This document shows, piece by piece, positions 1 to 64,000 of a DNA stretch of 64,000 bases (the first letter of the stretch is position 1; each line of letters opens with the position of its first letter). Under the pieces are notes generated by a model that was not told the DNA's origin, searched no databases, and saw nothing but the letters and a program-made list of their open reading frames with translations. This DNA comes from Cetobacterium somerae (GTDB lineage: Bacteria > Fusobacteriota > Fusobacteriia > Fusobacteriales > Fusobacteriaceae): the NCBI RefSeq assembly GCF_022430525.1, contig NZ_CP092519.1, positions 932,454 to 996,453 on the forward strand. The letters are read 5' to 3'. The position numbers and the translations under genes are program-made.

Positions 1-86
1 CTACTCTAAGAGATGGTACAGTTTTTTATAGAATAAAGAGATCTTTGGAAGAGAAAATATTAAAAAATGTAATAGAAGTATTATAA
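1..86 (+). CDS. 3' end of an unidentified gene (partial)
   Basis: A frame open from base 3 runs to TAA at 84-86 and gives the last 27 residues of a protein that begins before the window. The tail is basic and probably helical (KRSLEEKILKNVIEVL). This is too short to assign a family. No terminator follows until the hairpin at 221-248, so the transcript probably carries a 3' untranslated region of about 135 bases. Confidence 0.5.
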   Translation, partial: TLRDGTVFYRIKRSLEEKILKNVIEVL

Positions 87-220
87 AAGTATGTTTTTTT
101 ATATAGAAAAAAAATTGTAATATTTGAAATATTGTTATTTGATAAAAATTATAATAAACTAAATATAGTTAGAGAACAAAATAGTCGTCGGGGCTTTTAA
201 TGTTCTATAAATAAAGTTAA

Positions 221-248
221 AAAAAACAGCAAAATTTTGCTGTTTTTT
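221..248. terminator. bidirectional intrinsic terminator
   Basis: Perfect palindrome with A-run, AACAGCAAAATTTTGCTGTT core and T-run, lying between the upstream partial gene (+) and the GDPD gene (-). The GDPD stop codon touches its right edge. Confidence 0.85.
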
Positions 249-955
249 TAACTAATTATTTCTTTTGGAAAATTAGTGATTATTCTTGTAATACCTATAT
301 CTTTCAATATTTTAGCATCTTTAGAAGAATTAACAGTCCAAACATTAATATCTATATTTTTAGAGTTTAGATAATTAACATCTTTTTGATTAAGAAAACT
401 TTTACTAGGATGATATGCATCTATGTTAAAACCTAAATTTTCAATATATTTATCTAAATTAACAAGAGCACTTTCTAAAAGAATACCTACCTTAATAGAG
501 CTATCTAACTCTTTTAAATTTTTTAAAAGATTATGGCTAAAAGATGAAACGATAATATTTTTATTAGGATATCTTTTAATTATTTCTAGAACTTTATTTT
601 CGGTACCTCTTTCAACAGAATGTTCCTCTTTTAATTCAATATTAATAAGTTTATCATCTGGAATAATATCTAAAGTTTCCTCTAAAGTTGGAATTTGTTC
701 TCCTTTAAATTCATCACTAAACCAACTTCCTACATCTAATTTTTTTAGCTCTTCCAATGTATAATCTCTTAAATGCCCTTGACCATTACTAGTTCTTTCT
801 AAAGTCCAATCATGAAATACAACAATTTTCCCATCTTTTGTTTGTTGAACGTCAAACTCGAAACCATCACATCCATCAATTAAAGCTTTTTTAAATGCTG
901 CAATTGTATTTTCAGGTGCAGTTCCAGATGCACCTCTATGTGCTAATATTTCCAT
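248..955 (-). CDS. glycerophosphodiester phosphodiesterase
   Basis: Cytoplasmic GDPD-family enzyme of 235 residues, expected to hydrolyse glycerophosphodiesters to glycerol-3-phosphate and an alcohol. The N-terminus carries the family HRGASG signature (H6, R7), then the metal/catalytic E33 and D35 and H48 in VFHD; this is the classic TIM-barrel GDPD order and length. No signal peptide is seen, so it probably recycles internal or imported phosphodiesters. The start at 955 was chosen because AGGAGG sits just upstream. The longer frame to 994 would begin inside the -10 box of a consensus promoter and has no ribosome binding site. Confidence 0.93.
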   Translation of the reverse strand: MEILAHRGASGTAPENTIAAFKKALIDGCDGFEFDVQQTKDGKIVVFHDWTLERTSNGQGHLRDYTLEELKKLDVGSWFSDEFKGEQIPTLEETLDIIPDDKLINIELKEEHSVERGTENKVLEIIKRYPNKNIIVSSFSHNLLKNLKELDSSIKVGILLESALVNLDKYIENLGFNIDAYHPSKSFLNQKDVNYLNSKNIDINVWTVNSSKDAKILKDIGITRIITNFPKEIIS

Positions 956-992
956 ACTTCCTCCTAGAATAAGTTTGTATAAATTCAAGGTC

Positions 993-1021
993 ATTATATT
1001 TTTTTTATATTAACTTGTCAA
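993..1021 (-). promoter_or_regulatory. consensus sigma-70 promoter of the GDPD gene
   Basis: On the minus strand TTGACA (1021-1016), a 17-base spacer and TATAAT (998-993), a perfect match to the vegetative consensus. It lies directly upstream of the ribosome binding site for the start at 955. Confidence 0.85.
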
Positions 1022-1036
1022 ATTACTTTACAAGTT

Positions 1037-2986
1037 TTAAACAATACTTTTTCTTATATTTACAAAAGTATCATAATATGCAACTTGACCACCAATATCA
1101 GAGGAAAGACTATTTGTTAAGAAATTTGGATTTCCCTGTTTTTTACTCCATTGCATAAAAATATAAGCTTCATCTTTTTTTAAATTTGAATCAATTTTTA
1201 CTTGAGATAAAATACTTCCATTTTGAGATGAAACAATAACTATTTCCCCCTCCTGGAAGTTTTCAATATTTTTTACTGATAGATATATACTTGATATACC
1301 ATCAATATCTCCAACATGCTGATTAAATAAAGAATCCTTACAATGAGGTGTCACAAGTCTAATTGGATACTCATCACTTCCTTTTGTTGCTTTCATAAAA
1401 ATAGGCATTGGTTCAAATCCATCAGCTAAAGCCGTTTCACTATAAATTTCAATTTTTTCTGATGGTGTTTTAAACTTTTTATCTTCCCAAGCAATATATC
1501 CTTTTTCTATATTTAAATCTTGTTTTTTTAAATCTTCAACATTTATATTTAAAGGTGCTAAAACTTTATTTAAATACTCTGTTTTAGAAACTTGTGGATA
1601 ATTTTTTAAATCTAAATCTCTTGCTAACTCCTTAAAAAATTCAAATTCATCCATTCTATAATCTAACGGTTCAACAACCTTTTCATTATACATTAAAGAT
1701 GGCATAAGCATAGATGAGTATATAATATCTTCACTTTCAAGTGTGTTTGTAACAGGTATTATAAGATCACTATTTTTTGCAGTATCAGTTAAAAACATAT
1801 CAAAACATACTTTTAAAGGTATAGACTTATAAGCTTCTAAAGTTTTATTTAAATTTGGAAGTTGATTTAAAGGATTAGCTTTACTTATAAAGATAGCTTT
1901 AATTTCATTTTCTGCAACAAAATCACTAAATTTTGTAATTGGAAACTCGCGAGAATTTTTACCAAAGTTTGAACTCTTATAAGGATCTCTATCTAACACT
2001 TGAGGATAAATTTTACTAGAATAGAAAACACCAGATCCACTTTTTCCAAGATTTCCTGTTATACTCATTAAAGCGTCAATAGCTCTTACACTATTTCCAC
2101 CATTAACATATCTTTGTAATCCATATCCAATAAAAGTCATAATATTTCCAAGAGATATATAATCTAAAAGTTTTGTTGCCTCATCCTTAGTAATACCACA
2201 ATCTAATAGAAGTTCATCTAAAACTGTAGTATCAAGATATTCTTTAAATTTTTCAAAACCAACTATATTATTTTTAGAAAAATTATAATCAACTAGGTTG
2301 TGTTCAAAAGCCATTTTACAAAGTGCTAGAGCTAAAGCTCCATCACTTCCACCTTTAACATTAATATGTAAATCACTTATTACGGAAGTTTCATTTGTTC
2401 TAAAATCAATTGTTATAATTTTAACTCCTAATTTTTTCATTTCAATTAATTTTTTATACAAATGAACTGATGTTATCGCTGGATTTCTAGACCAAAGAAT
2501 TATAACTTTAGCATTTTTCATATCATCTAAATCACTTGTCTTTCTTCCTCCAAAATCGTAATCATGAGCAGCACATCCTGCAGACCAACAAGTTCCTCCG
2601 CTAGCTGTTGAGATTCCACCTAAAAAATTAAAAAATATATCATGTATTCCTTTTAAAAGTCCTCCAGCTCCAGATTCACTATAGTGGATAATAGAGTTTG
2701 TAGAGTTACTATTTTTTATTTCACTCAATCTATTTTTTAAAATATCTAAAGCTTCTTCAAAAGAGATTTCTTTAAATCCCTCTCCTACTTTTAAAAGTGG
2801 TTTTAAAATTCTATTTTCATCATAAAGACGGTTTAAATGTTTAAGACCCTTAGAACATAAAAAACCATCTGTTAAATTATGCTCTTTATTTCCCTGAAGC
2901 TTAACCACTTTTCCATTTTCTTTATATACATCAATTTTACATACATCAAAACAATCAAGAGAACAACTATTTTTAAATATTTCCAT
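1037..2986 (-). CDS. molybdopterin-dependent oxidoreductase (YoaE-like)
   Basis: A 649-residue member of the DMSO reductase superfamily. Cys8, Cys12, Cys16 and Cys44 form the N-terminal 4Fe-4S ligand set. The middle and C-terminal parts are typical molybdopterin-guanine-dinucleotide binding domains, the last one (about 540-649) of the aspartate-decarboxylase-like barrel type. The segment GGTCWSAGC at about 130-138 lies where the Mo ligand is expected, so a Cys ligand is possible. There is no twin-arginine signal, so it appears cytoplasmic. The substrate is unknown. No electron-transfer subunit is adjacent. A MogA-like Mo-cofactor protein is encoded elsewhere in the window (55983-56486). Confidence 0.85.
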   Translation of the reverse strand: MEIFKNSCSLDCFDVCKIDVYKENGKVVKLQGNKEHNLTDGFLCSKGLKHLNRLYDENRILKPLLKVGEGFKEISFEEALDILKNRLSEIKNSNSTNSIIHYSESGAGGLLKGIHDIFFNFLGGISTASGGTCWSAGCAAHDYDFGGRKTSDLDDMKNAKVIILWSRNPAITSVHLYKKLIEMKKLGVKIITIDFRTNETSVISDLHINVKGGSDGALALALCKMAFEHNLVDYNFSKNNIVGFEKFKEYLDTTVLDELLLDCGITKDEATKLLDYISLGNIMTFIGYGLQRYVNGGNSVRAIDALMSITGNLGKSGSGVFYSSKIYPQVLDRDPYKSSNFGKNSREFPITKFSDFVAENEIKAIFISKANPLNQLPNLNKTLEAYKSIPLKVCFDMFLTDTAKNSDLIIPVTNTLESEDIIYSSMLMPSLMYNEKVVEPLDYRMDEFEFFKELARDLDLKNYPQVSKTEYLNKVLAPLNINVEDLKKQDLNIEKGYIAWEDKKFKTPSEKIEIYSETALADGFEPMPIFMKATKGSDEYPIRLVTPHCKDSLFNQHVGDIDGISSIYLSVKNIENFQEGEIVIVSSQNGSILSQVKIDSNLKKDEAYIFMQWSKKQGNPNFLTNSLSSDIGGQVAYYDTFVNIRKSIV

Positions 2987-3012
2987 TAAAAATCCTCCTA
3001 AAAAATAAATAA

Positions 3013-3045
3013 ATTATATCATATTTTTAAAAAAAATGTTATGAT
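3013..3045. promoter_or_regulatory. divergent extended -10 promoters
   Basis: Minus strand TGATATAAT (3021-3013) faces the Mo oxidoreductase; plus strand TGTTATGAT (3037-3045) faces the MATE gene. Both are TGn-type extended -10 elements, back to back. Confidence 0.6.
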
Positions 3046-3076
3046 GAAAGGATGAGAAAAAATTAAGGAGGAACAC

Positions 3077-4459
3077 GTGAAACAACAGGAATTAACTCTA
3101 CATAATGGAGACATTAAAAAATTACTTATAAAATATTCTATTCCTGCAATAATTAGTATGCTTGTAAGTGCCCTATATAATGTGGTTGATAGAATTTTTA
3201 TAGGAAATATGGATGAGATTGGAGCTTTGGCTATTACTGGAGTTGGAATAACAATGCCAATAGTAACAATTGTATTAGCTTTTTCAATGTTAATAGGAAT
3301 AGGAGCTACTGCAAATATTTCTATAAAACTGGGAGAACAAAAAAGAGATAGTGCTGAAAAAATAATGGGAAACATTATTACACTTTCAATAATTTTAGGA
3401 GTAATAATTACAGTTCTAGGAACAATATATAGAGACCCTATTTTAAAAGCTTTTGGAGCAAGTGAAAGTACTTTAAAATATGCAAGAGAGTATATAACTA
3501 TTATTTTATACGGTACAGTTTTTAATATTATGGGATATGCACTAAATAGTACAATTAGAGCTGATGGGAACCCAAAAATATGTTCAGCAATAATGGTATT
3601 TAGCTGTTTTGTTAATATAGTTCTAGATCCAATATTTATATTTACTTTAGGTTTAGGTATAAAAGGAGCTGCATATGCAACTGTACTTTCTCAAGTTATG
3701 ACAGCACTACTTTCTTACGTATATTATATGAGTAAAAAATCTGATTTAAAAATAAAAAAAGAGAATCTAATGCTAAACCTTGATATTGTTAAACTTATAT
3801 TTGCTATAGGAATATCACCATTCACAATGCAATTAGCAACAAGTATGGTACAAGTTGTAAATAACAATGCTTTGAAAACTCATGGTGGAGATTTAGCAAT
3901 TGGAGCAATGGCGACAGTAAATGCAGTAGCGCTACTTTGTTTCATGCCAGTGTTTGGAATATCTCAAGGAGCTCAACCGATAATTGGATATAATTTTGGA
4001 GCTAAGCAATATGGAAGAATGGAAGAGGCTTATAAAATAGCAACATGGACTGGAGTAGTAATATTTTCTATCGCATTATTCTTAGTTGAGGTTTTCCCTG
4101 CAACAATAGTTGGATTATTTAATAAAAATCCAGATATAATGGCAATATCTATTCATGGAATGAGAATCTATCTAATGGCTATGCCAGCAATTGCTTTAGG
4201 AATGGCAGGAAGCAATTACTTCTTAGCAATAGGTGAGGGAAAAGCAGCAATGTTTTTAAGTTTACTAAGACAAGTAATCTTATTGATACCACTAATTATG
4301 ATTTTCTCAAAAGCTTATGGATTAACAGGTATCTGGTTAGCTCAACCGATATGCGATATAATTGCAGCAATAGTAACAGTTGTAATGGTAGGAAAAAATC
4401 TAAATAAATATAATGGTGGTTCACAATTCTCACTATTTAAAATTAGAGTTTATGAATAA
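3077..4459 (+). CDS. MATE family efflux transporter
   Basis: A 460-residue polytopic membrane protein with the usual length and about 12 hydrophobic segments of the MATE family, which exports drugs or metabolites in exchange for Na+ or H+. The N-terminal segment LIKYSIPAIISML followed by NVVDRIFIGN is the family hallmark, and an internally repeated second half begins near residue 240. Translation starts at GTG 3077 with AAGGAGG at 3065-3071. It is transcribed alone, divergently from the Mo oxidoreductase, and closed by a terminator. The substrate cannot be inferred. Confidence 0.93.
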   Translation: MKQQELTLHNGDIKKLLIKYSIPAIISMLVSALYNVVDRIFIGNMDEIGALAITGVGITMPIVTIVLAFSMLIGIGATANISIKLGEQKRDSAEKIMGNIITLSIILGVIITVLGTIYRDPILKAFGASESTLKYAREYITIILYGTVFNIMGYALNSTIRADGNPKICSAIMVFSCFVNIVLDPIFIFTLGLGIKGAAYATVLSQVMTALLSYVYYMSKKSDLKIKKENLMLNLDIVKLIFAIGISPFTMQLATSMVQVVNNNALKTHGGDLAIGAMATVNAVALLCFMPVFGISQGAQPIIGYNFGAKQYGRMEEAYKIATWTGVVIFSIALFLVEVFPATIVGLFNKNPDIMAISIHGMRIYLMAMPAIALGMAGSNYFLAIGEGKAAMFLSLLRQVILLIPLIMIFSKAYGLTGIWLAQPICDIIAAIVTVVMVGKNLNKYNGGSQFSLFKIRVYE

Positions 4460-4479
4460 AAAATATGAATAAAAAACTT

Positions 4480-4523
4480 AAAAGGATCTATTTTTCTATA
4501 AAAAGAAAAATAGGTCCTTTTTT
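4480..4523 (+). terminator. intrinsic terminator after the MATE gene
   Basis: Long AT-rich hairpin (AAAAGGA...TCCTTTT arms with an inner TATTTTTCT/AGAAAAATA stem) followed by T-run, 20 bases after the stop codon. Confidence 0.8.
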
Positions 4524-4538
4524 CAAGAACCTATTTTC

Positions 4539-4555
4539 CACACACACACACACAC
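4539..4555. repeat. (CA)8 microsatellite
   Basis: Eight and a half uninterrupted CA dinucleotides in the intergenic region between the MATE terminator and a tiny membrane-peptide gene. Pure dinucleotide tracts of this length are unusual in bacterial intergenic DNA and slip easily during replication. Confidence 0.95.
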
Positions 4556-4732
4556 TTTATTATACATTATAAGGAAACAATGTACTGGTTGTAGTATATA
4601 TCAGATTAATAATTTACACAAATATAATAATTATATGACATAGATATATAAAAAATAATATAGCTATTTAAAAAAGGAAAAATATTTAAATATAAGTATA
4701 ATAGAGTAAATTCATTACAAAAGAGGGGATCT

Positions 4733-4831
4733 ATGAAAAGCGAAAATAGTGTTGTAAAAAAAATTATTATGGGAGTTATTTTAATTTTAATTTTAGCCAT
4801 AGGATTTATAATGTTTCCTTGGAATATTTAA
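4733..4831 (+). CDS. 32-residue single-span membrane peptide
   Basis: ATG at 4733 preceded by AGAGGGG; 32 codons to TAA. The peptide has a short charged N-terminus (about 10 residues with three Lys), one hydrophobic helix of about 20 residues (starting IIMGVILILI) and a short aromatic tail (FPWN), the layout of small bacterial transmembrane proteins. I do not recognise a family. It lies 180 bases downstream of the CA repeat and about 100 bases upstream of another small gene. Function unknown; coding status inferred from the ribosome binding site and composition. Confidence 0.5.
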   Translation: MKSENSVVKKIIMGVILILILAIGFIMFPWNI

Positions 4832-4859
4832 GGGGTGTGAAAAATTTTAAATAAACTTG

Positions 4860-4888
4860 TTGACAAAAACTAGAAAATATAATAAATA
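4860..4888 (+). promoter_or_regulatory. probable promoter of the 65-residue gene
   Basis: TTGACA at 4860-4865, 17-base spacer, TAAATA at 4883-4888. The -35 is perfect, the -10 weak; a TATAAT also occurs but only 12 bases from the -35. Confidence 0.45.
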
Positions 4889-4933
4889 TTAGTATGAGGT
4901 TAATTCCTCTTTATAAACTTAAAGGAGATTGAA

Positions 4934-5131
4934 ATGGCTAACGGAAGAATGAACTTTGATCAATTTGAAGATGATGAAATGAATTACATTCCAAGAGAAT
5001 TCACAAAATGTGGAACTAAGGAGGATAAAAAGAAAATTCCAAAAATGAAAAAAGAGGTAAAGGAAAAAATAAAAACTAAAGTGGTGAATGATAAGAAAAA
5101 GCTATATGAGTTTATAAATGATGAAGATTAA
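4934..5131 (+). CDS. small charged protein of unknown function
   Basis: 65 residues, started at ATG 4934 with AAAGGAG upstream. The N-terminal half is acidic (FDQFEDDEMNY); the C-terminal half is a Lys/Glu-rich stretch of predicted helix (KEDKKKIPKMKKEVKEK), giving a bipolar charge pattern. No signal peptide or membrane segment; one Cys. It stands as its own unit, with a promoter at 4860-4888 and a strong terminator at 5149. I do not recognise the family; a nucleic-acid or ribosome-associated role would only be a guess from charge. Confidence 0.75.
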   Translation: MANGRMNFDQFEDDEMNYIPREFTKCGTKEDKKKIPKMKKEVKEKIKTKVVNDKKKLYEFINDED

Positions 5132-5148
5132 AAAATATAGATTTTAAC

Positions 5149-5170
5149 AGCTGGCTAAGCCAGCTTTTTA
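5149..5170 (+). terminator. intrinsic terminator
   Basis: GC-rich stem AGCTGGC/GCCAGCT with a TAA loop and a T-run, 17 bases after the stop of the 65-residue gene. Confidence 0.9.
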
Positions 5171-5203
5171 TATTTAATTTTAAAATAATTGAGGAGGTTA
5201 ATT

Positions 5204-5878
5204 ATGTATAATTCAATTGAGATTTCTACAAAAAATAGTTTTCTAAGAAAAGTTTTTATGCAAATGTTCTTAGGTCTTTTAATTACAGGAGGTGTTTCTT
5301 GGTATGTTGTCCAAAGTCAACCATTAATATCTTTTGTAGCTAACTATATGACTTTTATAATAGTGGCAGAGCTATTATTAGTTCTTGGTATAAACTTTGG
5401 TATAAATAAAATAAGTAGTGGAACTGCAAAATTTTTATTTATAGCATACTCAGCTATGAATGGTTTAGTTCTTTCTGTAGTTATGTTAATTTATAATCCA
5501 TATTCTATTCTTTATGTTTTAGGAGTTACATCCCTTATATTTGTTGGAATGACAATTTATGGATTAAAAACTAAAGAGGATCTTTCATCATATGATGGTT
5601 TCTTTAAAGGAGGACTAATTGCTTTAGTAATTGTCTCTCTCCTAAATCTATTCTTAAAAATATCAATTCTTGGATGGTTTATATCTGTATGTGCAGTAGT
5701 ACTATTTACAGCTCTAATTGCTTATGATATAAATAGAATTGTAAAAATATTCCAATCTAATGATTTAACAGAGGAGGATTACAATAAGTTTTCAACTATT
5801 GGAGCTTTAATGCTTTACTTAGACTTTGTAAACCTATTCCTAAATCTTTTAAGATTATTTGGTAAAAGAAATAACTAA
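5204..5878 (+). CDS. Bax inhibitor-1/YccA family membrane protein
   Basis: A 224-residue protein with about seven hydrophobic helices, no large soluble domain, and the family's C-terminal pattern: LIAYDINRIV in the penultimate part and LYLDFVNLFLNLLRLFG near the end. Bacterial BI-1/TMBIM proteins such as YetJ are pH-sensitive calcium-leak channels; others (YccA) bind the FtsH protease. Which role applies here is not visible. The start at 5204 follows GAGGAGG. Terminators on both sides make it a single-gene unit. Confidence 0.9.
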   Translation: MYNSIEISTKNSFLRKVFMQMFLGLLITGGVSWYVVQSQPLISFVANYMTFIIVAELLLVLGINFGINKISSGTAKFLFIAYSAMNGLVLSVVMLIYNPYSILYVLGVTSLIFVGMTIYGLKTKEDLSSYDGFFKGGLIALVIVSLLNLFLKISILGWFISVCAVVLFTALIAYDINRIVKIFQSNDLTEEDYNKFSTIGALMLYLDFVNLFLNLLRLFGKRNN

Positions 5879-5880
5879 TA

Positions 5881-5910
5881 AAAAAATGGACTAAATTTAG
5901 TCCATTTTTT
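5881..5910. terminator. bidirectional terminator between convergent genes
   Basis: AAAAAATGGACTAAATTTAGTCCATTTTTT, a perfect palindrome between the BI-1 gene (+) and the sugar kinase gene (-). Confidence 0.9.
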
Positions 5911-6863
5911 TAATTTTCATTCCAATTTGTTTTTGCTATTATTTCTTGAATTAACTCATGCCCCATGTTTGGGTGAATAGTCTCTTCATGAGATATTGTA
6001 ACAATTGACATCGCCATAGCGAACTTAACAGTCTCTTTTATAGGAAGGTCATGCATATAACCAAATCCTAATCCTGCAACAAAAGAATCTCCTGCTCCTG
6101 TAACATTTTTAACTGTAACTCCAGTAGCTTTTAATGTTCCACTCTCAACTCCGTTAGTATAGTAAATTCCATCGGCATCTAAACTTATAAATACATTTTT
6201 AATTCCTAAAGATAAAAAGTGATTTCCTACTTTTTCTAAGTCCTCTCTAGTATTAATTTTAATACCAGATAAAACTTCAGCTTCAACTCTATTAGGTTTT
6301 ATTGTATGGAAATATTTAATAAGATGTTTAACCTTTTCAGCTTTTGTTGAAGAGATTGGGTCTAAGATGAAATTTGTTTTTCCTTGAAACTTAGTTAATA
6401 GGTATTCTAAGTTCTCTGGATCATCAGCATCTAAGAATGTAAATGCAGCATTTTCTATCATAGGTGCTTTCGAGTCTATAAAATCAGTTGTCATAGCACT
6501 TATACTGTCTAAGTCTGCTACTGCTGAAACCATTTCTCCACTCTCATCTAAAATAGCCATGTACGTTGGTGTGCTCTTTCCTTCTAAAACTAAAGAATTT
6601 CTCATATCATATCCAATTTTTAAAGAATGAGTTAACATTGAACGTCCAATCTCATCATCTCCTATAATAGATATAAACTTAGTTTTAACACCAACTCTAG
6701 CCATATTTTCAGCTATATTTCTTGAAACTCCTCCGAAAGATATTTTGATCTTTCCTGGAATAGAATCGCAGGCTTTATATGATGAGTTGCAAAAACCAAA
6801 CATATCAACAACAGAAGCTCCAAAAACTAGTATATATTTTTGTCCGCTTAGACAATCTTGCAT
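5910..6863 (-). CDS. PfkB-family carbohydrate/nucleoside kinase, possibly pseudouridine kinase
   Basis: 317 residues of the ribokinase (PfkB) fold. GG at 44-45 followed by VSRNIAENMARVG is the first PfkB signature, and GAGDSF at 256-261 carries the anion hole and catalytic Asp259. The GG-x-x-RNIA-N arrangement resembles pseudouridine kinases (YeiC/PsuK) more than ribokinase, but no psuG glycosidase is adjacent, so the substrate stays open. Cytosolic, ATP-dependent. It starts at ATG 6863 after TAGGAGGAA and has its own promoter. Confidence 0.85.
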   Translation of the reverse strand: MQDCLSGQKYILVFGASVVDMFGFCNSSYKACDSIPGKIKISFGGVSRNIAENMARVGVKTKFISIIGDDEIGRSMLTHSLKIGYDMRNSLVLEGKSTPTYMAILDESGEMVSAVADLDSISAMTTDFIDSKAPMIENAAFTFLDADDPENLEYLLTKFQGKTNFILDPISSTKAEKVKHLIKYFHTIKPNRVEAEVLSGIKINTREDLEKVGNHFLSLGIKNVFISLDADGIYYTNGVESGTLKATGVTVKNVTGAGDSFVAGLGFGYMHDLPIKETVKFAMAMSIVTISHEETIHPNMGHELIQEIIAKTNWNEN

Positions 6864-6902
6864 TACAAATTCCTCCTAAATATAAAAAAAATAAATAAAT
6901 AT

Positions 6903-6930
6903 ATTTTAACAGATTTTTTACAAAAGTCAA
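6903..6930 (-). promoter_or_regulatory. promoter of the PfkB kinase gene
   Basis: Minus strand TTGACT (6930-6925), 16-base spacer, TAAAAT (6908-6903), with TG one base before the -10 (extended -10). Confidence 0.65.
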
Positions 6931-6988
6931 AGATTAAAATTGTACAATAAAACTTAATTTTATACTTGTTCCCTTTTTAGCGAATAAA

Positions 6989-6997
6989 TGCTATAAT
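6989..6997 (+). promoter_or_regulatory. extended -10 promoter of the DEAD-box helicase gene
   Basis: TGCTATAAT with only a weak -35 (TTGTTC, 20 bases upstream), 36 bases before the GTG start. Confidence 0.6.
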
Positions 6998-7033
6998 AAA
7001 CAATTGAATAAAGTTAAAATCGAAGGAGAATAT

Positions 7034-8248
7034 GTGAATAATTTTAATAATTTAAATGTTAATAAAAATATAATAGAGCTTTTAAGTAAGATGGGAATTA
7101 AAGAGCCAACTGATATACAAAAAGAGGGGATTCCACCAATATTAAATGGTAAAGATGTTATAGCTCAAGCAGCCACAGGGAGTGGAAAAACTTTAGCTTT
7201 TATAATACCTATTATACAAAACTTAGGTGGAAATGGGAAATTACCACAAAGTTTAATAATAACTCCAACAAGAGAGTTAGCAATCCAGATTGCAGAAGAG
7301 TGTGAAAAAATAAATTATGATAATAAAAAAATTATGCTAGCTTATGGTGGTAGAGAGATAGCTGGTCAAATAGAAACTTTAAAATCTGGAGTTGATATTG
7401 TTATTGGAACTCCTGGAAGACTAGTTGATTTAATAGAAAGAAAAGCAATTGATCTATCTAAAATAAAAACATTAGTTTTAGATGAAGTTGATCAAATTCT
7501 TATGATGGGATTCAGAAATGAAATTGATAAAGTTATTGAAGTTTGCAGTAGAAAAAGACAAACTCTTTGTTTCTCTGCAACAATAGATTCTACAGTTAAG
7601 AAGATAGCTTATAGAATAACAAAAGAGCCACTAAATATTGTTATTGAAAGTAAAGAGAATAAACTAGCAAATATAAATCAGCATATTATAAAAACATCAG
7701 ATAGAAGAAAATTAGATACTCTTTGTTCTCTATTAAATGATACAAATCCATTTATGGGAATTATTTTCTGTAGAACTAAAGTTAGAGTTGATAGTTTAGA
7801 AGAGGAATTATCATCTAGAGGATACTCTTGTCAAAAATTACATAGTGATATACCTCAAGCTAAAAGAGAAAAAATAATGAAAGCATTTAAAGATGTAGAG
7901 TTTCAATTTTTAGTTGCAACAGATGTTGCAGCAAGAGGAGTAGATATCACTGGAGTAACTCATATATTTAACTATGATATTACAGAGGATGTTGAAAGTT
8001 ATATCCATAGAATTGGAAGAACGGGTAGAGCTGGAGAAAAAGGAGAATCATACCTTTTTGTTACAGATAGAAATGAAGGTATGTTAAATGATATTGAAAA
8101 TACAATTGGATTCTCTATTCCTGAAATGGAGATAGAGTTTGCTCAAGGAGTTATGTCTACATTAGAGCTACCTAAAAAGAAGTACAATAAGAAAATAAAC
8201 GCAAGAACAAAAAATATAGAAGAGCAAAAAAAGCGTTACAGAAGATAA
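7034..8248 (+). CDS. DEAD-box family ATP-dependent RNA helicase (DEVD variant)
   Basis: 404-residue two-RecA-domain helicase. Seen in order: Q motif (EPTDIQ, 25-30), Walker A AATGSGKT (46-53), PTRELA (78-83), TPGRL (126-130), motif II DEVD (150-153), SAT (181-183), IIFCRTK, ARGVDI and HRIGRTGRAG. Motif II reads DEVD, a conservative change that keeps the catalytic D-E-x-D. It unwinds short RNA duplexes in ribosome assembly or mRNA decay; the short basic C-tail offers no specificity clue. The GTG at 7034 is preferred because AAGGAGA precedes it; an in-frame TTG at 7004 has none. The HD phosphohydrolase follows 33 bases later. Confidence 0.92.
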   Translation: MNNFNNLNVNKNIIELLSKMGIKEPTDIQKEGIPPILNGKDVIAQAATGSGKTLAFIIPIIQNLGGNGKLPQSLIITPTRELAIQIAEECEKINYDNKKIMLAYGGREIAGQIETLKSGVDIVIGTPGRLVDLIERKAIDLSKIKTLVLDEVDQILMMGFRNEIDKVIEVCSRKRQTLCFSATIDSTVKKIAYRITKEPLNIVIESKENKLANINQHIIKTSDRRKLDTLCSLLNDTNPFMGIIFCRTKVRVDSLEEELSSRGYSCQKLHSDIPQAKREKIMKAFKDVEFQFLVATDVAARGVDITGVTHIFNYDITEDVESYIHRIGRTGRAGEKGESYLFVTDRNEGMLNDIENTIGFSIPEMEIEFAQGVMSTLELPKKKYNKKINARTKNIEEQKKRYRR

Positions 8249-8281
8249 AAGTGAAACTAAAAGAAGGGGGATACGTAAAAA

Positions 8282-8863
8282 ATGGAAAGAATTCAAAAAC
8301 AGATGGCATTTTTATTTGAAATTGATAAAGTGAAGGATATTTTTAGACAATCACTTGTTGTAAATGGAAAAAGAGAGGAAAATGATGCAGAGCACAGTTG
8401 GCATATGGCTTTAGTTGCTTTGACAATAAAAGAGTACTTTCAAGGAGAGGTCAATTTAGAAAGATCTCTGAAAATGATTCTAATCCATGATTTGGTTGAG
8501 ATATACGCTGGAGATACTCCCGCTTTTGGTGAAGTAAGACCTGATAAAGCTGACGATGAGTTAAAAGCTGCAGTTAAACTTTTCTCTCTCCTACCAGATG
8601 ATCAAAAAGAGGAATTTTTAAATCTTTGGTTAGAGTTTGAAGAGTGTGAAAGTAATGAAGCTAAATTTGCAAATGTTTGTGATAGATATCAAGGATTTAT
8701 GCAAAATTTAACTTCTGATGGACATACTTGGAAGAAATTTAACGCTCCTATGGAGAGAGTTTTAAAAAGAGCTGAAGTTATAAAAATCTATGTTCCTGAA
8801 CTATATGAAAAAGTTATGTTACCTGAGTTTTTAAAGTATCAGGAGAGGGGAATTATAAAGTAA
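8282..8863 (+). CDS. HD-domain phosphohydrolase (YfbR/HDDC2-like)
   Basis: 193-residue HD-superfamily metal-dependent phosphohydrolase. Metal and catalytic residues are visible as R22, NDAEHSWH (H38, H41), HDLVEIYAGDT (H69, D70, then D78) and a later CDRYQGF segment. This spacing is that of the 5'-deoxynucleotidase YfbR and HDDC2 group, which remove phosphate from dNMPs. The start is ATG 8282 after AAGGGGG. It is likely co-transcribed with the helicase. Substrate assigned by family resemblance only. Confidence 0.85.
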   Translation: MERIQKQMAFLFEIDKVKDIFRQSLVVNGKREENDAEHSWHMALVALTIKEYFQGEVNLERSLKMILIHDLVEIYAGDTPAFGEVRPDKADDELKAAVKLFSLLPDDQKEEFLNLWLEFEECESNEAKFANVCDRYQGFMQNLTSDGHTWKKFNAPMERVLKRAEVIKIYVPELYEKVMLPEFLKYQERGIIK

Positions 8864-8880
8864 AAAATACATGAAGTTTA

Positions 8881-8909
8881 TTGATTTTTCTCTTTTCATG
8901 TGATATTAT
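8881..8909 (+). promoter_or_regulatory. promoter of tRNA-Ser
   Basis: TTGATT (8881-8886), 17-base spacer, TATTAT (8904-8909) with an extended TGA before it; 24 bases upstream of the mature tRNA. Confidence 0.6.
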
Positions 8910-8933
8910 TAAAAAGTATTAATTAATGAGCAA

Positions 8934-9019
8934 GGTAGAGTGACCGAGTGGCTAAGGAGCACGCCTGGAACGCGTGTAGAGCGTAAGCTTCGTGGGTTCG
9001 AGTCCCACCTCTATCGCCA
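8934..9019 (+). tRNA. tRNA-Ser (anticodon GGA)
   Basis: 86 bases including encoded CCA. The 7-bp acceptor stem GGTAGAG/CTCTATC has one G-U pair. The anticodon stem CACGC/GCGTG encloses loop CTGGAAC with anticodon GGA (reads UCC/UCU). The long variable arm (TAGAGCGTAAGCTTC) is typical of class II serine tRNAs. The T arm is GTGGG-TTCGAGT-CCCAC. Confidence 0.97.
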
Positions 9020-9067
9020 TATTTTTACATTTTTTTAAAATAAATACAAAAAAATATACATAAAGTA

Positions 9068-9096
9068 TTGACATTTAAGGGTTTACTGAGTATAAT
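9068..9096 (+). promoter_or_regulatory. consensus promoter of the HU gene
   Basis: TTGACA (9068-9073), 17-base spacer, TATAAT (9091-9096): perfect consensus, as expected for a very highly expressed nucleoid protein. Confidence 0.9.
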
Positions 9097-9181
9097 CGGT
9101 TTAAAGATACCATAAATAAAGGGTTTTCAACTTTTTGGTTTCTTGCATACTATATTCTATAATAGTTCAAGGAGGGTAACA

Positions 9182-9454
9182 ATGACTAAAAAAGAGTTTA
9201 TCGATTTATTTGCAAAAACAGGTGAATACACTAAAAAAGATGCAGAGAAGGCAGTTAAGTTATTTTTAGATTTAGTTGAACAAAAGTTAGTTGAAGGTGA
9301 ACCAGTATCATTTATAGGATGGGGAAAATTCGAAGTAGTTACTAGAGCAGCAAGACACGTAAGAAACCCACAAACAGGTAAGAAAATGAAATTAAAAGAG
9401 AAAAAAGTTGTTAAATTTAGAGTTGGTAAAACTTTAGAGGAAAAAATAGTATAA
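9182..9454 (+). CDS. hup: DNA-binding protein HU
   Basis: 90 residues, exactly HU length. It begins MTKKEFID and contains the DNA-wrapping arm RNPQTGKK preceded by GWGKFEV and followed by a VKFRVGKTL end, all family signatures. HU homodimers bend and compact DNA. Start ATG 9182 follows AAGGAGGG; a longer reading from 9143 would begin upstream of that ribosome binding site and is not supported. Monocistronic: consensus promoter before, large hairpin terminator after. Confidence 0.96.
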   Translation: MTKKEFIDLFAKTGEYTKKDAEKAVKLFLDLVEQKLVEGEPVSFIGWGKFEVVTRAARHVRNPQTGKKMKLKEKKVVKFRVGKTLEEKIV

Positions 9455-9463
9455 TTACAAAAT

Positions 9464-9508
9464 GCTTCGAATACAATTCTTTTGAAGAATATCATTCGGA
9501 GCTTTTTT
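9464..9508 (+). terminator. intrinsic terminator of the HU gene
   Basis: Two-tier hairpin: GCTTCGAAT/ATTCGGAGC outer stem and ATTCTT/AAGAAT inner stem separated by a 3x3 internal loop, then a run of six T. Confidence 0.88.
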
Positions 9509-9527
9509 ATTTAAAAAGAGGTGTAAA

Positions 9528-11114
9528 GTGAAAGTCGTTATAAACAATATTAATGTTTCTATTGAAAAGGATCAAACCCTTGAACTTAAAAAAGAGATCA
9601 TTAAAAGAGGAATAAAAGAAGAGAATATAGAAAAAATAGAGTATTCAAAAAGATCAATAGATAGTAGAAAAAAAACTGATATAAAATTTGTTTACAATAT
9701 AGAGGTTACATTAAAAAATGATGTAGATATCTCATCTCTAACTAATGTTAATCCATTTAAAGAGAATGAGGAAGTAAACTATAAAGCAAAAGATGGAATA
9801 GAAAGAGTTGCTATTATAGGAGCTGGACCAGCTGGACTATTTGCTGCCCTTAGACTTTGTGAACTTGGAATAAAGCCTATAGTTTACGAACGTGGAGAAA
9901 AAGTTGACGATAGAGATAAAACTATTGATGAATTTATAAAGTTTAGCATGCTTAATCCAAATTCAAATATTCAATTTGGAGAGGGTGGAGCAGGAACATA
10001 TTCAGATGGAAAGTTAAACACTAGAGTAAAAAGTGGATATATGAATAAAATATTTTTAGAATTAGTTGCTAATGGTGCCCAAGAACAGATTCTTTGGGAT
10101 TATAAACCACATGTAGGAACTGATGTATTAAAGATAGTAGTAAAAAATTTAAGAGAAAAAATTATAAATCTAGGTGGAGAGTTTCATTTTAACACTTTAA
10201 TAAAGGATGTTATAATTTTAGATGGAAAAGTAAAGGGTATAAAGATTCAAAATCTGAAATCACCAATTTTAGTAGAAGAGAATGTTTTATTTGATCATGT
10301 AATATTAGCTATAGGACACTCATCGAGAGATACTTATAGAATGCTTCATAAGCATGGTGTTTTTATGGAAAATAAACCTTTTGCTATAGGAGCAAGAATC
10401 GAGCATCCAAGAGTGGATATAGATACAATGCAGTATGGTAAGATGTGTTCTCATCCAAATTTAGAAGCTGCAACATATAGCTTAACTTATAATAATAGAG
10501 ATGAGGAAAGAGGAGTATTTTCATTTTGTATGTGTCCAGGTGGTGTAATTGTAAACGCTGCTTCTCAAGAGGGAGGGACACTTGTTAATGGAATGAGTTA
10601 TTCTCAAAGAGATGGTAGATTTTCTAACTCAGCACTTGTTGTAGGAGTTAAAGCTAATGAGTTTGGAGATGAACTTTTCTCAGGAATGGAATACCAAGAT
10701 CAACTTGAAAAGAAAACTTATGATATAATTGGAAATTACGGAGCACTATATCAAAATACTCTTGATTTCTTAAAAGGAAAAACTACAAATAGAAAGATTG
10801 AGTCTAGTTATGAGATGGAATTGAAAAGCTATGACTTAAATAATCTTTTCCCAGAGGTAATATCTAAGAATATGAAAATGGCTATGGGATACTGGGAAAA
10901 AACACAAAGAAACTTTATAAGTGAGCATGCAAATTTAATAGGACCAGAAACTAGAACATCTGCTCCTGTAAAAGTTACAAGAAATGAGTTTGGAGAATCA
11001 ATAAATACAAAAGGTCTTTATCCAATAGGAGAGGGAGCTGGATATGCAGGTGGAATTATAAGTGCTGCCATTGATGGTTTTAAAGTAGTGGACTTAGCCT
11101 TTGCAACACTTTAA
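9528..11114 (+). CDS. NAD(P)/FAD-dependent oxidoreductase (COG2509 type)
   Basis: 528-residue flavoprotein of the widespread but uncharacterised COG2509 family. A small N-terminal domain of about 85 residues (ferredoxin-like, charged) precedes the FAD-binding GAGPAG loop at 98-103. Further family marks are FGEGGAGTYSDGKLNTR, the AIGHSSRDT segment, a FCMCPGG motif near the flavin and the C-terminal YPIGEGAGYAGGI. The reaction is unknown; two-electron redox of a metabolite is likely. It starts at GTG 9528 with AGAGGTG just upstream, 20 bases beyond the HU terminator, so its own promoter is not clear and read-through is possible. Confidence 0.88.
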   Translation: MKVVINNINVSIEKDQTLELKKEIIKRGIKEENIEKIEYSKRSIDSRKKTDIKFVYNIEVTLKNDVDISSLTNVNPFKENEEVNYKAKDGIERVAIIGAGPAGLFAALRLCELGIKPIVYERGEKVDDRDKTIDEFIKFSMLNPNSNIQFGEGGAGTYSDGKLNTRVKSGYMNKIFLELVANGAQEQILWDYKPHVGTDVLKIVVKNLREKIINLGGEFHFNTLIKDVIILDGKVKGIKIQNLKSPILVEENVLFDHVILAIGHSSRDTYRMLHKHGVFMENKPFAIGARIEHPRVDIDTMQYGKMCSHPNLEAATYSLTYNNRDEERGVFSFCMCPGGVIVNAASQEGGTLVNGMSYSQRDGRFSNSALVVGVKANEFGDELFSGMEYQDQLEKKTYDIIGNYGALYQNTLDFLKGKTTNRKIESSYEMELKSYDLNNLFPEVISKNMKMAMGYWEKTQRNFISEHANLIGPETRTSAPVKVTRNEFGESINTKGLYPIGEGAGYAGGIISAAIDGFKVVDLAFATL

Positions 11115-11198
11115 CATATTATTTAGTTGTAATCTTCACTCAAAAGGTATATAATTAAAGATAGATTATATTTTAATTTTAGAATTGGAGAATAAATA

Positions 11199-12407
11199 AT
11201 GAAAATATCAAAAAAAGATGCATTAGAGTGGTTTAGTCATTTATCATCACTTTCTGGAGATAAAACAGAAGTATTTAAAAGATTTAGCCCAATTATAGAT
11301 TCAACTGTTAGACAGATTGAGTTAGCAGTTAATAAAAGACACCAAGAGATGAAAGATGAGATTACTGATCTGAAAAATCTTAAAGGAAGAACATTCTTCG
11401 TTGGAGATCAACAAAAATTCCCTAAAGGATGTGTTTCTTGCTTATTTGGTGACGGTCTTGGTGGAATAAGAAAAACTCACCAATGTAACTTACTATGTAA
11501 GTTCTGTTACTATCATGATAATATTGATAATCAAGAGCCAATTCCAGATGGAATGTGGGAAATTGGAGAGACTCTTTATTATGAAGAGGATATAGACCTA
11601 TTATTATCAATACAGAAAAAACCTAGTGGAATTGCATATGTATACTTAGAACCATTCCTAGATATTGAAAAATATTATGGAATTATAAAAAAACTAAGTG
11701 AAGCTGGAATTTATCAGCATATGTATACGAATGGTTCTCTATGTACAAGAGAGAACTTACAAAAACTTGGTGAAGCTGGATTAAATGAGTTAAGATTTAA
11801 TTTAGGTGCTGTTAAATGTAGTGATAAAGTTATTGAAAATATGGCAATAGCTAAAGAGTATATTCCAATGGTTGGAATAGAGACTCCTATGACTCCAGAA
11901 TTTTATGAAGAGTTCCAAGAAAAGAAGGAAAAGATTCTAGCAACGGGTATAGACTTTATAAACTGTGCTGAACTTCACTTTGGAGAAGACAATATAAATA
12001 ACTATGTTGGAGAGAGAATGTATATGGCTAGAAGAGGATATATATCTCCACTTTGGTCAAGAGAGATTACATTTAAACTTATGAAACAAGCTTGTGATGA
12101 GAACTGGCCAGTAGTTGTTCATGATTGTTCAAACCATACAAAATACTCAAGAGAGTTAAATAAAAACTCTAAACAAGGACAACCTTTTGGAAGTACAACT
12201 TATGTTAGTGAGTTTGATAGATTCTTACCACATTTATTCTTAGCAACTTTAGAAGATGAGAGCTTTGATTTTATTGAAGAAACTGAATTACCAGAAAACT
12301 TAAAATTAGAAAACTGTTTAGATGAGATAGATTTTCTTATAGTTGATGATGAAGATGAGATGTATGAGGATTTCTTTGTTGAAGAGGACGAGGAAGAAGA
12401 GGAGTAG
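11199..12407 (+). CDS. radical SAM protein with acidic C-terminal tail
   Basis: 402 residues. The radical SAM cluster motif CNLLCKFC (C96, C100, C103) is preceded by a second Cys pair CVSC (C78, C81), so an extra metal site is possible. A TIM-barrel region follows with YLEPFLDIEKYY and MYTNGSLC. The last 30 or so residues are almost purely acidic (Asp/Glu) and probably disordered. The family is not one I can name; it resembles pyruvate formate-lyase-activating-type radical SAM enzymes. Start ATG 11199 with TTGGAGA upstream. No pathway partner is adjacent. Confidence 0.82.
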   Translation: MKISKKDALEWFSHLSSLSGDKTEVFKRFSPIIDSTVRQIELAVNKRHQEMKDEITDLKNLKGRTFFVGDQQKFPKGCVSCLFGDGLGGIRKTHQCNLLCKFCYYHDNIDNQEPIPDGMWEIGETLYYEEDIDLLLSIQKKPSGIAYVYLEPFLDIEKYYGIIKKLSEAGIYQHMYTNGSLCTRENLQKLGEAGLNELRFNLGAVKCSDKVIENMAIAKEYIPMVGIETPMTPEFYEEFQEKKEKILATGIDFINCAELHFGEDNINNYVGERMYMARRGYISPLWSREITFKLMKQACDENWPVVVHDCSNHTKYSRELNKNSKQGQPFGSTTYVSEFDRFLPHLFLATLEDESFDFIEETELPENLKLENCLDEIDFLIVDDEDEMYEDFFVEEDEEEEE

Positions 12408-12449
12408 TATATTACAGTTTCAAAATAATTTTTCAATTAGGAGGGTTAT

Positions 12450-13169
12450 ATGAGAAATAGGTTAAATACAAGTTATGGAATTTTAGGAGTATGTATTTTT
12501 CTTGGCCTTTGGATTTTAGGTTACACTTTAGGAGAGAGCTTTATAAAAGCAAAAACAATGGACAGAGTTGTAACTGTAAAAGGATTAGCTGAAAAAGAGG
12601 TTATGGCTGATGTGGTTCTATGGCCAATTGATTTCAAAGTTGCTGGAAATGAACTTTCAGAAATCTACTCCAATTTAGAAAGAGATAATGGTAGAATTAT
12701 TGAATTTTTAAAAGAAAATGGAATAGAGAGTAATGAGATAACTATTTCAGCACCTACTATTGAAGACAAGATGTTATATCAATATGATAATAATGTTGCT
12801 GCTTTTAGATATGTAGCAACTCAAACAGTAACTGTTTATTCAACTAAAGTGGATAAGGTATATACTTTAACGAATAAAATTGGTGAACTTGTTAAAGAAA
12901 ATATAGCTCTAGGAAATTCAAATCAATATGGAACTACAACTGACTATATCTATACAAAACTTAATGATTTAAAACCTGAGATGATTGAGATGGCTACTAA
13001 AAATGCTAGAGAGGTTGCTGAAAAGTTTGCAAAAGATTCAAATAGTTCTTTAGGAAAGATTAAATCTGCAAATCAAGGACAGTTTACTATAACTAACAGA
13101 GATCAACACAATCCACAGATTAAAAATGTGAGAGTTGTTAGTACAATTGAATATTACCTAGTTGATTAA
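12450..13169 (+). CDS. SIMPL-domain (DUF541) protein
   Basis: 239 residues. An N-terminal hydrophobic helix (about 9-30) anchors the protein or acts as an uncleaved signal, followed by a SIMPL/DUF541 domain beginning at the diagnostic VTVKGLAEKEVMADVV and ending with a Q-V-N-like FTITNRD and VVSTIEYYL strand. SIMPL proteins are periplasmic or outer-surface proteins of unclear function (YggE reduces oxidative stress; BP26 forms channels). Start ATG 12450 after TAGGAGGG. Possibly co-transcribed with the radical SAM gene 42 bases upstream. Confidence 0.88.
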   Translation: MRNRLNTSYGILGVCIFLGLWILGYTLGESFIKAKTMDRVVTVKGLAEKEVMADVVLWPIDFKVAGNELSEIYSNLERDNGRIIEFLKENGIESNEITISAPTIEDKMLYQYDNNVAAFRYVATQTVTVYSTKVDKVYTLTNKIGELVKENIALGNSNQYGTTTDYIYTKLNDLKPEMIEMATKNAREVAEKFAKDSNSSLGKIKSANQGQFTITNRDQHNPQIKNVRVVSTIEYYLVD

Positions 13170-13190
13170 AAAATATACTATACTATATAA

Positions 13191-13220
13191 AAAAGGAGAC
13201 TTTAATAGAGTCTCCTTTTT
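13191..13220. terminator. bidirectional terminator between convergent genes
   Basis: GGAGACT/AGTCTCC stem flanked by A-run and T-run, between the SIMPL gene (+) and the DJ-1 gene (-). Confidence 0.9.
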
Positions 13221-13234
13221 ATTTACTAATTTTA

Positions 13235-13792
13235 TTATATAAGTTCCATTCCTTTTTTAACTTTAGTTATAGTAGCTTCATCTACAAAAATACTAGCTAA
13301 AGCAAGACCAAACTCCACAGATTTTCCAGCTCCTGGAGAAGTAATTAAGTTTCTATCAACTACAACATCTTTATGCTCGTACTTTTCACTAGCCATCTCC
13401 TCTTTAACAGATGTGTGACAAGTAAATTTATAATCTCCAATTAATCCATTTATTCCTAAAGTTGTTGGTCCTCCACAAATAGCTCCAACAAACTTATCAT
13501 TACTATTTAAATATTCCTTAACAATCTCAACAACTCTTGAATCGCTTCTTAAGTTAACATATCCAGGGAATCCGCCAGGTATAACAACCATTACTCCCTC
13601 TTCTACATTAATATCCGAAATATTTATATCAGCAACAACTTTTACTTTTTGAGCTGACTCAACTTCTAAAGTGTTTTCCATAGTAGATACAGTAACCACA
13701 TTAAGTCCTGCTCTTCTTAAAACGTCTACTGGTGACATCGCTTCAATTAGTTCAAATCCATTAGCTAACATAACAAAAATTTTCTTGTTCAT
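13235..13792 (-). CDS. DJ-1/PfpI family protein
   Basis: 185 residues, DJ-1/YajL subgroup. The catalytic set is intact: E14 in NGFELIE, the nucleophile-elbow Cys106 in AICGGP and His126 in CHTS, matching human DJ-1 positions closely. Such proteins are linked to oxidative-stress protection and proposed deglycase/glyoxalase activity, which remains debated. The start follows CGGAGGTG. Cytoplasmic, monocistronic. Confidence 0.9.
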   Translation of the reverse strand: MNKKIFVMLANGFELIEAMSPVDVLRRAGLNVVTVSTMENTLEVESAQKVKVVADINISDINVEEGVMVVIPGGFPGYVNLRSDSRVVEIVKEYLNSNDKFVGAICGGPTTLGINGLIGDYKFTCHTSVKEEMASEKYEHKDVVVDRNLITSPGAGKSVEFGLALASIFVDEATITKVKKGMELI

Positions 13793-13820
13793 AAAACACC
13801 TCCGAAAAATAATTAACTTA

Positions 13821-13865
13821 ATTATATCAGAAACATTAAAAAAACTCTAGGTTATATGATATAAT
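13821..13865. promoter_or_regulatory. divergent extended -10 promoters
   Basis: Minus strand TGATATAAT (13829-13821) for the DJ-1 gene and plus strand TGATATAAT (13857-13865) for queH; both have identical extended -10 sequence and poor -35 boxes. Confidence 0.65.
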
Positions 13866-13895
13866 CATAATATAAATGAAAAAAGGAATGATAAC

Positions 13896-14546
13896 ATGAA
13901 GGTAAATTATGAATTAGAAATGCAAAAAGAACTGGATAAGATAGGTCTTAACAGTGAAAAAAAACTTTTAATACACTCATGTTGTGCACCATGCAGTTGC
14001 GCTATACTTGAGTACCTAAAAACATATTTAAATATTGATATATATTTTTATAATCCAAATATAACAGAGAAAGAGGAATACATCACTAGATTAAATGAAC
14101 AATTTACATTTAATGATGCTATGGAATTTGGAATGACTATAATAGAGGGTGAATATAGTCCAGGTAAAGATTTTATAGAAAAAATTAAAGGATTTGAAAA
14201 AGAAAAAGAGGGCGGAGCTAGATGCTATAGATGTTATAAACTTAGAATGGAAGCTACTGCAAAAAAAGCCAAAGAGTTGGGATATGAATATTTTTCAACT
14301 GTTTTAAGTATAAGTCCTATGAAAAATGCTCAGTGGATAAATGAGATTGGAATTGAACTTGAAGAAAAGTATGGAGTTAAATTTTTAAGAGGAGATTTTA
14401 AAAAGAAAAGCAGATACTTAAGAAGTGTCAATCTATCTAAAGAGCATGAGTTATATAGACAGGATTACTGTGGATGTATATATTCTAAACTTGAGAGAAT
14501 GGAAAAAGAGAAAGAGAAGGAAAAAGAAAATGGAGAAACACAATAA
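13896..14546 (+). CDS. queH: epoxyqueuosine reductase QueH
   Basis: 216-residue DUF208/QueH protein, the non-cobalamin enzyme that reduces epoxyqueuosine to queuosine in tRNA anticodons. All family cysteines are present: CCAPC (C29, C30, C33), CYRC (C110, C113) and YCGC (C192, C194), which bind a 4Fe-4S cluster and a second metal. The C-terminus is a Lys/Glu repeat (KEKEKEKE) whose purine-rich coding sequence doubles as the ribosome binding region of the next gene, which starts 17 bases before the queH stop. Confidence 0.93.
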   Translation: MKVNYELEMQKELDKIGLNSEKKLLIHSCCAPCSCAILEYLKTYLNIDIYFYNPNITEKEEYITRLNEQFTFNDAMEFGMTIIEGEYSPGKDFIEKIKGFEKEKEGGARCYRCYKLRMEATAKKAKELGYEYFSTVLSISPMKNAQWINEIGIELEEKYGVKFLRGDFKKKSRYLRSVNLSKEHELYRQDYCGCIYSKLERMEKEKEKEKENGETQ

Positions 14547-15435
14547 TAGAAGATTTTATTCTTTAAATGATTTTTTTAAAGATGAGTTTAAAGACAAGAT
14601 ATTTAAAGTATCTTTAGATGGTGGATTTACTTGTCCAAATAGAGATGGAAAAGTTGCTCATGGTGGATGTATATTTTGTAGTGACGCTGGAAGTGGAGAA
14701 TTTGCTGGAAATAGAAGAAAAAGTATAACAGAACAAATTGATGAACAATTAGAGTTTCTAAAAGATAAAGTTAAAGATAAGAAAGTGATAGCTTATTTTC
14801 AAAACTTTACAAATACATATGGTGATGTAGAATATTTAAGAGAGATTTATTATGAAGCTTTAAATCATCCTAAAGTTTTAGGATTGGCAATAGGAACTAG
14901 ACCTGATTGTATAGAGGATGATACTTTAGAACTTTTAAAAGAGATAAATGAAAAACATTTCTTTTGGATAGAGCTAGGTCTTCAAACAATTGATGATAAA
15001 GTTGCAAAAATAATAAATAGAGGTTATCCTCTTTCTACATATATTGAAACATCTAAAAAACTAAAAGATAGTGGGATAAAATTTGTTACACATATGATTG
15101 TAGGATTACCTACAGAGGAGAGGGAAGATATTTTAAATACAGCAAAATGTATTGTTCAATCTGGTGCTTGGGGAATAAAAATTCACTCTCTTCATATTAT
15201 AAAAGGAACTCCTTTAGAAAGATTATATAATGATAAAAAATTTAAGGTTTTCACTTTAGATGAATATGTGGATATTGTAGTTACTATATTAAAACTTTTA
15301 CCTGATAAAATGGTTGTTCATAGAGTAACAGGTGATGGAAAAAAAGATGAGGTTGTTGAACCTAAATGGAGTTTGAATAAAAGGAAAGTTTTAAATGAAA
15401 TCGAAAAAGAACTTAAAAAGAGAGAGAATATATAA
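14530..15435 (+). CDS. TIGR01212-family radical SAM protein (YhcC-like)
   Basis: 301 residues. N-terminal FKVSLDGGFTCPNRDG with Cys35, then GGCIFC (C47, C50) is the characteristic long-spaced cluster motif of the YhcC/TIGR01212 family, related to Elp3-type radical SAM enzymes. Substrate unproven; a tRNA or nucleic-acid role is suspected from the fold relatives and from its overlap with queH. Start chosen at ATG 14530, preceded by GAGAAGGAAAAAG; the longer frame from 14425 would lie wholly inside queH. Translation is coupled to queH. Confidence 0.88.
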   Translation: MEKHNNRRFYSLNDFFKDEFKDKIFKVSLDGGFTCPNRDGKVAHGGCIFCSDAGSGEFAGNRRKSITEQIDEQLEFLKDKVKDKKVIAYFQNFTNTYGDVEYLREIYYEALNHPKVLGLAIGTRPDCIEDDTLELLKEINEKHFFWIELGLQTIDDKVAKIINRGYPLSTYIETSKKLKDSGIKFVTHMIVGLPTEEREDILNTAKCIVQSGAWGIKIHSLHIIKGTPLERLYNDKKFKVFTLDEYVDIVVTILKLLPDKMVVHRVTGDGKKDEVVEPKWSLNKRKVLNEIEKELKKRENI

Positions 15436-15450
15436 CGGAGGTTTTTAAAT

Positions 15451-16308
15451 ATGGGTGGAACGCTTATAAAGTTAAAAGAGTTTCAAGAGAGTTTTACTAA
15501 AAATGAGAAAAAGATATCTCATTTTTTATTAGAAAATATGGATGAAATAAAAACACTGAATACATATGACTTAGCTGTTAAATGTGATGTGAGTCAAGCA
15601 TCAGTTGTTAGATTTGCTAAAAAACTTGGATTTAAAGGTTTTCCAGAATTTAAAATAGCTTTAGCTGGAGATTTAGCTATGAAAAATAATGAAAAAGAGA
15701 TTCAAATAATTTATGATGAAATTAGTGTTGATGACAACACAGAAATGCTTGCTAAAAAAGTTGTTTATGAGAATATAAAAAGTGTAGAGGATACATATAA
15801 AGTTTTAAATTTTCAAGAGATAGAAAAAGCTGTCGAAGCTATTGAAAGTGCAAATAGAATATTTCTTTTAGGAGCTGGATTCTCTGGAATAGTAGCAAGA
15901 GACTTTCAATATAAACTATGGGAACTAGGAAAAAATGTTATATTTGAAACGGATCAACATATACAATTAACAAATGCTTCTACAGCTCAAGAAGGAGATT
16001 TAGTATTTGTAATATCTTACAGTGGTCAAACTTTAGATATATATCAAAGTATTTTAGAGTTTAAAGAAAAAGGTGTAAAGGTAATTACACTAACTAAAGT
16101 AGCAACAAATCCTATTAAAGATATTGGAGATATTTCTTTAAGTACAATAGTTGAAAAAAGTAATTTAAGATCTACTTCTCTCTCCTCTAGAATGGCACAA
16201 TTAACTGTTATTGATATCCTTTATGTAAAATTAATTCAAAGAGATAGAGAAAAAGCAAATAGATTAATTGGAGATGCTGTAGAAAGCGTAAAAAAATTCA
16301 AAATGTAA
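15451..16308 (+). CDS. RpiR-family transcriptional regulator
   Basis: 285 residues: an N-terminal winged HTH of the RpiR type (about 1-75, with CDVSQASVVRFAKKLGFKGFPEFK as its recognition part) and a C-terminal SIS sugar-phosphate-binding domain (about 125-260, FLLGAGFSGIVARDF and VISYSGQT). RpiR proteins sense phosphosugars. It sits just upstream of nagB and nagA, so GlcNAc-6-P or GlcN-6-P is the likely ligand, by inference. Start ATG 15451 after CGGAGG, 15 bases after the radical SAM gene, so it may be read from the queH promoter. Confidence 0.9.
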   Translation: MGGTLIKLKEFQESFTKNEKKISHFLLENMDEIKTLNTYDLAVKCDVSQASVVRFAKKLGFKGFPEFKIALAGDLAMKNNEKEIQIIYDEISVDDNTEMLAKKVVYENIKSVEDTYKVLNFQEIEKAVEAIESANRIFLLGAGFSGIVARDFQYKLWELGKNVIFETDQHIQLTNASTAQEGDLVFVISYSGQTLDIYQSILEFKEKGVKVITLTKVATNPIKDIGDISLSTIVEKSNLRSTSLSSRMAQLTVIDILYVKLIQRDREKANRLIGDAVESVKKFKM

Positions 16309-16329
16309 ATATAATTCATTTTTATAAAA

Positions 16330-16356
16330 CTTTTTAGAAAAAAAGTTTCTAAAAAG
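16330..16356 (+). promoter_or_regulatory. 11-bp inverted repeat upstream of nagB (operator or attenuator candidate)
   Basis: CTTTTTAGAAA, 5-base loop, TTTCTAAAAAG: a perfect 11-bp arm pair 70 bases before nagB and 22 bases after the RpiR gene. It is not followed by a clean T-run but by TTGACT (16358-16363), which could be a -35 box. It may be the RpiR operator, or a weak terminator. Confidence 0.5.
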
Positions 16357-16426
16357 ATTGACTTTTTCAAAAATAAATGGTAACTTTATTGTAGAATATG
16401 TAAACAATTCAAGGGAGTGATTTAGA

Positions 16427-17257
16427 ATGAGAGTAATTATAACTGAGAAAAATATTGGGGACTGGGCAGCAGTTTATGTTGCAAAGAAAATATTAGCTGC
16501 AAAGCCAACTGCAGAGAAGCCATTTGTATTAGGTTTACCAACTGGGGGAACACCTTTAGCTATGTATAAAAGATTAATTCAGTTTTATCAAGATGGAATT
16601 ATATCTTTTGAAAATGTAGTAACATTTAATATGGATGAGTATGTTGGATTATCTCCAGCCAATGATCAAAGTTACCATTACTATATGTACGAAAATTTCT
16701 TTAAGCATATAGATGCAAAAGAGGAAAATATCAATATATTAAATGGATTAGCAACTGATTACAAAAAAGAATGTGAAGATTACGAAGCAAAAATAAAAGC
16801 TATCGGAGGAATCGATTTATTTTTAGGAGGAATTGGACCTGATGGACACATTGCTTTCAATGAGCCAGGATCATCTTTAAGTTCAAGAACTAGAGATAAA
16901 GAGTTAACTATGGATACAATAATTGCAAATGCTAGATTCTTCGGTGGAGATATAGATAGAGTTCCTAAGTTATCTTTAACTGTTGGAGTTGGAACTATTC
17001 TTGATGCAAAAGAAGTTTTAATAATGGTTAATGGACATAACAAAGCAAGAGCATTACACCATGCAGTTGAGCAAGGTGTAAATCATATGTGGACTATCAG
17101 TGCACTTCAATTACATCCAAAAGGAATTATCGTTTCAGATGAAGCTGCTTGTACAGAGTTAAAAGTTGGAACTTATAGATACTTTAAAGATATTGAAAAG
17201 AGTAATTTAGATACAGATTTATTAATAGAAGAGTTATACAAAAGTTGTGGAAAATAG
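16427..17257 (+). CDS. nagB: glucosamine-6-phosphate deaminase
   Basis: 276 residues, normal NagB length. It converts GlcN-6-P to fructose-6-P plus ammonia, the step that feeds amino sugars into glycolysis. The phosphate-binding [10 protein letters not shown] loop (38-47), catalytic D70 in FNMDEY, and D139, H141 and E146 in [10 protein letters not shown] are all present. Start ATG 16427 after AAGGGAG. nagA follows after 15 bases, and an RpiR-type regulator precedes it. No GlcNAc phosphotransferase gene is in the window. Confidence 0.96.
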
Positions 17258-17272
17258 GGAGATGAACTAGTA

Positions 17273-18412
17273 ATGAAAGCTATTATAAATGGAGAATTAT
17301 TTATAGGAAATAAGTTTTATACTGGAAAAGTTTTAATAATGGATGGAGAGAGAATAGTTGATATCATACCTCAAGAGGAGTTAATAACTACTTATGGAAA
17401 TATCGAAACTATCGATGCTGAAAATGCATATGTAACTCCAGGGTTTATAGATTTACAACTAAATGGTTGTGGAGGAGTTTTATTTAATGATGATATATCA
17501 TTAGAAACTTTAGATACAATGCATAAAACTAATTTAAAATATGGATGTACTTCTTTTACTCCAACACTTATTACAACTGGAGACGAAAGTATCGAGAAAG
17601 CTATTGAATTAGTTAAAGGTATTGAGAATAAAGGTAAATATGGAGTTGTTGGACTACATATAGAAGGACCATATATCTCTTTACAAAAAAAGGGAATTCA
17701 TAACCCTAAATTTATAAGAAAAGCTGATGAAGCTATGATAGATAAAATGATTGAAGCTGGAAAAGAAAATGTAAGAATAGTTACATTAGCTCCAGAAAAT
17801 ACAGATAAAAAAATAATTTCGAAACTAAACGCAGCTGGAATACATGTAGCAGTAGGACATTCTAACGCATCTTATGAGCAAGTGAAAGAAAAAGAAGGTT
17901 TCGGAATAACTCTTGCAACTCACCTATACAATGGAATGTCATCTTTCAACCACAGAGAGCCTGGAGTTGTAGGTGCTGTATTTGATAGCGATATTAAAGC
18001 TGGAGTAATTGCTGATGGATTCCACTGTCACTACTCTGCTATAAAATCAGCTATTAAAATTATGGGAGAAAGATTATATTTAGTTACTGATGCTGTTGCT
18101 CCTGTTGGAACAGATATGGAATACTTCTACTTTGAAGGAAACAAAGTTTTCTATAAAGATGGAAAGTGTTTTGGAGAGGATGGAACTTTAGGTGGTTCTG
18201 CACTAACTATGGATGCTGGAGTTAGAAACTTAGTTAAATATTGTGATATAACTTTAGAAGAAGCTGTAAGAATGGCGACTTTATATCCTGCAAAAGCTGT
18301 AAATATTGATAACGAGTACGGAAAGCTACAACCTGGATGTTTTGCTGATATCGTATTTTTAGATAAACATTTAAGACTTAAAAAGGTTATTGCAAAGGGA
18401 GAATTAGTATAG
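17273..18412 (+). CDS. nagA: N-acetylglucosamine-6-phosphate deacetylase
   Basis: 379-residue amidohydrolase that removes acetate from GlcNAc-6-P to give the NagB substrate. Metal and catalytic residues visible: E131 in HIEGPY, H196 in GHSNA, H217 in THLYN, H251 near GFHCH and D273 in TDAVAP. Length and order match NagA. Start ATG 17273 after TAGGGAG, co-transcribed with nagB. A terminator closes the operon at 18420. Confidence 0.96.
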   Translation: MKAIINGELFIGNKFYTGKVLIMDGERIVDIIPQEELITTYGNIETIDAENAYVTPGFIDLQLNGCGGVLFNDDISLETLDTMHKTNLKYGCTSFTPTLITTGDESIEKAIELVKGIENKGKYGVVGLHIEGPYISLQKKGIHNPKFIRKADEAMIDKMIEAGKENVRIVTLAPENTDKKIISKLNAAGIHVAVGHSNASYEQVKEKEGFGITLATHLYNGMSSFNHREPGVVGAVFDSDIKAGVIADGFHCHYSAIKSAIKIMGERLYLVTDAVAPVGTDMEYFYFEGNKVFYKDGKCFGEDGTLGGSALTMDAGVRNLVKYCDITLEEAVRMATLYPAKAVNIDNEYGKLQPGCFADIVFLDKHLRLKKVIAKGELV

Positions 18413-18419
18413 TTTGACA

Positions 18420-18447
18420 AGGGGTAGATTATTCTACCTCTTTTTTT
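18420..18447 (+). terminator. intrinsic terminator of the nag operon
   Basis: AGGGGTAG/CTACCTCT stem with a six-base loop and T-run, 8 bases after the nagA stop. Confidence 0.88.
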
Positions 18448-18546
18448 ATATAAATTATAAAAAAGAAAAAATAATTTTTTATCGAATAAACTTATACATA
18501 TGTAGAGTTATACAAAAATGACTCTTTTTAAGGAGGGTAAAAAATT

Positions 18547-19065
18547 ATGAAAAGAAAATGGCTTTTAAAAGGTATTTTTTTAGGAAGTGTCTTTTTTATA
18601 TCTATACTACTTATAAAACCAATTGGAATTTCAACTCAATTTAGTGTAGCCTCTGGAATGATTCATTCTGCTTTTCAAGATGATATAATTTTTAGAGAAG
18701 GAGCTGAATTTTATAGTTTGATTGATTATTACAATCAAGATGGAATTGCTAAAAGCATAATGATTCCATATAATTACGGAATCATATTTGCTGTTGGAAT
18801 TTTTTTAGGGGGTATGTTAGGAAGAATATTTTTTAGAAAAAAAGAGGAGTTTATAGAAAAGGAAAGCTTATTAGAAAAAGATGGAATATCTAGAGTTAAA
18901 CTTTTTCTAGGTGGAGTACTTTTACTTTTTGGAGCTAGAATGGCGGGTGGATGTACAAGCGGACATATGATGAGTGGAATTATGCAACTATCTGTAAGTA
19001 GTATTATTTTTACAATAATTTTATTTCCAATAGCTATAGTTGTTGCTAAAAGGATAGGTGAATAA
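18547..19065 (+). CDS. YeeE/YedE-type sulfur transporter, first half
   Basis: 172 residues with about four hydrophobic segments and the Sulf_transp signature GGCTSGHMMSG, whose Cys is one of the conserved thiols of the YeeE/TsuA thiosulfate transporters. Full-length members carry two homologous halves in one chain; here the halves are separate genes (next gene 19067-19645). The inner-membrane pair probably imports thiosulfate or a related sulfur compound. Start ATG 18547 after AAGGAGGG. No sulfurtransferase (TusA) gene is adjacent. Confidence 0.85.
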   Translation: MKRKWLLKGIFLGSVFFISILLIKPIGISTQFSVASGMIHSAFQDDIIFREGAEFYSLIDYYNQDGIAKSIMIPYNYGIIFAVGIFLGGMLGRIFFRKKEEFIEKESLLEKDGISRVKLFLGGVLLLFGARMAGGCTSGHMMSGIMQLSVSSIIFTIILFPIAIVVAKRIGE

Positions 19066-19066
19066 T

Positions 19067-19645
19067 ATGAGAAATCTATTTTTTGATAATGTACCACTTT
19101 TAGGATTAATACTAGGTTTACTTTTCGGATTAGCATTATATTATGCTGGAGCAACGAATAGAGTTATTATATCTAAAATGTTAAAACTTCAAGATTTGAC
19201 TCTTATGAAAATAATTGTTTTCGCCATAGGATTTAGTATGTTTCTTCTATATTTAAGTGTAGCTTTAAATATAATTCCTTTAGATCATTTTAGTATTAAA
19301 CCTATGAATTTTGGAGTTGTACTAGGAAGTGCAATTTTAGCTTTAGGTTTCGGAATGATTGGACTTTGTCCTGGAACTGCAATTGCAAGTTTTGGAGCTG
19401 GATATTTAAAAAGTATATATGTTATTTTAGGGGGATTAATTGGAGCTTTTCTTTTTACACTCACTTATCCCGTATTAAATAGTATCGGACTTTTTAAAAA
19501 TGTTATAGGTGGTAAAACTACTTTACTATTTTTATCTGAAAAGTATAATTTTCTTTTTCATGGAACACCTTGGATAGGAGTATTTATAGGAATTGTTTTA
19601 ATTGCAATATCTCTAGCTATCCCTTATTCTTTAGATAAAGAATAG
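19067..19645 (+). CDS. YeeE/YedE-type sulfur transporter, second half
   Basis: 192 residues, about five membrane segments, with the matching half-motif GLCPGTAIASFGAGY containing the conserved Cys. It begins two bases after the stop of the first half, with AGGATAGGTG as ribosome binding site, so the two are translationally coupled and probably form one transporter. An alternative GTG at 19058 lies inside that ribosome binding site and is less likely. A bidirectional terminator follows. Confidence 0.85.
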   Translation: MRNLFFDNVPLLGLILGLLFGLALYYAGATNRVIISKMLKLQDLTLMKIIVFAIGFSMFLLYLSVALNIIPLDHFSIKPMNFGVVLGSAILALGFGMIGLCPGTAIASFGAGYLKSIYVILGGLIGAFLFTLTYPVLNSIGLFKNVIGGKTTLLFLSEKYNFLFHGTPWIGVFIGIVLIAISLAIPYSLDKE

Positions 19646-19659
19646 AGGAAGATTAAAAT

Positions 19660-19692
19660 AAAGGTATAGAGCTTAAAACTCTATACCTTTTA
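19660..19692. terminator. bidirectional terminator; nnrD stop lies in the loop
   Basis: AAAGGTATAGAG/CTCTATACCTTT, a 12-bp stem with loop CTTAAAA containing the stop codon of the convergent minus-strand gene. Confidence 0.9.
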
Positions 19693-20509
19693 TAATTTTG
19701 GGAAGTATATTTACTACATCAGTTGGAGTTATACAATGATAACTTTTTGAAAAATACTCTCCACTTTTTCCATGTATATATGCTCCTAATAAAGTTGCAT
19801 CTAAAGGTGAATATTTCTGACTTATAAAAGATCCGATTATTCCACTTAAAACATCACCCATTCCTCCTGTTGCCATAACACTATTTCCTGTTGTGTTTAT
19901 AAAAATATCTTCTCCGTTAGTGATTAAAGTTTTATGGTCTTTTAAAAGTAATATACAATTATACTTTTGGGCAAACTCTTTTGCGATGGCTACTCTATTT
20001 ACTTTTATGTATTCTATATCTAAATTTGTAAGTCTTGAAAACTCCCCATAGTGAGGTGTTAAAATTGTAGGATAAGTTCTATTTTTTAAAAAATCTAGAT
20101 TATTATTTTTAGCTAACATAGTTAATCCATCTGCATCAACAACTATAGGTTTTGGAAAATTTGAAAGTAACTCTTTTAAAAGATGCTCATTTTTTTGATT
20201 TATTCCAAATCCACTTCCAAAAACTATAGATGAGAATCTTTCTAAATTATCCAATATATTCATCTCATCTAAATTAAGCAACATAACTTCGTTTAGTTTT
20301 ATAGAGAAAATATCAAAAGTTTCACGATAAGTTCCTAAAGTTGTAAGTCCTGAACCAGATTTTACAGCACCCATACTTGCAAAAAATCCAGCTCCAACCA
20401 TTCCAGAACTTCCACATAAAATCAGAGTATGACCAAAATCACCTTTATATGATTCTAACTCTCTAGGTTTATAGATCTCTTTTACATAATCTAAATCTAT
20501 AAAATTCAT
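19673..20509 (-). CDS. nnrD: ADP-dependent NAD(P)H-hydrate dehydratase
   Basis: 278-residue ribokinase-like enzyme that repairs hydrated NAD(P)H. Seen: FGHTLILCGSSGMVGA near the N-terminus, VDADGLT (about 150-156), ILTPHYGEFSRL and the catalytic loop GGMGDVLSGIIGSFI. Many bacteria fuse it to the epimerase NnrE; this protein has only the dehydratase part, so the epimerase must be elsewhere. Start ATG 20509 with AAGGAGG upstream. Its stop lies in a terminator loop. Confidence 0.93.
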   Translation of the reverse strand: MNFIDLDYVKEIYKPRELESYKGDFGHTLILCGSSGMVGAGFFASMGAVKSGSGLTTLGTYRETFDIFSIKLNEVMLLNLDEMNILDNLERFSSIVFGSGFGINQKNEHLLKELLSNFPKPIVVDADGLTMLAKNNNLDFLKNRTYPTILTPHYGEFSRLTNLDIEYIKVNRVAIAKEFAQKYNCILLLKDHKTLITNGEDIFINTTGNSVMATGGMGDVLSGIIGSFISQKYSPLDATLLGAYIHGKSGEYFSKSYHCITPTDVVNILPKIIKGIEF

Positions 20510-20564
20510 ATAAAAACCTCCTTAAATTATTCGAAATAATAATTATCTTTTATTTGTTAAAAAT

Positions 20565-20596
20565 AAACTACATATAATGTTAATTATATGTAGTTT
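20565..20596 (-). terminator. intrinsic terminator after the tyrosine recombinase gene
   Basis: AAACTACATATAAT/ATTATATGTAGTTT, a perfect 14-bp stem with a 4-base loop and, on the minus strand, a following T-rich tract; about 70 bases past the recombinase stop. Confidence 0.75.
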
Positions 20597-20667
20597 CATT
20601 TCGTGAATAACAGTTATTTACATTAAAATTAGTTGTATAAATAAATAATATAGCTTTTAAATATCGT

Positions 20668-21660
20668 TTAAAAGTCTTCATCAATAGATTGCACAGGTAT
20701 TTTATCAAGGACCTTCTTTTCGATTAATGATTTTGCATTTATATAAACTTCGGTAACTTTTGTATCTGAGTGACCTAAAAAGTCTCTAATCTCTATTAAA
20801 TCCGCTCCATTTAATGAAAGTTCAGTTGCAATAGCATGACGAATATTATGTGGACTAATATCTTTATTTATAACTTGTCCCATTTCTTGAATAACATTAT
20901 ACAAAGCTCTATATGATAATGGTCTATTTTTTTCAAAAGAACTACAAAAAAGATATCTCTCTTCTAACTCATCTTCGTCCATTCCATACACATTAATTAT
21001 ATAATTTTTATAGTCTGCAATTTTGTTTATTAGAAAATTATGTAGTGGTTTATATTGTTCTCTTCCACTTTTCGTTTTTTCTAATTTTACAAAATACTCT
21101 CCATTTCTTTTCAATATATGTTTAAACTGCAAAGATAAAAGTTCTTGACTTCTCATTCCCGTGTAAAAAAGCGTGTGTAAAATAAGAGTGTTTCTATACT
21201 CCTTTTCTCCACTCACTTTATAATTTTTTAAGATCTCTTTTATGTCATCAAAAGATACCTTTAATATATTATCTAAATTTCTTGCTGTTTTAAAAAGTCC
21301 AATATATTTAAATGGATTATCATATCCATTTTTTTCCAACTCTTTATAAAGAGATTTTAAAGATGATATAACTTTATTCACAGATGTTTTTTTCATCTCC
21401 CGCTCATTTAAAAGATGAGATAAATAATCCTCTATATCACTTTTCTCTATTCCAGTCATAAGTTCAATTATCTCATCCCCTTCTATTGGAGAATCACCAT
21501 CATAAACATAAGTTAAAAAATCTTTTAGATAGAAAAAATAATCTTTCATTGTTTTGGGAGATTTGTATATTTCAAATATACTCTTTTTCTCCTCTTTACT
21601 TTTTTTCTTTCTACGCTGGGTACTTATTTCATGTTTTTCTTTAATAACTATCTCGTTCAA
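20668..21660 (-). CDS. tyrosine recombinase (XerC/XerD-like)
   Basis: 330 residues. All catalytic positions are visible: R170 (TGMRSQE), Lys in EKTKSGR (about 195-197), H271 and R274 (HNIRHA), H297 (GHSDT) and nucleophile Y306 (VYINAK). The N-terminal SAM-like core-binding domain starts near 30, preceded by an unusual basic stretch (RRKKKSKEEKK, 16-26). There is no tRNA gene, att-like repeat or phage gene beside it, so a housekeeping dif recombinase is more likely than an integrase. Start is TTG 21660 directly behind AGGAGGAAC. Confidence 0.88.
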   Translation of the reverse strand: MNEIVIKEKHEISTQRRKKKSKEEKKSIFEIYKSPKTMKDYFFYLKDFLTYVYDGDSPIEGDEIIELMTGIEKSDIEDYLSHLLNEREMKKTSVNKVISSLKSLYKELEKNGYDNPFKYIGLFKTARNLDNILKVSFDDIKEILKNYKVSGEKEYRNTLILHTLFYTGMRSQELLSLQFKHILKRNGEYFVKLEKTKSGREQYKPLHNFLINKIADYKNYIINVYGMDEDELEERYLFCSSFEKNRPLSYRALYNVIQEMGQVINKDISPHNIRHAIATELSLNGADLIEIRDFLGHSDTKVTEVYINAKSLIEKKVLDKIPVQSIDEDF

Positions 21661-21711
21661 TGTTCCTCCTAAAAAAGTCCTATCATTTTATTTATGGAAA
21701 TTTATAGAAAA

Positions 21712-22392
21712 TTATATAACATCGTCTCTTTCGATCTCTCTAACTTCACACGGAACCATATCCTCTAAAGTTAATTTTCCAAAAGTCTCTCTTTTTAAAT
21801 ATGTAACTTCATTACCAACAGCTTTTAACATTTTTTTTACTTGATGGAATTTCCCCTCTTTTATATTTAAAAGTATCTCCTTTGAGTTTACAATTTCAGC
21901 TTTTGCAGGTTGAGTTATATAACCACCAATATCTACTCCTGCTTCAAGTTTTTCAATCTCTCCCTCTCCAATATCATCTCTTAAAGAAACACGATATATT
22001 TTATCCACATGTTTTTTAGGAGAAGTTAACTCATGAGCTAACTTCCCATCGTTTGTAAAGAAAAGTAATCCTTCAGTATCTTTATCCAATCTTCCAACTG
22101 GAAATAAATCTTTTTTATTTACCCATTCAGGTAACAGTTCCATTACAGTTTTTTCTTTTTTATCTTCAGTAGCAGTTATATATCCATCTATTTTATATAG
22201 CTTGTAATATCTAAACTCTTTATATACAACTCTTCTACCCTTATACTCTACAACTGTATTTTTCTCATCTATATTTTTATTGTTATCTTTACAGATACAT
22301 CCATCTATAGTTATTTCAGCAGAAGATATCAGTTTCTTTACCTCACTTCTACTTCCAATTCCACACTCTACTAAAAATTTATCTAATCTCAA
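21712..22392 (-). CDS. RsuA/RluB-family ribosomal pseudouridine synthase
   Basis: 226 residues. N-terminal S4 RNA-binding domain (1-60, RLDKFLVECGIGSRSEVKK), then the catalytic domain with GRLDKDTEGLL (catalytic D103), KIYRVSL and GKFHQVKKM. This is the small rRNA pseudouridine synthase layout; 16S Psi516 (RsuA) is the most likely target given the length, but RluB/RluE roles cannot be excluded. Start after TAGGAGG; own promoter at 22422-22450. The recombinase follows 51 bases downstream and is probably co-transcribed. Confidence 0.9.
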   Translation of the reverse strand: MRLDKFLVECGIGSRSEVKKLISSAEITIDGCICKDNNKNIDEKNTVVEYKGRRVVYKEFRYYKLYKIDGYITATEDKKEKTVMELLPEWVNKKDLFPVGRLDKDTEGLLFFTNDGKLAHELTSPKKHVDKIYRVSLRDDIGEGEIEKLEAGVDIGGYITQPAKAEIVNSKEILLNIKEGKFHQVKKMLKAVGNEVTYLKRETFGKLTLEDMVPCEVREIERDDVI

Positions 22393-22421
22393 TTTTAATC
22401 CTCCTAAATAGTAATAATATA

Positions 22422-22450
22422 ATTATAATTCTTATAATTTATAAAATCAA
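22422..22450 (-). promoter_or_regulatory. promoter of the rsuA-like gene
   Basis: Minus strand TTGATT (22450-22445), 17-base spacer, TATAAT (22427-22422). Confidence 0.7.
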
Positions 22451-22561
22451 GTTTTATAATTTTTAATTTATTTTTAAGGTTAGTTTTTATATGTATATTT
22501 TTTCAAAATGAGTTTAAATACAAAATTACAAATTACAAAAAATAATAATATTTTTAAATTT

Positions 22562-22595
22562 TTAGTTGTTCAACTAATTAAAGTTGTGATATAAT
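22562..22595 (+). promoter_or_regulatory. promoter overlapped by a 7-bp inverted repeat (operator candidate)
   Basis: Extended -10 TGATATAAT (22587-22595) with -35 TTGTTC (22566-22571, spacer 18). The -35 is covered by TTAGTTG-TT-CAACTAA (22562-22577), a perfect dyad in the style of MarR-type operators. It controls the unknown gene pair at 22642-23626. Confidence 0.6.
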
Positions 22596-22641
22596 AAGTA
22601 GCAAATATTTTAATTCTTATTTTTCAGGAGGGTATACAAAA

Positions 22642-23184
22642 ATGGTTGATTTCAAAAAAATTGATTTAATGATAGAATACATCGAAGAGGGAACTATTCC
22701 AGAAGGTAAGAGTTTCAATGAATTTGCAATAGACTTTTATCTTGAAACAAAAACTTTAACTTTATCAAAATATCTAAGATTAAAAGATAGAAGTTCAAAG
22801 TTACCTAAAATTATGAATACTAAAAAAGCTGGAGAGGTTCTTTTTGAAACAGAAAAAAATGATGAGATGAAATCATTTCTATCTAGAAAAGGATTTAAGA
22901 CTCTTCCAGAACTTAACTATACAGCAGTTATGCTTCTTAGAAAAGTAGATCTTTTTACAAATTGGCAAAAACTTGTTTATTTCTTCGAAGGTGGAAGAAC
23001 AATACAAGAGATTAACAGCTCATTAAAAAAAGAATTACTACCTATGGAAGTTGAAAAGTTAGAAAGGTTTATAAAAGATGAACTTCGTCTGAACGACCAA
23101 GAACTTAACTGGTTTTTAGGAAAAATGGAAAAAGTCGAAAAAGATAAAGCTTTATATAGAGCTATAAGAAAACTTACTAAATAG
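22642..23184 (+). CDS. conserved-looking cytoplasmic protein of unknown function
   Basis: 180 residues, no signal peptide or membrane segment, mostly alpha-helical by composition, with a charged C-terminal third (KEDKALYRAIRKLTK-like). I do not recognise a domain. It starts at ATG 22642 with AGGAGGG and is followed 13 bases later by a secreted protein gene, so the two form an operon under a promoter overlapped by an inverted repeat. Its role may be tied to that secreted partner. Confidence 0.8.
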   Translation: MVDFKKIDLMIEYIEEGTIPEGKSFNEFAIDFYLETKTLTLSKYLRLKDRSSKLPKIMNTKKAGEVLFETEKNDEMKSFLSRKGFKTLPELNYTAVMLLRKVDLFTNWQKLVYFFEGGRTIQEINSSLKKELLPMEVEKLERFIKDELRLNDQELNWFLGKMEKVEKDKALYRAIRKLTK

Positions 23185-23197
23185 GGAGAACAAAATT

Positions 23198-23626
23198 ATG
23201 AAAAAATTATTATGTGGATTTTTATTACTTTCATCTTTAGCTTTTGCATCAGATGTTTCTAGAAAAGAAGCAAACGCACTAAAAGATAGATTAAAGATGT
23301 ATACTACAGGATATCAAAAAAGAGCTTTTTCTATGAAAAATCACTTAGGAAAAAGAGAGATTGTTATAGATTCTAAATTAAGAGACTTACCACAAACTTC
23401 AAGAACTGCTTTTGGTGATAATAAATACAATAGATCTGGTGATTGGGAAATGAATAGAGAGAAGAGAGGAATTCAATACTTCTCAGTTCCTGGAACAACT
23501 AGAAGAAAAGCTGTACAAAAAATAGATGGAAAATATGTTGTATTCTTCTACAACGCTATTGGTAAAAATGATAACATGGTTGAAGATACATTAGAAGATG
23601 TAAAAAAGGCATTAGAGAGAAACTAA
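23198..23626 (+). CDS. secreted protein of unknown function
   Basis: 142 residues with a clear Sec signal peptide (MKKLLCGFLLLSSLAFA, cleavage expected after AFA at about 17). The mature part is basic, with a K-N-H-L-G-K-R-E segment and a C-terminal DTLEDVKKALER helix; no cysteine remains after cleavage. No family recognised. Second gene of a two-gene operon; a strong terminator follows. Confidence 0.8.
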   Translation: MKKLLCGFLLLSSLAFASDVSRKEANALKDRLKMYTTGYQKRAFSMKNHLGKREIVIDSKLRDLPQTSRTAFGDNKYNRSGDWEMNREKRGIQYFSVPGTTRRKAVQKIDGKYVVFFYNAIGKNDNMVEDTLEDVKKALERN

Positions 23627-23648
23627 TCTCTATAAATCAGATATATAA

Positions 23649-23680
23649 AAAGACACAGAATTTTCTGTGTCTTTATTTTT
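23649..23680. terminator. bidirectional terminator between convergent genes
   Basis: AAAGACACAGAA/TTCTGTGTCTTT stem, two-base spacer, T-run; separates the secreted-protein gene (+) from nfo (-). Confidence 0.9.
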
Positions 23681-24546
23681 TAATCTACTAAACTTCTAAG
23701 TAGTTCAATCTCTTGTTTCCAAATAGTTTCATCTATTGTCTCCATAACTATTGGAATATTTCTAAATCTATCATCATTCATAAATCTTTTAAAGAAGTCC
23801 ATACCAAGAGTTCCCTCTCCTATACTGTGATGTCTATCTTTTTTACTTCCTACTCCAAACATAGAGTCATTTAAGTGTATTCCTTTTAGATATTTAAATC
23901 CAACAATATTTTCAAAAGCATCCATAGTTGAATTATATTCCTCCTCTGTTGAAAGAGCATATCCCGCTGCTACTGTATGACACGTATCTAAACAAACACC
24001 TATTCTAGTTTTATCTTCTATAAGATTTATTATATCTCTTAAATGTTCAAATTTATAACCCATATTTGAACCTTGTCCTGCTGTATTTTCTAAAACAACT
24101 ATAACATTTGGAACAGCTTTATGTGCTTTATTTATTGAATCAGCTATAAGTTTTACACACTCATCTTCACTTATCTCTTTTAGATGACTTCCTGGGTGAG
24201 TATTCAGATATATAAGTCCTAATTGATTTACTCTTTCCATCTCATCTAAAAAAGCATTTAATGACTTCTCTCTTTTTTCCTCATCAGGACTTCCTAAGTT
24301 TATAAGATATCCATCATGTGGTAAAATTTGCTCTGGAGTAAACTTGTATCTTCTCATAGCATCTTTAAACTCTAAAATTTCATCTTCTGTATATGGTTTA
24401 GCATCCCATCTTCTCTGATTTTTAACAAACATTCCAAATCCATTTGCATCTATAGCCATTGCATTTTTAAAAGCATTAGCTACTCCACCTTGTATAGATA
24501 CATGGGCACCTAAATATGTATTTTTAATTTTTTCCTCTCTTGTCAT
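23680..24546 (-). CDS. nfo: deoxyribonuclease IV (AP endonuclease)
   Basis: 288-residue endonuclease IV, which cuts DNA 5' to abasic sites during base excision repair. Zinc-site segments are visible: LGAHVSI at the start, LNTHPGSH, VLENTAGQG, VCLDTCHTVAAG, HLNDS and KDRHHSIGEG, then VMETID near the end. Length and motif order match the family. Start ATG 24546 with AGAGGTG upstream. Monocistronic. Confidence 0.96.
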   Translation of the reverse strand: MTREEKIKNTYLGAHVSIQGGVANAFKNAMAIDANGFGMFVKNQRRWDAKPYTEDEILEFKDAMRRYKFTPEQILPHDGYLINLGSPDEEKREKSLNAFLDEMERVNQLGLIYLNTHPGSHLKEISEDECVKLIADSINKAHKAVPNVIVVLENTAGQGSNMGYKFEHLRDIINLIEDKTRIGVCLDTCHTVAAGYALSTEEEYNSTMDAFENIVGFKYLKGIHLNDSMFGVGSKKDRHHSIGEGTLGMDFFKRFMNDDRFRNIPIVMETIDETIWKQEIELLRSLVD

Positions 24547-24654
24547 ATATACACCTCTATCTAAATTGATTATTATTTTACTATTCGTATATAGTATAAC
24601 ACAATCTATACTTTTTGAATAGACAATGAAATTAAAATACTTTCTTGAAATAGA

Positions 24655-24683
24655 TTGAAATACTTAGGATATCGTTATAAAAT
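24655..24683 (+). promoter_or_regulatory. promoter of the AlaX-like gene
   Basis: TTGAAA (24655-24660), 17-base spacer, TAAAAT (24678-24683). Confidence 0.55.
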
Positions 24684-24710
24684 AAAGTATCAAAACATTT
24701 AGGAGGAGCT

Positions 24711-25802
24711 ATGATTAAAATACTTTCTTGTATAAAAGAAAAAGATAATTGGATTATTGAAGTAGAGTCACATAATCTATATATAGACGGTAAGGGTGGA
24801 CAAATAGGAGATCAAGGTTATATAGGGGATACAAAATTTTTAACTGTTATAGATGATAAAAAAATTATAGTTGAAAATGAAATTGCTCCAGGTGTATATA
24901 CATATACAGTAGATACTAATAGAGTTTTTGATATAGGGGTACAACATACAGCTCAACATCTTTTTTCTGCTATAGCATATAATGACTATGGATTAAATAC
25001 TGTTGGATTTAGAATGACTGAAACTTATACAACAGTGGATTTAGATTCTAAAGATTTAGATGAAAACTTCGTAGACGAATTAGAAAGAAAAATTAATAGT
25101 GCTATAGGAGAGGGTAGGGCTATTTTAGAAAAAATAGTTACTAGAGATGAAGCTAACTCTATTGATACATTTAGAAAAAAAATAAGTGATAAAGTTACTG
25201 GTGATGTTAGAATTATAACTATAGATAATATGGATACAAGTGCTTGTGCTGGATATCATGTATCTGACATATCAGAGATTAGAGTATTCAAAATTATAAG
25301 TTTTGAAAAAATCAAAGGAAATTATACTAGATTCTATTTCTTAAGTGGAGAGAGAGCTATTGAGGATTTTGTTAAAAAAAATAAAACTATTAAAGAATTA
25401 GATAGAATATTTAGTTGTAGAGATAACGAAATAATTTCTATGGTAGAAAAATTTAATAACGAAAAGAAAGAAGTTGAAAGTAGATTTAAAGAGTTAAATT
25501 TAAAATATTGTAATTTTTTATCTAGAGATCTATTAAGTTCAGCTATTGAAAAGGATGATAGAAAATATATAGTATATAAAGATGATAAGGATACAATAAC
25601 AAACTTAAATAAAATTATACCAGGTGATTATATTTTTATAGGTATTTGGGAAGATGCTGGAGTAATATCTAGTAAAGCTATTGACTGTGGTGAATTATTA
25701 AAGGAGTTTTCTAAAGTTCTAAACATAAAAGGTGGAGGAAAAGGAGAGAGAGCTAACTTTAAAGGAGAGGTTTCAGTAGCGGAGATTACAAATATATTGT
25801 AA
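24711..25802 (+). CDS. alanyl-tRNA editing protein (AlaX, long form)
   Basis: 363 residues. It hydrolyses mischarged Ser- or Gly-tRNA(Ala) in trans. The zinc motif is complete: HTAQH (H79, H83) and CAGYH (C179, H183). An N-terminal beta-barrel segment (DGKGGQIGDQG) and a C-terminal DHHA1-like domain with KGGGKGERANFKGE make it the long AlaX type rather than the minimal editing domain. Start ATG 24711 after AGGAGGAG. rlmN follows but has its own extended -10 element. Confidence 0.9.
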   Translation: MIKILSCIKEKDNWIIEVESHNLYIDGKGGQIGDQGYIGDTKFLTVIDDKKIIVENEIAPGVYTYTVDTNRVFDIGVQHTAQHLFSAIAYNDYGLNTVGFRMTETYTTVDLDSKDLDENFVDELERKINSAIGEGRAILEKIVTRDEANSIDTFRKKISDKVTGDVRIITIDNMDTSACAGYHVSDISEIRVFKIISFEKIKGNYTRFYFLSGERAIEDFVKKNKTIKELDRIFSCRDNEIISMVEKFNNEKKEVESRFKELNLKYCNFLSRDLLSSAIEKDDRKYIVYKDDKDTITNLNKIIPGDYIFIGIWEDAGVISSKAIDCGELLKEFSKVLNIKGGGKGERANFKGEVSVAEITNIL

Positions 25803-25816
25803 AAGTCTGAAATATC

Positions 25817-25825
25817 TGTTATAAT
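25817..25825 (+). promoter_or_regulatory. extended -10 promoter of rlmN
   Basis: TGTTATAAT, 15 bases after the AlaX stop and 37 bases before the rlmN start; no good -35. Confidence 0.55.
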
Positions 25826-25861
25826 GGAAATTAGGTATTTATTAGTAACAATGGAGGAAAT

Positions 25862-26908
25862 ATGTCAAATAAAATAAATTTACTTAATTTAAACGAACAA
25901 GAGCTTACAGACTTTATAGTTTCTTTAGGAATGAAGAAATTTTACGGAAAACAAATCTTTACATGGTTAAACCAAAAAATAGTTAGAGATATTAACGATA
26001 TGACAAACATATCATTAAAGGATAGAGAATTACTTTCTGAGAAAGCTTACATCCCTTTCTTAAACCTATTAAAACACCAAGTTTCTAAAATAGATAAAAC
26101 TGAAAAGTTTTTATTTAAATTAGAAGATGGAAATACAATTGAAAGTGTTATCTTAAGACACAAAGACAGAACAACTCTTTGTATCTCATCTCAAGTTGGA
26201 TGTGCTGTTAAGTGTGGATTCTGTGCCACAGGTCTTGGTGGATTTACAAGAAACTTAGATGTACACGAGATTACAAACCAGTTCTATACAATTGAAAGAA
26301 GACTATTAAAGCAAGGATTACAAATTAACAACATTGTATTTATGGGTATGGGAGAACCTATGCTTAACATTGATAATGTTATAAAAGCTATTGATATCTT
26401 ATCAAGTGAAAAAGGAGTAAACGTTTCTAAGAGAAGAATTACAATTTCAACTTCTGGAATTATTCCTGGAATTGAGAAGTTATTAGAAGAGAGAATCCCA
26501 GTAGAATTAGCTATATCTTTACACAGTGCTATTGATGAAAAGAGAAGCGAGTTAATGCCAATTAATACAAAATATCCATTAGAGGATTTATTCCCAATAT
26601 TACAAGAGTATCAAAGACAAACTAAAAGAAGAATCACTTTTGAGTATATCTTAATCAATGACTTCAACGTTTCTGATAACGATATTGCTTACTTAGCTGA
26701 CTTCGTTCACAACTTTGATCATATATTAAATCTTATTCCATGTAATCCAGTAGATGGAAAAGATTACCAAAGACCTTCTCAAAAGAAAATTGAAAAAATC
26801 TTCAATTACTTAAAAGATTTTAGAAAAGTAAACGTAACTGTTAGAGGAGAAAAGGGAACTGATATAGACGGTGCTTGTGGACAATTAAGACAAAAAAATC
26901 TAAAATAA
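25862..26908 (+). CDS. rlmN: dual-specificity RNA methyltransferase RlmN
   Basis: 348-residue radical SAM enzyme that methylates C2 of A2503 in 23S rRNA and A37 in some tRNAs. Cluster motif CAVKCGFC (C114, C118, C121), SAM-binding [15 protein letters not shown], and the C-terminal catalytic Cys in GACGQLR. Codon use here is noticeably richer in C-ending codons than in neighbours, as in well-expressed genes. Start ATG 25862 after TGGAGG. The PBP gene begins 18 bases downstream. Confidence 0.96.
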
Positions 26909-26926
26909 TTAAAATGGAGATATTTT

Positions 26927-29137
26927 ATGAAATGGAAAATTCTTAAGTATGTTGCCATATTTATTGTATCTTTAGGTATTGTTGGAGGGATTGGAGCAAG
27001 TCTTTTAGTAAATAAATACTATAAAGAACTACCAAATGTTTCAGAGCTAGTTGAGAATTATAGTCCTCCTATTCCTACTACAATTTATGATAGAAATGGA
27101 CAAGTAATTGATGTTATTTCAAAAGAAACAAGAGAACCTGTGGGGATAGAACATATACCACAAAATTTACAAAATGCTTTTATAGCCATAGAGGATAGAC
27201 AGTTTTTAACACACTATGGAATTGATCCATTTAGAATTTTAGGTTCTGCTATAGTTAACTTAAAATCTGGAAGAGCAGCTCAGGGTGGAAGTACAATAAC
27301 TCAGCAATTAGCTAGAAATGCTTTTCTGTCTCATGAAAAAAAGTTCTCTAGAAAAATAAAAGAGATTATAATCACATTTGAAATTGAAAGAAAGTATACA
27401 AAAGATGAAATAATGGAGAAGTATCTAAATGAAATTTATTTCGGTTCTGGTGCTTATGGTGTAAAAACAGCTGCTCATAACTTCTTTAGAAAAGATGTTA
27501 ATGATGTTAATCTAGCTGAGTCTGCTCTGTTAGCAGGAATTCCAAATAGACCAAATATGTACAATCCAAGAACTAATTTAGAGAAATCTTTAGTTAGACA
27601 GAAACTTATATTAAAACAAATGGAAAAGTTTGGTTTAATAACCGAAGCTGAATATAATGAAGCTTTGAATCATAAGTTTGTCAATGAATCAAAAGCTTCA
27701 TCAAAAGATTTTAAAGATAAGAACACTACAATAATTTATGATGCTCTTGATAAGAAAATAGAATTTAACGCTCCTGACTTTACAGATTTAGTTCAGAAGT
27801 TTCTATTTGAAAATTTTGAAGAAAAACAAATTTATAATGATGGACTTCTTGTTGAAACTACTTTGGATTTAAATATTCAAAAAGTTGCTAAAGATAAATT
27901 TGAGAACTATCCACGTTTAAAAAATGATAAAAAACTTCAAGGTGCAATGGTAACTATTGACGCTAAAAATGGAGAAGTTATAAGTATTATCGGTGGAAAG
28001 AACTTTAAAACTGGTAACTTCAATAGAGCAGTTCAAGCTAAACGTCAAGTAGGTTCATCTTTTAAACCTTTTATTTACTACACAGCTTTAGAAAAAGGTT
28101 TTGAAGAAAATTTAGTTGTAGAAGATTCAAGAATTGTATTTGGAACTTGGGCTCCTAGAAACTTTGGAGAGAGATATTATAACGGTATGACTTTAATGCA
28201 AGGTTTTGATAAATCTCAAAATATAGTTTCTATAAAACTTTTAAATAAAGTTGGAATTCCAGCTCTTATGGATACTATGAAGAAAATTGATGCTGGATTT
28301 GTTGTACCAAATAACTTAACAGCAGCTTTAGGAACAACAGAGGGAACTCCTTTACAGGTAGCTCAATCATATGCGGTTTTTGCAAATGGTGGATATTCAA
28401 TTAAACCATTCTATGTTACAAAGGTATCTGATAAATTTGGAAATACTCTATATGAGGCTAAACCTCAAATAGAACAAAAATTTGAAAGTGCAGATATTGC
28501 TCTTATGACTAATATGATGAAAAACTCTGTTAAGCAGGGAACAAGTAGAAGTGCTCAAGTTAAAATAAATAATGTTCCTATTGAACAAGGAGGAAAAACT
28601 GGTACTACAAATAATTCTAGAACAGTTTGGTACTCAGGTATGACTCCAGATTATGTTACAACAATATATGTTGGATATGATAACAATGATCCTTTATATA
28701 AAGCAACAGGAGGGGGAGTAGCAGCACCTCTTTGGAAAAATTTCTACCAAGAGATTATTGAAAAAGGTTACTACACTCCAACTACATTTACATTCTTAGA
28801 TAACCATGTTAAAAATGGAGATTTAACTTATCAAGAGTTAGATCCTATATCTGGATTATTAAACGGTAGTCCTTCTGATAAAACTTTCTTATTAAGAAGA
28901 GGAAGAATTGCAGTTGAAAAAGATAGTAAATATGCAAATGGTATTGCAGGTGTTCTTGGATACTATGTTCCTACTCAAGAGACAACTTCAAAAAATGAAG
29001 CTATGTCTTCTGAAGAAGTAACTGGTCCAGCTACACAACAAGTTACTCAACCAGTTCAACAGCAAAAACAACAAAAACCTCAACAACAAAAGAAAGAGGA
29101 GAAAAAAGGATTCTTCCAAAGATTATTCAATTTCTAA
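26927..29137 (+). CDS. class A penicillin-binding protein 1A
   Basis: 736 residues. One N-terminal membrane helix (8-28), a GT51 glycosyltransferase domain with catalytic E89 in AIEDRQF and GGSTITQQLARN, then a transpeptidase domain with SSFK (S377, K380), SQN and KTGTT. It polymerises and cross-links peptidoglycan in the periplasm. The tail (about 690-736) is rich in Gln/Pro/Lys and ends in an amphipathic GFFQRLFNF. Start ATG 26927 after TGGAGAT; likely read with rlmN. Confidence 0.95.
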   Translation: MKWKILKYVAIFIVSLGIVGGIGASLLVNKYYKELPNVSELVENYSPPIPTTIYDRNGQVIDVISKETREPVGIEHIPQNLQNAFIAIEDRQFLTHYGIDPFRILGSAIVNLKSGRAAQGGSTITQQLARNAFLSHEKKFSRKIKEIIITFEIERKYTKDEIMEKYLNEIYFGSGAYGVKTAAHNFFRKDVNDVNLAESALLAGIPNRPNMYNPRTNLEKSLVRQKLILKQMEKFGLITEAEYNEALNHKFVNESKASSKDFKDKNTTIIYDALDKKIEFNAPDFTDLVQKFLFENFEEKQIYNDGLLVETTLDLNIQKVAKDKFENYPRLKNDKKLQGAMVTIDAKNGEVISIIGGKNFKTGNFNRAVQAKRQVGSSFKPFIYYTALEKGFEENLVVEDSRIVFGTWAPRNFGERYYNGMTLMQGFDKSQNIVSIKLLNKVGIPALMDTMKKIDAGFVVPNNLTAALGTTEGTPLQVAQSYAVFANGGYSIKPFYVTKVSDKFGNTLYEAKPQIEQKFESADIALMTNMMKNSVKQGTSRSAQVKINNVPIEQGGKTGTTNNSRTVWYSGMTPDYVTTIYVGYDNNDPLYKATGGGVAAPLWKNFYQEIIEKGYYTPTTFTFLDNHVKNGDLTYQELDPISGLLNGSPSDKTFLLRRGRIAVEKDSKYANGIAGVLGYYVPTQETTSKNEAMSSEEVTGPATQQVTQPVQQQKQQKPQQQKKEEKKGFFQRLFNF

Positions 29138-29144
29138 ATATACA

Positions 29145-29178
29145 AAAGGAGAGAGAAGTTAAGTCTTCTCTCTCCTTT
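29145..29178. terminator. bidirectional terminator between convergent genes
   Basis: AAAGGAGAGAGAAG/CTTCTCTCTCCTTT, a 14-bp stem with a 6-base loop, between the PBP gene (+) and the HAD phosphatase gene (-). Confidence 0.92.
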
Positions 29179-29196
29179 CTATTTTATATAATCTTT

Positions 29197-29994
29197 TTAT
29201 AAGAATATCTCTTGAAGTTTCTTTGCTACTCCATTTTCTGCATTTGTTTTTATTACTTCATTTTCAGGTAATAAAGCCTTTAGTCTTGGACTTCCATTTC
29301 CCATGATAAATCCTTTTCCTACAGATGATAGCATTTCAAGGTCATTTAATCCATCTCCAAAAGCGATTGTTTCTTTAAGATCAATCCCTTCAGCTTTTAA
29401 AACTTCCTCTATTGCACTAGCTTTTGAAACTCCCTCTCTCATAACCTCTAAACAAGATCCAAGTGAAAGAGTGATATTTAATCCCTGGTGGAATTGTTTT
29501 CTTAATTTTTTCTCTAACTCAGAGATATGCTCTTCATCGTCACATATAAAGAAAAATTTTGTAATCTCTTTTCCTACTAAAGATTGGAAAGGAGCTATTA
29601 CATGATGAAATCCAGACTCTTTGTGGAAAACTAATGCTTCCTCTAAAGGTTTTTCAGCATACCACTCTTCATCTAAATAAACATTCTTATGTAAGTTCTC
29701 ATTATAGTTATAGTTTAATAACTCCTTAGATAAGTGAGCTGGAATATTGTGAGATATAATCTCTTTGTTATTATAGTCATGCACCTTAGCACCGTTTGAA
29801 GTGATTAAGAAACTATCTAACTCTAACATATCTTTAAATGTTATTGCATCATTGTGATGTCTTCCAGTAGCTATTATAAACTTCACTCCAGAATTTACAA
29901 CTTTTCTTATAGTTTCTTTTGTTTCTTCAGATATAGTGTGATGCTCATTTAATAGTGTTCCATCTAAGTCACATATAATTGCTTTGTATTTCAT
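29197..29994 (-). CDS. Cof-type HAD-superfamily hydrolase
   Basis: 265 residues of HAD subclass IIB. Motif I is CDLDGTLL (D9, D11), motif II TNGAK, and motif III/IV GDGLNDLEML near the C-terminus; a Cof-type cap domain lies in the middle. These enzymes dephosphorylate sugar phosphates or nucleotide intermediates such as pyridoxal-P or flavin; the substrate cannot be read from sequence. Start ATG 29994 after AAGGAG. It follows the outer-membrane gene by 18 bases and may belong to the same transcript. Confidence 0.92.
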   Translation of the reverse strand: MKYKAIICDLDGTLLNEHHTISEETKETIRKVVNSGVKFIIATGRHHNDAITFKDMLELDSFLITSNGAKVHDYNNKEIISHNIPAHLSKELLNYNYNENLHKNVYLDEEWYAEKPLEEALVFHKESGFHHVIAPFQSLVGKEITKFFFICDDEEHISELEKKLRKQFHQGLNITLSLGSCLEVMREGVSKASAIEEVLKAEGIDLKETIAFGDGLNDLEMLSSVGKGFIMGNGSPRLKALLPENEVIKTNAENGVAKKLQEIFL

Positions 29995-30012
29995 TTGTTC
30001 TCCTTAAAATTT

Positions 30013-30753
30013 TTAGAAATAGTATTTTGCTCCTATTCCTACTAAATATAAAACTCCATCGTCTACAATAGGTGAGTCTGAAATTTCACTACTGAATTTC
30101 TCAACACCTAAAAATGCCATAAGAGCTACGTTGTCAGTTAATCTATAGTCAGCTGTTAAGTTAAGCCCTATTGAATAAGCTGCATCCGCTTTATAAGCTC
30201 TATCAATTTTGCTATTTCTTCTAGCCTCATCTGAAGTTACACCAAAGTAATAATCAGTATAATCTCCCGAGTATCCTTTAACGTGAATAGAAGGAACTAT
30301 TGTAAGTTTGTCATCTACTCTATAAGCTTTAAACGCACTTATTTTTCCCTCTCCTCCGTGTTCTCCAACTTGAGCAGAAAGACCAGTTCTAACTCCATAG
30401 AATCCAGTTTCAGCATCTAATCTAATTCCAAACATAGCTTGGAACTTTCTATCATCTATATTATCGTATCCTCTTGCTAAATCAGCTCCATCTACAGCAA
30501 ATCCAGCTAATGGATCAACAAATAGTGACGCAGCAAAGGCGTCATCTCTATAAAATGAATATCCTATAGTTGCACCTTTAACATATAAATCATAATAGTT
30601 AATATCTAATAATGGCATTGGGTATGCTTTATCTTCTGCACCTTTATAGATACTGTCTGAAACTCCTACTCCAGCTCCAATTCCAAATTTATTTTCAGCT
30701 AATGCTGTAGCAGAAAGTGTCAATGCTAATAACCCCATTAATATTTTCTTCAT
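30013..30753 (-). CDS. MipA/OmpV-family outer-membrane protein
   Basis: 246 residues: Sec signal peptide (MKKILMGLLALTLSATALA, cleavage after ALA), then beta-strand alternation throughout and a terminal Phe (KYYF), the hallmark recognised by the outer-membrane assembly machinery. MipA/OmpV relatives act as porins or as scaffolds between murein enzymes. Start ATG 30753 follows GGGAGG; a longer frame from 30783 would precede the signal peptide and overlap the upstream gene. Read after the glycosyltransferase-deacetylase gene, 16 bases away. Confidence 0.85.
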   Translation of the reverse strand: MKKILMGLLALTLSATALAENKFGIGAGVGVSDSIYKGAEDKAYPMPLLDINYYDLYVKGATIGYSFYRDDAFAASLFVDPLAGFAVDGADLARGYDNIDDRKFQAMFGIRLDAETGFYGVRTGLSAQVGEHGGEGKISAFKAYRVDDKLTIVPSIHVKGYSGDYTDYYFGVTSDEARRNSKIDRAYKADAAYSIGLNLTADYRLTDNVALMAFLGVEKFSSEISDSPIVDDGVLYLVGIGAKYYF

Positions 30754-30769
30754 ATTAATCCTCCCTAAG

Positions 30770-32572
30770 TTACTTTTTCCCATAACTTTTTTCTTCTCTT
30801 TTAACTTTTATAAAGTTATATTTCCCAGATACTTTTCTTTTAAAATTAAATAGATTATTTGTTGGAAATATTCCAATTCTTCTAATTTCAAATAAATCAT
30901 CAGAAAAAACTATACTACCTGAATCAGTAGCTACTGCAAACTTATAACCAGCCTCTTGAGGTATTCTTTTTACCTCTTCATTTAAACTACCATAAGGATA
31001 TGCAAAAGATAGCAGTTCTCTTCCTATTATCTTTTCGATATTAGATTTAGAATTAATTATCTCAGACTTTACCTGTTCAGTTGATAGTTCAGCTAATCTT
31101 GGATGAGTAGATGTATGCCCACCAAACTCTATTCCATAGTTTTGCATCTCTAGAAGTTCATCTTGATTCATTAAAGTAAATCTTTTTTCAGGATTTCCAG
31201 GATTATCTACATCCCATTTATTATACTCTATCCCATCGAGTACATATATAATACCTTTAAACTGATATTTTTTCAAGATAGGAAAAGCATTTTCATAATT
31301 ATCTTTATATCCATCATCAAACGTAAGCATAATCCATTTCTTATCTTTATCAAATCTTTGTTTATACCTATTATTTAGCAAGTCTTTAAAAGTTACAGTT
31401 TCGTATCCTTTCTTTTTAAGATATTTCATCTGCTCTTCAAACTGCTCAACGGTTACATAAGTACCGTGAACACCTTTCTCACTTTCATCTTTTATAACTC
31501 TGTGATACATAATAACAGGCATCTCATATTTTTTCTTTTTTACAATCTCTCTTTGATAAATTTTTTCAATATTTTCAACTATAGACTCTATTGAAAACTC
31601 CTCTATAACTCTTTCTCTTAAAGTTTTCAAATCGTCTTTATTTATATTGAATCCTTTATCAATTTCTGGAATTACATCTGTCCATCTAAATGTTGGAGCA
31701 TGATTTAAAGAGATATCACCAAAGTTAGATTTTAAAGCTGTATTTAATCTGTCTAAAGTTACTATTCCTACAGATTCAGCTTCACCTATTGCTAACACTG
31801 GAACTTCACAAAGAATAGCTTCAACTGCAACTCTTCCAGCTCCTATAACAATAGAAGACTCTCTTATTTTCTCAGAAACATTATTTACATACCCTAAGAA
31901 TTCAACATTCCCTGTGAACTTTTTAAATCTTGCTGGAACCTCTTTTCCTCCAATAACCTGAATCTTAAAATCTTTTCTTCTATGTAAAATATCAAGTAAG
32001 TTATAAGTTACATCTCCTTTAGGACCAGATAATCTTCCAATTATTGATATAACCTTTTGATTCTTTTCAATATCAGCAAAAGAGCTCTTTTGATACTCTT
32101 TTGTATTAATCATATTTCTAAGAACAGTTATATTTTCAGGTTTAACTTTTAAATCATTAACAATATGATCTCTTATATTTTCACAAACACTTAAAGAGTA
32201 ATCTCCAAATGCTTTAACTAATTTTCTGCTCAAGTGCACAGGTTGTCTCCCGTGTATTGTTGTAATCAGGGGAATCTTTGCTATTCTACAAGCTATTGCA
32301 CAACTCCAAGATGATGCCCTTGAATGGGCATGTACAACTTGGATATCTTTTTCTTTTATAATCTTAAGAAGTTTTCTAACTTGACTGACTCTATCCTTAA
32401 GTTTTCTTTTATTGAATTCTATTTTTTCATATTGTGCGTTTGTAGGTTTAGTTAAAGTATCTGAAACTATATAAACTTTATTCCCTCTCCTAATAAGTTC
32501 ATCACTTAGAACCGTTCCGTACACCTCAGCACCAGTTACTTCTAACTGTGAAAGTGCCATAAGTATATTCAT
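30770..32572 (-). CDS. bifunctional GT-B glycosyltransferase / NodB polysaccharide deacetylase
   Basis: 600 residues that join two enzymes. Residues 1-340 look like a GT4-type glycosyltransferase: VHAHSR acceptor region, IGRLSGPKG donor-binding start, and GRVAVEAILCEVPVLA near the UDP-sugar site. Residues 350-590 form a CE4 (NodB) deacetylase: MYHRV, TFDDGYKDN (D419, D420), GGHTSTHP (metal H486, H490) and AYPYG. It probably builds and deacetylates an amino-sugar surface polysaccharide; the C-domain has no signal peptide, so it would work on the cytoplasmic side. Start ATG 32572 after TAGGAGG. Confidence 0.88.
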   Translation of the reverse strand: MNILMALSQLEVTGAEVYGTVLSDELIRRGNKVYIVSDTLTKPTNAQYEKIEFNKRKLKDRVSQVRKLLKIIKEKDIQVVHAHSRASSWSCAIACRIAKIPLITTIHGRQPVHLSRKLVKAFGDYSLSVCENIRDHIVNDLKVKPENITVLRNMINTKEYQKSSFADIEKNQKVISIIGRLSGPKGDVTYNLLDILHRRKDFKIQVIGGKEVPARFKKFTGNVEFLGYVNNVSEKIRESSIVIGAGRVAVEAILCEVPVLAIGEAESVGIVTLDRLNTALKSNFGDISLNHAPTFRWTDVIPEIDKGFNINKDDLKTLRERVIEEFSIESIVENIEKIYQREIVKKKKYEMPVIMYHRVIKDESEKGVHGTYVTVEQFEEQMKYLKKKGYETVTFKDLLNNRYKQRFDKDKKWIMLTFDDGYKDNYENAFPILKKYQFKGIIYVLDGIEYNKWDVDNPGNPEKRFTLMNQDELLEMQNYGIEFGGHTSTHPRLAELSTEQVKSEIINSKSNIEKIIGRELLSFAYPYGSLNEEVKRIPQEAGYKFAVATDSGSIVFSDDLFEIRRIGIFPTNNLFNFKRKVSGKYNFIKVKREEKSYGKK

Positions 32573-32587
32573 TATTAAATCCTCCTA

Positions 32588-33703
32588 CTACTTTAAATTT
32601 TCTGGATTCAATACTTCTAACTCTTCAATTACAAAGATACCATCTTTTCTAATTAAAACATCATCAAACCAAATCTCTCCACCACCAAAGTCTGGTCTTT
32701 GAATTAGAACTAAATCCCAATGTATAGCTGATTTATTTCCGTTATCAGCTAATTTATATGCTTGTCCTGGAGTAAAGTGAATACTTCCAGCAATTTTTTC
32801 ATCAAATAGTGTATCTTTCATAGGTTTTAAAATATATGGATTTACACCTATTGCAAATTCACCTATATGTCTTGCACCATCATCTGTATTTAAAATTTCA
32901 TTTAATCTTTCAGTATTATTAGAAGTAGCTTCTACAATTTTTCCATTCTCAAATCTGAAACAAACATTTTCAAAAGTTGTTCCTTGATAAACAGATGGTG
33001 TATTGTATGATATAACTCCATTTATAGAATCTCTAACTGGTGCTGAGTAAACCTCTCCATCAGGAATATTTCTAAGTCCACAACATTTTACTGATGGGAT
33101 ATCCTTTATAGAGAATGTTAAATCTGTTCCAGGTCCAACAATTCTAACTTTATCTGTTCTATCTAAAAGTGCTGTTAATGAATCCATAGCTCTACTCATT
33201 TTCGAATAATCTAAGTTACAAACATTATAGTAGAAATCTTCAAAAGATTCTAAAGATGTATTTGCAAGTTGAGCCATTGAGTTATTTGGATATCTTAGTA
33301 CAACCCATTTTGTATTATTAACTCTTTCTGATAAATGAACTGGCTTCATAAAGTAATCTGTATATATTTTCATTTTAGCTGAATCTATATCAGATAGTTC
33401 TGATGCATTCTCAGAACCTCTAATAGCAATATAAGCATCCATGTCTTTCATTCTTTCTAATTCATATTTTGCCATTAATTCCGCTTGTGTTTGATCCATA
33501 CCTTTTAAAAGTTCTCTTGTTACACTTTGATCTTTTATTGTTACGAAAGGATGTCCTCCAGCAGCGTAAACTTCTTTTACTAAAGCCTTAACTAAATTCT
33601 TAGAATCCTCTCCAATAGACTCAATTAAAACTTTTTCTCCTTTTTCTACTCTACATGAGTAAGTAACTAAATTTTTTGCTAGTATTTCAATTCTTTGATC
33701 CAC
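32588..33703 (-). CDS. M29-family aminopeptidase
   Basis: 371 residues, thermophilic-type metallo-aminopeptidase family M29. Typical segments: GEKVLIE near the start, PDGEVYSAP (metal Glu), RHIGEFAIG, SIHFTPGQAY and the C-terminal SAIHWDLVL metal His-x-Asp. It removes N-terminal residues from peptides in the cytoplasm, consistent with an amino-acid-fermenting life style. Start GTG 33703 is chosen: TGGAGG precedes it by 6 bases, whereas the in-frame ATG at 33715 would place that ribosome binding site inside the gene and has none of its own. Confidence 0.9.
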   Translation of the reverse strand: MDQRIEILAKNLVTYSCRVEKGEKVLIESIGEDSKNLVKALVKEVYAAGGHPFVTIKDQSVTRELLKGMDQTQAELMAKYELERMKDMDAYIAIRGSENASELSDIDSAKMKIYTDYFMKPVHLSERVNNTKWVVLRYPNNSMAQLANTSLESFEDFYYNVCNLDYSKMSRAMDSLTALLDRTDKVRIVGPGTDLTFSIKDIPSVKCCGLRNIPDGEVYSAPVRDSINGVISYNTPSVYQGTTFENVCFRFENGKIVEATSNNTERLNEILNTDDGARHIGEFAIGVNPYILKPMKDTLFDEKIAGSIHFTPGQAYKLADNGNKSAIHWDLVLIQRPDFGGGEIWFDDVLIRKDGIFVIEELEVLNPENLK

Positions 33704-33807
33704 GGTAACCTCCATTTAATCACATATTATATTCTATAATTATACAATGAAAAGCTATAAATATATAGTTAATTTTTTATAAATCCTCTTTTAAGTAAAA
33801 AAAAAGA

Positions 33808-33816
33808 TGTTATAAT
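33808..33816 (+). promoter_or_regulatory. extended -10 promoter of yaaA
   Basis: TGTTATAAT, 24 bases before the start codon. Confidence 0.6.
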
Positions 33817-33839
33817 AACTATTATGTGGAGGTGATTTA

Positions 33840-34574
33840 ATGAAATTGTTTTTTTCCCCAAGTAAGGGAATGCAATATAAAACTTTTAAATATTCTGAGG
33901 ACAGCGATGTTATAGATATTCCATTTAAAGATAAGACAGACTTTTTAATATCAGTTTTAAAAAATTTTTCTCAAGAGGATATTTCAACTAAATTAAAAAT
34001 AAAAGGTAAAATATTAGATGATGTTTTAAATATATATAGTAATTTTTATAATCAAGAGGAGAGAGAGGCAATATCTCTTTATGATGGTGTTAGTTATAAA
34101 CAATTGAATTTAGAAAACTTTTCTAGAGAAAGCTACAAATACATGAGAGACAATGTTTTTATTTTTTCTGCTTTATATGGAGTGTTAAATGCCTGTACTT
34201 CAATAAGACCATATCGTTTAGATATGACAAATAAAATACTTGAAGTATCTCCATATGATTTTTGGAGAGAGGATATAGAAAAGTATTTACTACAATTTAA
34301 AGATGAAACTTTTATCAATATTGCATCAAATGAATTTTCTAAAATTTTAAATAGAAAAGTTTTTAATGTAATAGATATTGAGTTTAGACAGTGTGATGGA
34401 GATAAAATAAAAAATATTAGTACAGAAGCTAAAAAAGCTAGAGGAGCTTTACTTAATTATCTTATTGAAAATAAAATATCATGTCTAGAAGAGATTAAAA
34501 ATTTTAACGGCCTTGGTTACACATTGTCTTTAGAACTATCTTCTGAAAAAATTATTTTCTTCATAAAAAAATAG
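33840..34574 (+). CDS. yaaA: YaaA family peroxide-stress protein
   Basis: 244 residues. The family marks are the SPSKGMQ segment at the N-terminus, YDGVSYKQL (about 80-88), FSALYGVLNACTSIRPYRLDM and the late KKARGAL. YaaA of E. coli binds DNA and limits free iron during peroxide stress. Start ATG 33840 behind TGGAGGTG. The stop codon lies inside a shared terminator hairpin. Confidence 0.9.
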   Translation: MKLFFSPSKGMQYKTFKYSEDSDVIDIPFKDKTDFLISVLKNFSQEDISTKLKIKGKILDDVLNIYSNFYNQEEREAISLYDGVSYKQLNLENFSRESYKYMRDNVFIFSALYGVLNACTSIRPYRLDMTNKILEVSPYDFWREDIEKYLLQFKDETFINIASNEFSKILNRKVFNVIDIEFRQCDGDKIKNISTEAKKARGALLNYLIENKISCLEEIKNFNGLGYTLSLELSSEKIIFFIKK

Positions 34575-34598
34575 GTTAGATTTTCTAACCTATTTTTT
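34566..34598. terminator. bidirectional terminator containing the yaaA stop codon
   Basis: AAAAAATAGGTTAGA/TCTAACCTATTTTTT stem with 3-base loop; the TAG stop of yaaA and the end of the desaturase gene lie in its arms. Confidence 0.92.
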
Positions 34599-36077
34599 AT
34601 CTATTAAATCAGCTACTATTTTGGCTGAACCATAAATAGTAGGAAGTCCACTTCCTGGATGAGTTCCTCCACCTACTAAAAACAGATTTTTATATCCTTC
34701 TAATTCATTATGCGGTCTAAACCATAACATCTGCATTATATTGTGCGATAAATTAAAAACAGCACCTTTATACACATCATAATCTATTTCCCAATTGTTA
34801 GGTGTTATTATCTTCAACTCTTCAATATGATCTCTTATTCCTTTAAACTCTCCTATTTTCTCTATTTTATCTAATAGTAGTTGAGTAAAATCATCTTTTT
34901 CTAATTCCCAATCTATCTCAGAATTATTATTAGCTACAGGGACTAAAACATAAACTGAAGATTTACCATTAGGAGCTAATGTTGAATCTGTGACTGAAGG
35001 ATTTTGAATATAGAAAGAAAAGTCTCCACCAACAGATTTATTCTCTGATATTTTTTTAACATTTTTTTTATAATCTTTTGCAAAAATTATATTGTGGTGA
35101 GGAATATTTTTATAGATTTTATCCACGCCTATATATAGCATAAACGTTGAACAAGAATATTTTTTCTTTTCTAAATTTTTATTAGAATATTTATTCCTTA
35201 ACTCTTCTGGAATTAAATTTTTCATTGCCGTTGAAAAATCGGCATTTATTATTACAGAATCACTCTCTATAATATCACCATTATCTAGTTTAATACCAAT
35301 AGCTTTTTTATCTTCAAATAAAATCTCTTTAACTGGAGTATCTAAAAATATCTCTCCTCCTTTTTTTATAATAAGTTCACTTATTACTTTAGAAACTTTA
35401 TTTAATCCACCTTCAATGTGAAAAACTCCATATTTATGTTCAAGATATGAGATCATAGAAAAAGTTCCAGGAGCAATCCATGGGGACATACCAATATATT
35501 TAGCTTGAAAAGTAAACGATAATTTTAACTCTTCCTCTTTATAGTAGTTTCCCAAAACATCATATATTGATTTATGAGCATCTAAATATGGAAGAGCTTT
35601 TAAGAAATTAGGTTTTAAATAATCAACTAAAGAAAGATATGGAACTTTTAAACAAGGCTCTAATTTTGAAAACTTTTTGGACTCCCTATTCATATATTTA
35701 TCATAAGATTTTGAACTATAGGGAAATATTTTTTCCATCTCTCCATACATAAGAAATTTCTTGTTATATGAGTATGGATTGAAGTCATCTAATCCATAAA
35801 ATTTTAATCTATACATTGGATTTATTTCAATTAAATTCACTCGCTCATCTAATCTTTCTCCAGCTTCAATAAATATATCTTCTAAAACTTGTGGCATTAA
35901 AAAAAATGTAGGACCTAAATCAAATTTATATTCTCCTAAATTAAAGGATGAATTTCTTCCCCCTACATAAGATTTTTTTTCATAAATTTTAACAGAGTAT
36001 CCTTTACTAGATAAAAGTAATCCTGTTGCTAAACCACCTGGACCAGCACCTATTATTACAACTTTTTTTCTTTCCAT
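34590..36077 (-). CDS. phytoene desaturase-family FAD oxidoreductase (CrtI/CrtN-like)
   Basis: 495 residues. N-terminal dinucleotide fold VVIIGAGPGGLATG (6-19) continuing to the GGR motif at about 40, and the C-terminal desaturase signature LVGGGTHPGSGLPTIYGSAKIVADLI-like stretch (about 465-490). This matches CrtI/CrtN carotenoid desaturases and related isomerases. No phytoene or diapophytoene synthase, or other carotenoid gene, is in the window, so the substrate may be another isoprenoid or lipid. Start ATG 36077 after AGGAGGTG. Divergent from a DeoR regulator. Confidence 0.85.
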   Translation of the reverse strand: MERKKVVIIGAGPGGLATGLLLSSKGYSVKIYEKKSYVGGRNSSFNLGEYKFDLGPTFFLMPQVLEDIFIEAGERLDERVNLIEINPMYRLKFYGLDDFNPYSYNKKFLMYGEMEKIFPYSSKSYDKYMNRESKKFSKLEPCLKVPYLSLVDYLKPNFLKALPYLDAHKSIYDVLGNYYKEEELKLSFTFQAKYIGMSPWIAPGTFSMISYLEHKYGVFHIEGGLNKVSKVISELIIKKGGEIFLDTPVKEILFEDKKAIGIKLDNGDIIESDSVIINADFSTAMKNLIPEELRNKYSNKNLEKKKYSCSTFMLYIGVDKIYKNIPHHNIIFAKDYKKNVKKISENKSVGGDFSFYIQNPSVTDSTLAPNGKSSVYVLVPVANNNSEIDWELEKDDFTQLLLDKIEKIGEFKGIRDHIEELKIITPNNWEIDYDVYKGAVFNLSHNIMQMLWFRPHNELEGYKNLFLVGGGTHPGSGLPTIYGSAKIVADLIDKK

Positions 36078-36163
36078 TATCTCACCTCCTATTACGCGCT
36101 TATTTCTATATATTAGTGTATACTCGAGAAATTCAACTTTCTTTTTTAAAAACGTTTTTTTTA

Positions 36164-36172
36164 TGATATAAT
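36164..36172 (+). promoter_or_regulatory. extended -10 promoter of the DeoR-type regulator
   Basis: TGATATAAT, 40 bases upstream of the GTG start; -35 poor. Confidence 0.6.
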
Positions 36173-36211
36173 TTTTTTAACTATTTAGGTAATTAGAGGA
36201 GGTTTATAAAC

Positions 36212-36976
36212 GTGTTTGTTGAAGAGAGAAAACAAAGCATTTTAAATATATTAAAGCAAAAAGAAAAAGTTTCTGTTAATGAATTAAGCGATCTTTTTTC
36301 TGTGAGTAAAGTTATCATTAGAAAAGATCTTTGTCAAATGGAAGAGGAGAATCTTTTAACAAGAACTCATGGTGGAGCGATTTTAAAAAGAAAAATTGTA
36401 GATAAAATTATTTTAAAAGATATTGCTAAAGAAGATTTAGAAGAAAAAACATTACTTGCAGAAAAAGTGGTTTCACTTATTCAAGATGGAGATATAATCT
36501 TTTTAGATGATTCAACTGTTACAATAATTGTTGCAGCTCTTTTGCAGAAGAGAAAAATAAAAATTTCTGTTATAAGTAATATGTTAGAAATTCAAAAAAT
36601 TCTTTCTGAGAATAAAGGGATAGAAATCATATCTTTAGGTGGGATATATGATCCAAGAACAGATTCTTTTATAGGTGAAATGGCTAGAGAAAACTTAGAA
36701 TCTTTTAATCCAAATAAAGTTTTTATTGGAATTGGTGGAATTAACGTAGATAAGATGCAATTAAGTACTTGTACTATTGATGAGGGAAAATTTAAAAGTA
36801 CAGCACTTAAAGTTGGACAAGAGAGTTTTATAATCACTCAAAGTAAAAAATTCTATCAAGATTCTATATTTAATTTCTCTAAGATAAAAGAAGGTATGAC
36901 AATTATTACAGATCATAATATTTCTGAAGATTTTGAGAAAAAACTTATAGAAAATAATGTTAAAATAATAAAGTGA
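36212..36976 (+). CDS. DeoR-family transcriptional regulator
   Basis: 254 residues. N-terminal DeoR helix-turn-helix (1-57, ending in the family signature TRTHGGAIL) and a C-terminal sugar-phosphate sensor domain (about 75-235, with FLDDST, SLGG and GIGGI loops). Usually a repressor of sugar catabolism. The GTG start at 36212 follows GAGGAGG. No sugar operon is next to it; the divergent desaturase gene is the nearest possible target. Its own terminator isolates it from downstream genes. Confidence 0.9.
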   Translation: MFVEERKQSILNILKQKEKVSVNELSDLFSVSKVIIRKDLCQMEEENLLTRTHGGAILKRKIVDKIILKDIAKEDLEEKTLLAEKVVSLIQDGDIIFLDDSTVTIIVAALLQKRKIKISVISNMLEIQKILSENKGIEIISLGGIYDPRTDSFIGEMARENLESFNPNKVFIGIGGINVDKMQLSTCTIDEGKFKSTALKVGQESFIITQSKKFYQDSIFNFSKIKEGMTIITDHNISEDFEKKLIENNVKIIK

Positions 36977-37007
36977 AAAAAAACGAAAGTTTTCTTTCGT
37001 TTTTTTT
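36977..37007 (+). terminator. intrinsic terminator of the DeoR-type gene
   Basis: ACGAAAG/CTTTCGT stem with T4 loop, A-run before and T8 after, immediately beyond the stop codon. Confidence 0.9.
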
Positions 37008-37019
37008 ATTGTTTTTTTA

Positions 37020-37048
37020 TTGACAAACTGGCTTTTTCATAATAAAAT
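37020..37048 (+). promoter_or_regulatory. strong promoter of a 58-residue gene
   Basis: TTGACA (37020-37025), 17-base spacer, TAAAAT (37043-37048). Predicted RNA start near 37055, which argues against the ATG at 37058 as the translation start. Confidence 0.75.
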
Positions 37049-37099
37049 ACAACCATAATGAAAGTTATCGAAATAAAACGAAATATGGTGGTGATTAAA

Positions 37100-37276
37100 T
37101 TGAAAAGAAAAATTAGTTTAATGAACAGAAAAGGAGAGAGAACAACATTTGAAATTGGTGGTCTTTTTAGTTTTTTTCAGATTTTAAAAATAAAAAAACT
37201 TCTTCAAAGTAATGAATATTCTTTAGCAACAGAAGAGGATGTTAAAGTAGCATTGGAACTAAAATTATATAACTAA
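37100..37276 (+). CDS. small basic protein of unknown function
   Basis: 58 residues from TTG 37100, preceded by GGTGGTGA. The alternative ATG at 37058 would give 72 residues but begins only about 3 bases after the predicted RNA start and lacks a ribosome binding site. N-terminus is basic (MKRKISLMNRKGERTTF), followed by FFQILKIKKLLQ and EEDVKVALELKLYN. No family recognised. It has its own strong promoter and an exceptionally long terminator, so it is probably well expressed. Confidence 0.65.
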   Translation: MKRKISLMNRKGERTTFEIGGLFSFFQILKIKKLLQSNEYSLATEEDVKVALELKLYN

Positions 37277-37278
37277 AA

Positions 37279-37330
37279 AAATCCCCCTCTCTTAATTAGA
37301 TATTGATCTCTAATTAAGGAGGGGGATTTT
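37279..37330. terminator. very long bidirectional terminator
   Basis: ATCCCCCTC-CTTAATTAGA arms pairing with TCTAATTAAG-GAGGGGGAT (about 20 bp with one bulge), A- and T-runs on the outside; separates the small gene (+) from the channel gene (-). Confidence 0.92.
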
Positions 37331-37335
37331 ATATA

Positions 37336-38823
37336 TTAATCTTCTTTTGGAGGTTCTACATCATCTTTTTCTTCATTTTTTTTACAAGAATTTAATTTTT
37401 GAAGTTTTTCTTTTGCTAAGTCTTTTCCACCAATTCCGAAAGCTATTGCAAAAGCTACAGCTAAAGCTCCAACTGTAAATCCAAATGCTAAGTTTATAAT
37501 CTCATTAGCTATTCCCATTTGTCTTAAGCCCATAGCTCCAACGAAAACTATAATCGCTACTTTTGCTATGTTAGCTATTTGATCTTTATTCTCTAATGAT
37601 GTGTTTTTTATTATTTTAGCAACATAATTTGCTATTATAATTCCAACACCTATTACTACAACACCTAATAGGATATCTCCTAATAAAAGTGTTAGTTTTA
37701 AACTTAAGTCTTGTAATGATCCAAAATTTAAAATCTCTATTGATTGAATTATTGCAAAATATATTATTAAAATCTTTGAGAATTTTCCAACTAATTTAGA
37801 ATAGTTATTATCAATTGTTTTTAATCCTGCTTTTTCAAGATATGAATCAAATTTCAAACCTATTAACAAATTAGTTATTATACTTTCTATAATTCTTCCA
37901 AAATATAATGAAATTACTAAAACTAAAGCTACTCCAACTAAATTCGGAATATAATTAAATAGTATGTTCAACATGCTTATCACAGGAGAAATAATTATAT
38001 CTAATCCTAAATAATTTAAAGAAGCTGAAAATACAGGTATTAATACTAATACATAAACAATATTTGCAATTACAGTTGAAAGTTTTCCTTCAAATAAAAC
38101 TTTTCCATCTACACTTAACTTTTCATCAAGTTTAAAAGAATCTAAAACACCTTTTAAAATATCTCTTAATTTAGATGCTATAAACCAACCAACAACTAAA
38201 ACTAAAGCAGCTGCTACTAAACTTGGAATATAATTTAAGAATTTAGTTAACATATCAGTAATTGGAATCAGTATTTTATCTAACTTTAATGCTGCTAAAA
38301 CTCCTGGTAAAATTAGTATAAATATAACCAATGAAATTATTTCACTAAATATTTTAGATAAAGATACTCCATTTTCTTCAGTATGAATTTTTTCATCTAC
38401 CTTCATTTTTTTAAAGAATATTTCTGAAAACTTTTGAGAAAGTTTTGCTAAAATAATTGCTATTATTAAAAGAATTACTCCTCCTAATACATTTGGAATG
38501 TATGAGAAGATTGGATCTAAAAGATTTAAAATTGGATTTACTAATCTACTAAATCCTAATTTTTCCATTATTATTCCTATTATGAAAATTATAAAAATAT
38601 AATATATAAATTTAAGTAATATTTTTATTACTGATGTGCTTGTTCCTCCTTCCTTTCCTGTAATTTCATGTTCTAAGTTAGAAAATAATTTTGTCTTGTT
38701 TAAAGTGTGTTCTAACTTACTTATAACAATTGATGCTAATGCTAACCCCACTAATAGTATAATAATTGATGCAATGATGTTAAGTGTTACATTGTTGAGA
38801 ATTAAAAGTTTAATCTCTTCCAT
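37336..38823 (-). CDS. mechanosensitive-type channel built of repeated TM helices
   Basis: 495 residues. After an N-terminal helix there are at least three, probably four, copies of a unit of about 85-95 residues, each containing a helix pair around YIPNLVG-A-L-V-L followed by a charged stretch; copies lie near residues 100-135, 180-215, 270-305 and 360-395. This is the conserved TM-helix repeat (Pfam TM_helix) seen in CmpX/MscS-like proteins. The final segment GFTVGALAVAFAIAFGIGGKDLAKE is MscS-like pore sequence. The MscS cytoplasmic cage is absent; an acidic tail ends it. Start after AGGAGGGTGG. Confidence 0.85.
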   Translation of the reverse strand: MEEIKLLILNNVTLNIIASIIILLVGLALASIVISKLEHTLNKTKLFSNLEHEITGKEGGTSTSVIKILLKFIYYIFIIFIIGIIMEKLGFSRLVNPILNLLDPIFSYIPNVLGGVILLIIAIILAKLSQKFSEIFFKKMKVDEKIHTEENGVSLSKIFSEIISLVIFILILPGVLAALKLDKILIPITDMLTKFLNYIPSLVAAALVLVVGWFIASKLRDILKGVLDSFKLDEKLSVDGKVLFEGKLSTVIANIVYVLVLIPVFSASLNYLGLDIIISPVISMLNILFNYIPNLVGVALVLVISLYFGRIIESIITNLLIGLKFDSYLEKAGLKTIDNNYSKLVGKFSKILIIYFAIIQSIEILNFGSLQDLSLKLTLLLGDILLGVVVIGVGIIIANYVAKIIKNTSLENKDQIANIAKVAIIVFVGAMGLRQMGIANEIINLAFGFTVGALAVAFAIAFGIGGKDLAKEKLQKLNSCKKNEEKDDVEPPKED

Positions 38824-38827
38824 TTTT

Positions 38828-38917
38828 TTACCACCCTCCTATTTCTTCTAATTTATTTATAATTAGGTAAATTATAAATATTGCTATAAAAATTATTATT
38901 GATAAAACCATATTCAT
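38828..38917 (-). CDS. 29-residue membrane peptide upstream of the channel gene
   Basis: ATG 38917 (or in-frame ATG 38911) with GGGGAG just upstream; 29 codons. One hydrophobic helix (VLSIIIFIAIFIIYLII) and a short charged end KLEEIGGW. The codons for its last residues contain the AGGAGGG ribosome binding site of the channel gene, whose ATG is only 4 bases beyond this stop, so translation of the two is likely coupled. It could be a channel subunit or a leader. No family recognised. Confidence 0.55.
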   Translation of the reverse strand: MNMVLSIIIFIAIFIIYLIINKLEEIGGW

Positions 38918-39038
38918 CACTCCCCTAATTAATTTTATTTATAGCCTTTTTTACTAATATTTTCGAACTTTTCTTTTTTTAATATTTACTTTTTTATGTT
39001 TTCTATGGTATTACTAATAATGTAAGGAGGTGTATAAA

Positions 39039-39599
39039 TTGAATTATAAATTTATTAAAAAAATTGTCTTTTATGTTTTTTTATTATTAATGATTATCGG
39101 ATGTTCTAATAATCCTTATAAATGGGAATCAACTCAAACGGCTATTAATAATTCTTTCAAACTTCAAACAGGAGATATTATTATTAAAGATAAATTAATA
39201 ACTGACCCTGTCTCTTGGTTGGGGCATAGTTCTGTTATGATTAGCGATACTCATATTGGGGATTTTCCTATGCCTGGAAATAATTACTACACTATTAGTG
39301 TCAATGCTTGGCTTAATGAACCAAATCGAAAAGTTATTGTTTTGAGATATCCATTTTTTAATCAGCAATTTAAAGAAACTTTTTTAAAGAATGTAGATAA
39401 ATATGGTCATGGTAAATATAGAACATCTTTTTTTAAAAGTAATGACACTGATTTCTATTGTTCTAAATTTGTTTGGTTTTTATTTTCAAAAACAGCTCAA
39501 GATTTAGGTTATAATTTAGATTTAGATTCTAATGGTGGACCTATTGTCTTCCCTTATGATTTTTTGAATTCTAAAAACTTAAAACAAGTTATCCTTTAA
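39039..39599 (+). CDS. lipoprotein, YiiX-like NlpC/P60-superfamily hydrolase
   Basis: 186 residues from TTG 39039, 8 bases behind AAGGAGG; a GTG at 39030 overlaps that site. Signal peptide with lipobox IIGC (Cys22) marks a lipoprotein. The mature part has the permuted papain-like features of the YiiX/YebB group: TGDIIIKD, GHSSVMI (candidate catalytic His) and later FYCSKFVW (candidate nucleophile Cys). Likely a periplasmic amidase or acyl-transfer enzyme acting on the envelope. Monocistronic. Confidence 0.75.
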   Translation: MNYKFIKKIVFYVFLLLMIIGCSNNPYKWESTQTAINNSFKLQTGDIIIKDKLITDPVSWLGHSSVMISDTHIGDFPMPGNNYYTISVNAWLNEPNRKVIVLRYPFFNQQFKETFLKNVDKYGHGKYRTSFFKSNDTDFYCSKFVWFLFSKTAQDLGYNLDLDSNGGPIVFPYDFLNSKNLKQVIL

Positions 39600-39614
39600 G
39601 TGTATTTTAATTTG

Positions 39615-39643
39615 TTGACCTCTTATTTTAAAAGTTGTATAAT
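39615..39643 (+). promoter_or_regulatory. promoter of the orphan gene at 39678
   Basis: TTGACC (39615-39620), 17-base spacer, TATAAT (39638-39643). Confidence 0.75.
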
Positions 39644-39677
39644 TATAAGAAGTTTTAATTACTAAAAGGAGAAATTA

Positions 39678-40250
39678 ATGGATAGGCAAGTTACAATTGA
39701 ATCAGTTAAGTTGGTTGAACAACTGAAAAAAATATTTCCTAAAGATGGTTATCATCTTATCAGTTTACAAGAAAAATTTTACATTTGGGAAAAGCATATG
39801 GATATTTCAAAAGATAAACCTATTGAGGAATATGATACCGGAGTAAAAACAAGAGATTTATTAAACTCAAATGAAAAAAAATTTTATGAAAATCTTTATG
39901 GTAATATAAAACCTGAAAATCTTATAAACTTTAATCTAAAACCAAAACTAATTGAAAATAATGACGATACTCTTAGTAAAACTTTAATTTTAGGAGAGGA
40001 TTTCATAAATTCTAAAAATCAAAGAGTTTTAAAGTTTTCTTTTCTAAATTTTAGAGATTATAATATTGAAGAACTTAAAAAGAAGAAACTTTCTGAACAA
40101 GACTTTATTGATTCTTTAGTTAATAGTTTCTATCCAAATAGTGTCGAAGAGATTGAAATAGATGAACCTGGGTATTATTTTTTTGAAACTGAAAAAATTG
40201 TTATTCCTGGAATTATTATTTTAACCATCTCTATTCTTTATATGGTTTAA
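39678..40250 (+). CDS. protein of unknown function with C-terminal hydrophobic anchor
   Basis: 190 residues, mostly charged and soluble, but the last 17 residues (about 174-190, IVIPGIIILTISILYMV) are a single hydrophobic helix with nothing after it. This is the layout of a C-tail-anchored protein. There is no signal peptide. No domain recognised. Start ATG 39678 after AAAAGGAG and a near-consensus promoter. It lies in a stretch of short orphan genes. Confidence 0.7.
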   Translation: MDRQVTIESVKLVEQLKKIFPKDGYHLISLQEKFYIWEKHMDISKDKPIEEYDTGVKTRDLLNSNEKKFYENLYGNIKPENLINFNLKPKLIENNDDTLSKTLILGEDFINSKNQRVLKFSFLNFRDYNIEELKKKKLSEQDFIDSLVNSFYPNSVEEIEIDEPGYYFFETEKIVIPGIIILTISILYMV

Positions 40251-40319
40251 AGATTTTTAAAAGGATTTAATTAATATTTTCTGTATATTATTATATAAAT
40301 CTATTGCGGAGGTTTTGTT

Positions 40320-40619
40320 ATGTATTATAGAGAATATTTTTTCTATCTAAAGGAAAGACTACCAGAAAAGTGCTATGAGGTGCTTAAAGAGTGTTATAAA
40401 ACACAAAAAAACGATATAGAAAATAATTTTAAATTGTTACACAACTCTATAGTAAAAGTTGAAACTATAGATATTTTATTACCAATTAAAGAAACTTATT
40501 ATCATATGAATTACGAAATTCTCTTAAGAGAAGAGCTTATAACAAAAGATCCTTCGAGAGAGAATCGTTATAAGCTTGATCGTTTTGGTATATATCTTTT
40601 ACACTATTTAAATGATTAA
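40320..40619 (+). CDS. small protein of unknown function
   Basis: 99 residues, Tyr-rich, with three Cys-containing or charged helices at the N-terminus (YFFYLKERLPEKCYEVLKECY) and a C-terminal half (LLREELITKDPSRENRYKLDRFGIYLL) resembling the wing of a winged-helix domain. No signal peptide. The HTH-like reading is a weak inference. Start ATG 40320 after CGGAGG; the next small gene is 23 bases downstream, so they are probably one operon. Confidence 0.7.
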   Translation: MYYREYFFYLKERLPEKCYEVLKECYKTQKNDIENNFKLLHNSIVKVETIDILLPIKETYYHMNYEILLREELITKDPSRENRYKLDRFGIYLLHYLND

Positions 40620-40642
40620 ATTTAAAATAAACGGAGGAACTC

Positions 40643-40897
40643 ATGAAAGAAGCAAAAAGCTTTGCTGAAACTTTATATCTTTTAATGGAAGATTTTGAAT
40701 ACACTATTGCAGAACTAGAGGACGATATTTTTTCACTTTTACGTGATGATTTTCAACTTACTCTAACTGAGGAGGATAAACATCTTTTCTTCCTTCTAGA
40801 AAGTTCTAATTTGGATCAAAATATTAAACTAAATGTTGAAAGAGTTGAGTATGATGGAGAGGAGTTCTTTATTGTATCATCTGTAAAGGTAGCTTAG
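40643..40897 (+). CDS. small acidic protein of unknown function
   Basis: 84 residues, strongly acidic (AELEDDIFSLL, TEEDKHLFFLLE), ending in a beta-like VEYDGEEFFIVSSVKVA. Cytoplasmic by composition. No family recognised. Second gene of a pair with 40320-40619 and closed by a terminator that includes its stop codon. An acidic partner of the preceding basic/Tyr-rich protein is conceivable, without direct support. Confidence 0.7.
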   Translation: MKEAKSFAETLYLLMEDFEYTIAELEDDIFSLLRDDFQLTLTEEDKHLFFLLESSNLDQNIKLNVERVEYDGEEFFIVSSVKVA

Positions 40898-40918
40898 GGA
40901 ATAGTTTAACTATTCCCT
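40897..40918. terminator. bidirectional terminator containing both stop codons
   Basis: AGGGAATAGT/ACTATTCCCT stem with T-run. The plus-strand stop ends at its first base and the convergent minus-strand stop (40906-40908) lies in its centre. Confidence 0.9.
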
Positions 40919-41496
40919 TTTTTATAATATCCTAACTCTTTTAGTTTTTTTACTATTTCTCTATTACTTAAAAACTCAAAATTCAAAAGTTCTTCATAGG
41001 GGTTTCCATTTAGCTCTAAAAGTTTAGCAAAAGCTGGCTCTGTTTTTATTCCAGCTCTTTTCAGACTTACAATTTCCTCTTTAAATTTTAAGTTAGCAAA
41101 CTTTAATAATCTATTTTCGACAATCATATGTCTATAACCATTTGTTTTTGTTGAAATTAATTTCGATGCATATATCTCTATCTCCATATTTTCTATGAAA
41201 AAATTAATTATTACTATCCCATCACTTAAAAATTTATCTGAAATTTTAAAACCTTTTAATTGAGAAAAATTTTTACTAATAATCTGTTTTAAATTTTCTT
41301 TATTTTCTAAATTAATTTGACATACTATATCTAAATCACTTTTTTCTATATCTATTTCAATTGGTATAGTTCCAACCAAAATTGGATTAAATTCATTTAA
41401 AACATTAAATATATTTATTTTTTTTAGAATTTGATAACTTTGTACTTGCTTTTCATTTCCTGCTTTTAAATACTCTATATCTTGAAATTTTTTCAT
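40906..41496 (-). CDS. DUF4269 family protein (nucleotidyltransferase-like)
   Basis: 196 residues. GTIPIEIDIEKSDLDIVC (42-59) is the DUF4269 core and resembles the GS-x-D-x-D metal motif of nucleotidyltransferases; MEIEIYAS supplies a third acidic position. The C-terminal helical part ends with LNGNPYEELL and LKELGYYKKG. The biochemical role is unknown; some relatives are annotated near resistance or toxin genes, but nothing nearby supports that. Start ATG 41496 after CGGAGT. Confidence 0.8.
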   Translation of the reverse strand: MKKFQDIEYLKAGNEKQVQSYQILKKINIFNVLNEFNPILVGTIPIEIDIEKSDLDIVCQINLENKENLKQIISKNFSQLKGFKISDKFLSDGIVIINFFIENMEIEIYASKLISTKTNGYRHMIVENRLLKFANLKFKEEIVSLKRAGIKTEPAFAKLLELNGNPYEELLNFEFLSNREIVKKLKELGYYKKGNS

Positions 41497-41584
41497 AGTT
41501 TTACTCCGATTTCGTTTTTTTTTAAATTATTAAGTACTCTTTTTATACGTTTTTTTTATTTTATTTTACCATTTAAAAACATAT

Positions 41585-41613
41585 TTGACATTTATATACA
41601 TTTATAGTACTAT
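41585..41613 (+). promoter_or_regulatory. orphan promoter driving a non-coding transcript
   Basis: TTGACA (41585-41590), 17-base spacer, TACTAT (41608-41613). It faces no ORF; a complete terminator lies about 90-120 bases downstream. Confidence 0.6.
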
Positions 41614-41619
41614 AACTAT

Positions 41620-41741
41620 GAGACCGAATTTGATTGAATAGATCTATATACCCCCCAAAAATCTATTTTAATCTTTTTTATTTTTTAACACTCCCCCGTG
41701 TTAATAAAAAACTCCTTTTCCCCAAAAGGAGTTTTTTTTAT
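41620..41741 (+). ncRNA. candidate small RNA with three C-rich hairpin loops
   Basis: A region of about 120 bases with its own promoter and terminator, no ORF, lying between divergent genes. Hairpin 1: GAATAGAT/ATCTATTT, loop containing CCCCCC (41651-41656). Hairpin 2: TTAACAC/GTGTTAA (41685-41704), a 7-bp stem with loop TCCCCC. Hairpin 3, the terminator: ACTCCTTTT/AAAAGGAGT with loop CCCC (41720-41723). C-rich unpaired loops are the known seed type of sRNAs that bind G-rich Shine-Dalgarno sequences. Not matched to any family by me; transcription is inferred. Confidence 0.6.
41706..41740 (+). terminator. intrinsic terminator of the candidate sRNA
   Basis: AAAAAACTCCTTTT-CCCC-AAAAGGAGTTTTTT followed by TTATTT. 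Confidence 0.9.
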
Positions 41742-41823
41742 TTCTAATAAATTTAAAATAAAAAAGGAAATAAAAATTTTCTAAGAATAATATTTCAGAA
41801 GTTTAAAAATCAGGAGGTCATAT

Positions 41824-42192
41824 ATGAAAAAATTACTTTTAAGTTTAACCGTTTTATTATCACTTACAGCCTTTGCCAACTCTAAAGAGGATATGATTGA
41901 AATGGGATTAATGAATAAATTTCCTGCTTTAACAGATGGTAAGACAACAATCAATGTTCATGAGTATGATGTTGATTTAGATCACCATAAAATAGAATTA
42001 AAAGTTGAATTAAAAGGCGACGCTTCAAAAGATGAATATGATAAATTAGATAAAGCTAAATTAGAAACATTAGCTGCTGAAATGGCAAAATATACTCAAT
42101 CTGAATCAGGAAAGACTCTTCCAGTTTATGTTGAAATTGAACTTGATAGAGATATGCTGCCTGATGAAGTTTTATACAAAAATACTTTTTAA
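41824..42192 (+). CDS. secreted protein of unknown function
   Basis: 122 residues with a Sec signal peptide (MKKLLLSLTVLLSLTAFA, cleavage after AFA at about 18). The mature part of about 100 residues is acidic with alternating strand/helix character and no Cys. No family recognised. Start ATG 41824 after AGGAGG, 80 bases beyond the sRNA terminator; its own promoter is not clear. A strong terminator follows. Confidence 0.78.
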   Translation: MKKLLLSLTVLLSLTAFANSKEDMIEMGLMNKFPALTDGKTTINVHEYDVDLDHHKIELKVELKGDASKDEYDKLDKAKLETLAAEMAKYTQSESGKTLPVYVEIELDRDMLPDEVLYKNTF

Positions 42193-42199
42193 ATAAACT

Positions 42200-42243
42200 A
42201 AAAAGGTAACTTTCAATGAAAATCATTGAAGTTACCTTTTTTT
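42200..42243. terminator. bidirectional intrinsic terminator
   Basis: AAAAGGTAACTT and CAATGA arms pairing with TCATTG and AAGTTACCTTTT (about 18 bp with single-base bulges), T-run on both strands. Confidence 0.92.
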
Positions 42244-42326
42244 AAAATCTAATACCCCCGTATTTATCTATAATATACCATACTTTCAAACTAATTTCAA
42301 GTATTTTGTTCATTTTTTGTAGTTTT

Positions 42327-42758
42327 TCATTCAAAATCATCTATTAAAAAGTTTTTTTTGATTCTATCTGATATCTGTTCAAAATAAATCGACTTATCTA
42401 TATAATAATCTATAAAAGTTTCATCTATAATATTATAATTTTCTAACCCTTCTAATAAATCTGAACGATTAATAATCAATCTATCTTTAAAAATTTCATT
42501 AATATAATTTTTTATATCCTTAGCTGAGAAAATTGATATGTATTTGTCAAAAAAAAGATGTAAACTATTTTTTGTATAATTTTCATAAATTTCCACCGCA
42601 TCAGAATGATTTTTTATATAGTTTATATTATCCACATATTTTTTAAAATCCTCAATGGGAATTACAGATCCTGAGATATAAAATATACTGTCTATATAAA
42701 CTAGATAGGGTTGTATCTTATATATTGTTTCTAATTTCTTATCTATTAAGTTATTCAT
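42327..42758 (-). CDS. protein of unknown function
   Basis: 143 residues, very rich in Ile, Tyr, Asn and Asp, no signal peptide, no membrane helix, no recognised domain. Composition is more AT-driven than that of neighbouring housekeeping genes, which can mark recently acquired or weakly constrained genes. Start ATG 42758 with GAAGGAGGAG immediately upstream. Its nearest downstream terminator is the hairpin at 42200-42243, about 85 bases after the stop. Confidence 0.7.
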   Translation of the reverse strand: MNNLIDKKLETIYKIQPYLVYIDSIFYISGSVIPIEDFKKYVDNINYIKNHSDAVEIYENYTKNSLHLFFDKYISIFSAKDIKNYINEIFKDRLIINRSDLLEGLENYNIIDETFIDYYIDKSIYFEQISDRIKKNFLIDDFE

Positions 42759-42836
42759 GTCTCTCCTCCTTCTTTAATCCCATATCTGTTATATTATTCT
42801 ACTACATACTTACCCCATTTCTTTTTTTTGAATAAA

Positions 42837-42867
42837 AAAAAGTAACAATATAATATCGTTACTTTTT
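42837..42867 (-). terminator. intrinsic terminator after murI
   Basis: AAAAAGTAAC/GTTACTTTTT outer stem with a small inner ATA/TAT stem, 9 bases past the murI stop. Confidence 0.85.
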
Positions 42868-42875
42868 CTCTATAA

Positions 42876-43673
42876 TTATCCTATTAAAGGTTGATAAATA
42901 TTAGAAAGCTCTTCACCTAAAAATCTTTCTCCCACTTTTTTAAATCGTTCTATATCACCTGTAACAAAATAATCTATATTTATTTTTTCTTTTCTACTTT
43001 TTTTAAATCCATTTTTTAATGCCAATTTATTTAATTCAAATAGTACATGCATAGCTGTTTCCTCTGCTGGATCTACTATTCTTTTATCAATTAACTTTTC
43101 TATCTCTTCTCTTATTAGAGGATAATGCGTACATCCTAATATCAAAGTATCTATCTCTTCTGGAAGTTGATCTATATATGATTTTAGAAGCAACGTATTT
43201 CTTTCGTTATCTTCCCAACCTCTCTCTATCATAGGACAAAGTAAGTCACAACCTTTTTGAAAAACTTCATACTTTGAATTCAAAGTTTTTATTACCTTTT
43301 CGTAAATTCCGCTTTTAGCTGTTAACGGTGTTGATAAGACACCAATTTTTTTATTTTTGCTTTGCTTTATAGCCATTGCTGCTCCAGGTTGAATTACACC
43401 TATTATTGGTATACTTGTAAATCTCTCCCTTAACGTATCTAAAGCTGCTGCTGTTGCTGTATTACAAGCTATAACGATTATATCAACTTGATTATCTATT
43501 AGGAACTCGCCTATACTTAAACAAAGCTCTTGTATCTCTTTTATACTTTTACTTCCATAAGGGGAGTTTAAACTATCTCCATAATAGATTACATCTGCAA
43601 AGTCTATTTTTTCTTTTATTTTTTTCAACACGCTTAATCCGCCAACTCCAGAATCAAAGATACCAATTTTCAC
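42876..43673 (-). CDS. murI: glutamate racemase
   Basis: 265 residues. Makes D-glutamate for peptidoglycan. D7 in IFDSGVGG, first catalytic Cys70 in ACNTATA, second Cys181 with His183 in GCTHYPL, and YGDSLNSPYG (31-40) are all present; length matches the family. Start GTG 43673 with GGGAGGGG upstream. It follows the glutamate symporter gene by 26 bases, so uptake of glutamate and its conversion to the D-form are encoded on one transcript. Confidence 0.96.
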   Translation of the reverse strand: MKIGIFDSGVGGLSVLKKIKEKIDFADVIYYGDSLNSPYGSKSIKEIQELCLSIGEFLIDNQVDIIVIACNTATAAALDTLRERFTSIPIIGVIQPGAAMAIKQSKNKKIGVLSTPLTAKSGIYEKVIKTLNSKYEVFQKGCDLLCPMIERGWEDNERNTLLLKSYIDQLPEEIDTLILGCTHYPLIREEIEKLIDKRIVDPAEETAMHVLFELNKLALKNGFKKSRKEKINIDYFVTGDIERFKKVGERFLGEELSNIYQPLIG

Positions 43674-43699
43674 TTTGCCCCTCCCTTTCTAATTAGATT

Positions 43700-44899
43700 T
43701 TACTTTCCAAAAATATTCATAAATACTGTGATTAAAGAAGCGTTTGTAAAGTCAATAAATAGAGCTCCTACTAAAGGCAGTACAAAGAATGCTGTTGGCG
43801 ATGGCCCATTCACTGCTGTAAACGACTCCATATTTGCCATTGCATTTGGTGTTGCACCCATTCCAAATCCACAGTGTCCTGATGCCATTACAGCTGCATC
43901 GTAATCTTTTCCCATAATTCTAAATGTTACAAAGTATGCGTATAGTGCCATTACTACTGTTTGAACTAAAAGTATCACTACTAATGGTATTGCTAATGCT
44001 GCTAGCTCCCATAACTTCATAGACATTAAAGCCATTGCTAAGAATAACTGTAAAGAGATATTTCCAACTACATTTATTGTATGAAGCGGTAACTCAGTAT
44101 CTTTATTGTCTATAACATTTCTTATAATAGCAGCTACTAACATTGGTCCAATATACGCTGGTAAAACTACTCCTACTTTTTTAGATAAAGGTATTAATAA
44201 CCCTCCAATTCCCATTGAAATAACAATGTAAACAATTGCATGGAAAAGATTTTCCTCTGTAATCTTTTCTTTTACAACCTCTTTTGAATCCTCTTCTGGA
44301 ATTAAAAACTCCTCTTCTTTATGTCCAACTAATCCGTAACGTTGCATTAATCTTTTTGCAACTGGTCCACCTATCATACATCCTGCAACTAGTCCAAATG
44401 TTGCTGATGCTATTGCAACTGACATCGCTCCTGTTGCTCCTGCTGCTTCAAGAACTGGCCCAAAAGCTCCAGATGTTCCATGTCCTCCAGTTAATGGTAC
44501 TGATCCTGCTGCTATCCCTAATAGTGGATTTAAACCAAAAAACTTAGCTAATGTAACTCCTACAAGATTTTGAATTATTACTAACACACTTGCTACACAC
44601 AAAAATACAAATACCTGAATACCACCTTTTTTTAACAACTTTAAACTTGCCAAGAATCCTATTGTTGTAAAGAATGCTATCATTAAAAGATCTTTTAATG
44701 CTCCATCAAATGAAAATGTAAAAGTTTGTGAAAGTCTACCAATTAATGTAAATACCGAAAATATTACTCCGCCAATTACTGGAGCTGGTATAAAAAACTT
44801 TTCAAAAAAATTAACTTTTTTCTTAACCCATCTTCCAAGCAATAATAAAATAACTGCTATTGCTAAAGTTTCTGCCATGTTAAATTGATATTCAAACAT
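43700..44899 (-). CDS. gltS: sodium/glutamate symporter
   Basis: 399-residue inner-membrane protein of the GltS/ESS family. Ten or more hydrophobic segments arranged in two halves, each with the re-entrant Gly-rich loop: GSVPLTGGHGTSGAFGP in the first half and SGHCGFGMGATPNAMANM in the second. It imports L-glutamate with Na+. Start ATG 44899 is preceded by AGGAGGG; an upstream ATG at 44941 would sit on the -10 box. Promoter at 44941-44969; murI lies downstream on the same transcript. Confidence 0.95.
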   Translation of the reverse strand: MFEYQFNMAETLAIAVILLLLGRWVKKKVNFFEKFFIPAPVIGGVIFSVFTLIGRLSQTFTFSFDGALKDLLMIAFFTTIGFLASLKLLKKGGIQVFVFLCVASVLVIIQNLVGVTLAKFFGLNPLLGIAAGSVPLTGGHGTSGAFGPVLEAAGATGAMSVAIASATFGLVAGCMIGGPVAKRLMQRYGLVGHKEEEFLIPEEDSKEVVKEKITEENLFHAIVYIVISMGIGGLLIPLSKKVGVVLPAYIGPMLVAAIIRNVIDNKDTELPLHTINVVGNISLQLFLAMALMSMKLWELAALAIPLVVILLVQTVVMALYAYFVTFRIMGKDYDAAVMASGHCGFGMGATPNAMANMESFTAVNGPSPTAFFVLPLVGALFIDFTNASLITVFMNIFGK

Positions 44900-44940
44900 A
44901 AAATCCCTCCTACTATATTTTTGTACTTCATCTTGGCACA

Positions 44941-44969
44941 AGTATACTTCGCAAAAAGTACAAACGCAA
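44941..44969 (-). promoter_or_regulatory. promoter of gltS-murI
   Basis: Minus strand TTGCGT (44969-44964), 17-base spacer, TATACT (44946-44941). Confidence 0.65.
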
Positions 44970-45194
44970 ATATATAAATAATATATAATCTATTCTTTAA
45001 ATATATACATGTTTTATATTCTATCTCTATTTGAGTGTTTTAGTCGTTTTTTACTAAAATTTTGAAAAAATTTTTTTCTAAATAAATACAAATTGAAATT
45101 AACTTTTGCATAAAAATTTTTTTTTAAAGGAGATTTACTATTTCAACAGAATAATACTTATAGAAGATAGTTTTATTTTTAAGGAGGGATTTCA

Positions 45195-45734
45195 ATGCAA
45201 GAGTTTAACAAAAAAGTTTTTACCTATCTTTTAGTAACAGGAATTCTATTTAGTTTAGTTGGAATTTTTGGAATTTTTAGTCCTACTATATTCTCTGTAT
45301 ATTTAGTTGATATACTAGCAGCATTTTTCTTAGTTAGTGGTGTTAAAAACTTTACTAAAGGATTCCAATTTAGAAAGGTTCCTAATTTCCACTGGGGTCT
45401 TTACATTTTTATAGGAGTTTTAGAGGTTATAATATCTTTATCTCTATTTAGTACTCCATTTGCTAGCCAAATATATATGATTATCTATGCTGGTATATTC
45501 ATGATTTTCAAAGGAGTATTTATTGTTTTAAATATTTTATTCAATAGAAAAATATTCCCAAGTTTAGTGGATTTCAGCTTAGGTTCTGGTATTATTGATT
45601 TACTATTCGGTGTGCTTTTAGTTGCATTACCATTCTTCTCTCAACAGTTTATATTCTTATGTATCGCTTGGTATATACTGTTTAGTGGAGCTAACTTAAT
45701 TTTATCAGCATTTTACTTTAAAAGATCACAATAA
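45195..45734 (+). CDS. HdeD-family (DUF308) membrane protein
   Basis: 179 residues with six hydrophobic helices in three pairs, the HdeD/DUF308 pattern (LLVTGILFSLVGIFGIF, FFLVSGVKNFTKGFQFR, GVLEVIISLSLF). HdeD of E. coli contributes to acid resistance at high cell density; the mechanism is unknown. Start ATG 45195 after AAGGAGGG. The upstream gap (44900-45194) holds the gltS promoter and otherwise AT-rich sequence in which I see no gene. Own terminator follows. Confidence 0.85.
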   Translation: MQEFNKKVFTYLLVTGILFSLVGIFGIFSPTIFSVYLVDILAAFFLVSGVKNFTKGFQFRKVPNFHWGLYIFIGVLEVIISLSLFSTPFASQIYMIIYAGIFMIFKGVFIVLNILFNRKIFPSLVDFSLGSGIIDLLFGVLLVALPFFSQQFIFLCIAWYILFSGANLILSAFYFKRSQ

Positions 45735-45756
45735 TAATTTTTTAACCAAATATAAC

Positions 45757-45787
45757 AAAGAGGGTAGAACTTAGTTCTACCCTCTTT
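45757..45787. terminator. bidirectional terminator between convergent genes
   Basis: AAAGAGGGTAGAA/TTCTACCCTCTTT stem with 5-base loop, between the HdeD-like gene (+) and the LD-carboxypeptidase gene (-). Confidence 0.92.
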
Positions 45788-45789
45788 AT

Positions 45790-46689
45790 TTATTTCTTAA
45801 CTATTAATTGCTCTTTTTCCCCATCTATCTCTAAAATTTCACCAAACTCTAATGTCAACATTGGAGTACAGTGTCCAGATTTTAAATTATAGCAAACTGG
45901 TTTCTTTAAATCTTTAAAATGACTATAAAAAACATCTTGTAAAGACATATCATCCTCACTTGATTTGTCACAATTTTTAAAATCTCCTAGTACTATACCA
46001 GAAACTTTATCAAAAATTCCTAAATTTTTTAACTGCCACAACATTCTATCTATCTTGTATGTTGATTCTCCAATATCCTCTAAAAATAAGATTTTATTGT
46101 CATACTCTAAATCAAACTCTGTTCCTAAATTTGATACTAAAACTGCTAAGTTTCCTCCAACTAGTTGGCCACTTCCTTTTAAAGTATTATAAAAGTATAT
46201 TTTTTCATAAAAGTTTTTTATCGTGTAACTTTCATTACTAGTCATAACTTTTATAAAATCATCTAAAGTATCTGAATTATATTCTTCTGAAAAATTACTT
46301 ACAGCCATAGGCCCATGAAAAGTTTTCAGATTACACTTTTTAAAAAATGCCATATGCAAAGATGTCACATCACTGTAACCTATAAAAGGTTTTGGATTAT
46401 TTCTAACAACTTCATAATCTAAAAGTGAAAGCATTCTAATGCCTCCGTATCCACCTCTTACACACATAATTGCATCTACATCTTTATCTTGGAAAAAATT
46501 ATTAATATCTGTTGCTCTCTCTTCATCTGTTCCAGCAAAAGAGTACCATATATTTTCTACGCTTTTTCCAACTTTAACTTTAAATCCTAATTTCTCTAAG
46601 TTTTCAATAGAACTTTTCAACTTATCTTTATTAACACTACTCGCTGGTGCAACCAGCCCTATAGTATCTCCTATTTTTAATCTTTTCAT
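45790..46689 (-). CDS. LD-carboxypeptidase (S66 family)
   Basis: 299 residues. Serine peptidase of family S66 that trims the terminal D-Ala from murein tetrapeptides during recycling. Catalytic triad visible as S106 in GYSDVT, E204 in FLEDIGE and H273 in SGHCTP; the N-terminal GLVAPAS segment is also typical. No signal peptide, so cytoplasmic, like E. coli LdcA. The ribosome binding site is weak and the start lies 13 bases after the spmB stop, so it probably depends on read-through and coupling within the minus-strand operon. Confidence 0.92.
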   Translation of the reverse strand: MKRLKIGDTIGLVAPASSVNKDKLKSSIENLEKLGFKVKVGKSVENIWYSFAGTDEERATDINNFFQDKDVDAIMCVRGGYGGIRMLSLLDYEVVRNNPKPFIGYSDVTSLHMAFFKKCNLKTFHGPMAVSNFSEEYNSDTLDDFIKVMTSNESYTIKNFYEKIYFYNTLKGSGQLVGGNLAVLVSNLGTEFDLEYDNKILFLEDIGESTYKIDRMLWQLKNLGIFDKVSGIVLGDFKNCDKSSEDDMSLQDVFYSHFKDLKKPVCYNLKSGHCTPMLTLEFGEILEIDGEKEQLIVKK

Positions 46690-46702
46690 ATATTATCACA
46701 GC

Positions 46703-47242
46703 CTAACTAAACATTAGGTTACAAATCCATACTGCTGCTAAAATTCCAGCTATATCAGCTAAAAGTCCTGCTGCAACTGCATGTCTTGTCTTTCTAATGC
46801 TAACAGCTCCAAAGTAAACTGCTAAAACATAGAAAGTCGTTTCTGTTGATCCCATCATAACTGAAGCCATTCTTCCAATCATAGAATCTGGTCCATGAGT
46901 TATAAAGATATCATTTAAAATCCCTGTTGATCCTCCTCCTGAAAGAGGTCTCATAATAGCCATTGGTAAAACTTCTCCTGGCATACCAATAAACTCTAAA
47001 ATTGGATTTAAATATTTTATTATTACATCAATAGCTCCTGAACTTCTAAAAACTCCAATTGCTACTAACATTGCAACTAAAAATGGAATAATTCTAATAG
47101 CTGTAGAAAAACCTTCTTTTGCTCCTTCACAAAACACCTCATATACTTTTACTTTTTTTACAAAGTACGCATATGAAACTATAAACAATATAATTAAAGG
47201 AATTGCATATAGAGATATTCTTTCCATTATAAGTGTAAACAT
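46703..47242 (-). CDS. spmB: SpmB-like nucleoside-recognition membrane protein
   Basis: 179 residues, about four to five membrane helices, with the SpmB signatures VFRSSGAIDVI and PLSGGGSTGILNDIF and the late GSTETTFYVLAVYFGAV. The Gate (nucleoside recognition) fold is shared with SpmA. In Bacillus the pair affects spore-core dehydration; here no sporulation gene is seen. The start ATG overlaps the spmA stop by one base (TAATG) with AGGAGGGG upstream, so the two are translationally coupled. Confidence 0.9.
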   Translation of the reverse strand: MFTLIMERISLYAIPLIILFIVSYAYFVKKVKVYEVFCEGAKEGFSTAIRIIPFLVAMLVAIGVFRSSGAIDVIIKYLNPILEFIGMPGEVLPMAIMRPLSGGGSTGILNDIFITHGPDSMIGRMASVMMGSTETTFYVLAVYFGAVSIRKTRHAVAAGLLADIAGILAAVWICNLMFS

Positions 47243-47868
47243 TACTCATCCCCTCCTACAGCATCTGTTTTTACAACTGTCTCTCTCTTAAATGTAGGCA
47301 ACTTTTGTAAAACTTTACACGATACAACTGCAACTATTGTTGAAATTGCTGTTGCTATTATTGTTGGAGCAATTATCTCTGTTACATTAGCTGAGTTTGC
47401 TGCTGCTCTATAAGCTATTACACTTGATGATATTAAAGTAACTGAAGATGTATTTATAGCTAAAAATAGCACCATTGCATTTGAAGCTTCCTCTTTGTTG
47501 TCATTTAACTCTTGTAATTCTTGCATAGCTTTAATCCCTAATGGAGTAGCTGCATTTCCTAATCCAAAGAAATTCGCTGCTACGTTAGCTACAATACTTC
47601 CTACTGCTGGATGATCCTCTGGAATCTCTGGAAATAACCTTTTCATTATAGGTCTTAATCCTCTTCCCAAAGCTTTAACTAATCCTGCTTCTTCAGCAAC
47701 TTTCATTAATCCTAACCAAAAGGCCATAATCCCAATAAGCCCTATTGCTATCTCCACTGCTGTTTTTGACGATGATATAACAGAATCTGTTACCGCTTGT
47801 ACATTTCCTGTAAACATTGAAATGACAATTCCAATTAATATAAGTCCTAACCATATTGCGTTTATCAT
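47242..47868 (-). CDS. spmA: SpmA-like nucleoside-recognition membrane protein
   Basis: 208 residues with SpmA hallmarks: an early GLIGIMAFWLGLMKVAE, then FPEIPEDHPAVGSIVANVAANFFGLGNAATPLG, and TSSVTLISSSVIAYR. Partner of SpmB, expected in the inner membrane. Start ATG 47868 after GGGAGGG; the longer frame to 47928 lies in the coding end of the ABC permease gene and has no ribosome binding site. It follows the permease stop by 17 bases. Confidence 0.9.
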   Translation of the reverse strand: MINAIWLGLILIGIVISMFTGNVQAVTDSVISSSKTAVEIAIGLIGIMAFWLGLMKVAEEAGLVKALGRGLRPIMKRLFPEIPEDHPAVGSIVANVAANFFGLGNAATPLGIKAMQELQELNDNKEEASNAMVLFLAINTSSVTLISSSVIAYRAAANSANVTEIIAPTIIATAISTIVAVVSCKVLQKLPTFKRETVVKTDAVGGDE

Positions 47869-47884
47869 AGTTATTTCCCTCCCT

Positions 47885-49390
47885 TTATTCTTTTTCTGTA
47901 ATTTTATTTGATAAATAAAATAAAACAACCACTATTATTATATTTACAGATGACAATGCTGCCCCTTCTAAGAGTTTTTTATCTGAAAAAAGTGAATAGT
48001 TTACTAAAGCTATCGTAGGAAAATCTCTTCCTAACTGCATTGAGTACGAGATTGTAAACTCTCCTAAAATTATTGCAAATATCTGTAAATATGTACCTAA
48101 AAATACATTTTTCAAAATAGGACATTCTATTAATAAAAATGTTTTAAAAGGTGAAAGTGCATCAATTTTTGCTAAATCCAATATATCCTTTGGAAACTCC
48201 CTCACATACTGGTACATAAATGAATAAGCTATTGGAACTGTTACTAAAAAATATCCAATAACTAGAAGTATCCACAACTTTATATCATAAAGTATATTTA
48301 TATAGATTAAAGCAATCCCTAGAAATGCACTTGAAAATCCCATTGTAGAAAAAACAATAATACTTGTTATCTTAGTAAAATTTTTAAGTAATAGATAAGT
48401 AAAAATAATTACAAATATGGGTGTTATTGATGCTAAAAGCAAAGAGTTTCTAATTCCCTGTAAAACTGGATAGTATGAATTAAAATCACTAGAAAAAAGT
48501 TTATAAAACCCCTCTAAAGAAAAACTACCAGTATAATAGTTATAAAAACCATAAAATATTCCTATAAGAACAACTGAACATTCTAGCAATAGATATACCA
48601 CAGTCCAAAGTGTTGTTAATGTAGAAACTTTTTTCTCTCTAAAATCATTTTGTAATTCATAGGGTGGATAAAGATCACCTAATATATTTAATGCTATTAA
48701 AAAGAAAAATTGTACAATACCTAATATAAGAGCTTTTGAAAAATTTGCATCTCTTAAAAGAGTGTTTGCAATTTCAACCTCTAAGTTAGAATATCTAATT
48801 CCTCCTAGTGCTAGGACAATTCCAAAAGAAGCAAAGGTGTATATAAAAACTAAAAACATCCCTCTAAAAACTTGTGGAAATATCAATGGAAGTTTAATCT
48901 TAATAAAGATATCAATCTCATTTAAGCCATCTATTTTAGCCGCTTCAACTATATTTTTAGATATATTTCTCATTCCCTCACTCAGATATTTTATCATAAT
49001 TGGACTATTATAAAATACATTTGCAAGTATTATAGCTTTTAGTGTATATAATACACTAAAATTTTTAAGAATCGGTAGGTTAAATATAAGTGTAAAAGCT
49101 ACTACTGTCGATATGGTTGGAAAGAAAAATGGAATAAATATAAGTCCCTCTAATATTTTTGTCAGTGGATTTTTTTTATAACTCATATAATAAGCGGGTA
49201 TAATCGCAATTATCGTTGAAAAGATAACTGATAATATCCCTTGAGTTAAAGAGATTTTAAAAAGTTGAAAATTTTCATAGAAACTCAAACTTCTAATCTC
49301 TTCTAAATGAAAGAAATCCTTTATAAAAAACATTAGAGGGATTACCCATAGAATAAGATACATATAACTATAGGTCTTATTTCTCCTCAT
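47885..49390 (-). CDS. ABC transporter permease, fused two-domain (ThiP/FbpB-like)
   Basis: 501 residues with two homologous permease halves (about 1-250 and 265-500), about 12 helices. Each half has the EAA loop that docks to the ATPase: IVEAAKIDGLNEIDIFIKIKLP in the first and ILDLAKIDALSPFKTFLLIECP in the second. This layout is that of thiamine (ThiP) and ferric-iron (FbpB) importers. Start ATG 49390 shares one base with the stop of the binding-protein gene (TAATG). No ATPase gene is adjacent. Confidence 0.87.
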   Translation of the reverse strand: MRRNKTYSYMYLILWVIPLMFFIKDFFHLEEIRSLSFYENFQLFKISLTQGILSVIFSTIIAIIPAYYMSYKKNPLTKILEGLIFIPFFFPTISTVVAFTLIFNLPILKNFSVLYTLKAIILANVFYNSPIMIKYLSEGMRNISKNIVEAAKIDGLNEIDIFIKIKLPLIFPQVFRGMFLVFIYTFASFGIVLALGGIRYSNLEVEIANTLLRDANFSKALILGIVQFFFLIALNILGDLYPPYELQNDFREKKVSTLTTLWTVVYLLLECSVVLIGIFYGFYNYYTGSFSLEGFYKLFSSDFNSYYPVLQGIRNSLLLASITPIFVIIFTYLLLKNFTKITSIIVFSTMGFSSAFLGIALIYINILYDIKLWILLVIGYFLVTVPIAYSFMYQYVREFPKDILDLAKIDALSPFKTFLLIECPILKNVFLGTYLQIFAIILGEFTISYSMQLGRDFPTIALVNYSLFSDKKLLEGAALSSVNIIIVVVLFYLSNKITEKE

Positions 49391-50352
49391 TATTTTTTCA
49401 ATACCTCAATTAACTGTTTTTTCCAATTTTCCATATTTTTGTTTACATATTCTGCATCTAATTTAACTATTTTATTTGTCGTAGGCACATATTTATAATC
49501 TTCTGGTAATGTATAGTTTATAACAGGGAACATATAGTTTTTCTCAAGAGCAAGCTTTTGAAACTCTGGTTCTAAAACAAAATTTAAAAACTCCTCAGCT
49601 GATTTTTTTATATTTTTCTTGTTAACTAAAGCAGCACCTTCTAAGTATATATATCCACCCTCTTCAGGTATATAACTTTTGTATTTATTTTCATTTCCAT
49701 CTTGATAGAAGTAGATTGAGCTTGAAGCATACCCACTCATAATCGCTCCCTCTCCTACAGAGAATTTAGCAAAAGAATCAGACCATCCAGAAGAAACTGT
49801 CAATATACTTGGTTTTAAGCTTTCCCAAAACTTTAACCAGTTTTCTCCATAAACTCCAATAGTCCAAAGCATAAATGCTTCTCCTGTAAAACTTCTTGGG
49901 TCTTGAACTAATAATTCTTTTGGATATTTTTTTAAATCTTCAAAAGTTTTTAAATCTGAACCTGTTTTTTCATAGTTATAATTTAGTGCAAGCATTCCAT
50001 AATCAATCGGTGTAACTGACCACTCTTTATCAATTATGAACTCCTCTTTCGCAATATTTCCCGCAGTAGTTGGCTTATAATTTTTTATAAGATTGTCTTT
50101 CTTAGCTTCTAAGTAGTTTATATCTGTTAGACCTACTATTATGTCTGCCTTTGGATTTTTCTTTTCTAACTTCATTCTAGGTATAACTCCATCAATTGGT
50201 ACATACTTAATAGTTGTTCCAGTTTTTTCTTTAAAAATTACACCTGCTGAACTTTCAATCCATTTCATTGATTCCGGTCCATAAACTACAATTTCTTCCC
50301 CAAACGATACTAAACTCATTAAAAATAATCCTGCTAAAACTGTCTTTTTCAT
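49390..50352 (-). CDS. ABC transporter substrate-binding protein (ThiB-like)
   Basis: 320 residues. Sec signal peptide (MKKTVLAGLFLMSLVSFG), no lipobox, then a class-II binding-protein fold. VTPIDYGMLALNYNYE, LLVQDPRSFTGEAFMLWTIG and SGWSDSFAKFSVGEGAIMSGYASS match the thiamine-binding protein family pattern, and a late AEEFLNFVLEPEFQ is typical. Ligand most likely thiamine or a related cation, by resemblance only. No thiamine riboswitch precedes it; only 26 bases separate it from the helicase gene upstream. Confidence 0.85.
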   Translation of the reverse strand: MKKTVLAGLFLMSLVSFGEEIVVYGPESMKWIESSAGVIFKEKTGTTIKYVPIDGVIPRMKLEKKNPKADIIVGLTDINYLEAKKDNLIKNYKPTTAGNIAKEEFIIDKEWSVTPIDYGMLALNYNYEKTGSDLKTFEDLKKYPKELLVQDPRSFTGEAFMLWTIGVYGENWLKFWESLKPSILTVSSGWSDSFAKFSVGEGAIMSGYASSSIYFYQDGNENKYKSYIPEEGGYIYLEGAALVNKKNIKKSAEEFLNFVLEPEFQKLALEKNYMFPVINYTLPEDYKYVPTTNKIVKLDAEYVNKNMENWKKQLIEVLKK

Positions 50353-50378
50353 TTCATCCCCTTTAATTACTTTAATTT

Positions 50379-53300
50379 TTATAGTTTAATTTCTAAAAAC
50401 TCACCAGACACTTTATAGTTATCTATCTCTCCTAGACTATATAGATGATTTTCTACAATTTCAATATACTCATCTAACTGGGCTTGATTTATTCCTCCAG
50501 TTTTATAATCTATTACAAGAATCTTTCCATCACTTGTTGGTGTAGGTTTTTTTATCATAATTCTATCTATTCTTTTTAGCTTTCCTTCATCATATATCTC
50601 ATACTCTGGGTATATATAATCCCATTCCTCTGAGAAAATAATTGGATTGTCATTAAAGAAATTTTTAAATTCTGATCCTTCAAGAATATTTTTTAGTCTC
50701 TCTTCTCCTATTATAGATGCATATTTTGAATAAGTTCTATTTCTTGCTTCTATGTGTTCATCTAAACTATTATTTATTATAAATTCTAAATAGTAGTGAA
50801 TGGCATTACCCACTCTTCTTTTTTCCTCTGTTACTATATCAACTAAAAGCATTCTATTTGGTTGTTCACACTCTTCTACACTCTTTTCAATAAAATCTAT
50901 AGAATCTAGTAGCTCTATATTCTTTACTCTTTCCACATTTTCATTTTTTTCAGTCCTACTAATTTTACCACACTTTACGTTAAATAGTCCATCTATTGAG
51001 CTCTTTAAATATTTATTTTCGCTTCCTGCCATAACTAAGAACAGATTTTTTTTAGCTCTTGTTAAAGCAACATAGATATTGTTTATCTCCTCTTGGTCTT
51101 TTTTAATCTCTAACTCTCTTAAAAAGTTATAGCTATCTCCTAAATAATCTAATATTTTTTCATATTTTTTATCTACAAATATAAAATTCTCTATCTCGTT
51201 AAAAGGTGATTTAAAATCTATATGAAACTGTATTCCACTTTCTAAACCTCTTTTTTGTCCCTGATGAAAATAGTAAACTGTTTCAAACTCTAATCCTTTA
51301 GATTTATGTATACTTAAAAGAGTTATTGCTTTTTCTTCCTCTAAAGATACCTGCTTAAATTTAGGATTATCTTTTTCATTTATCAACGAGTTATAAAAAT
51401 CAAATATATTTCCATGCTCTTTAGACATCTCTAAAAATTGGAATATATTCTTTAAATCTGATTTCCCAGAAAACATTTGAGAGATATTAAAATTCTCAAT
51501 TACATCTAGTACAAAGTTTTTATTTTCTAATCCTTTTTGGGCTATTCTTTTTATTCTATTTAAAACATCTAAAAGATTATCTGAAATGTCCTCTGGCATC
51601 TCCTCTAATTTTTCTATAGTCTCTCTATTTTTTAGAATAGTTTTTAGTTCATCATTTCCTATTTTTATAACATCACTTCTTAAAAATTCAAGTAGTGAAA
51701 ATATATCTCTATTTACAGTAAATTTTAAGATTTTAAAAATTGGATTAACTGCTCTATGATATATAATAGAGTCATTGGAATCTATCACAAAAGGTATTTT
51801 CCTATCACTTAAAGCAGTTGCTATCTCATTTAGTTGTTTATTACTTCTTGCAATTATACCTATTCCACCATAGTTTCCATCAAAGTTATTTTCAATAGAA
51901 TCCACCATAGTTTCTATCATATTCTCTTCTTCTAAAACTTCCTCTTCACCCTCTAAAGGTTCTTTTTTTGTTAAAACCTCAAAGTACCCAAGCTCATCAC
52001 TTTTTCCATCTACTGGAGTAAACTCCCATTTATAATTATGATCCTCTAAAGCTGCAACCTCTTCATATGTTTCAGCTACTCCATTAAATACACCATTTGT
52101 AAAATCTACTATATTTTTACAACTTCTATAGGAAACACTCATAGTCTCCTCTTCTACTCCTATTATGCTTGAAAGGTTTTCAAAAAGAGCTTTTTCTCCC
52201 CCTCTCCAACCATATATACTTTGCTTTTCATCTCCAACACATATTAAATTTTCACAACTATTTATAAGTCCTTTTAAAATTCTCCATTGAAGAACACTCG
52301 TATCCTGGAACTCATCTATAAACACTGTTTTAAATTCACTATCAAATATATCTTTAAAGTAATCTGTTATACATCCATCCTTTATAAGATTTATCTCTTC
52401 TCTATCTATATATTGGAACATATAACTACTTATATCTAGATGGGTAAATCGTTTTTCATTAAATTTTATATTATCATATATTGAATATAAATTTTCAATA
52501 AAGTATAATATCTCTCTTTCAAAAGATAGAACCTCTCTATTGAAAACCTCTTTAGATATCTCCTCTTTTAGTTGATCAAAAGCTCTTTGTAGAATCTCAA
52601 TCTCACAATCTAAGTCAATTTTACTTGTTGTTTTTACTCTACGTCCATCCCAACACTTATCACTTTTTATAATTTCATTCCAATTTTCAACTGCATGCTC
52701 TCTGTGAGTTGAACTATCTTTTTCTAAAACCCATTTTATGACTTTACTCATATAATCAGATAGATCTTTACCATCTTTCTTTTTCTCTTTTACAGCTAAA
52801 AAAGCATCAGTTAAATGTTTAATCAACTTTTCTATAGATATATCTGAGTCACACTCATCTTTATTTTTTAACTTTTGAGATTGTTCAATTAAAATTAATT
52901 TCCATCTATTATCAATTAGGTTTTTTAGTATATCCAAATACTTTTCTATACTACGCTCTGTTCTGTTTTGTAGAAAAATTTTAAATCTATCAAACTCATT
53001 TTTATCCTCTACAATTTTTTCAAAACATTTTAATAGAATCTCAATATTTTCAGTATCATCTATAATCTCATATGAAAATATATTTAGATATGGAGCTATA
53101 ACGTTTTTGAATATATTATTTATAAAACCATCAATTGTTGAAATTTTTAATCTATCTTTATTATCCAATACTTCATAATAAACTTTCCTAACATTTTCAA
53201 AAGAAAGGTCAATCTCTGGATATAAGTTTTTTAAATTTTCATATAGAGATGAATCTTTATCTCTATACATCTCATCTAAAAATAGTATAACCCTCTCTTG

Positions 53301-53444
53301 AATTTCTGATGTAGCTTTTTTAGTAAAAGTCATTACTAAAACATTCTTATAATTTTCACCTTTTAAAAGAGTAGCTAAATACTCTAAAGATAGTCTATAT
53401 GTTTTTCCTGTTCCAGCACTAGCCTTTAAAACTATCCCTTTCAT
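50379..53444 (-). CDS. AddA-like helicase-nuclease (UvrD family)
   Basis: 1021 residues. Walker A ASAGTGKT (8-15), TFTKKAT, ISTIDGF, Walker B VFIDEFQDTSVLQW, GDEKQSIYGWRGG, LLSIHKSKGLEF and YVALTRAKK give a complete SF1A (UvrD/AddA) helicase. The C-terminal part has VGNAIHYYLEF and LVIDYKTGGINQAQLDEY, a RecB-type PD-(D/E)xK nuclease. With the preceding AddB-like gene it should process double-strand breaks for recombination. Start ATG 53444 directly abuts the addB stop (TAAATG), with AGGAGGGAG inside the end of addB. Confidence 0.93.
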   Translation of the reverse strand: MKGIVLKASAGTGKTYRLSLEYLATLLKGENYKNVLVMTFTKKATSEIQERVILFLDEMYRDKDSSLYENLKNLYPEIDLSFENVRKVYYEVLDNKDRLKISTIDGFINNIFKNVIAPYLNIFSYEIIDDTENIEILLKCFEKIVEDKNEFDRFKIFLQNRTERSIEKYLDILKNLIDNRWKLILIEQSQKLKNKDECDSDISIEKLIKHLTDAFLAVKEKKKDGKDLSDYMSKVIKWVLEKDSSTHREHAVENWNEIIKSDKCWDGRRVKTTSKIDLDCEIEILQRAFDQLKEEISKEVFNREVLSFEREILYFIENLYSIYDNIKFNEKRFTHLDISSYMFQYIDREEINLIKDGCITDYFKDIFDSEFKTVFIDEFQDTSVLQWRILKGLINSCENLICVGDEKQSIYGWRGGEKALFENLSSIIGVEEETMSVSYRSCKNIVDFTNGVFNGVAETYEEVAALEDHNYKWEFTPVDGKSDELGYFEVLTKKEPLEGEEEVLEEENMIETMVDSIENNFDGNYGGIGIIARSNKQLNEIATALSDRKIPFVIDSNDSIIYHRAVNPIFKILKFTVNRDIFSLLEFLRSDVIKIGNDELKTILKNRETIEKLEEMPEDISDNLLDVLNRIKRIAQKGLENKNFVLDVIENFNISQMFSGKSDLKNIFQFLEMSKEHGNIFDFYNSLINEKDNPKFKQVSLEEEKAITLLSIHKSKGLEFETVYYFHQGQKRGLESGIQFHIDFKSPFNEIENFIFVDKKYEKILDYLGDSYNFLRELEIKKDQEEINNIYVALTRAKKNLFLVMAGSENKYLKSSIDGLFNVKCGKISRTEKNENVERVKNIELLDSIDFIEKSVEECEQPNRMLLVDIVTEEKRRVGNAIHYYLEFIINNSLDEHIEARNRTYSKYASIIGEERLKNILEGSEFKNFFNDNPIIFSEEWDYIYPEYEIYDEGKLKRIDRIMIKKPTPTSDGKILVIDYKTGGINQAQLDEYIEIVENHLYSLGEIDNYKVSGEFLEIKL

Positions 53445-55973
53445 TTAAAACTCCCTCCTACAGATATTTCCATACTCACAATATAAACATCCACTTTTCT
53501 TCTCACTTAAAAAGTAGTTCTCTCCTTTAAAAAACTCTATTAATCTCTCTTTTAAAAGCTCTCTTGTAAGTTTAGGTTTTTCTTGATTCTCAATACTTCC
53601 TTCAAATGCATTGTATATAGATTTTTGAGCAGCATTTTCATCACCATACAATATAATTGTATAAAAATCCAACTGGTTATCAATTTTACTTCCTGTTTTA
53701 AAATCTATAATATGGTTATTTGTTGTCGTTTCAATTACAAGGTCAACTCTACCACCTAAAGTAACTTCTACATCACCTTTTAAAAATGGTTCTTTTCTAC
53801 TGTTTTTCTCACTCTCTATACGTTTAACTTTCTTTTCTATATATAGATTTTCTATCTCTTTATAAAACTTTACTATATTTTTTGTAAAACGTGGAATTAA
53901 TATCTGAGTAAAGTAGTTGTCTAGATATACTGGAACTCTTTTTCTATTGGCATAAAAACTTTTATATAGTAGCTCCTCTACCTCTTCATTTGTTACTGAG
54001 TAATCTGAAACATTCAGAATTTTCTTCCACATCTTATCTGTTAACTTTTCAAAAACCTCGTGGACATAAGTTCCTATAAATTTAACTGATAGACCTAAAG
54101 AATCCTCTTTTTCAAAAGGACTAAGTCCACAAACTTTATCTAAATAGAATCTATACTCACACCTAGTTAAAGTATCATAATCATATGGCCCAATACTTAA
54201 CTCTCTATTTTTAAAGTCATCTCTATTCTTCATTAAATCTTTTTGAACAAATTCCCCAATCTCATTTGATTTAAATGTCATTAGTCTCTCTAATATATCC
54301 TCACTATAAACAGTTTTTTCAAGTTTGCTTATACCATATCTATTTAAGACTTCAGAAAGTATTGGAGATACTCCCTCTCCACTATTTTCATTTTTTATAT
54401 AAACAATTGTATTGTATCTATTTTTTAAAAGCCCTTGATAAAATCTGTACTTTTCCTCTTTTCTTTCCTTTTCATAGTAAGTAAATCCATTATCTTTTTT
54501 CTGTTTCTCTGTTAAATAAAGAGAATCTCTTTTTACTCTAGGAAGATATCTTGTACTTATATTTATAAAAATCGACTCTCTTGATGGAGTAACCTTACAG
54601 TTTTCCATTGGTTTTATTAGATATTTTCCCTCACTATCATCATTTCTTATAATCTCAACATCATTAAAATATTGAAGTAAGAATTTTAAAATATCTCCAC
54701 CATTTCTAAAACAGCTTTTAATCTCTTTTTCCTCAAGCATTATCTCAGTTGTTTTAGCATATCCCATATATTCTTGAAGTTTATCGTAGAAATCTACATA
54801 TATTTTCTCTCTAAACATATTTAGCGATAAAAGCTCATTAAAGTATGTAATAAACTTATCTATACTCTCAACTTTTGAAACTTTTACAATATCTTCATAG
54901 ATTTCAGTGATTTTTTCATTACTCTCTGTTCCTATATACTTATAATCCCAATCAATTTGATTATATATATATTCCATATCCTCTTTTGTTATTCCATAAT
55001 ATTCTTGCATCTCTAAATTTTTAATTCCCTCTAAAAACTTTTTAATAGGAATTAAATTATCCATTCTAGGTTCCATTGCTCCTATTAGTTCACTTTGGGC
55101 ATTTAAAAATTTAAAAAACTTAGTGTCATTTAAAGTATAAAAACTACCTCTCATAAAATTATTTGGAAATATTTTAGAATACTCATTTGTATCAGCTTCT
55201 GGAGAAAATATATTTGTCATGTGATTTTTCATTTTCATAATATCTAATAGATTCCCAATAAGTTCTAATTCATCTTGAACCTCTAATAGTGATATCTCTA
55301 CTTTTTGTGTTCTAGGCAAATATACCTCTTTTAATTCAAGATTTTCTTCATCAAAAACTCCTGGTTCACCTTGAACTCTAATTACAACCTCTATAAACTC
55401 CTCTAGCTTAGATATTACATATTTATCTAGAGGTGAAAAGTTTACTATATCCACAAAGACTATTTTTTTATATTTTTTAAAAATTGTTAAATCTAGATAT
55501 TTTATATCTTCAACCCAGTCTTTTGGTATATAATTTCTTTCAGTCAAATATACCTCATATTTATCTTTAAATCTATGGAATATTTCAAAATATTTTTTTT
55601 GCCACTCTTCTAGTTCTATATCCTTTTCACACAAACTTCTATTCAATTCAGTGTAGTATTTAAAAAACTTATCTGAAAACTCAATAGATTCAAAATAGTT
55701 ATTTATATTTATCTCTACAAACTCTTTTTTCATATAGTTATATAAACTTACAAATCTTTTTGCTTCACTTAAAATTATCTTATCAGTACTAAATGCTACT
55801 CCTTTAAACTCATCTATTGTTAAATAAAGTGGATCTGGTTCAAAGATATTTCTTTTACTTTCTTTTCTCTGACTATTTTTTAAAGGATAATCAGAAAACA
55901 CATATACAACAGAGGGATCTTTTTTCAATCCCTGAATTAAAGATCCCCCGTAGCTTATATACTCAAACTTCAT
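53445..55973 (-). CDS. AddB-like nuclease subunit (PD-(D/E)xK, Fe-S)
   Basis: 842 residues, shorter than Bacillus AddB (over 1100). The C-terminal nuclease has GRVDLVIETTTNNHIIDFKTG with the D...D-x-K catalytic set. The AddB-type 4Fe-4S ligands are visible: one Cys in LTRCEYRFYL and the C-terminal cluster CLYCEYGNIC. The N-terminal region shows no Walker A, so it is an inactivated helicase scaffold, as in RexB-like proteins. Start ATG 55973, followed without gap by addA. Probably read from the cls/mogA transcript. Confidence 0.87.
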   Translation of the reverse strand: MKFEYISYGGSLIQGLKKDPSVVYVFSDYPLKNSQRKESKRNIFEPDPLYLTIDEFKGVAFSTDKIILSEAKRFVSLYNYMKKEFVEININNYFESIEFSDKFFKYYTELNRSLCEKDIELEEWQKKYFEIFHRFKDKYEVYLTERNYIPKDWVEDIKYLDLTIFKKYKKIVFVDIVNFSPLDKYVISKLEEFIEVVIRVQGEPGVFDEENLELKEVYLPRTQKVEISLLEVQDELELIGNLLDIMKMKNHMTNIFSPEADTNEYSKIFPNNFMRGSFYTLNDTKFFKFLNAQSELIGAMEPRMDNLIPIKKFLEGIKNLEMQEYYGITKEDMEYIYNQIDWDYKYIGTESNEKITEIYEDIVKVSKVESIDKFITYFNELLSLNMFREKIYVDFYDKLQEYMGYAKTTEIMLEEKEIKSCFRNGGDILKFLLQYFNDVEIIRNDDSEGKYLIKPMENCKVTPSRESIFINISTRYLPRVKRDSLYLTEKQKKDNGFTYYEKERKEEKYRFYQGLLKNRYNTIVYIKNENSGEGVSPILSEVLNRYGISKLEKTVYSEDILERLMTFKSNEIGEFVQKDLMKNRDDFKNRELSIGPYDYDTLTRCEYRFYLDKVCGLSPFEKEDSLGLSVKFIGTYVHEVFEKLTDKMWKKILNVSDYSVTNEEVEELLYKSFYANRKRVPVYLDNYFTQILIPRFTKNIVKFYKEIENLYIEKKVKRIESEKNSRKEPFLKGDVEVTLGGRVDLVIETTTNNHIIDFKTGSKIDNQLDFYTIILYGDENAAQKSIYNAFEGSIENQEKPKLTRELLKERLIEFFKGENYFLSEKKSGCLYCEYGNICRREF

Positions 55974-55982
55974 TGTTCCCTC

Positions 55983-56486
55983 CTATTTTTTAATAGGTGT
56001 TGCACACTCTACAGCTGCACCCTTTAGTATCTCAACTCCATGAACTAATGCATCTATTACAAAGTTTAGATTCTCTGTTGCTCCTTTTGGACTTCCTGGA
56101 AGATTTAAAATTATACTTCCCTTTCTTATTCCACATCTTGCTCTACTTAACATAGCTTTCGGTGTTATCTCAAATGATTTAGCTCTCATATACTCTGCTA
56201 CTCCTGGTGCTTCCCTTTCGATTACCGCAAGTGTTGCTTCAGGTGTCACATCTCTTTTTGAAAACCCTGTTCCACCATTTGTTACAATCAGATCAGCTAT
56301 ATCTTCGTCAGCTAATTTTATTAACTCTTCACAAATCTCTTCGTAAGTATCTGGAAGCATATTATAATAAACAGTTTCATAACTTAGATGCTTTTCAAAA
56401 ATCTCTTTTAACTTTTGTCCTGTTACGTCGACTCTCTCTCCTCTTGAACCTTTATCACTTAATGTTACTATAGCTACTCTTATCAT
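55983..56486 (-). CDS. MogA/MoaB-family molybdenum cofactor protein
   Basis: 167 residues. TNGGTGFSKRDVTPEA (about 68-83) and NLPGSPKGA (about 135-143) are the molybdopterin-binding loops of the MogA/MoaB fold, which adenylylates molybdopterin before metal insertion. The enzyme would support the Mo oxidoreductase at 1037-2986. No other moa/moe genes lie here. Start ATG 56486 after AAGGAGG; ten bases separate it from the cls stop, so it is in the same operon. Confidence 0.9.
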   Translation of the reverse strand: MIRVAIVTLSDKGSRGERVDVTGQKLKEIFEKHLSYETVYYNMLPDTYEEICEELIKLADEDIADLIVTNGGTGFSKRDVTPEATLAVIEREAPGVAEYMRAKSFEITPKAMLSRARCGIRKGSIILNLPGSPKGATENLNFVIDALVHGVEILKGAAVECATPIKK

Positions 56487-56496
56487 AACTTCCTCC

Positions 56497-57918
56497 TTAT
56501 AATATAGGTGCTAACAATTTAGAAATTGATTCTAACACCCTATCTTTTTTTCCTCTATTTTTATACTCTTCTAATGTTACTCTTTTAGAGTCTGAAATAT
56601 CTTTATCTATTCTTTTCTCTAATTCAGTAATGTTATTTCCCAAAATCAGAAGACTTATTTCAAAATTTTGATACATACTTCTATAATCAAAGTTTGCAGT
56701 TCCTAAAAATGCAATCTCTCCATCTACAACAACAAGTTTACTATGGATAAATCCGTATTTATATTTATATATTTCTGCTCCTAATTCAATTAGTTCTCCA
56801 TAAAAGTATTGGTTAGCCCAGTAAACAAAAGCGTGATCTCCAACACTTGGTATTACTATTTTAACTTTTACTCCTGAAACTAAAGCAGCTTTTAAAGCAT
56901 CTAAAATTGGTTCGTCTGGAATAAAATATGGTGTTTCTATATGTATACTTTTTTCAGCTTTTACTATTAAACTTAAAAATGTATCTTTTATAGTATGAAA
57001 TTCATAATTAGGTCCTGAACTTACAACTTGTATAGGAGTTAAACTATGATCATCTGTATCAATAGCAATAGTCTGAAATATATCTGTAGTATCCTTTTTT
57101 AAGAATTTCCAACTTCTTTCAAATTCATGCAAATAATCTATTATAGCTTCACCCTTTAAAGAAAATCCTATATCTTGCCAATTTCCTAAATGACCTTTTC
57201 CTATATAATCCTTTCCAATATTCAATCCACCTGAAAAACATATTTTATTATCTATAAGAGCTATTTTTCTATGGTCTCTATAATTTGCTCTTAAATTACC
57301 AACTTTTACAAATGGAAAATACGATGGAAAGAAAACTTCAAACATTATTCCAGCTCTTTTTAGTTCTTCAACTCTTTTTCTAGATACTCCTCTTGTTCCA
57401 GCACCATCTACTATTATTTTTATCTCTACTCCCTCTTTAACCTTTTCTAAAAGTAAGTCATAAATTGGAGCTCCAACTTCATCATCATCAAATATATAAT
57501 ATTCCATATATATTGATTTTTTTGCATTTTTTATAGATAATGTTAGATTTTCAAAGTAATACTTAGCTTCTGGATAAAATGTAAAACTGTTATTATGAGT
57601 CATTTTTCCTAAAAGAACTCCATCTAAATATCTACTTAATCCTATCCATTTTTTAATACTAACCATAGATTTTTTATTTAAATTTTTTAAATAATCATGA
57701 CTATTTTTTAAATAATATTTTGCTAAAGCTCTACGTTTTTTAAAGCTAATACCAAAAAACAGATACATTATAAATCCAAAATAGGATGTCAATAACAATA
57801 TTGTTATCCAAAATAGTGTAAATACAGGTCTTCTTCTTTCAAAGAATATAACGATACATGCAAATATAATATTAACAAATACTAAGTAGTCCTTTAATGC
57901 TATGAATATCTCTTTCAT
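56497..57918 (-). CDS. cls: cardiolipin synthase
   Basis: 473 residues. Two N-terminal membrane helices (about 8-28 and 32-55), then two phospholipase D domains with HKD motifs: HRKIALIDNKICFSGG near 220 and HSKLVVVDGEIAFLGTANFD near 395. It joins two phosphatidylglycerols to make cardiolipin at the inner membrane. Start ATG 57918 after AGAGGTGA, only 26 bases behind a terminator-like hairpin, so its expression may depend on read-through past that hairpin. Confidence 0.95.
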   Translation of the reverse strand: MKEIFIALKDYLVFVNIIFACIVIFFERRRPVFTLFWITILLLTSYFGFIMYLFFGISFKKRRALAKYYLKNSHDYLKNLNKKSMVSIKKWIGLSRYLDGVLLGKMTHNNSFTFYPEAKYYFENLTLSIKNAKKSIYMEYYIFDDDEVGAPIYDLLLEKVKEGVEIKIIVDGAGTRGVSRKRVEELKRAGIMFEVFFPSYFPFVKVGNLRANYRDHRKIALIDNKICFSGGLNIGKDYIGKGHLGNWQDIGFSLKGEAIIDYLHEFERSWKFLKKDTTDIFQTIAIDTDDHSLTPIQVVSSGPNYEFHTIKDTFLSLIVKAEKSIHIETPYFIPDEPILDALKAALVSGVKVKIVIPSVGDHAFVYWANQYFYGELIELGAEIYKYKYGFIHSKLVVVDGEIAFLGTANFDYRSMYQNFEISLLILGNNITELEKRIDKDISDSKRVTLEEYKNRGKKDRVLESISKLLAPIL

Positions 57919-57943
57919 CTAGTCACCTCTAACTTTTTTAGAA

Positions 57944-57971
57944 AAAAGGAAGAGTCGAAACTCTTCCTTTT
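57944..57971 (-). terminator. terminator-like hairpin between the alarmone synthetase gene and cls
   Basis: AAAAGGAAGAGT/ACTCTTCCTTTT stem with 4-base loop; on the minus strand it is followed by T-run. It leaves just 26 bases before the cls start, too little for an internal promoter. Confidence 0.82.
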
Positions 57972-58758
57972 ATTTGAATTTTAAATCCAACTCTCTGAAA
58001 TTATCTTCTAAACCTTTTCCATTAGAAAACTCTTTTTTTATTTTTTTTATAAACATACCCATTTCATCTGCACTTCCAACTATTCTATTAAAAATACCTA
58101 AGTATTCAGTTATAATTGGATTATCAACATCATATGGATATCTCATTAAATGGTCTATCTCACTCCAAGCCTCTTCAAAAACTGTCCTTACTTGAATCTC
58201 TACAAGTACCTCATCATGCTTTGTAACTGGAACACCAATTAGATAATGAATCGATCTGTAACCATGGTCTCTCACAATTATCTCACAATCTAAATCTTGA
58301 ATAGTATTTTTTAAATCTTGGATGTTATAGTCACCTCGTCTAATATTTATCTGAGGAGTCTCCTTTGTATCCCATAACTTTGTTATTTCACAATGAATTC
58401 CACGCCAATCATCTTTAAATAGATGTAGCACACGTATTCCTATGAGGTCAGTTATAATCTCTTTATAGTTTTCTACACTTATTCCACGGTCTGCATATTT
58501 GCGACCTTTTCTTATTATTTTTTCAACAAGATGTGTTGCTCTTTTAACTCGTCTTCTAACTGAGTGAACCCCTTCACTATCAATTAATTTAGATACTATA
58601 TGTTCAGCTTCTTTTTCTAAATAAGGAACTAATTTTATATAGTCAGCATAGATTTTCATAAGCTCATCCCAATTAAGACCAGTGGAGTTAAAGTACTCCT
58701 CTGTTATACAGAAAGCTTTAAAAAATTCTTCTCTGTCTATCGTATTATCTAATATCAA
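57970..58758 (-). CDS. small alarmone synthetase (RelA/SpoT synthetase domain)
   Basis: 262 residues with only the (p)ppGpp synthetase domain; no HD hydrolase, TGS or ACT regions. Visible: SVRRRVKRATHLVEKI (substrate-binding basic helix), ITDLIGIRVLHLF (metal Asp), HGYRSIHYL and VEIQVRTVFEEAWSEIDH (second metal Glu). It should make ppGpp/pppGpp like YjbM/RelQ. Start is placed at TTG 58758, 6 bases after AGAGGTG; GTG 58767 lies inside that site. It lies 16 bases after the stop of the frameshifted SIR2-like gene. Confidence 0.88.
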   Translation of the reverse strand: MILDNTIDREEFFKAFCITEEYFNSTGLNWDELMKIYADYIKLVPYLEKEAEHIVSKLIDSEGVHSVRRRVKRATHLVEKIIRKGRKYADRGISVENYKEIITDLIGIRVLHLFKDDWRGIHCEITKLWDTKETPQINIRRGDYNIQDLKNTIQDLDCEIIVRDHGYRSIHYLIGVPVTKHDEVLVEIQVRTVFEEAWSEIDHLMRYPYDVDNPIITEYLGIFNRIVGSADEMGMFIKKIKKEFSNGKGLEDNFRELDLKFK

Positions 58759-58774
58759 ATTAAACACCTCTTTA

Positions 58775-59749
58775 TTATTTTCTAGGTATCTTCTCTAATG
58801 AAATTTCACAAGTTTTTCTGTAAGCTACTGCTTCAGTAATTTTTATCTCTCTTGTTTCTACTGGAGCTACTGTAACTATCCTTTCTCTTATATTAAAGTC
58901 ATTTCCTTTAATAATGTGAACTCTTTCAACAGATATTCTATCTCCTTCAATTAACTGAACTTTATCTAAATCACATCTAAAGTTTACCCAACTTTGAAGT
59001 ATTGGAGTTTTATCAATAAGATTTAATAAAGCTAAAGAATACAATGAGTTTTCCTCTTGCAATAGTTTCTCTTTCTTTATTTCCTCTAATCCTAAAATCT
59101 CCTTTTCTAGTAAATCTAATTTCATAACCTCTATTCTATTTTCAAAAGATACTTTTCCTGTTACTAACTTACCACTTATTTCAATAAGTTGTCCCATAAA
59201 AATCTCTTTTAAAAGTTTTATATTCGGCATAAATCTTTTTACATTACTATACTGATATATCTTATAATAATAGTTATTTACTATTGTATTAAAAGATCCA
59301 TCATCTTTTAAATCAATCTCTAAACCTAATTTAAACTCTCTGTTTTTCATTTCTAAATATTTTCTTCTATTTATCTCAACTATTCTACTATGACAATCTT
59401 TCAAATTTAGCTGATCTATTTTTAAGTCGGTAACTCCAAAAGTTTTTATCAGGTTTTGATTTTTCATATCTTTTATCGTAGAAAATTCAATTGGCAACCT
59501 ATCCAATTTTAAAGAGCTATACCTTATCTCTAAAGCACTCTCTATCATTTTAAAATCTTCATTTTTAACTTCTAATACTTCTGGATCTCTTGTTTCTATT
59601 TCTTCTTCAATCTCTTCTGAAATTGTTTCCTCAGATGTAATTTCAACTTCAATATCTTCAGTAGTTTCTTCAACAACTACCTCTATTTTTTCATCTAAAA
59701 TTTCATCTTCTACTGTTTCATCAGAAATATCTGGAGTTACCGAAAGAGC
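58775..59749 (-). CDS. -1 frame extension of the SIR2-like gene (unknown C-terminal domain)
   Basis: The -1 frame entered at the slippery site 59749-59755 is open for 324 codons to the stop at 58775. It begins ALSVTPDISDETVEDEI, passes a very acidic linker of about 65 residues (poly Glu/Asp/Val/Thr) and enters a 257-residue charged domain from the internal ATG at 59548. I do not recognise that domain. Between 59749 and 59548 there is no ATG, GTG or TTG, and the ATG at 59548 has no ribosome binding site, so translation most likely depends on a frameshift from the upstream gene. Confidence 0.65.
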   Translation of the reverse strand, partial: ALSVTPDISDETVEDEILDEKIEVVVEETTEDIEVEITSEETISEEIEEEIETRDPEVLEVKNEDFKMIESALEIRYSSLKLDRLPIEFSTIKDMKNQNLIKTFGVTDLKIDQLNLKDCHSRIVEINRRKYLEMKNREFKLGLEIDLKDDGSFNTIVNNYYYKIYQYSNVKRFMPNIKLLKEIFMGQLIEISGKLVTGKVSFENRIEVMKLDLLEKEILGLEEIKKEKLLQEENSLYSLALLNLIDKTPILQSWVNFRCDLDKVQLIEGDRISVERVHIIKGNDFNIRERIVTVAPVETREIKITEAVAYRKTCEISLEKIPRK

Positions 59750-60564
59750 TTTTTTCCAATATATGCCTCTTTTAATTCAGAGTCATCTAATTGCATTGAG
59801 CATAGGTAGCTCTTTAACTCTTTGAAAAATTCCTCTTCACTGTGTGGTAACAATTTTATTCCTAATTCGTTTAATCTTTCAATTGTTTTTGTTTTTAAAA
59901 CATTTGAATTACTTACAGCGTAAATAACATCTTTTGGATTTACACCTGTTAATACAACTTCTAGCATGTCTATAAAGTCTGAATTATTTAAGTCTAATCC
60001 TAAAATTAGCGTTGGATAACTTTCCATATCCTCTTTTATATTTCTGAAAAAGTTTTTGTAAAAATCTAAAACTTTTAGCTTTCTAAAGTCTTGGATAGAA
60101 ACGAAAATCTTTTCATGTCTATTTACATCTCCAAGAATCTTATAATGCTTAACCTCTCCATTTGATGCTATTGTAAACTCTTCATCTGTCGGTAATATTT
60201 TTACTACTTTGTTGCAGTTTATATCATCTAAAACTATATCGTAATCTGTTGAAAAAACAGCATTAATCTTATTACTTTCAGAGAAAATATTTAATACCTC
60301 TGCAGTTTCTCTGTTTGTTTCGTACAAATTTTTGATTTTTTTCAATAATGAACTTCTACTGCTAACAACTCCATCTAAATAAACTTGGCTAACTTGGAAT
60401 AAAGAGTTTTCGTCTCTTATGTAGCCCTTTATATTTTCTTTCATATCTTTCATTAACAGTTTAGCTAACTCTCTTCTTGTTGGATATCCAGCGTTTCTTA
60501 CTAAAAAATCACCTAAAAAAAGATTAATTTTGTCTGTATCATTAAATTTATTGAAAAAACTCAT
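59737..60564 (-). CDS. SIR2-like domain protein (zero-frame product)
   Basis: 275 residues. NAGYPTRRELAKLL (24-37) and INAVFSTDYDIVLDD (about 100-114) occupy the places of the G-x-P-x-W-x-x-L and I-x-T-T-N-Y-D-x-L motifs of SIR2-like domains, but the NAD-loop glycines and the TTN are changed (LFLGDFLVR, VFSTD), so NADase activity may be lost. Later HSEEEFFKEL resembles the SIR2-like C-end. No membrane segment. Start ATG 60564 after AGAGGTG, promoter at 60610-60638. It ends right after an A AAA AAG slippery sequence. Confidence 0.75.
   Translation of the reverse strand: MSFFNKFNDTDKINLFLGDFLVRNAGYPTRRELAKLLMKDMKENIKGYIRDENSLFQVSQVYLDGVVSSRSSLLKKIKNLYETNRETAEVLNIFSESNKINAVFSTDYDIVLDDINCNKVVKILPTDEEFTIASNGEVKHYKILGDVNRHEKIFVSIQDFRKLKVLDFYKNFFRNIKEDMESYPTLILGLDLNNSDFIDMLEVVLTGVNPKDVIYAVSNSNVLKTKTIERLNELGIKLLPHSEEEFFKELKSYLCSMQLDDSELKEAYIGKKLFR
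59749..59755 (-). other. candidate programmed -1 frameshift site (A AAA AAG)
   Basis: In the zero frame the codons read GGA AAA AAG, giving the canonical heptamer A AAA AAG used by E. coli dnaX. An SD-like AAAGAGG (59772-59766) ends 10 bases upstream, the same geometry as dnaX. The zero frame stops three codons later (59739-59737). Downstream structure is weak (CAGA/TCTG within TTTC/GAAA). Confidence 0.65.
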
Positions 60565-60609
60565 AGTAACACCTCTCTTTCTTTAAAAAATAAACACTTT
60601 GGCAATATA

Positions 60610-60638
60610 AGTATATCTTAATTTTACCTATTTAACAA
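60610..60638 (-). promoter_or_regulatory. promoter of the SIR2-like/alarmone synthetase operon
   Basis: Minus strand TTGTTA (60638-60633), 17-base spacer, TATACT (60615-60610). Confidence 0.65.
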
Positions 60639-60663
60639 GTATATTCTTTTAAAAAAAATAAAA

Positions 60664-60702
60664 AAAAGTCTGTAAATAATGCTTTATTACTTACAGACTT
60701 TT
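60664..60702 (-). terminator. intrinsic terminator after mnmA
   Basis: AAAAGTCTGTAA/TTACAGACTTTT stem (with an inner TAAT/ATTA pair), T-run on the minus strand, 6 bases past the mnmA stop. Confidence 0.88.
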
Positions 60703-60707
60703 AAAAT

Positions 60708-61763
60708 TTATTTAATTATGAAAGAACTTGCGATAACTTTACCGTCTTCAGTATATAATACTGCTCCTTGTCCTGGAGTAACAGCTCTTACGTTATCCTC
60801 TGTAAATAAAATTTCTATAGTATCTTTATCCACTACTTTTACCTTACATGGATGTAATTTATCTCTAGAACGTGCTTTTACAAAACAATCCATTCCATCT
60901 AACTCTTTTACATCCTCTACTAAAAATAGATTCAGTTGATTTGCAACTAAAGTATTTTTCATAAGGTCTTCGTTGCTTCCAACAATAACTCTGTTGTTTT
61001 TTCTATCTAACTCTATAACATAAAGTGGGTTTGCTGACGCTATTCCCAATCCTTTTCTTTGTCCTATTGTGTAGAATGCTAATCCATTATGTTTTCCTAA
61101 AACTTTTCCTTTTAGATTAACAATTTGTCCTGGTTTTCCAATTTTTCCACCAGTTTTTTCCATTAAAAACTCTTTTAGTTTTCCATCTTCAACAAAACAT
61201 ATCTCTTGAGAGTCTTTTTTAGCATAAACTCTTACACCTAAATCTTTTGCTAACTCTCTAACAGCTGGTTTTTCCATTTTTCCAATTGGGAAAATGATAT
61301 ACTTTAAGTTTTCTTTTTTTATTTGTGATAAGAAATAAACTTGATCCTTATTCATGTCATCACCAATAGCTAATGTACCATCGATGATATTTGCGTAGTG
61401 ACCAGTTGCTAACGCCTCTGCTCCTAACTCTTTTGCAAACTCAATAAGTTTTCCAAATTTTATTTTTCTGTTACAAACCATACATGGATTTGGAGTTCTT
61501 CCTGAGCTGTACTCATCTACGAAATAGTTGATAACCTCTTTTCCAAAATCCTCTGTTACATCTAAAAGATAATGCTCAATACCTAAATCATCACATATTC
61601 TTTTAGCATCCTTATCCTCTTCTCCACAAGTTTTCATAGTTACACCAAAAATTTTGTAACCTTGTTTCTTTAAAAGATAAGCCACTGTAGACGAATCTAC
61701 TCCTCCACTCATAGCTACTGCTATAACTTTGTTTTCGTTTTCTTTATTAAACTCTAAGTTCAT
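60708..61763 (-). CDS. mnmA: tRNA 2-thiouridine(34) synthase MnmA
   Basis: 351 residues. PP-loop AMSGGVDSSTVA near the N-terminus, catalytic Cys pair in NPCMVCN and SQEICFVEDG, GHYA and YTIGQRKGLGI, all typical. It thiolates U34 of tRNA-Lys, Glu and Gln using sulfur relayed from a desulfurase. Start ATG 61763 with AAGGATGG 8 bases upstream; the in-frame ATG at 61775 lies within that sequence. Cys in MKTCGEEDKDA is also family-like. Terminator follows. Confidence 0.95.
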   Translation of the reverse strand: MNLEFNKENENKVIAVAMSGGVDSSTVAYLLKKQGYKIFGVTMKTCGEEDKDAKRICDDLGIEHYLLDVTEDFGKEVINYFVDEYSSGRTPNPCMVCNRKIKFGKLIEFAKELGAEALATGHYANIIDGTLAIGDDMNKDQVYFLSQIKKENLKYIIFPIGKMEKPAVRELAKDLGVRVYAKKDSQEICFVEDGKLKEFLMEKTGGKIGKPGQIVNLKGKVLGKHNGLAFYTIGQRKGLGIASANPLYVIELDRKNNRVIVGSNEDLMKNTLVANQLNLFLVEDVKELDGMDCFVKARSRDKLHPCKVKVVDKDTIEILFTEDNVRAVTPGQGAVLYTEDGKVIASSFIIK

Positions 61764-61796
61764 AAATATTACCATCCTTAATAAAATATTCTATTA

Positions 61797-62408
61797 TTAT
61801 TTGTAGAAGGCAAATATAATAGTTGCAATTCCGAAGATTAGAATTATTAATCCTGAAAGTTTGCTTAGTTTTAAAAGAATATCCATAGTTACTTTCTTTT
61901 TAAAATGATATATTAAAAAGATTGTTGTAAACCATAGTGATGCTCCTCCAATTCCAATTCCAGTTCCTAACTCTAATACTGTCATTTCTCTAATAGGGCT
62001 ATCTAATATCCCAAGAAGTGTATAAATTCCTGCAATTACAAGAATCGACGAGATATTAAATATTGCAAGTAAAAAAGTTTCAAAATAGTCTTGTACTAAA
62101 GTATAGTTATCATCTTCAACCTCTTTAACTTTAGGTTTTCCAAAAAACTTCTTACTCCCTACAAAAATTAAAAATACACTTATCAACACTTTTAGCGGAG
62201 TTTCGAATTTAATAACATAACATTCAACTCTACTTATAAATAGAAATGATATAATACCATAAATTATATCTACAGTTACCATTCCCAGCGCTGATACATA
62301 CGCTTTTTTTTCGCCTTCGATCATAGCCTTTTCCATACAGTAAATGCCCACTGGTCCAAAGGGAAGCGATAATATTAAACCTGTTATAATCCCTTTTAAA
62401 AAAATCAT
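61797..62408 (-). CDS. LysE-family transporter
   Basis: 203 residues, six hydrophobic segments, with the LysE/RhtB signature ILSLPFGPVGIYCMEKA at the N-terminus. These inner-membrane proteins export amino acids such as lysine, arginine, homoserine or threonine; the substrate is not deducible. Start ATG 62408 after GAGGAGA rather than the upstream ATG at 62423, which has no ribosome binding site. 33 bases upstream of mnmA, so probably co-transcribed. Confidence 0.85.
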   Translation of the reverse strand: MIFLKGIITGLILSLPFGPVGIYCMEKAMIEGEKKAYVSALGMVTVDIIYGIISFLFISRVECYVIKFETPLKVLISVFLIFVGSKKFFGKPKVKEVEDDNYTLVQDYFETFLLAIFNISSILVIAGIYTLLGILDSPIREMTVLELGTGIGIGGASLWFTTIFLIYHFKKKVTMDILLKLSKLSGLIILIFGIATIIFAFYK

Positions 62409-62508
62409 AATTTTTCTCCTCAAAAGTGTATTTCTATAAATGTTTTTTCATTTATCAATTCTAGCATAATTCTACTAAAATATAAAGTACTTTCCTTTAA
62501 TTGGGACT

Positions 62509-63126
62509 TTACAGGCTTAGCTGTTTCAATTTAGATTTAACTATCTCAAAAAATTGTTTTCTATCCTCTTCATTATCTCTAATATCCATATTATCTATAT
62601 TTATCTTTAAAACAACTGAATCATTATACTCATTAAAAAAGTTAGAGTACTCTTCATTTAAAGAGTTCCAATACTCTTTTTCAACTCCAAGTTCAAAATC
62701 TCTTCCTCTTTCCTTTATTTTTCTCATAGCATTATCAACACTTGTCTCTAAATAAATAATCAATAATGGATTAGTTCTTGATGATATTAGTTTTTCCCAA
62801 AAAGATTGATATAACGAAAATTCATCGGCTGTCATAAATCCATTTTTTAAGTGCATTTTTGCAAATAAATAGTCACCATAGATACTTCTATCCATAATGC
62901 AACCATTGAATTTAGAAGCTTCTTCTATTATTTCTATTCTTTTATTTAAAAAATACATCTGACTTAATAAAGAATATCTTTCTTTATTTGAATAGAATTT
63001 ATCTAAAAAAGGGTTATCTATATACGGTTCTTGAAAAAACTCTATTGATAACTCTTTAGCTAATAGCTCTCCTAAAGTTGTTTTTCCAGCTCCAACAACT
63101 CCTTCTATACAGATAACATTTTTCAT
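62509..63126 (-). CDS. deoxynucleoside kinase
   Basis: 205 residues of the dNK/dCK/dGK family. P-loop GVVGAGKTT (9-17), FFQEPYIDNPFL with the sugar-contacting Glu, DRSIYGDYLFA (catalytic Asp-Arg), IYLETSVDNAMRKIKERGRDFE lid region. It salvages deoxynucleosides to dNMPs. Probably purine- or pyrimidine-specific, but which is unclear. Start ATG 63126, four bases after the udk stop, so it is expressed with uridine kinase in a nucleoside-salvage pair. Confidence 0.9.
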   Translation of the reverse strand: MKNVICIEGVVGAGKTTLGELLAKELSIEFFQEPYIDNPFLDKFYSNKERYSLLSQMYFLNKRIEIIEEASKFNGCIMDRSIYGDYLFAKMHLKNGFMTADEFSLYQSFWEKLISSRTNPLLIIYLETSVDNAMRKIKERGRDFELGVEKEYWNSLNEEYSNFFNEYNDSVVLKINIDNMDIRDNEEDRKQFFEIVKSKLKQLSL

Positions 63127-63130
63127 AATC

Positions 63131-63763
63131 TTATCCTAACACTCCTTTTTGAAGGAATCTTTTTAAGTTACTTGTTACCATTCCAATAGCAACTTTATTC
63201 TCTCCACCTCTTGGAATTATAACATCTGCATATCTTTTACTTGGCTCACAGAACTCTAAGTACATCGGTTTTACAGTTTTTAAATATTGATTTTTAACAG
63301 ACTCAAAACTTCTTCCTCTCTCTGTCATATCTCTCTCGATTCTTCTTAAGATCATTTCATCAGCATCTGTATCTACGAATATTTTCACATCAAATAACTC
63401 TCTAATTTCTGGAACAGCAAAAATTAATATTCCTTCTACGATTATTATTTTTGATGGGTGTATCTTTACGCATCCCTCTTTTCTAGAGTGAGTTGTGAAA
63501 TCATAGATTGGTCTATCTATTGACTCTCCGTTTACAAGTTTAGTTAAGTGCTCTCTTAATAAATCAAACTCTATAGAATTTGGATGGTCAAAGTTAACTG
63601 CAGCCTTCTCCTCTATCGTTAAATTAGTTAGCTCTTTATAATAAGCATCTTGCTCAACTAGTACTGCGTCTTCTGATTTGAAAGCCTTTACTAAATTATG
63701 TGCTACTGTAGTTTTTCCGCTTCCACTTCCTCCAGCTACTCCGATCAATATGCAATTTTTCAT
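63131..63763 (-). CDS. udk: uridine kinase
   Basis: 210 residues, standard Udk length. P-loop GGSGSGKTT (11-19), VNFDHPNSIEFDLL, RPIYDFTTHSR and VEGILIFAVPEIRELFD are uridine/cytidine kinase signatures; ERDMTERGRSFESV is the lid. It phosphorylates uridine and cytidine to UMP and CMP. Start ATG 63763 after AAGGAGG and an extended -10 promoter. First gene of an operon with the deoxynucleoside kinase. Confidence 0.95.
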   Translation of the reverse strand: MKNCILIGVAGGSGSGKTTVAHNLVKAFKSEDAVLVEQDAYYKELTNLTIEEKAAVNFDHPNSIEFDLLREHLTKLVNGESIDRPIYDFTTHSRKEGCVKIHPSKIIIVEGILIFAVPEIRELFDVKIFVDTDADEMILRRIERDMTERGRSFESVKNQYLKTVKPMYLEFCEPSKRYADVIIPRGGENKVAIGMVTSNLKRFLQKGVLG

Positions 63764-63815
63764 TTTTTGTTTTCCTCCTTAAGTGTTACTGCTTATATTT
63801 TTTTAAATCTTATAC

Positions 63816-63824
63816 ATTATAGCA
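63816..63824 (-). promoter_or_regulatory. extended -10 promoter of udk
   Basis: Minus strand TGCTATAAT (63824-63816), identical to the extended -10 of the DEAD-box gene; about 53 bases upstream of the start. Confidence 0.65.
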
Positions 63825-63924
63825 CATTTTTCAAAAAAAAATAAAATATAATATAAATATAGACTATATATTTTTTTTGATGTATACTTTACGATATAGT
63901 TGTTTTTAAAGGAGAAGATTTTTT

Positions 63925-64000
63925 ATGAGTATGACTGAAAAAGAGATTGACCTTCAGATGAAAAAGGCATTGGAAAAGGTTCCCTTTGAAATAAAAAAAA
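63925..64000 (+). CDS. 5' end of an unidentified gene (partial)
   Basis: ATG 63925 follows AAAGGAGAAG. The first 25 residues (MSMTEKEIDLQMKKALEKV...) are charged and helical with no signal peptide; the frame is open to the window edge. Too short to name. Confidence 0.6.
   Translation, partial: MSMTEKEIDLQMKKALEKVPFEIKK

Follow-up and report, generated by a model that had tools for sequence, protein, structure and literature searches.

A Candidate Programmed −1 Ribosomal Frameshift in a SIR2-Like Chromosomal Gene of Cetobacterium somerae, Conserved across Fusobacteriaceae

Introduction

Outside dnaX, deeply conserved programmed −1 frameshifting is, to our knowledge, rare among bacterial genes that are not mobile. 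In Escherichia coli dnaX, the heptamer A AAA AAG is decoded by a sole tRNA-Lys(UUU), with a Shine-Dalgarno (SD)-like element about 10 nt upstream and a hairpin about 5 nt downstream, and two products arise from one start. In IS3-family orfA/orfB, a zero-frame stop soon follows the same heptamer, and a slip yields a long fusion. Parts of this description of the dnaX site are found in PMC3711429 and PMC5009743, the latter giving the sole tRNA-Lys as the condition that makes A AAA AAG slippery (shift-prone AAG codon). Recoding candidates in non-mobile genes, some with fused homologs, are described in two surveys, of GeneTack fs-gene clusters (PMC3711429) and of heptamer clusters (PMC4066793).

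Here, we report a gene in a 64,000-nucleotide stretch of the Cetobacterium somerae chromosome (NZ_CP092519.1; hereafter the window) in which a conserved programmed ribosomal frameshift to the −1 frame, of the kind known from dnaX and IS3, very probably extends a SIR2-like domain. A literature search on the SIR2-like frameshift gene found no paper, and no such Fusobacteriota gene is named in the main texts of PMC3711429 and PMC4066793. The finding also corrects annotation, since automatic gene calling would report a pair of separate genes and overlook the fusion.

Locus and reading frames

The heptamer, stop, TGA and open reading frame (ORF) coordinates given in the original prediction match the sequence base for base, and an AAAGAGG ends 10 nt before the heptamer as it had described (Table 1). 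The −1 frame is closed by TGA at 59779-59777 and thereafter open to 58775, which leaves 324 open codons downstream of the heptamer; inspection of starts and SD sequences agreed that its first ATG (59548) is without a ribosome-binding site. As a check on chance, in-phase A AAA AAG was counted within the ORFs of at least 200 aa in the window. Seven were found, followed by 324 open −1 codons in the SIR2-like gene versus 28, 11, 3, 3, 2 and 2 in the others.

Table 1. Features of the frameshift locus (window coordinates)
Feature	Coordinates	Strand	Basis
Zero-frame ORF, 275 aa, SIR2-like (ThsA-related) without NADase catalytic residues; short product	59737..60564	−	ORF, domain and residue comparison
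SD-like AAAGAGG, internal, 10 nt 5′ of heptamer	59766..59772	−	Sequence and ortholog alignment
Slippery heptamer A AAA AAG (codons GGA AAA AAG)	59749..59755	−	Sequence and orthologs
Zero-frame stop TAA, 3 codons past heptamer	59737..59739	−	Sequence and orthologs
−1 frame: acidic linker leading into the conserved C-terminal domain; predicted fusion of ~596 aa	58775..59776	−	
C-terminal domain, no known family; in 51/61 Fusobacteriaceae genomes examined	58775..59548	−	Profile searches
RelA/SpoT synthetase-domain gene, adjoining in most genera, likely co-transcribed	57970..58767	−	

Conservation in Fusobacteriaceae

Split orthologs were read family-wide (n = 32), and their offset is −1 in 32/32 and +1 in none. 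The original prediction had held that an A6G heptamer conserved in the same phase, with both frames kept, would support recoding; this was found in 25 species of five genera. Three split orthologs have A AAA AAA instead, and the four without an A-rich heptamer belong to genera g5 and g8 and keep the −1 phase. The zero frame stops within about 2 to 4 codons of the heptamer in every split ortholog that bears one, and the junctions outside Cetobacterium read GAA AAA AAG, AGA AAA AAG, AAA AAA AAG or GTA AAA AAA AAG, with two or three further codons before the stop. Within Cetobacterium, nine core orthologs with an intact junction were compared. All nine share GGA AAA AAG and a stop three codons on, carry GAGG 10 nt before the heptamer and keep the −1 frame open with no usable start close to the junction, and the junction bases GGAAAAAAGCT(C/T)TTTCGGTAA are kept in 9/9. 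Of the 61 family genomes, 52 have the N-terminal domain, nearly always as a single copy; the C-terminal domain was found in 0/37 other genomes of the phylum Fusobacteriota. On comparison, then, the site, its phase, both frames and the stimulators are conserved, and the locus combines an in-phase X XXY YYZ heptamer, a coding −1 frame without its own start, cross-species conservation and a stimulator.

Orthologs in one clean frame, which the original prediction had said would support an indel, do occur in other lineages (part of g7, g2 [G012], g11 and g12), never in Cetobacterium. These single-frame orthologs, in at least four lineages, identify the fusion as the conserved functional product. 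In a tree of 42 proteins (midpoint root, some long branches), they fall within or next to lineages that are split. This placement agrees with a frameshift that was present in the ancestor and has since disappeared at least four times, and the frameshift is probably ancestral in Fusobacteriaceae. Frameshifting is dispensable in the single-frame lineages, a point against the frameshift reading, as are the heptamer-less orthologs and the lack of a significant hairpin downstream of the Cetobacterium site; judged from these relatives, the frameshift serves to make the fusion, and the short form would not be needed in every lineage. One tree tip, G014, was automatically labelled hepA6G but has A AAA AAA as the heptamer in phase.

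Several relatives depart from the common layout. The fused g11 orthologs (L057, L058 and L048) have very long repetitive Glu/Lys-rich linkers, with open frames of 943 to 1,154 aa. In G031 (L053, just before position 3001), an A10 tract joins the frames and the other frame still ends CTC TCT CGG TAA; this may be a misread homopolymer, or the same switch working with its polarity reversed. The −1 phase is kept in g8 at L061 2021-2827 (G030), L060 4041-4889 (G018) and L103 (G061), and these loci have no slippery heptamer and no early start codons in the −1 frame. The g8 zero frame ends GGT GAT GC... TAT GCC stop, and a hairpin lies directly past the stop in both readable species. The g5 junction, CAA AAA CAG, is accompanied by a strong hairpin, and ribosomes might slip there on AAA in the P site.

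Stimulators and proposed mechanism

The GAGG upstream of the heptamer is invariant in the nine core Cetobacterium orthologs though the encoded residues vary (EA, EV). At codons 266 to 275, a single codon is used in 7 of 8 amino-acid-invariant columns, versus 34% ORF-wide, and this frozen synonymous choice is due in part to double coding in the overlap. Folding analysis gave no significant hairpin downstream of the Cetobacterium site. Ten species of genus g13 do have one, which begins 5 to 8 nt past the heptamer and whose z scores lie between −1.7 and −4.5, most of them under −2.5; strong hairpins are also present in g5. Across these two genera, the hairpin arms changed on both sides at 3 pairs (compensatory), and the covariation score of 0.292 (0.101 when shuffled; 0/500 shuffles as high) exceeds all slid versions, which is strong, not proof, since related sequences can beat shuffles even without structure and the arms were picked by hand from predicted folds. 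Five orthologous loci had no match up to an E value of 1 to the curated frameshift RNA families of Rfam (such as DnaX). The only tRNA-Lys among the tRNA genes found in the Cetobacterium genome is UUU.

We infer the slippage itself, as well as its efficiency and the role of the short form. Ribosomes would translate the SIR2-like domain as far as A AAA AAG, where the sole tRNA-Lys(UUU) in the P and A sites would re-pair one base back, aided in Cetobacterium by pairing of the upstream GAGG with 16S rRNA and in g13 by the downstream hairpin. Those that do not slip would stop three codons on (275 aa), and those that slip would append the linker and the C-terminal domain to give the fusion of about 596 aa. 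A mixed oligomer may have its subunit ratio fixed by the short form, as happens with gamma and tau of dnaX.

The A tract could also be a site of transcriptional slippage, as in Thermus dnaX, with RNA polymerase adding an A such that part of the mRNAs encode the fusion in one frame. This reading, to which the A8 to A10 tracts of G073, G075, G014, G069, G070 and genus g14 lend themselves, as does G031 (A10 in the fused frame, alternative-frame stop still there), is very unlikely: the tract is no longer than A6 in core Cetobacterium, G067 and G068 and is A7 in most others, and sister species differ in its length, from 6 to 9, without any change of heptamer phase or final G. Core Cetobacterium and two g13 species have just six A's, and sister g13 species have nine. 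Moreover, the covarying hairpin and the SD act on ribosomes, and the sole tRNA-Lys(UUU) favours a ribosomal slip. PMC3711429 gives An with n > 7 as the range for slippage by polymerase, so the short tracts with fixed phase make a ribosomal slip much likelier in Cetobacterium. Tract length and phase together would favour ribosomal over RNA-polymerase slippage; both could act in the species with A8 to A10.

Proposed translation of the −1 frame

Between the zero-frame stop and the domain start, the −1 linkers of the 32 loci comprise 3,099 codons with 0 stops, and the other two frames hold 264 and 558 stops over the same linkers. Linker length ranges from 16 to 264 codons between species, always in frame. 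The −1-frame C-terminal part of the nine core Cetobacterium orthologs diverges by codon position as 0.158/0.076/0.332, a pattern typical of coding in this frame.

The same linkers speak to whether the second ORF is translated alone, by internal initiation or termination-reinitiation and with no frameshift. Start codons are depleted (49 observed, 75 [sd 7] expected from composition), their positions are not conserved, and three loci (L002, L022 and L039) have no ATG, GTG or TTG at all; hardly any start in the other loci has a Shine-Dalgarno sequence, and most species are without an SD-equipped start anywhere in the 16 to 264 linker codons. Both domains are, in addition, fused in one frame in other lineages. 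Independent translation is therefore most improbable, though the g8 species without any slippery site would accommodate it, as would G071 (L041), where GAGGT stands six bases before an in-frame ATG directly past the zero-frame stop and reinitiation could also occur. The original prediction had named an assembly error or a natural A-tract indel as the main alternative. A sequencing or assembly error, or a recent indel or pseudogene, has next to no probability: the frames could be united by a single base of the A tract, but 32 independently assembled loci from many species share the split, with stop, heptamer phase and stimulators conserved, which refutes it for the Cetobacterium window, the A10 of G031 being the tract that may be misread.

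Protein domains and possible function

Pfam SIR2_2 was matched in the N-terminal part of 26/26 sequences (Cetobacterium ORF, E 8.5e-8), which bears out the SIR2-like assignment made from the ORF at the outset. The N-terminal 220 residues align to the ThsA SIR2 NADase (6lhx, E 1.6e-11). The catalytic His is absent from 26/26 sequences (the column holds L, F, M, N or Y), and the catalytic Asn is retained in 20, with D in its place in 5 sequences, that of the Cetobacterium window among them, and S in 1. Identity as a ThsA-like SIR2 NADase was considered and rejected: the sequence places the domain in the SIR2 fold, but with the His missing and Asn replaced by D in Cetobacterium, the protein is not classed as an NADase. 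The C-terminal domain had no meaningful match in Pfam, NCBIfam, PHROGs, PADLOC or PDB, and single-protein scans of viral contigs gave no match; the family alignment contained no stretch with conservation sufficient for such scanning. AlphaFold2 runs on the N- and C-terminal parts (four sequences) returned poor models (pLDDT 45 and 39).

The neighbouring RelA/SpoT-domain gene matches the YjbM model weakly (39.9 bits; cutoff, 320) and may therefore represent a distinct small synthetase group; outside core Cetobacterium, the neighbour is about 60 to 80% identical to the window copy. Gene order, with this gene next in most genera, suggests that the pair may act together. The SIR2-like protein might, tentatively, be a catalytically dead scaffold or nucleotide sensor that partners the alarmone-synthetase-like neighbour. 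A bolder and rather unlikely proposal is that the ratio of the dead SIR2-like protein to the fusion would be a regulated signal controlling the adjacent enzyme in a family-wide recoded operon, a signal that might, for example, follow the wobble modification of tRNA-Lys or the state of the ribosome, and that the heptamer-less g8 branch would reach the −1 frame by a different, undescribed route. The product of the upstream gene, mnmA, 2-thiolates tRNA-Lys; a regulatory link to it was considered and set aside, the adjacency occurring only in core Cetobacterium.

Comparison with known systems

Retention of a slip site across many genera in an ordinary chromosomal gene is rare. This single gene also provides a natural series (SD stimulator, hairpin, longer A tracts, no heptamer and single-frame fusion), in which one can test directly how stimulators turn over and whether the short product is needed.

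ThsA of Thoeris aligns with the N-terminal 220 residues, but the His is missing in all family members and the Asn in Cetobacterium, and the SIR2-like protein has no known sensor domain and no PADLOC match. The dnaX of Cetobacterium itself (L123 1462-2949) is a single frame with no long −1 extension; it holds two A-rich heptamers in phase, and a slip at them would meet a −1-frame stop after 5 and 3 codons, respectively.

The site is like that of E. coli dnaX in that A AAA AAG would be read by a sole tRNA-Lys(UUU), an SD-like element precedes it by about 10 nt and two products are predicted from one start, and the hairpin about 5 nt downstream is matched in g13. The genes are unrelated, however, and the stimulators are divided, with an SD and no clear hairpin in Cetobacterium and a hairpin in g13; the frameshift product would here be the longer one, and the zero frame stops at once. 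IS3-family orfA/orfB shares the heptamer, the early zero-frame stop and a long fusion made by a slip, whereas the SIR2-like gene is single-copy, cellular and non-mobile and is present in nearly the whole family.
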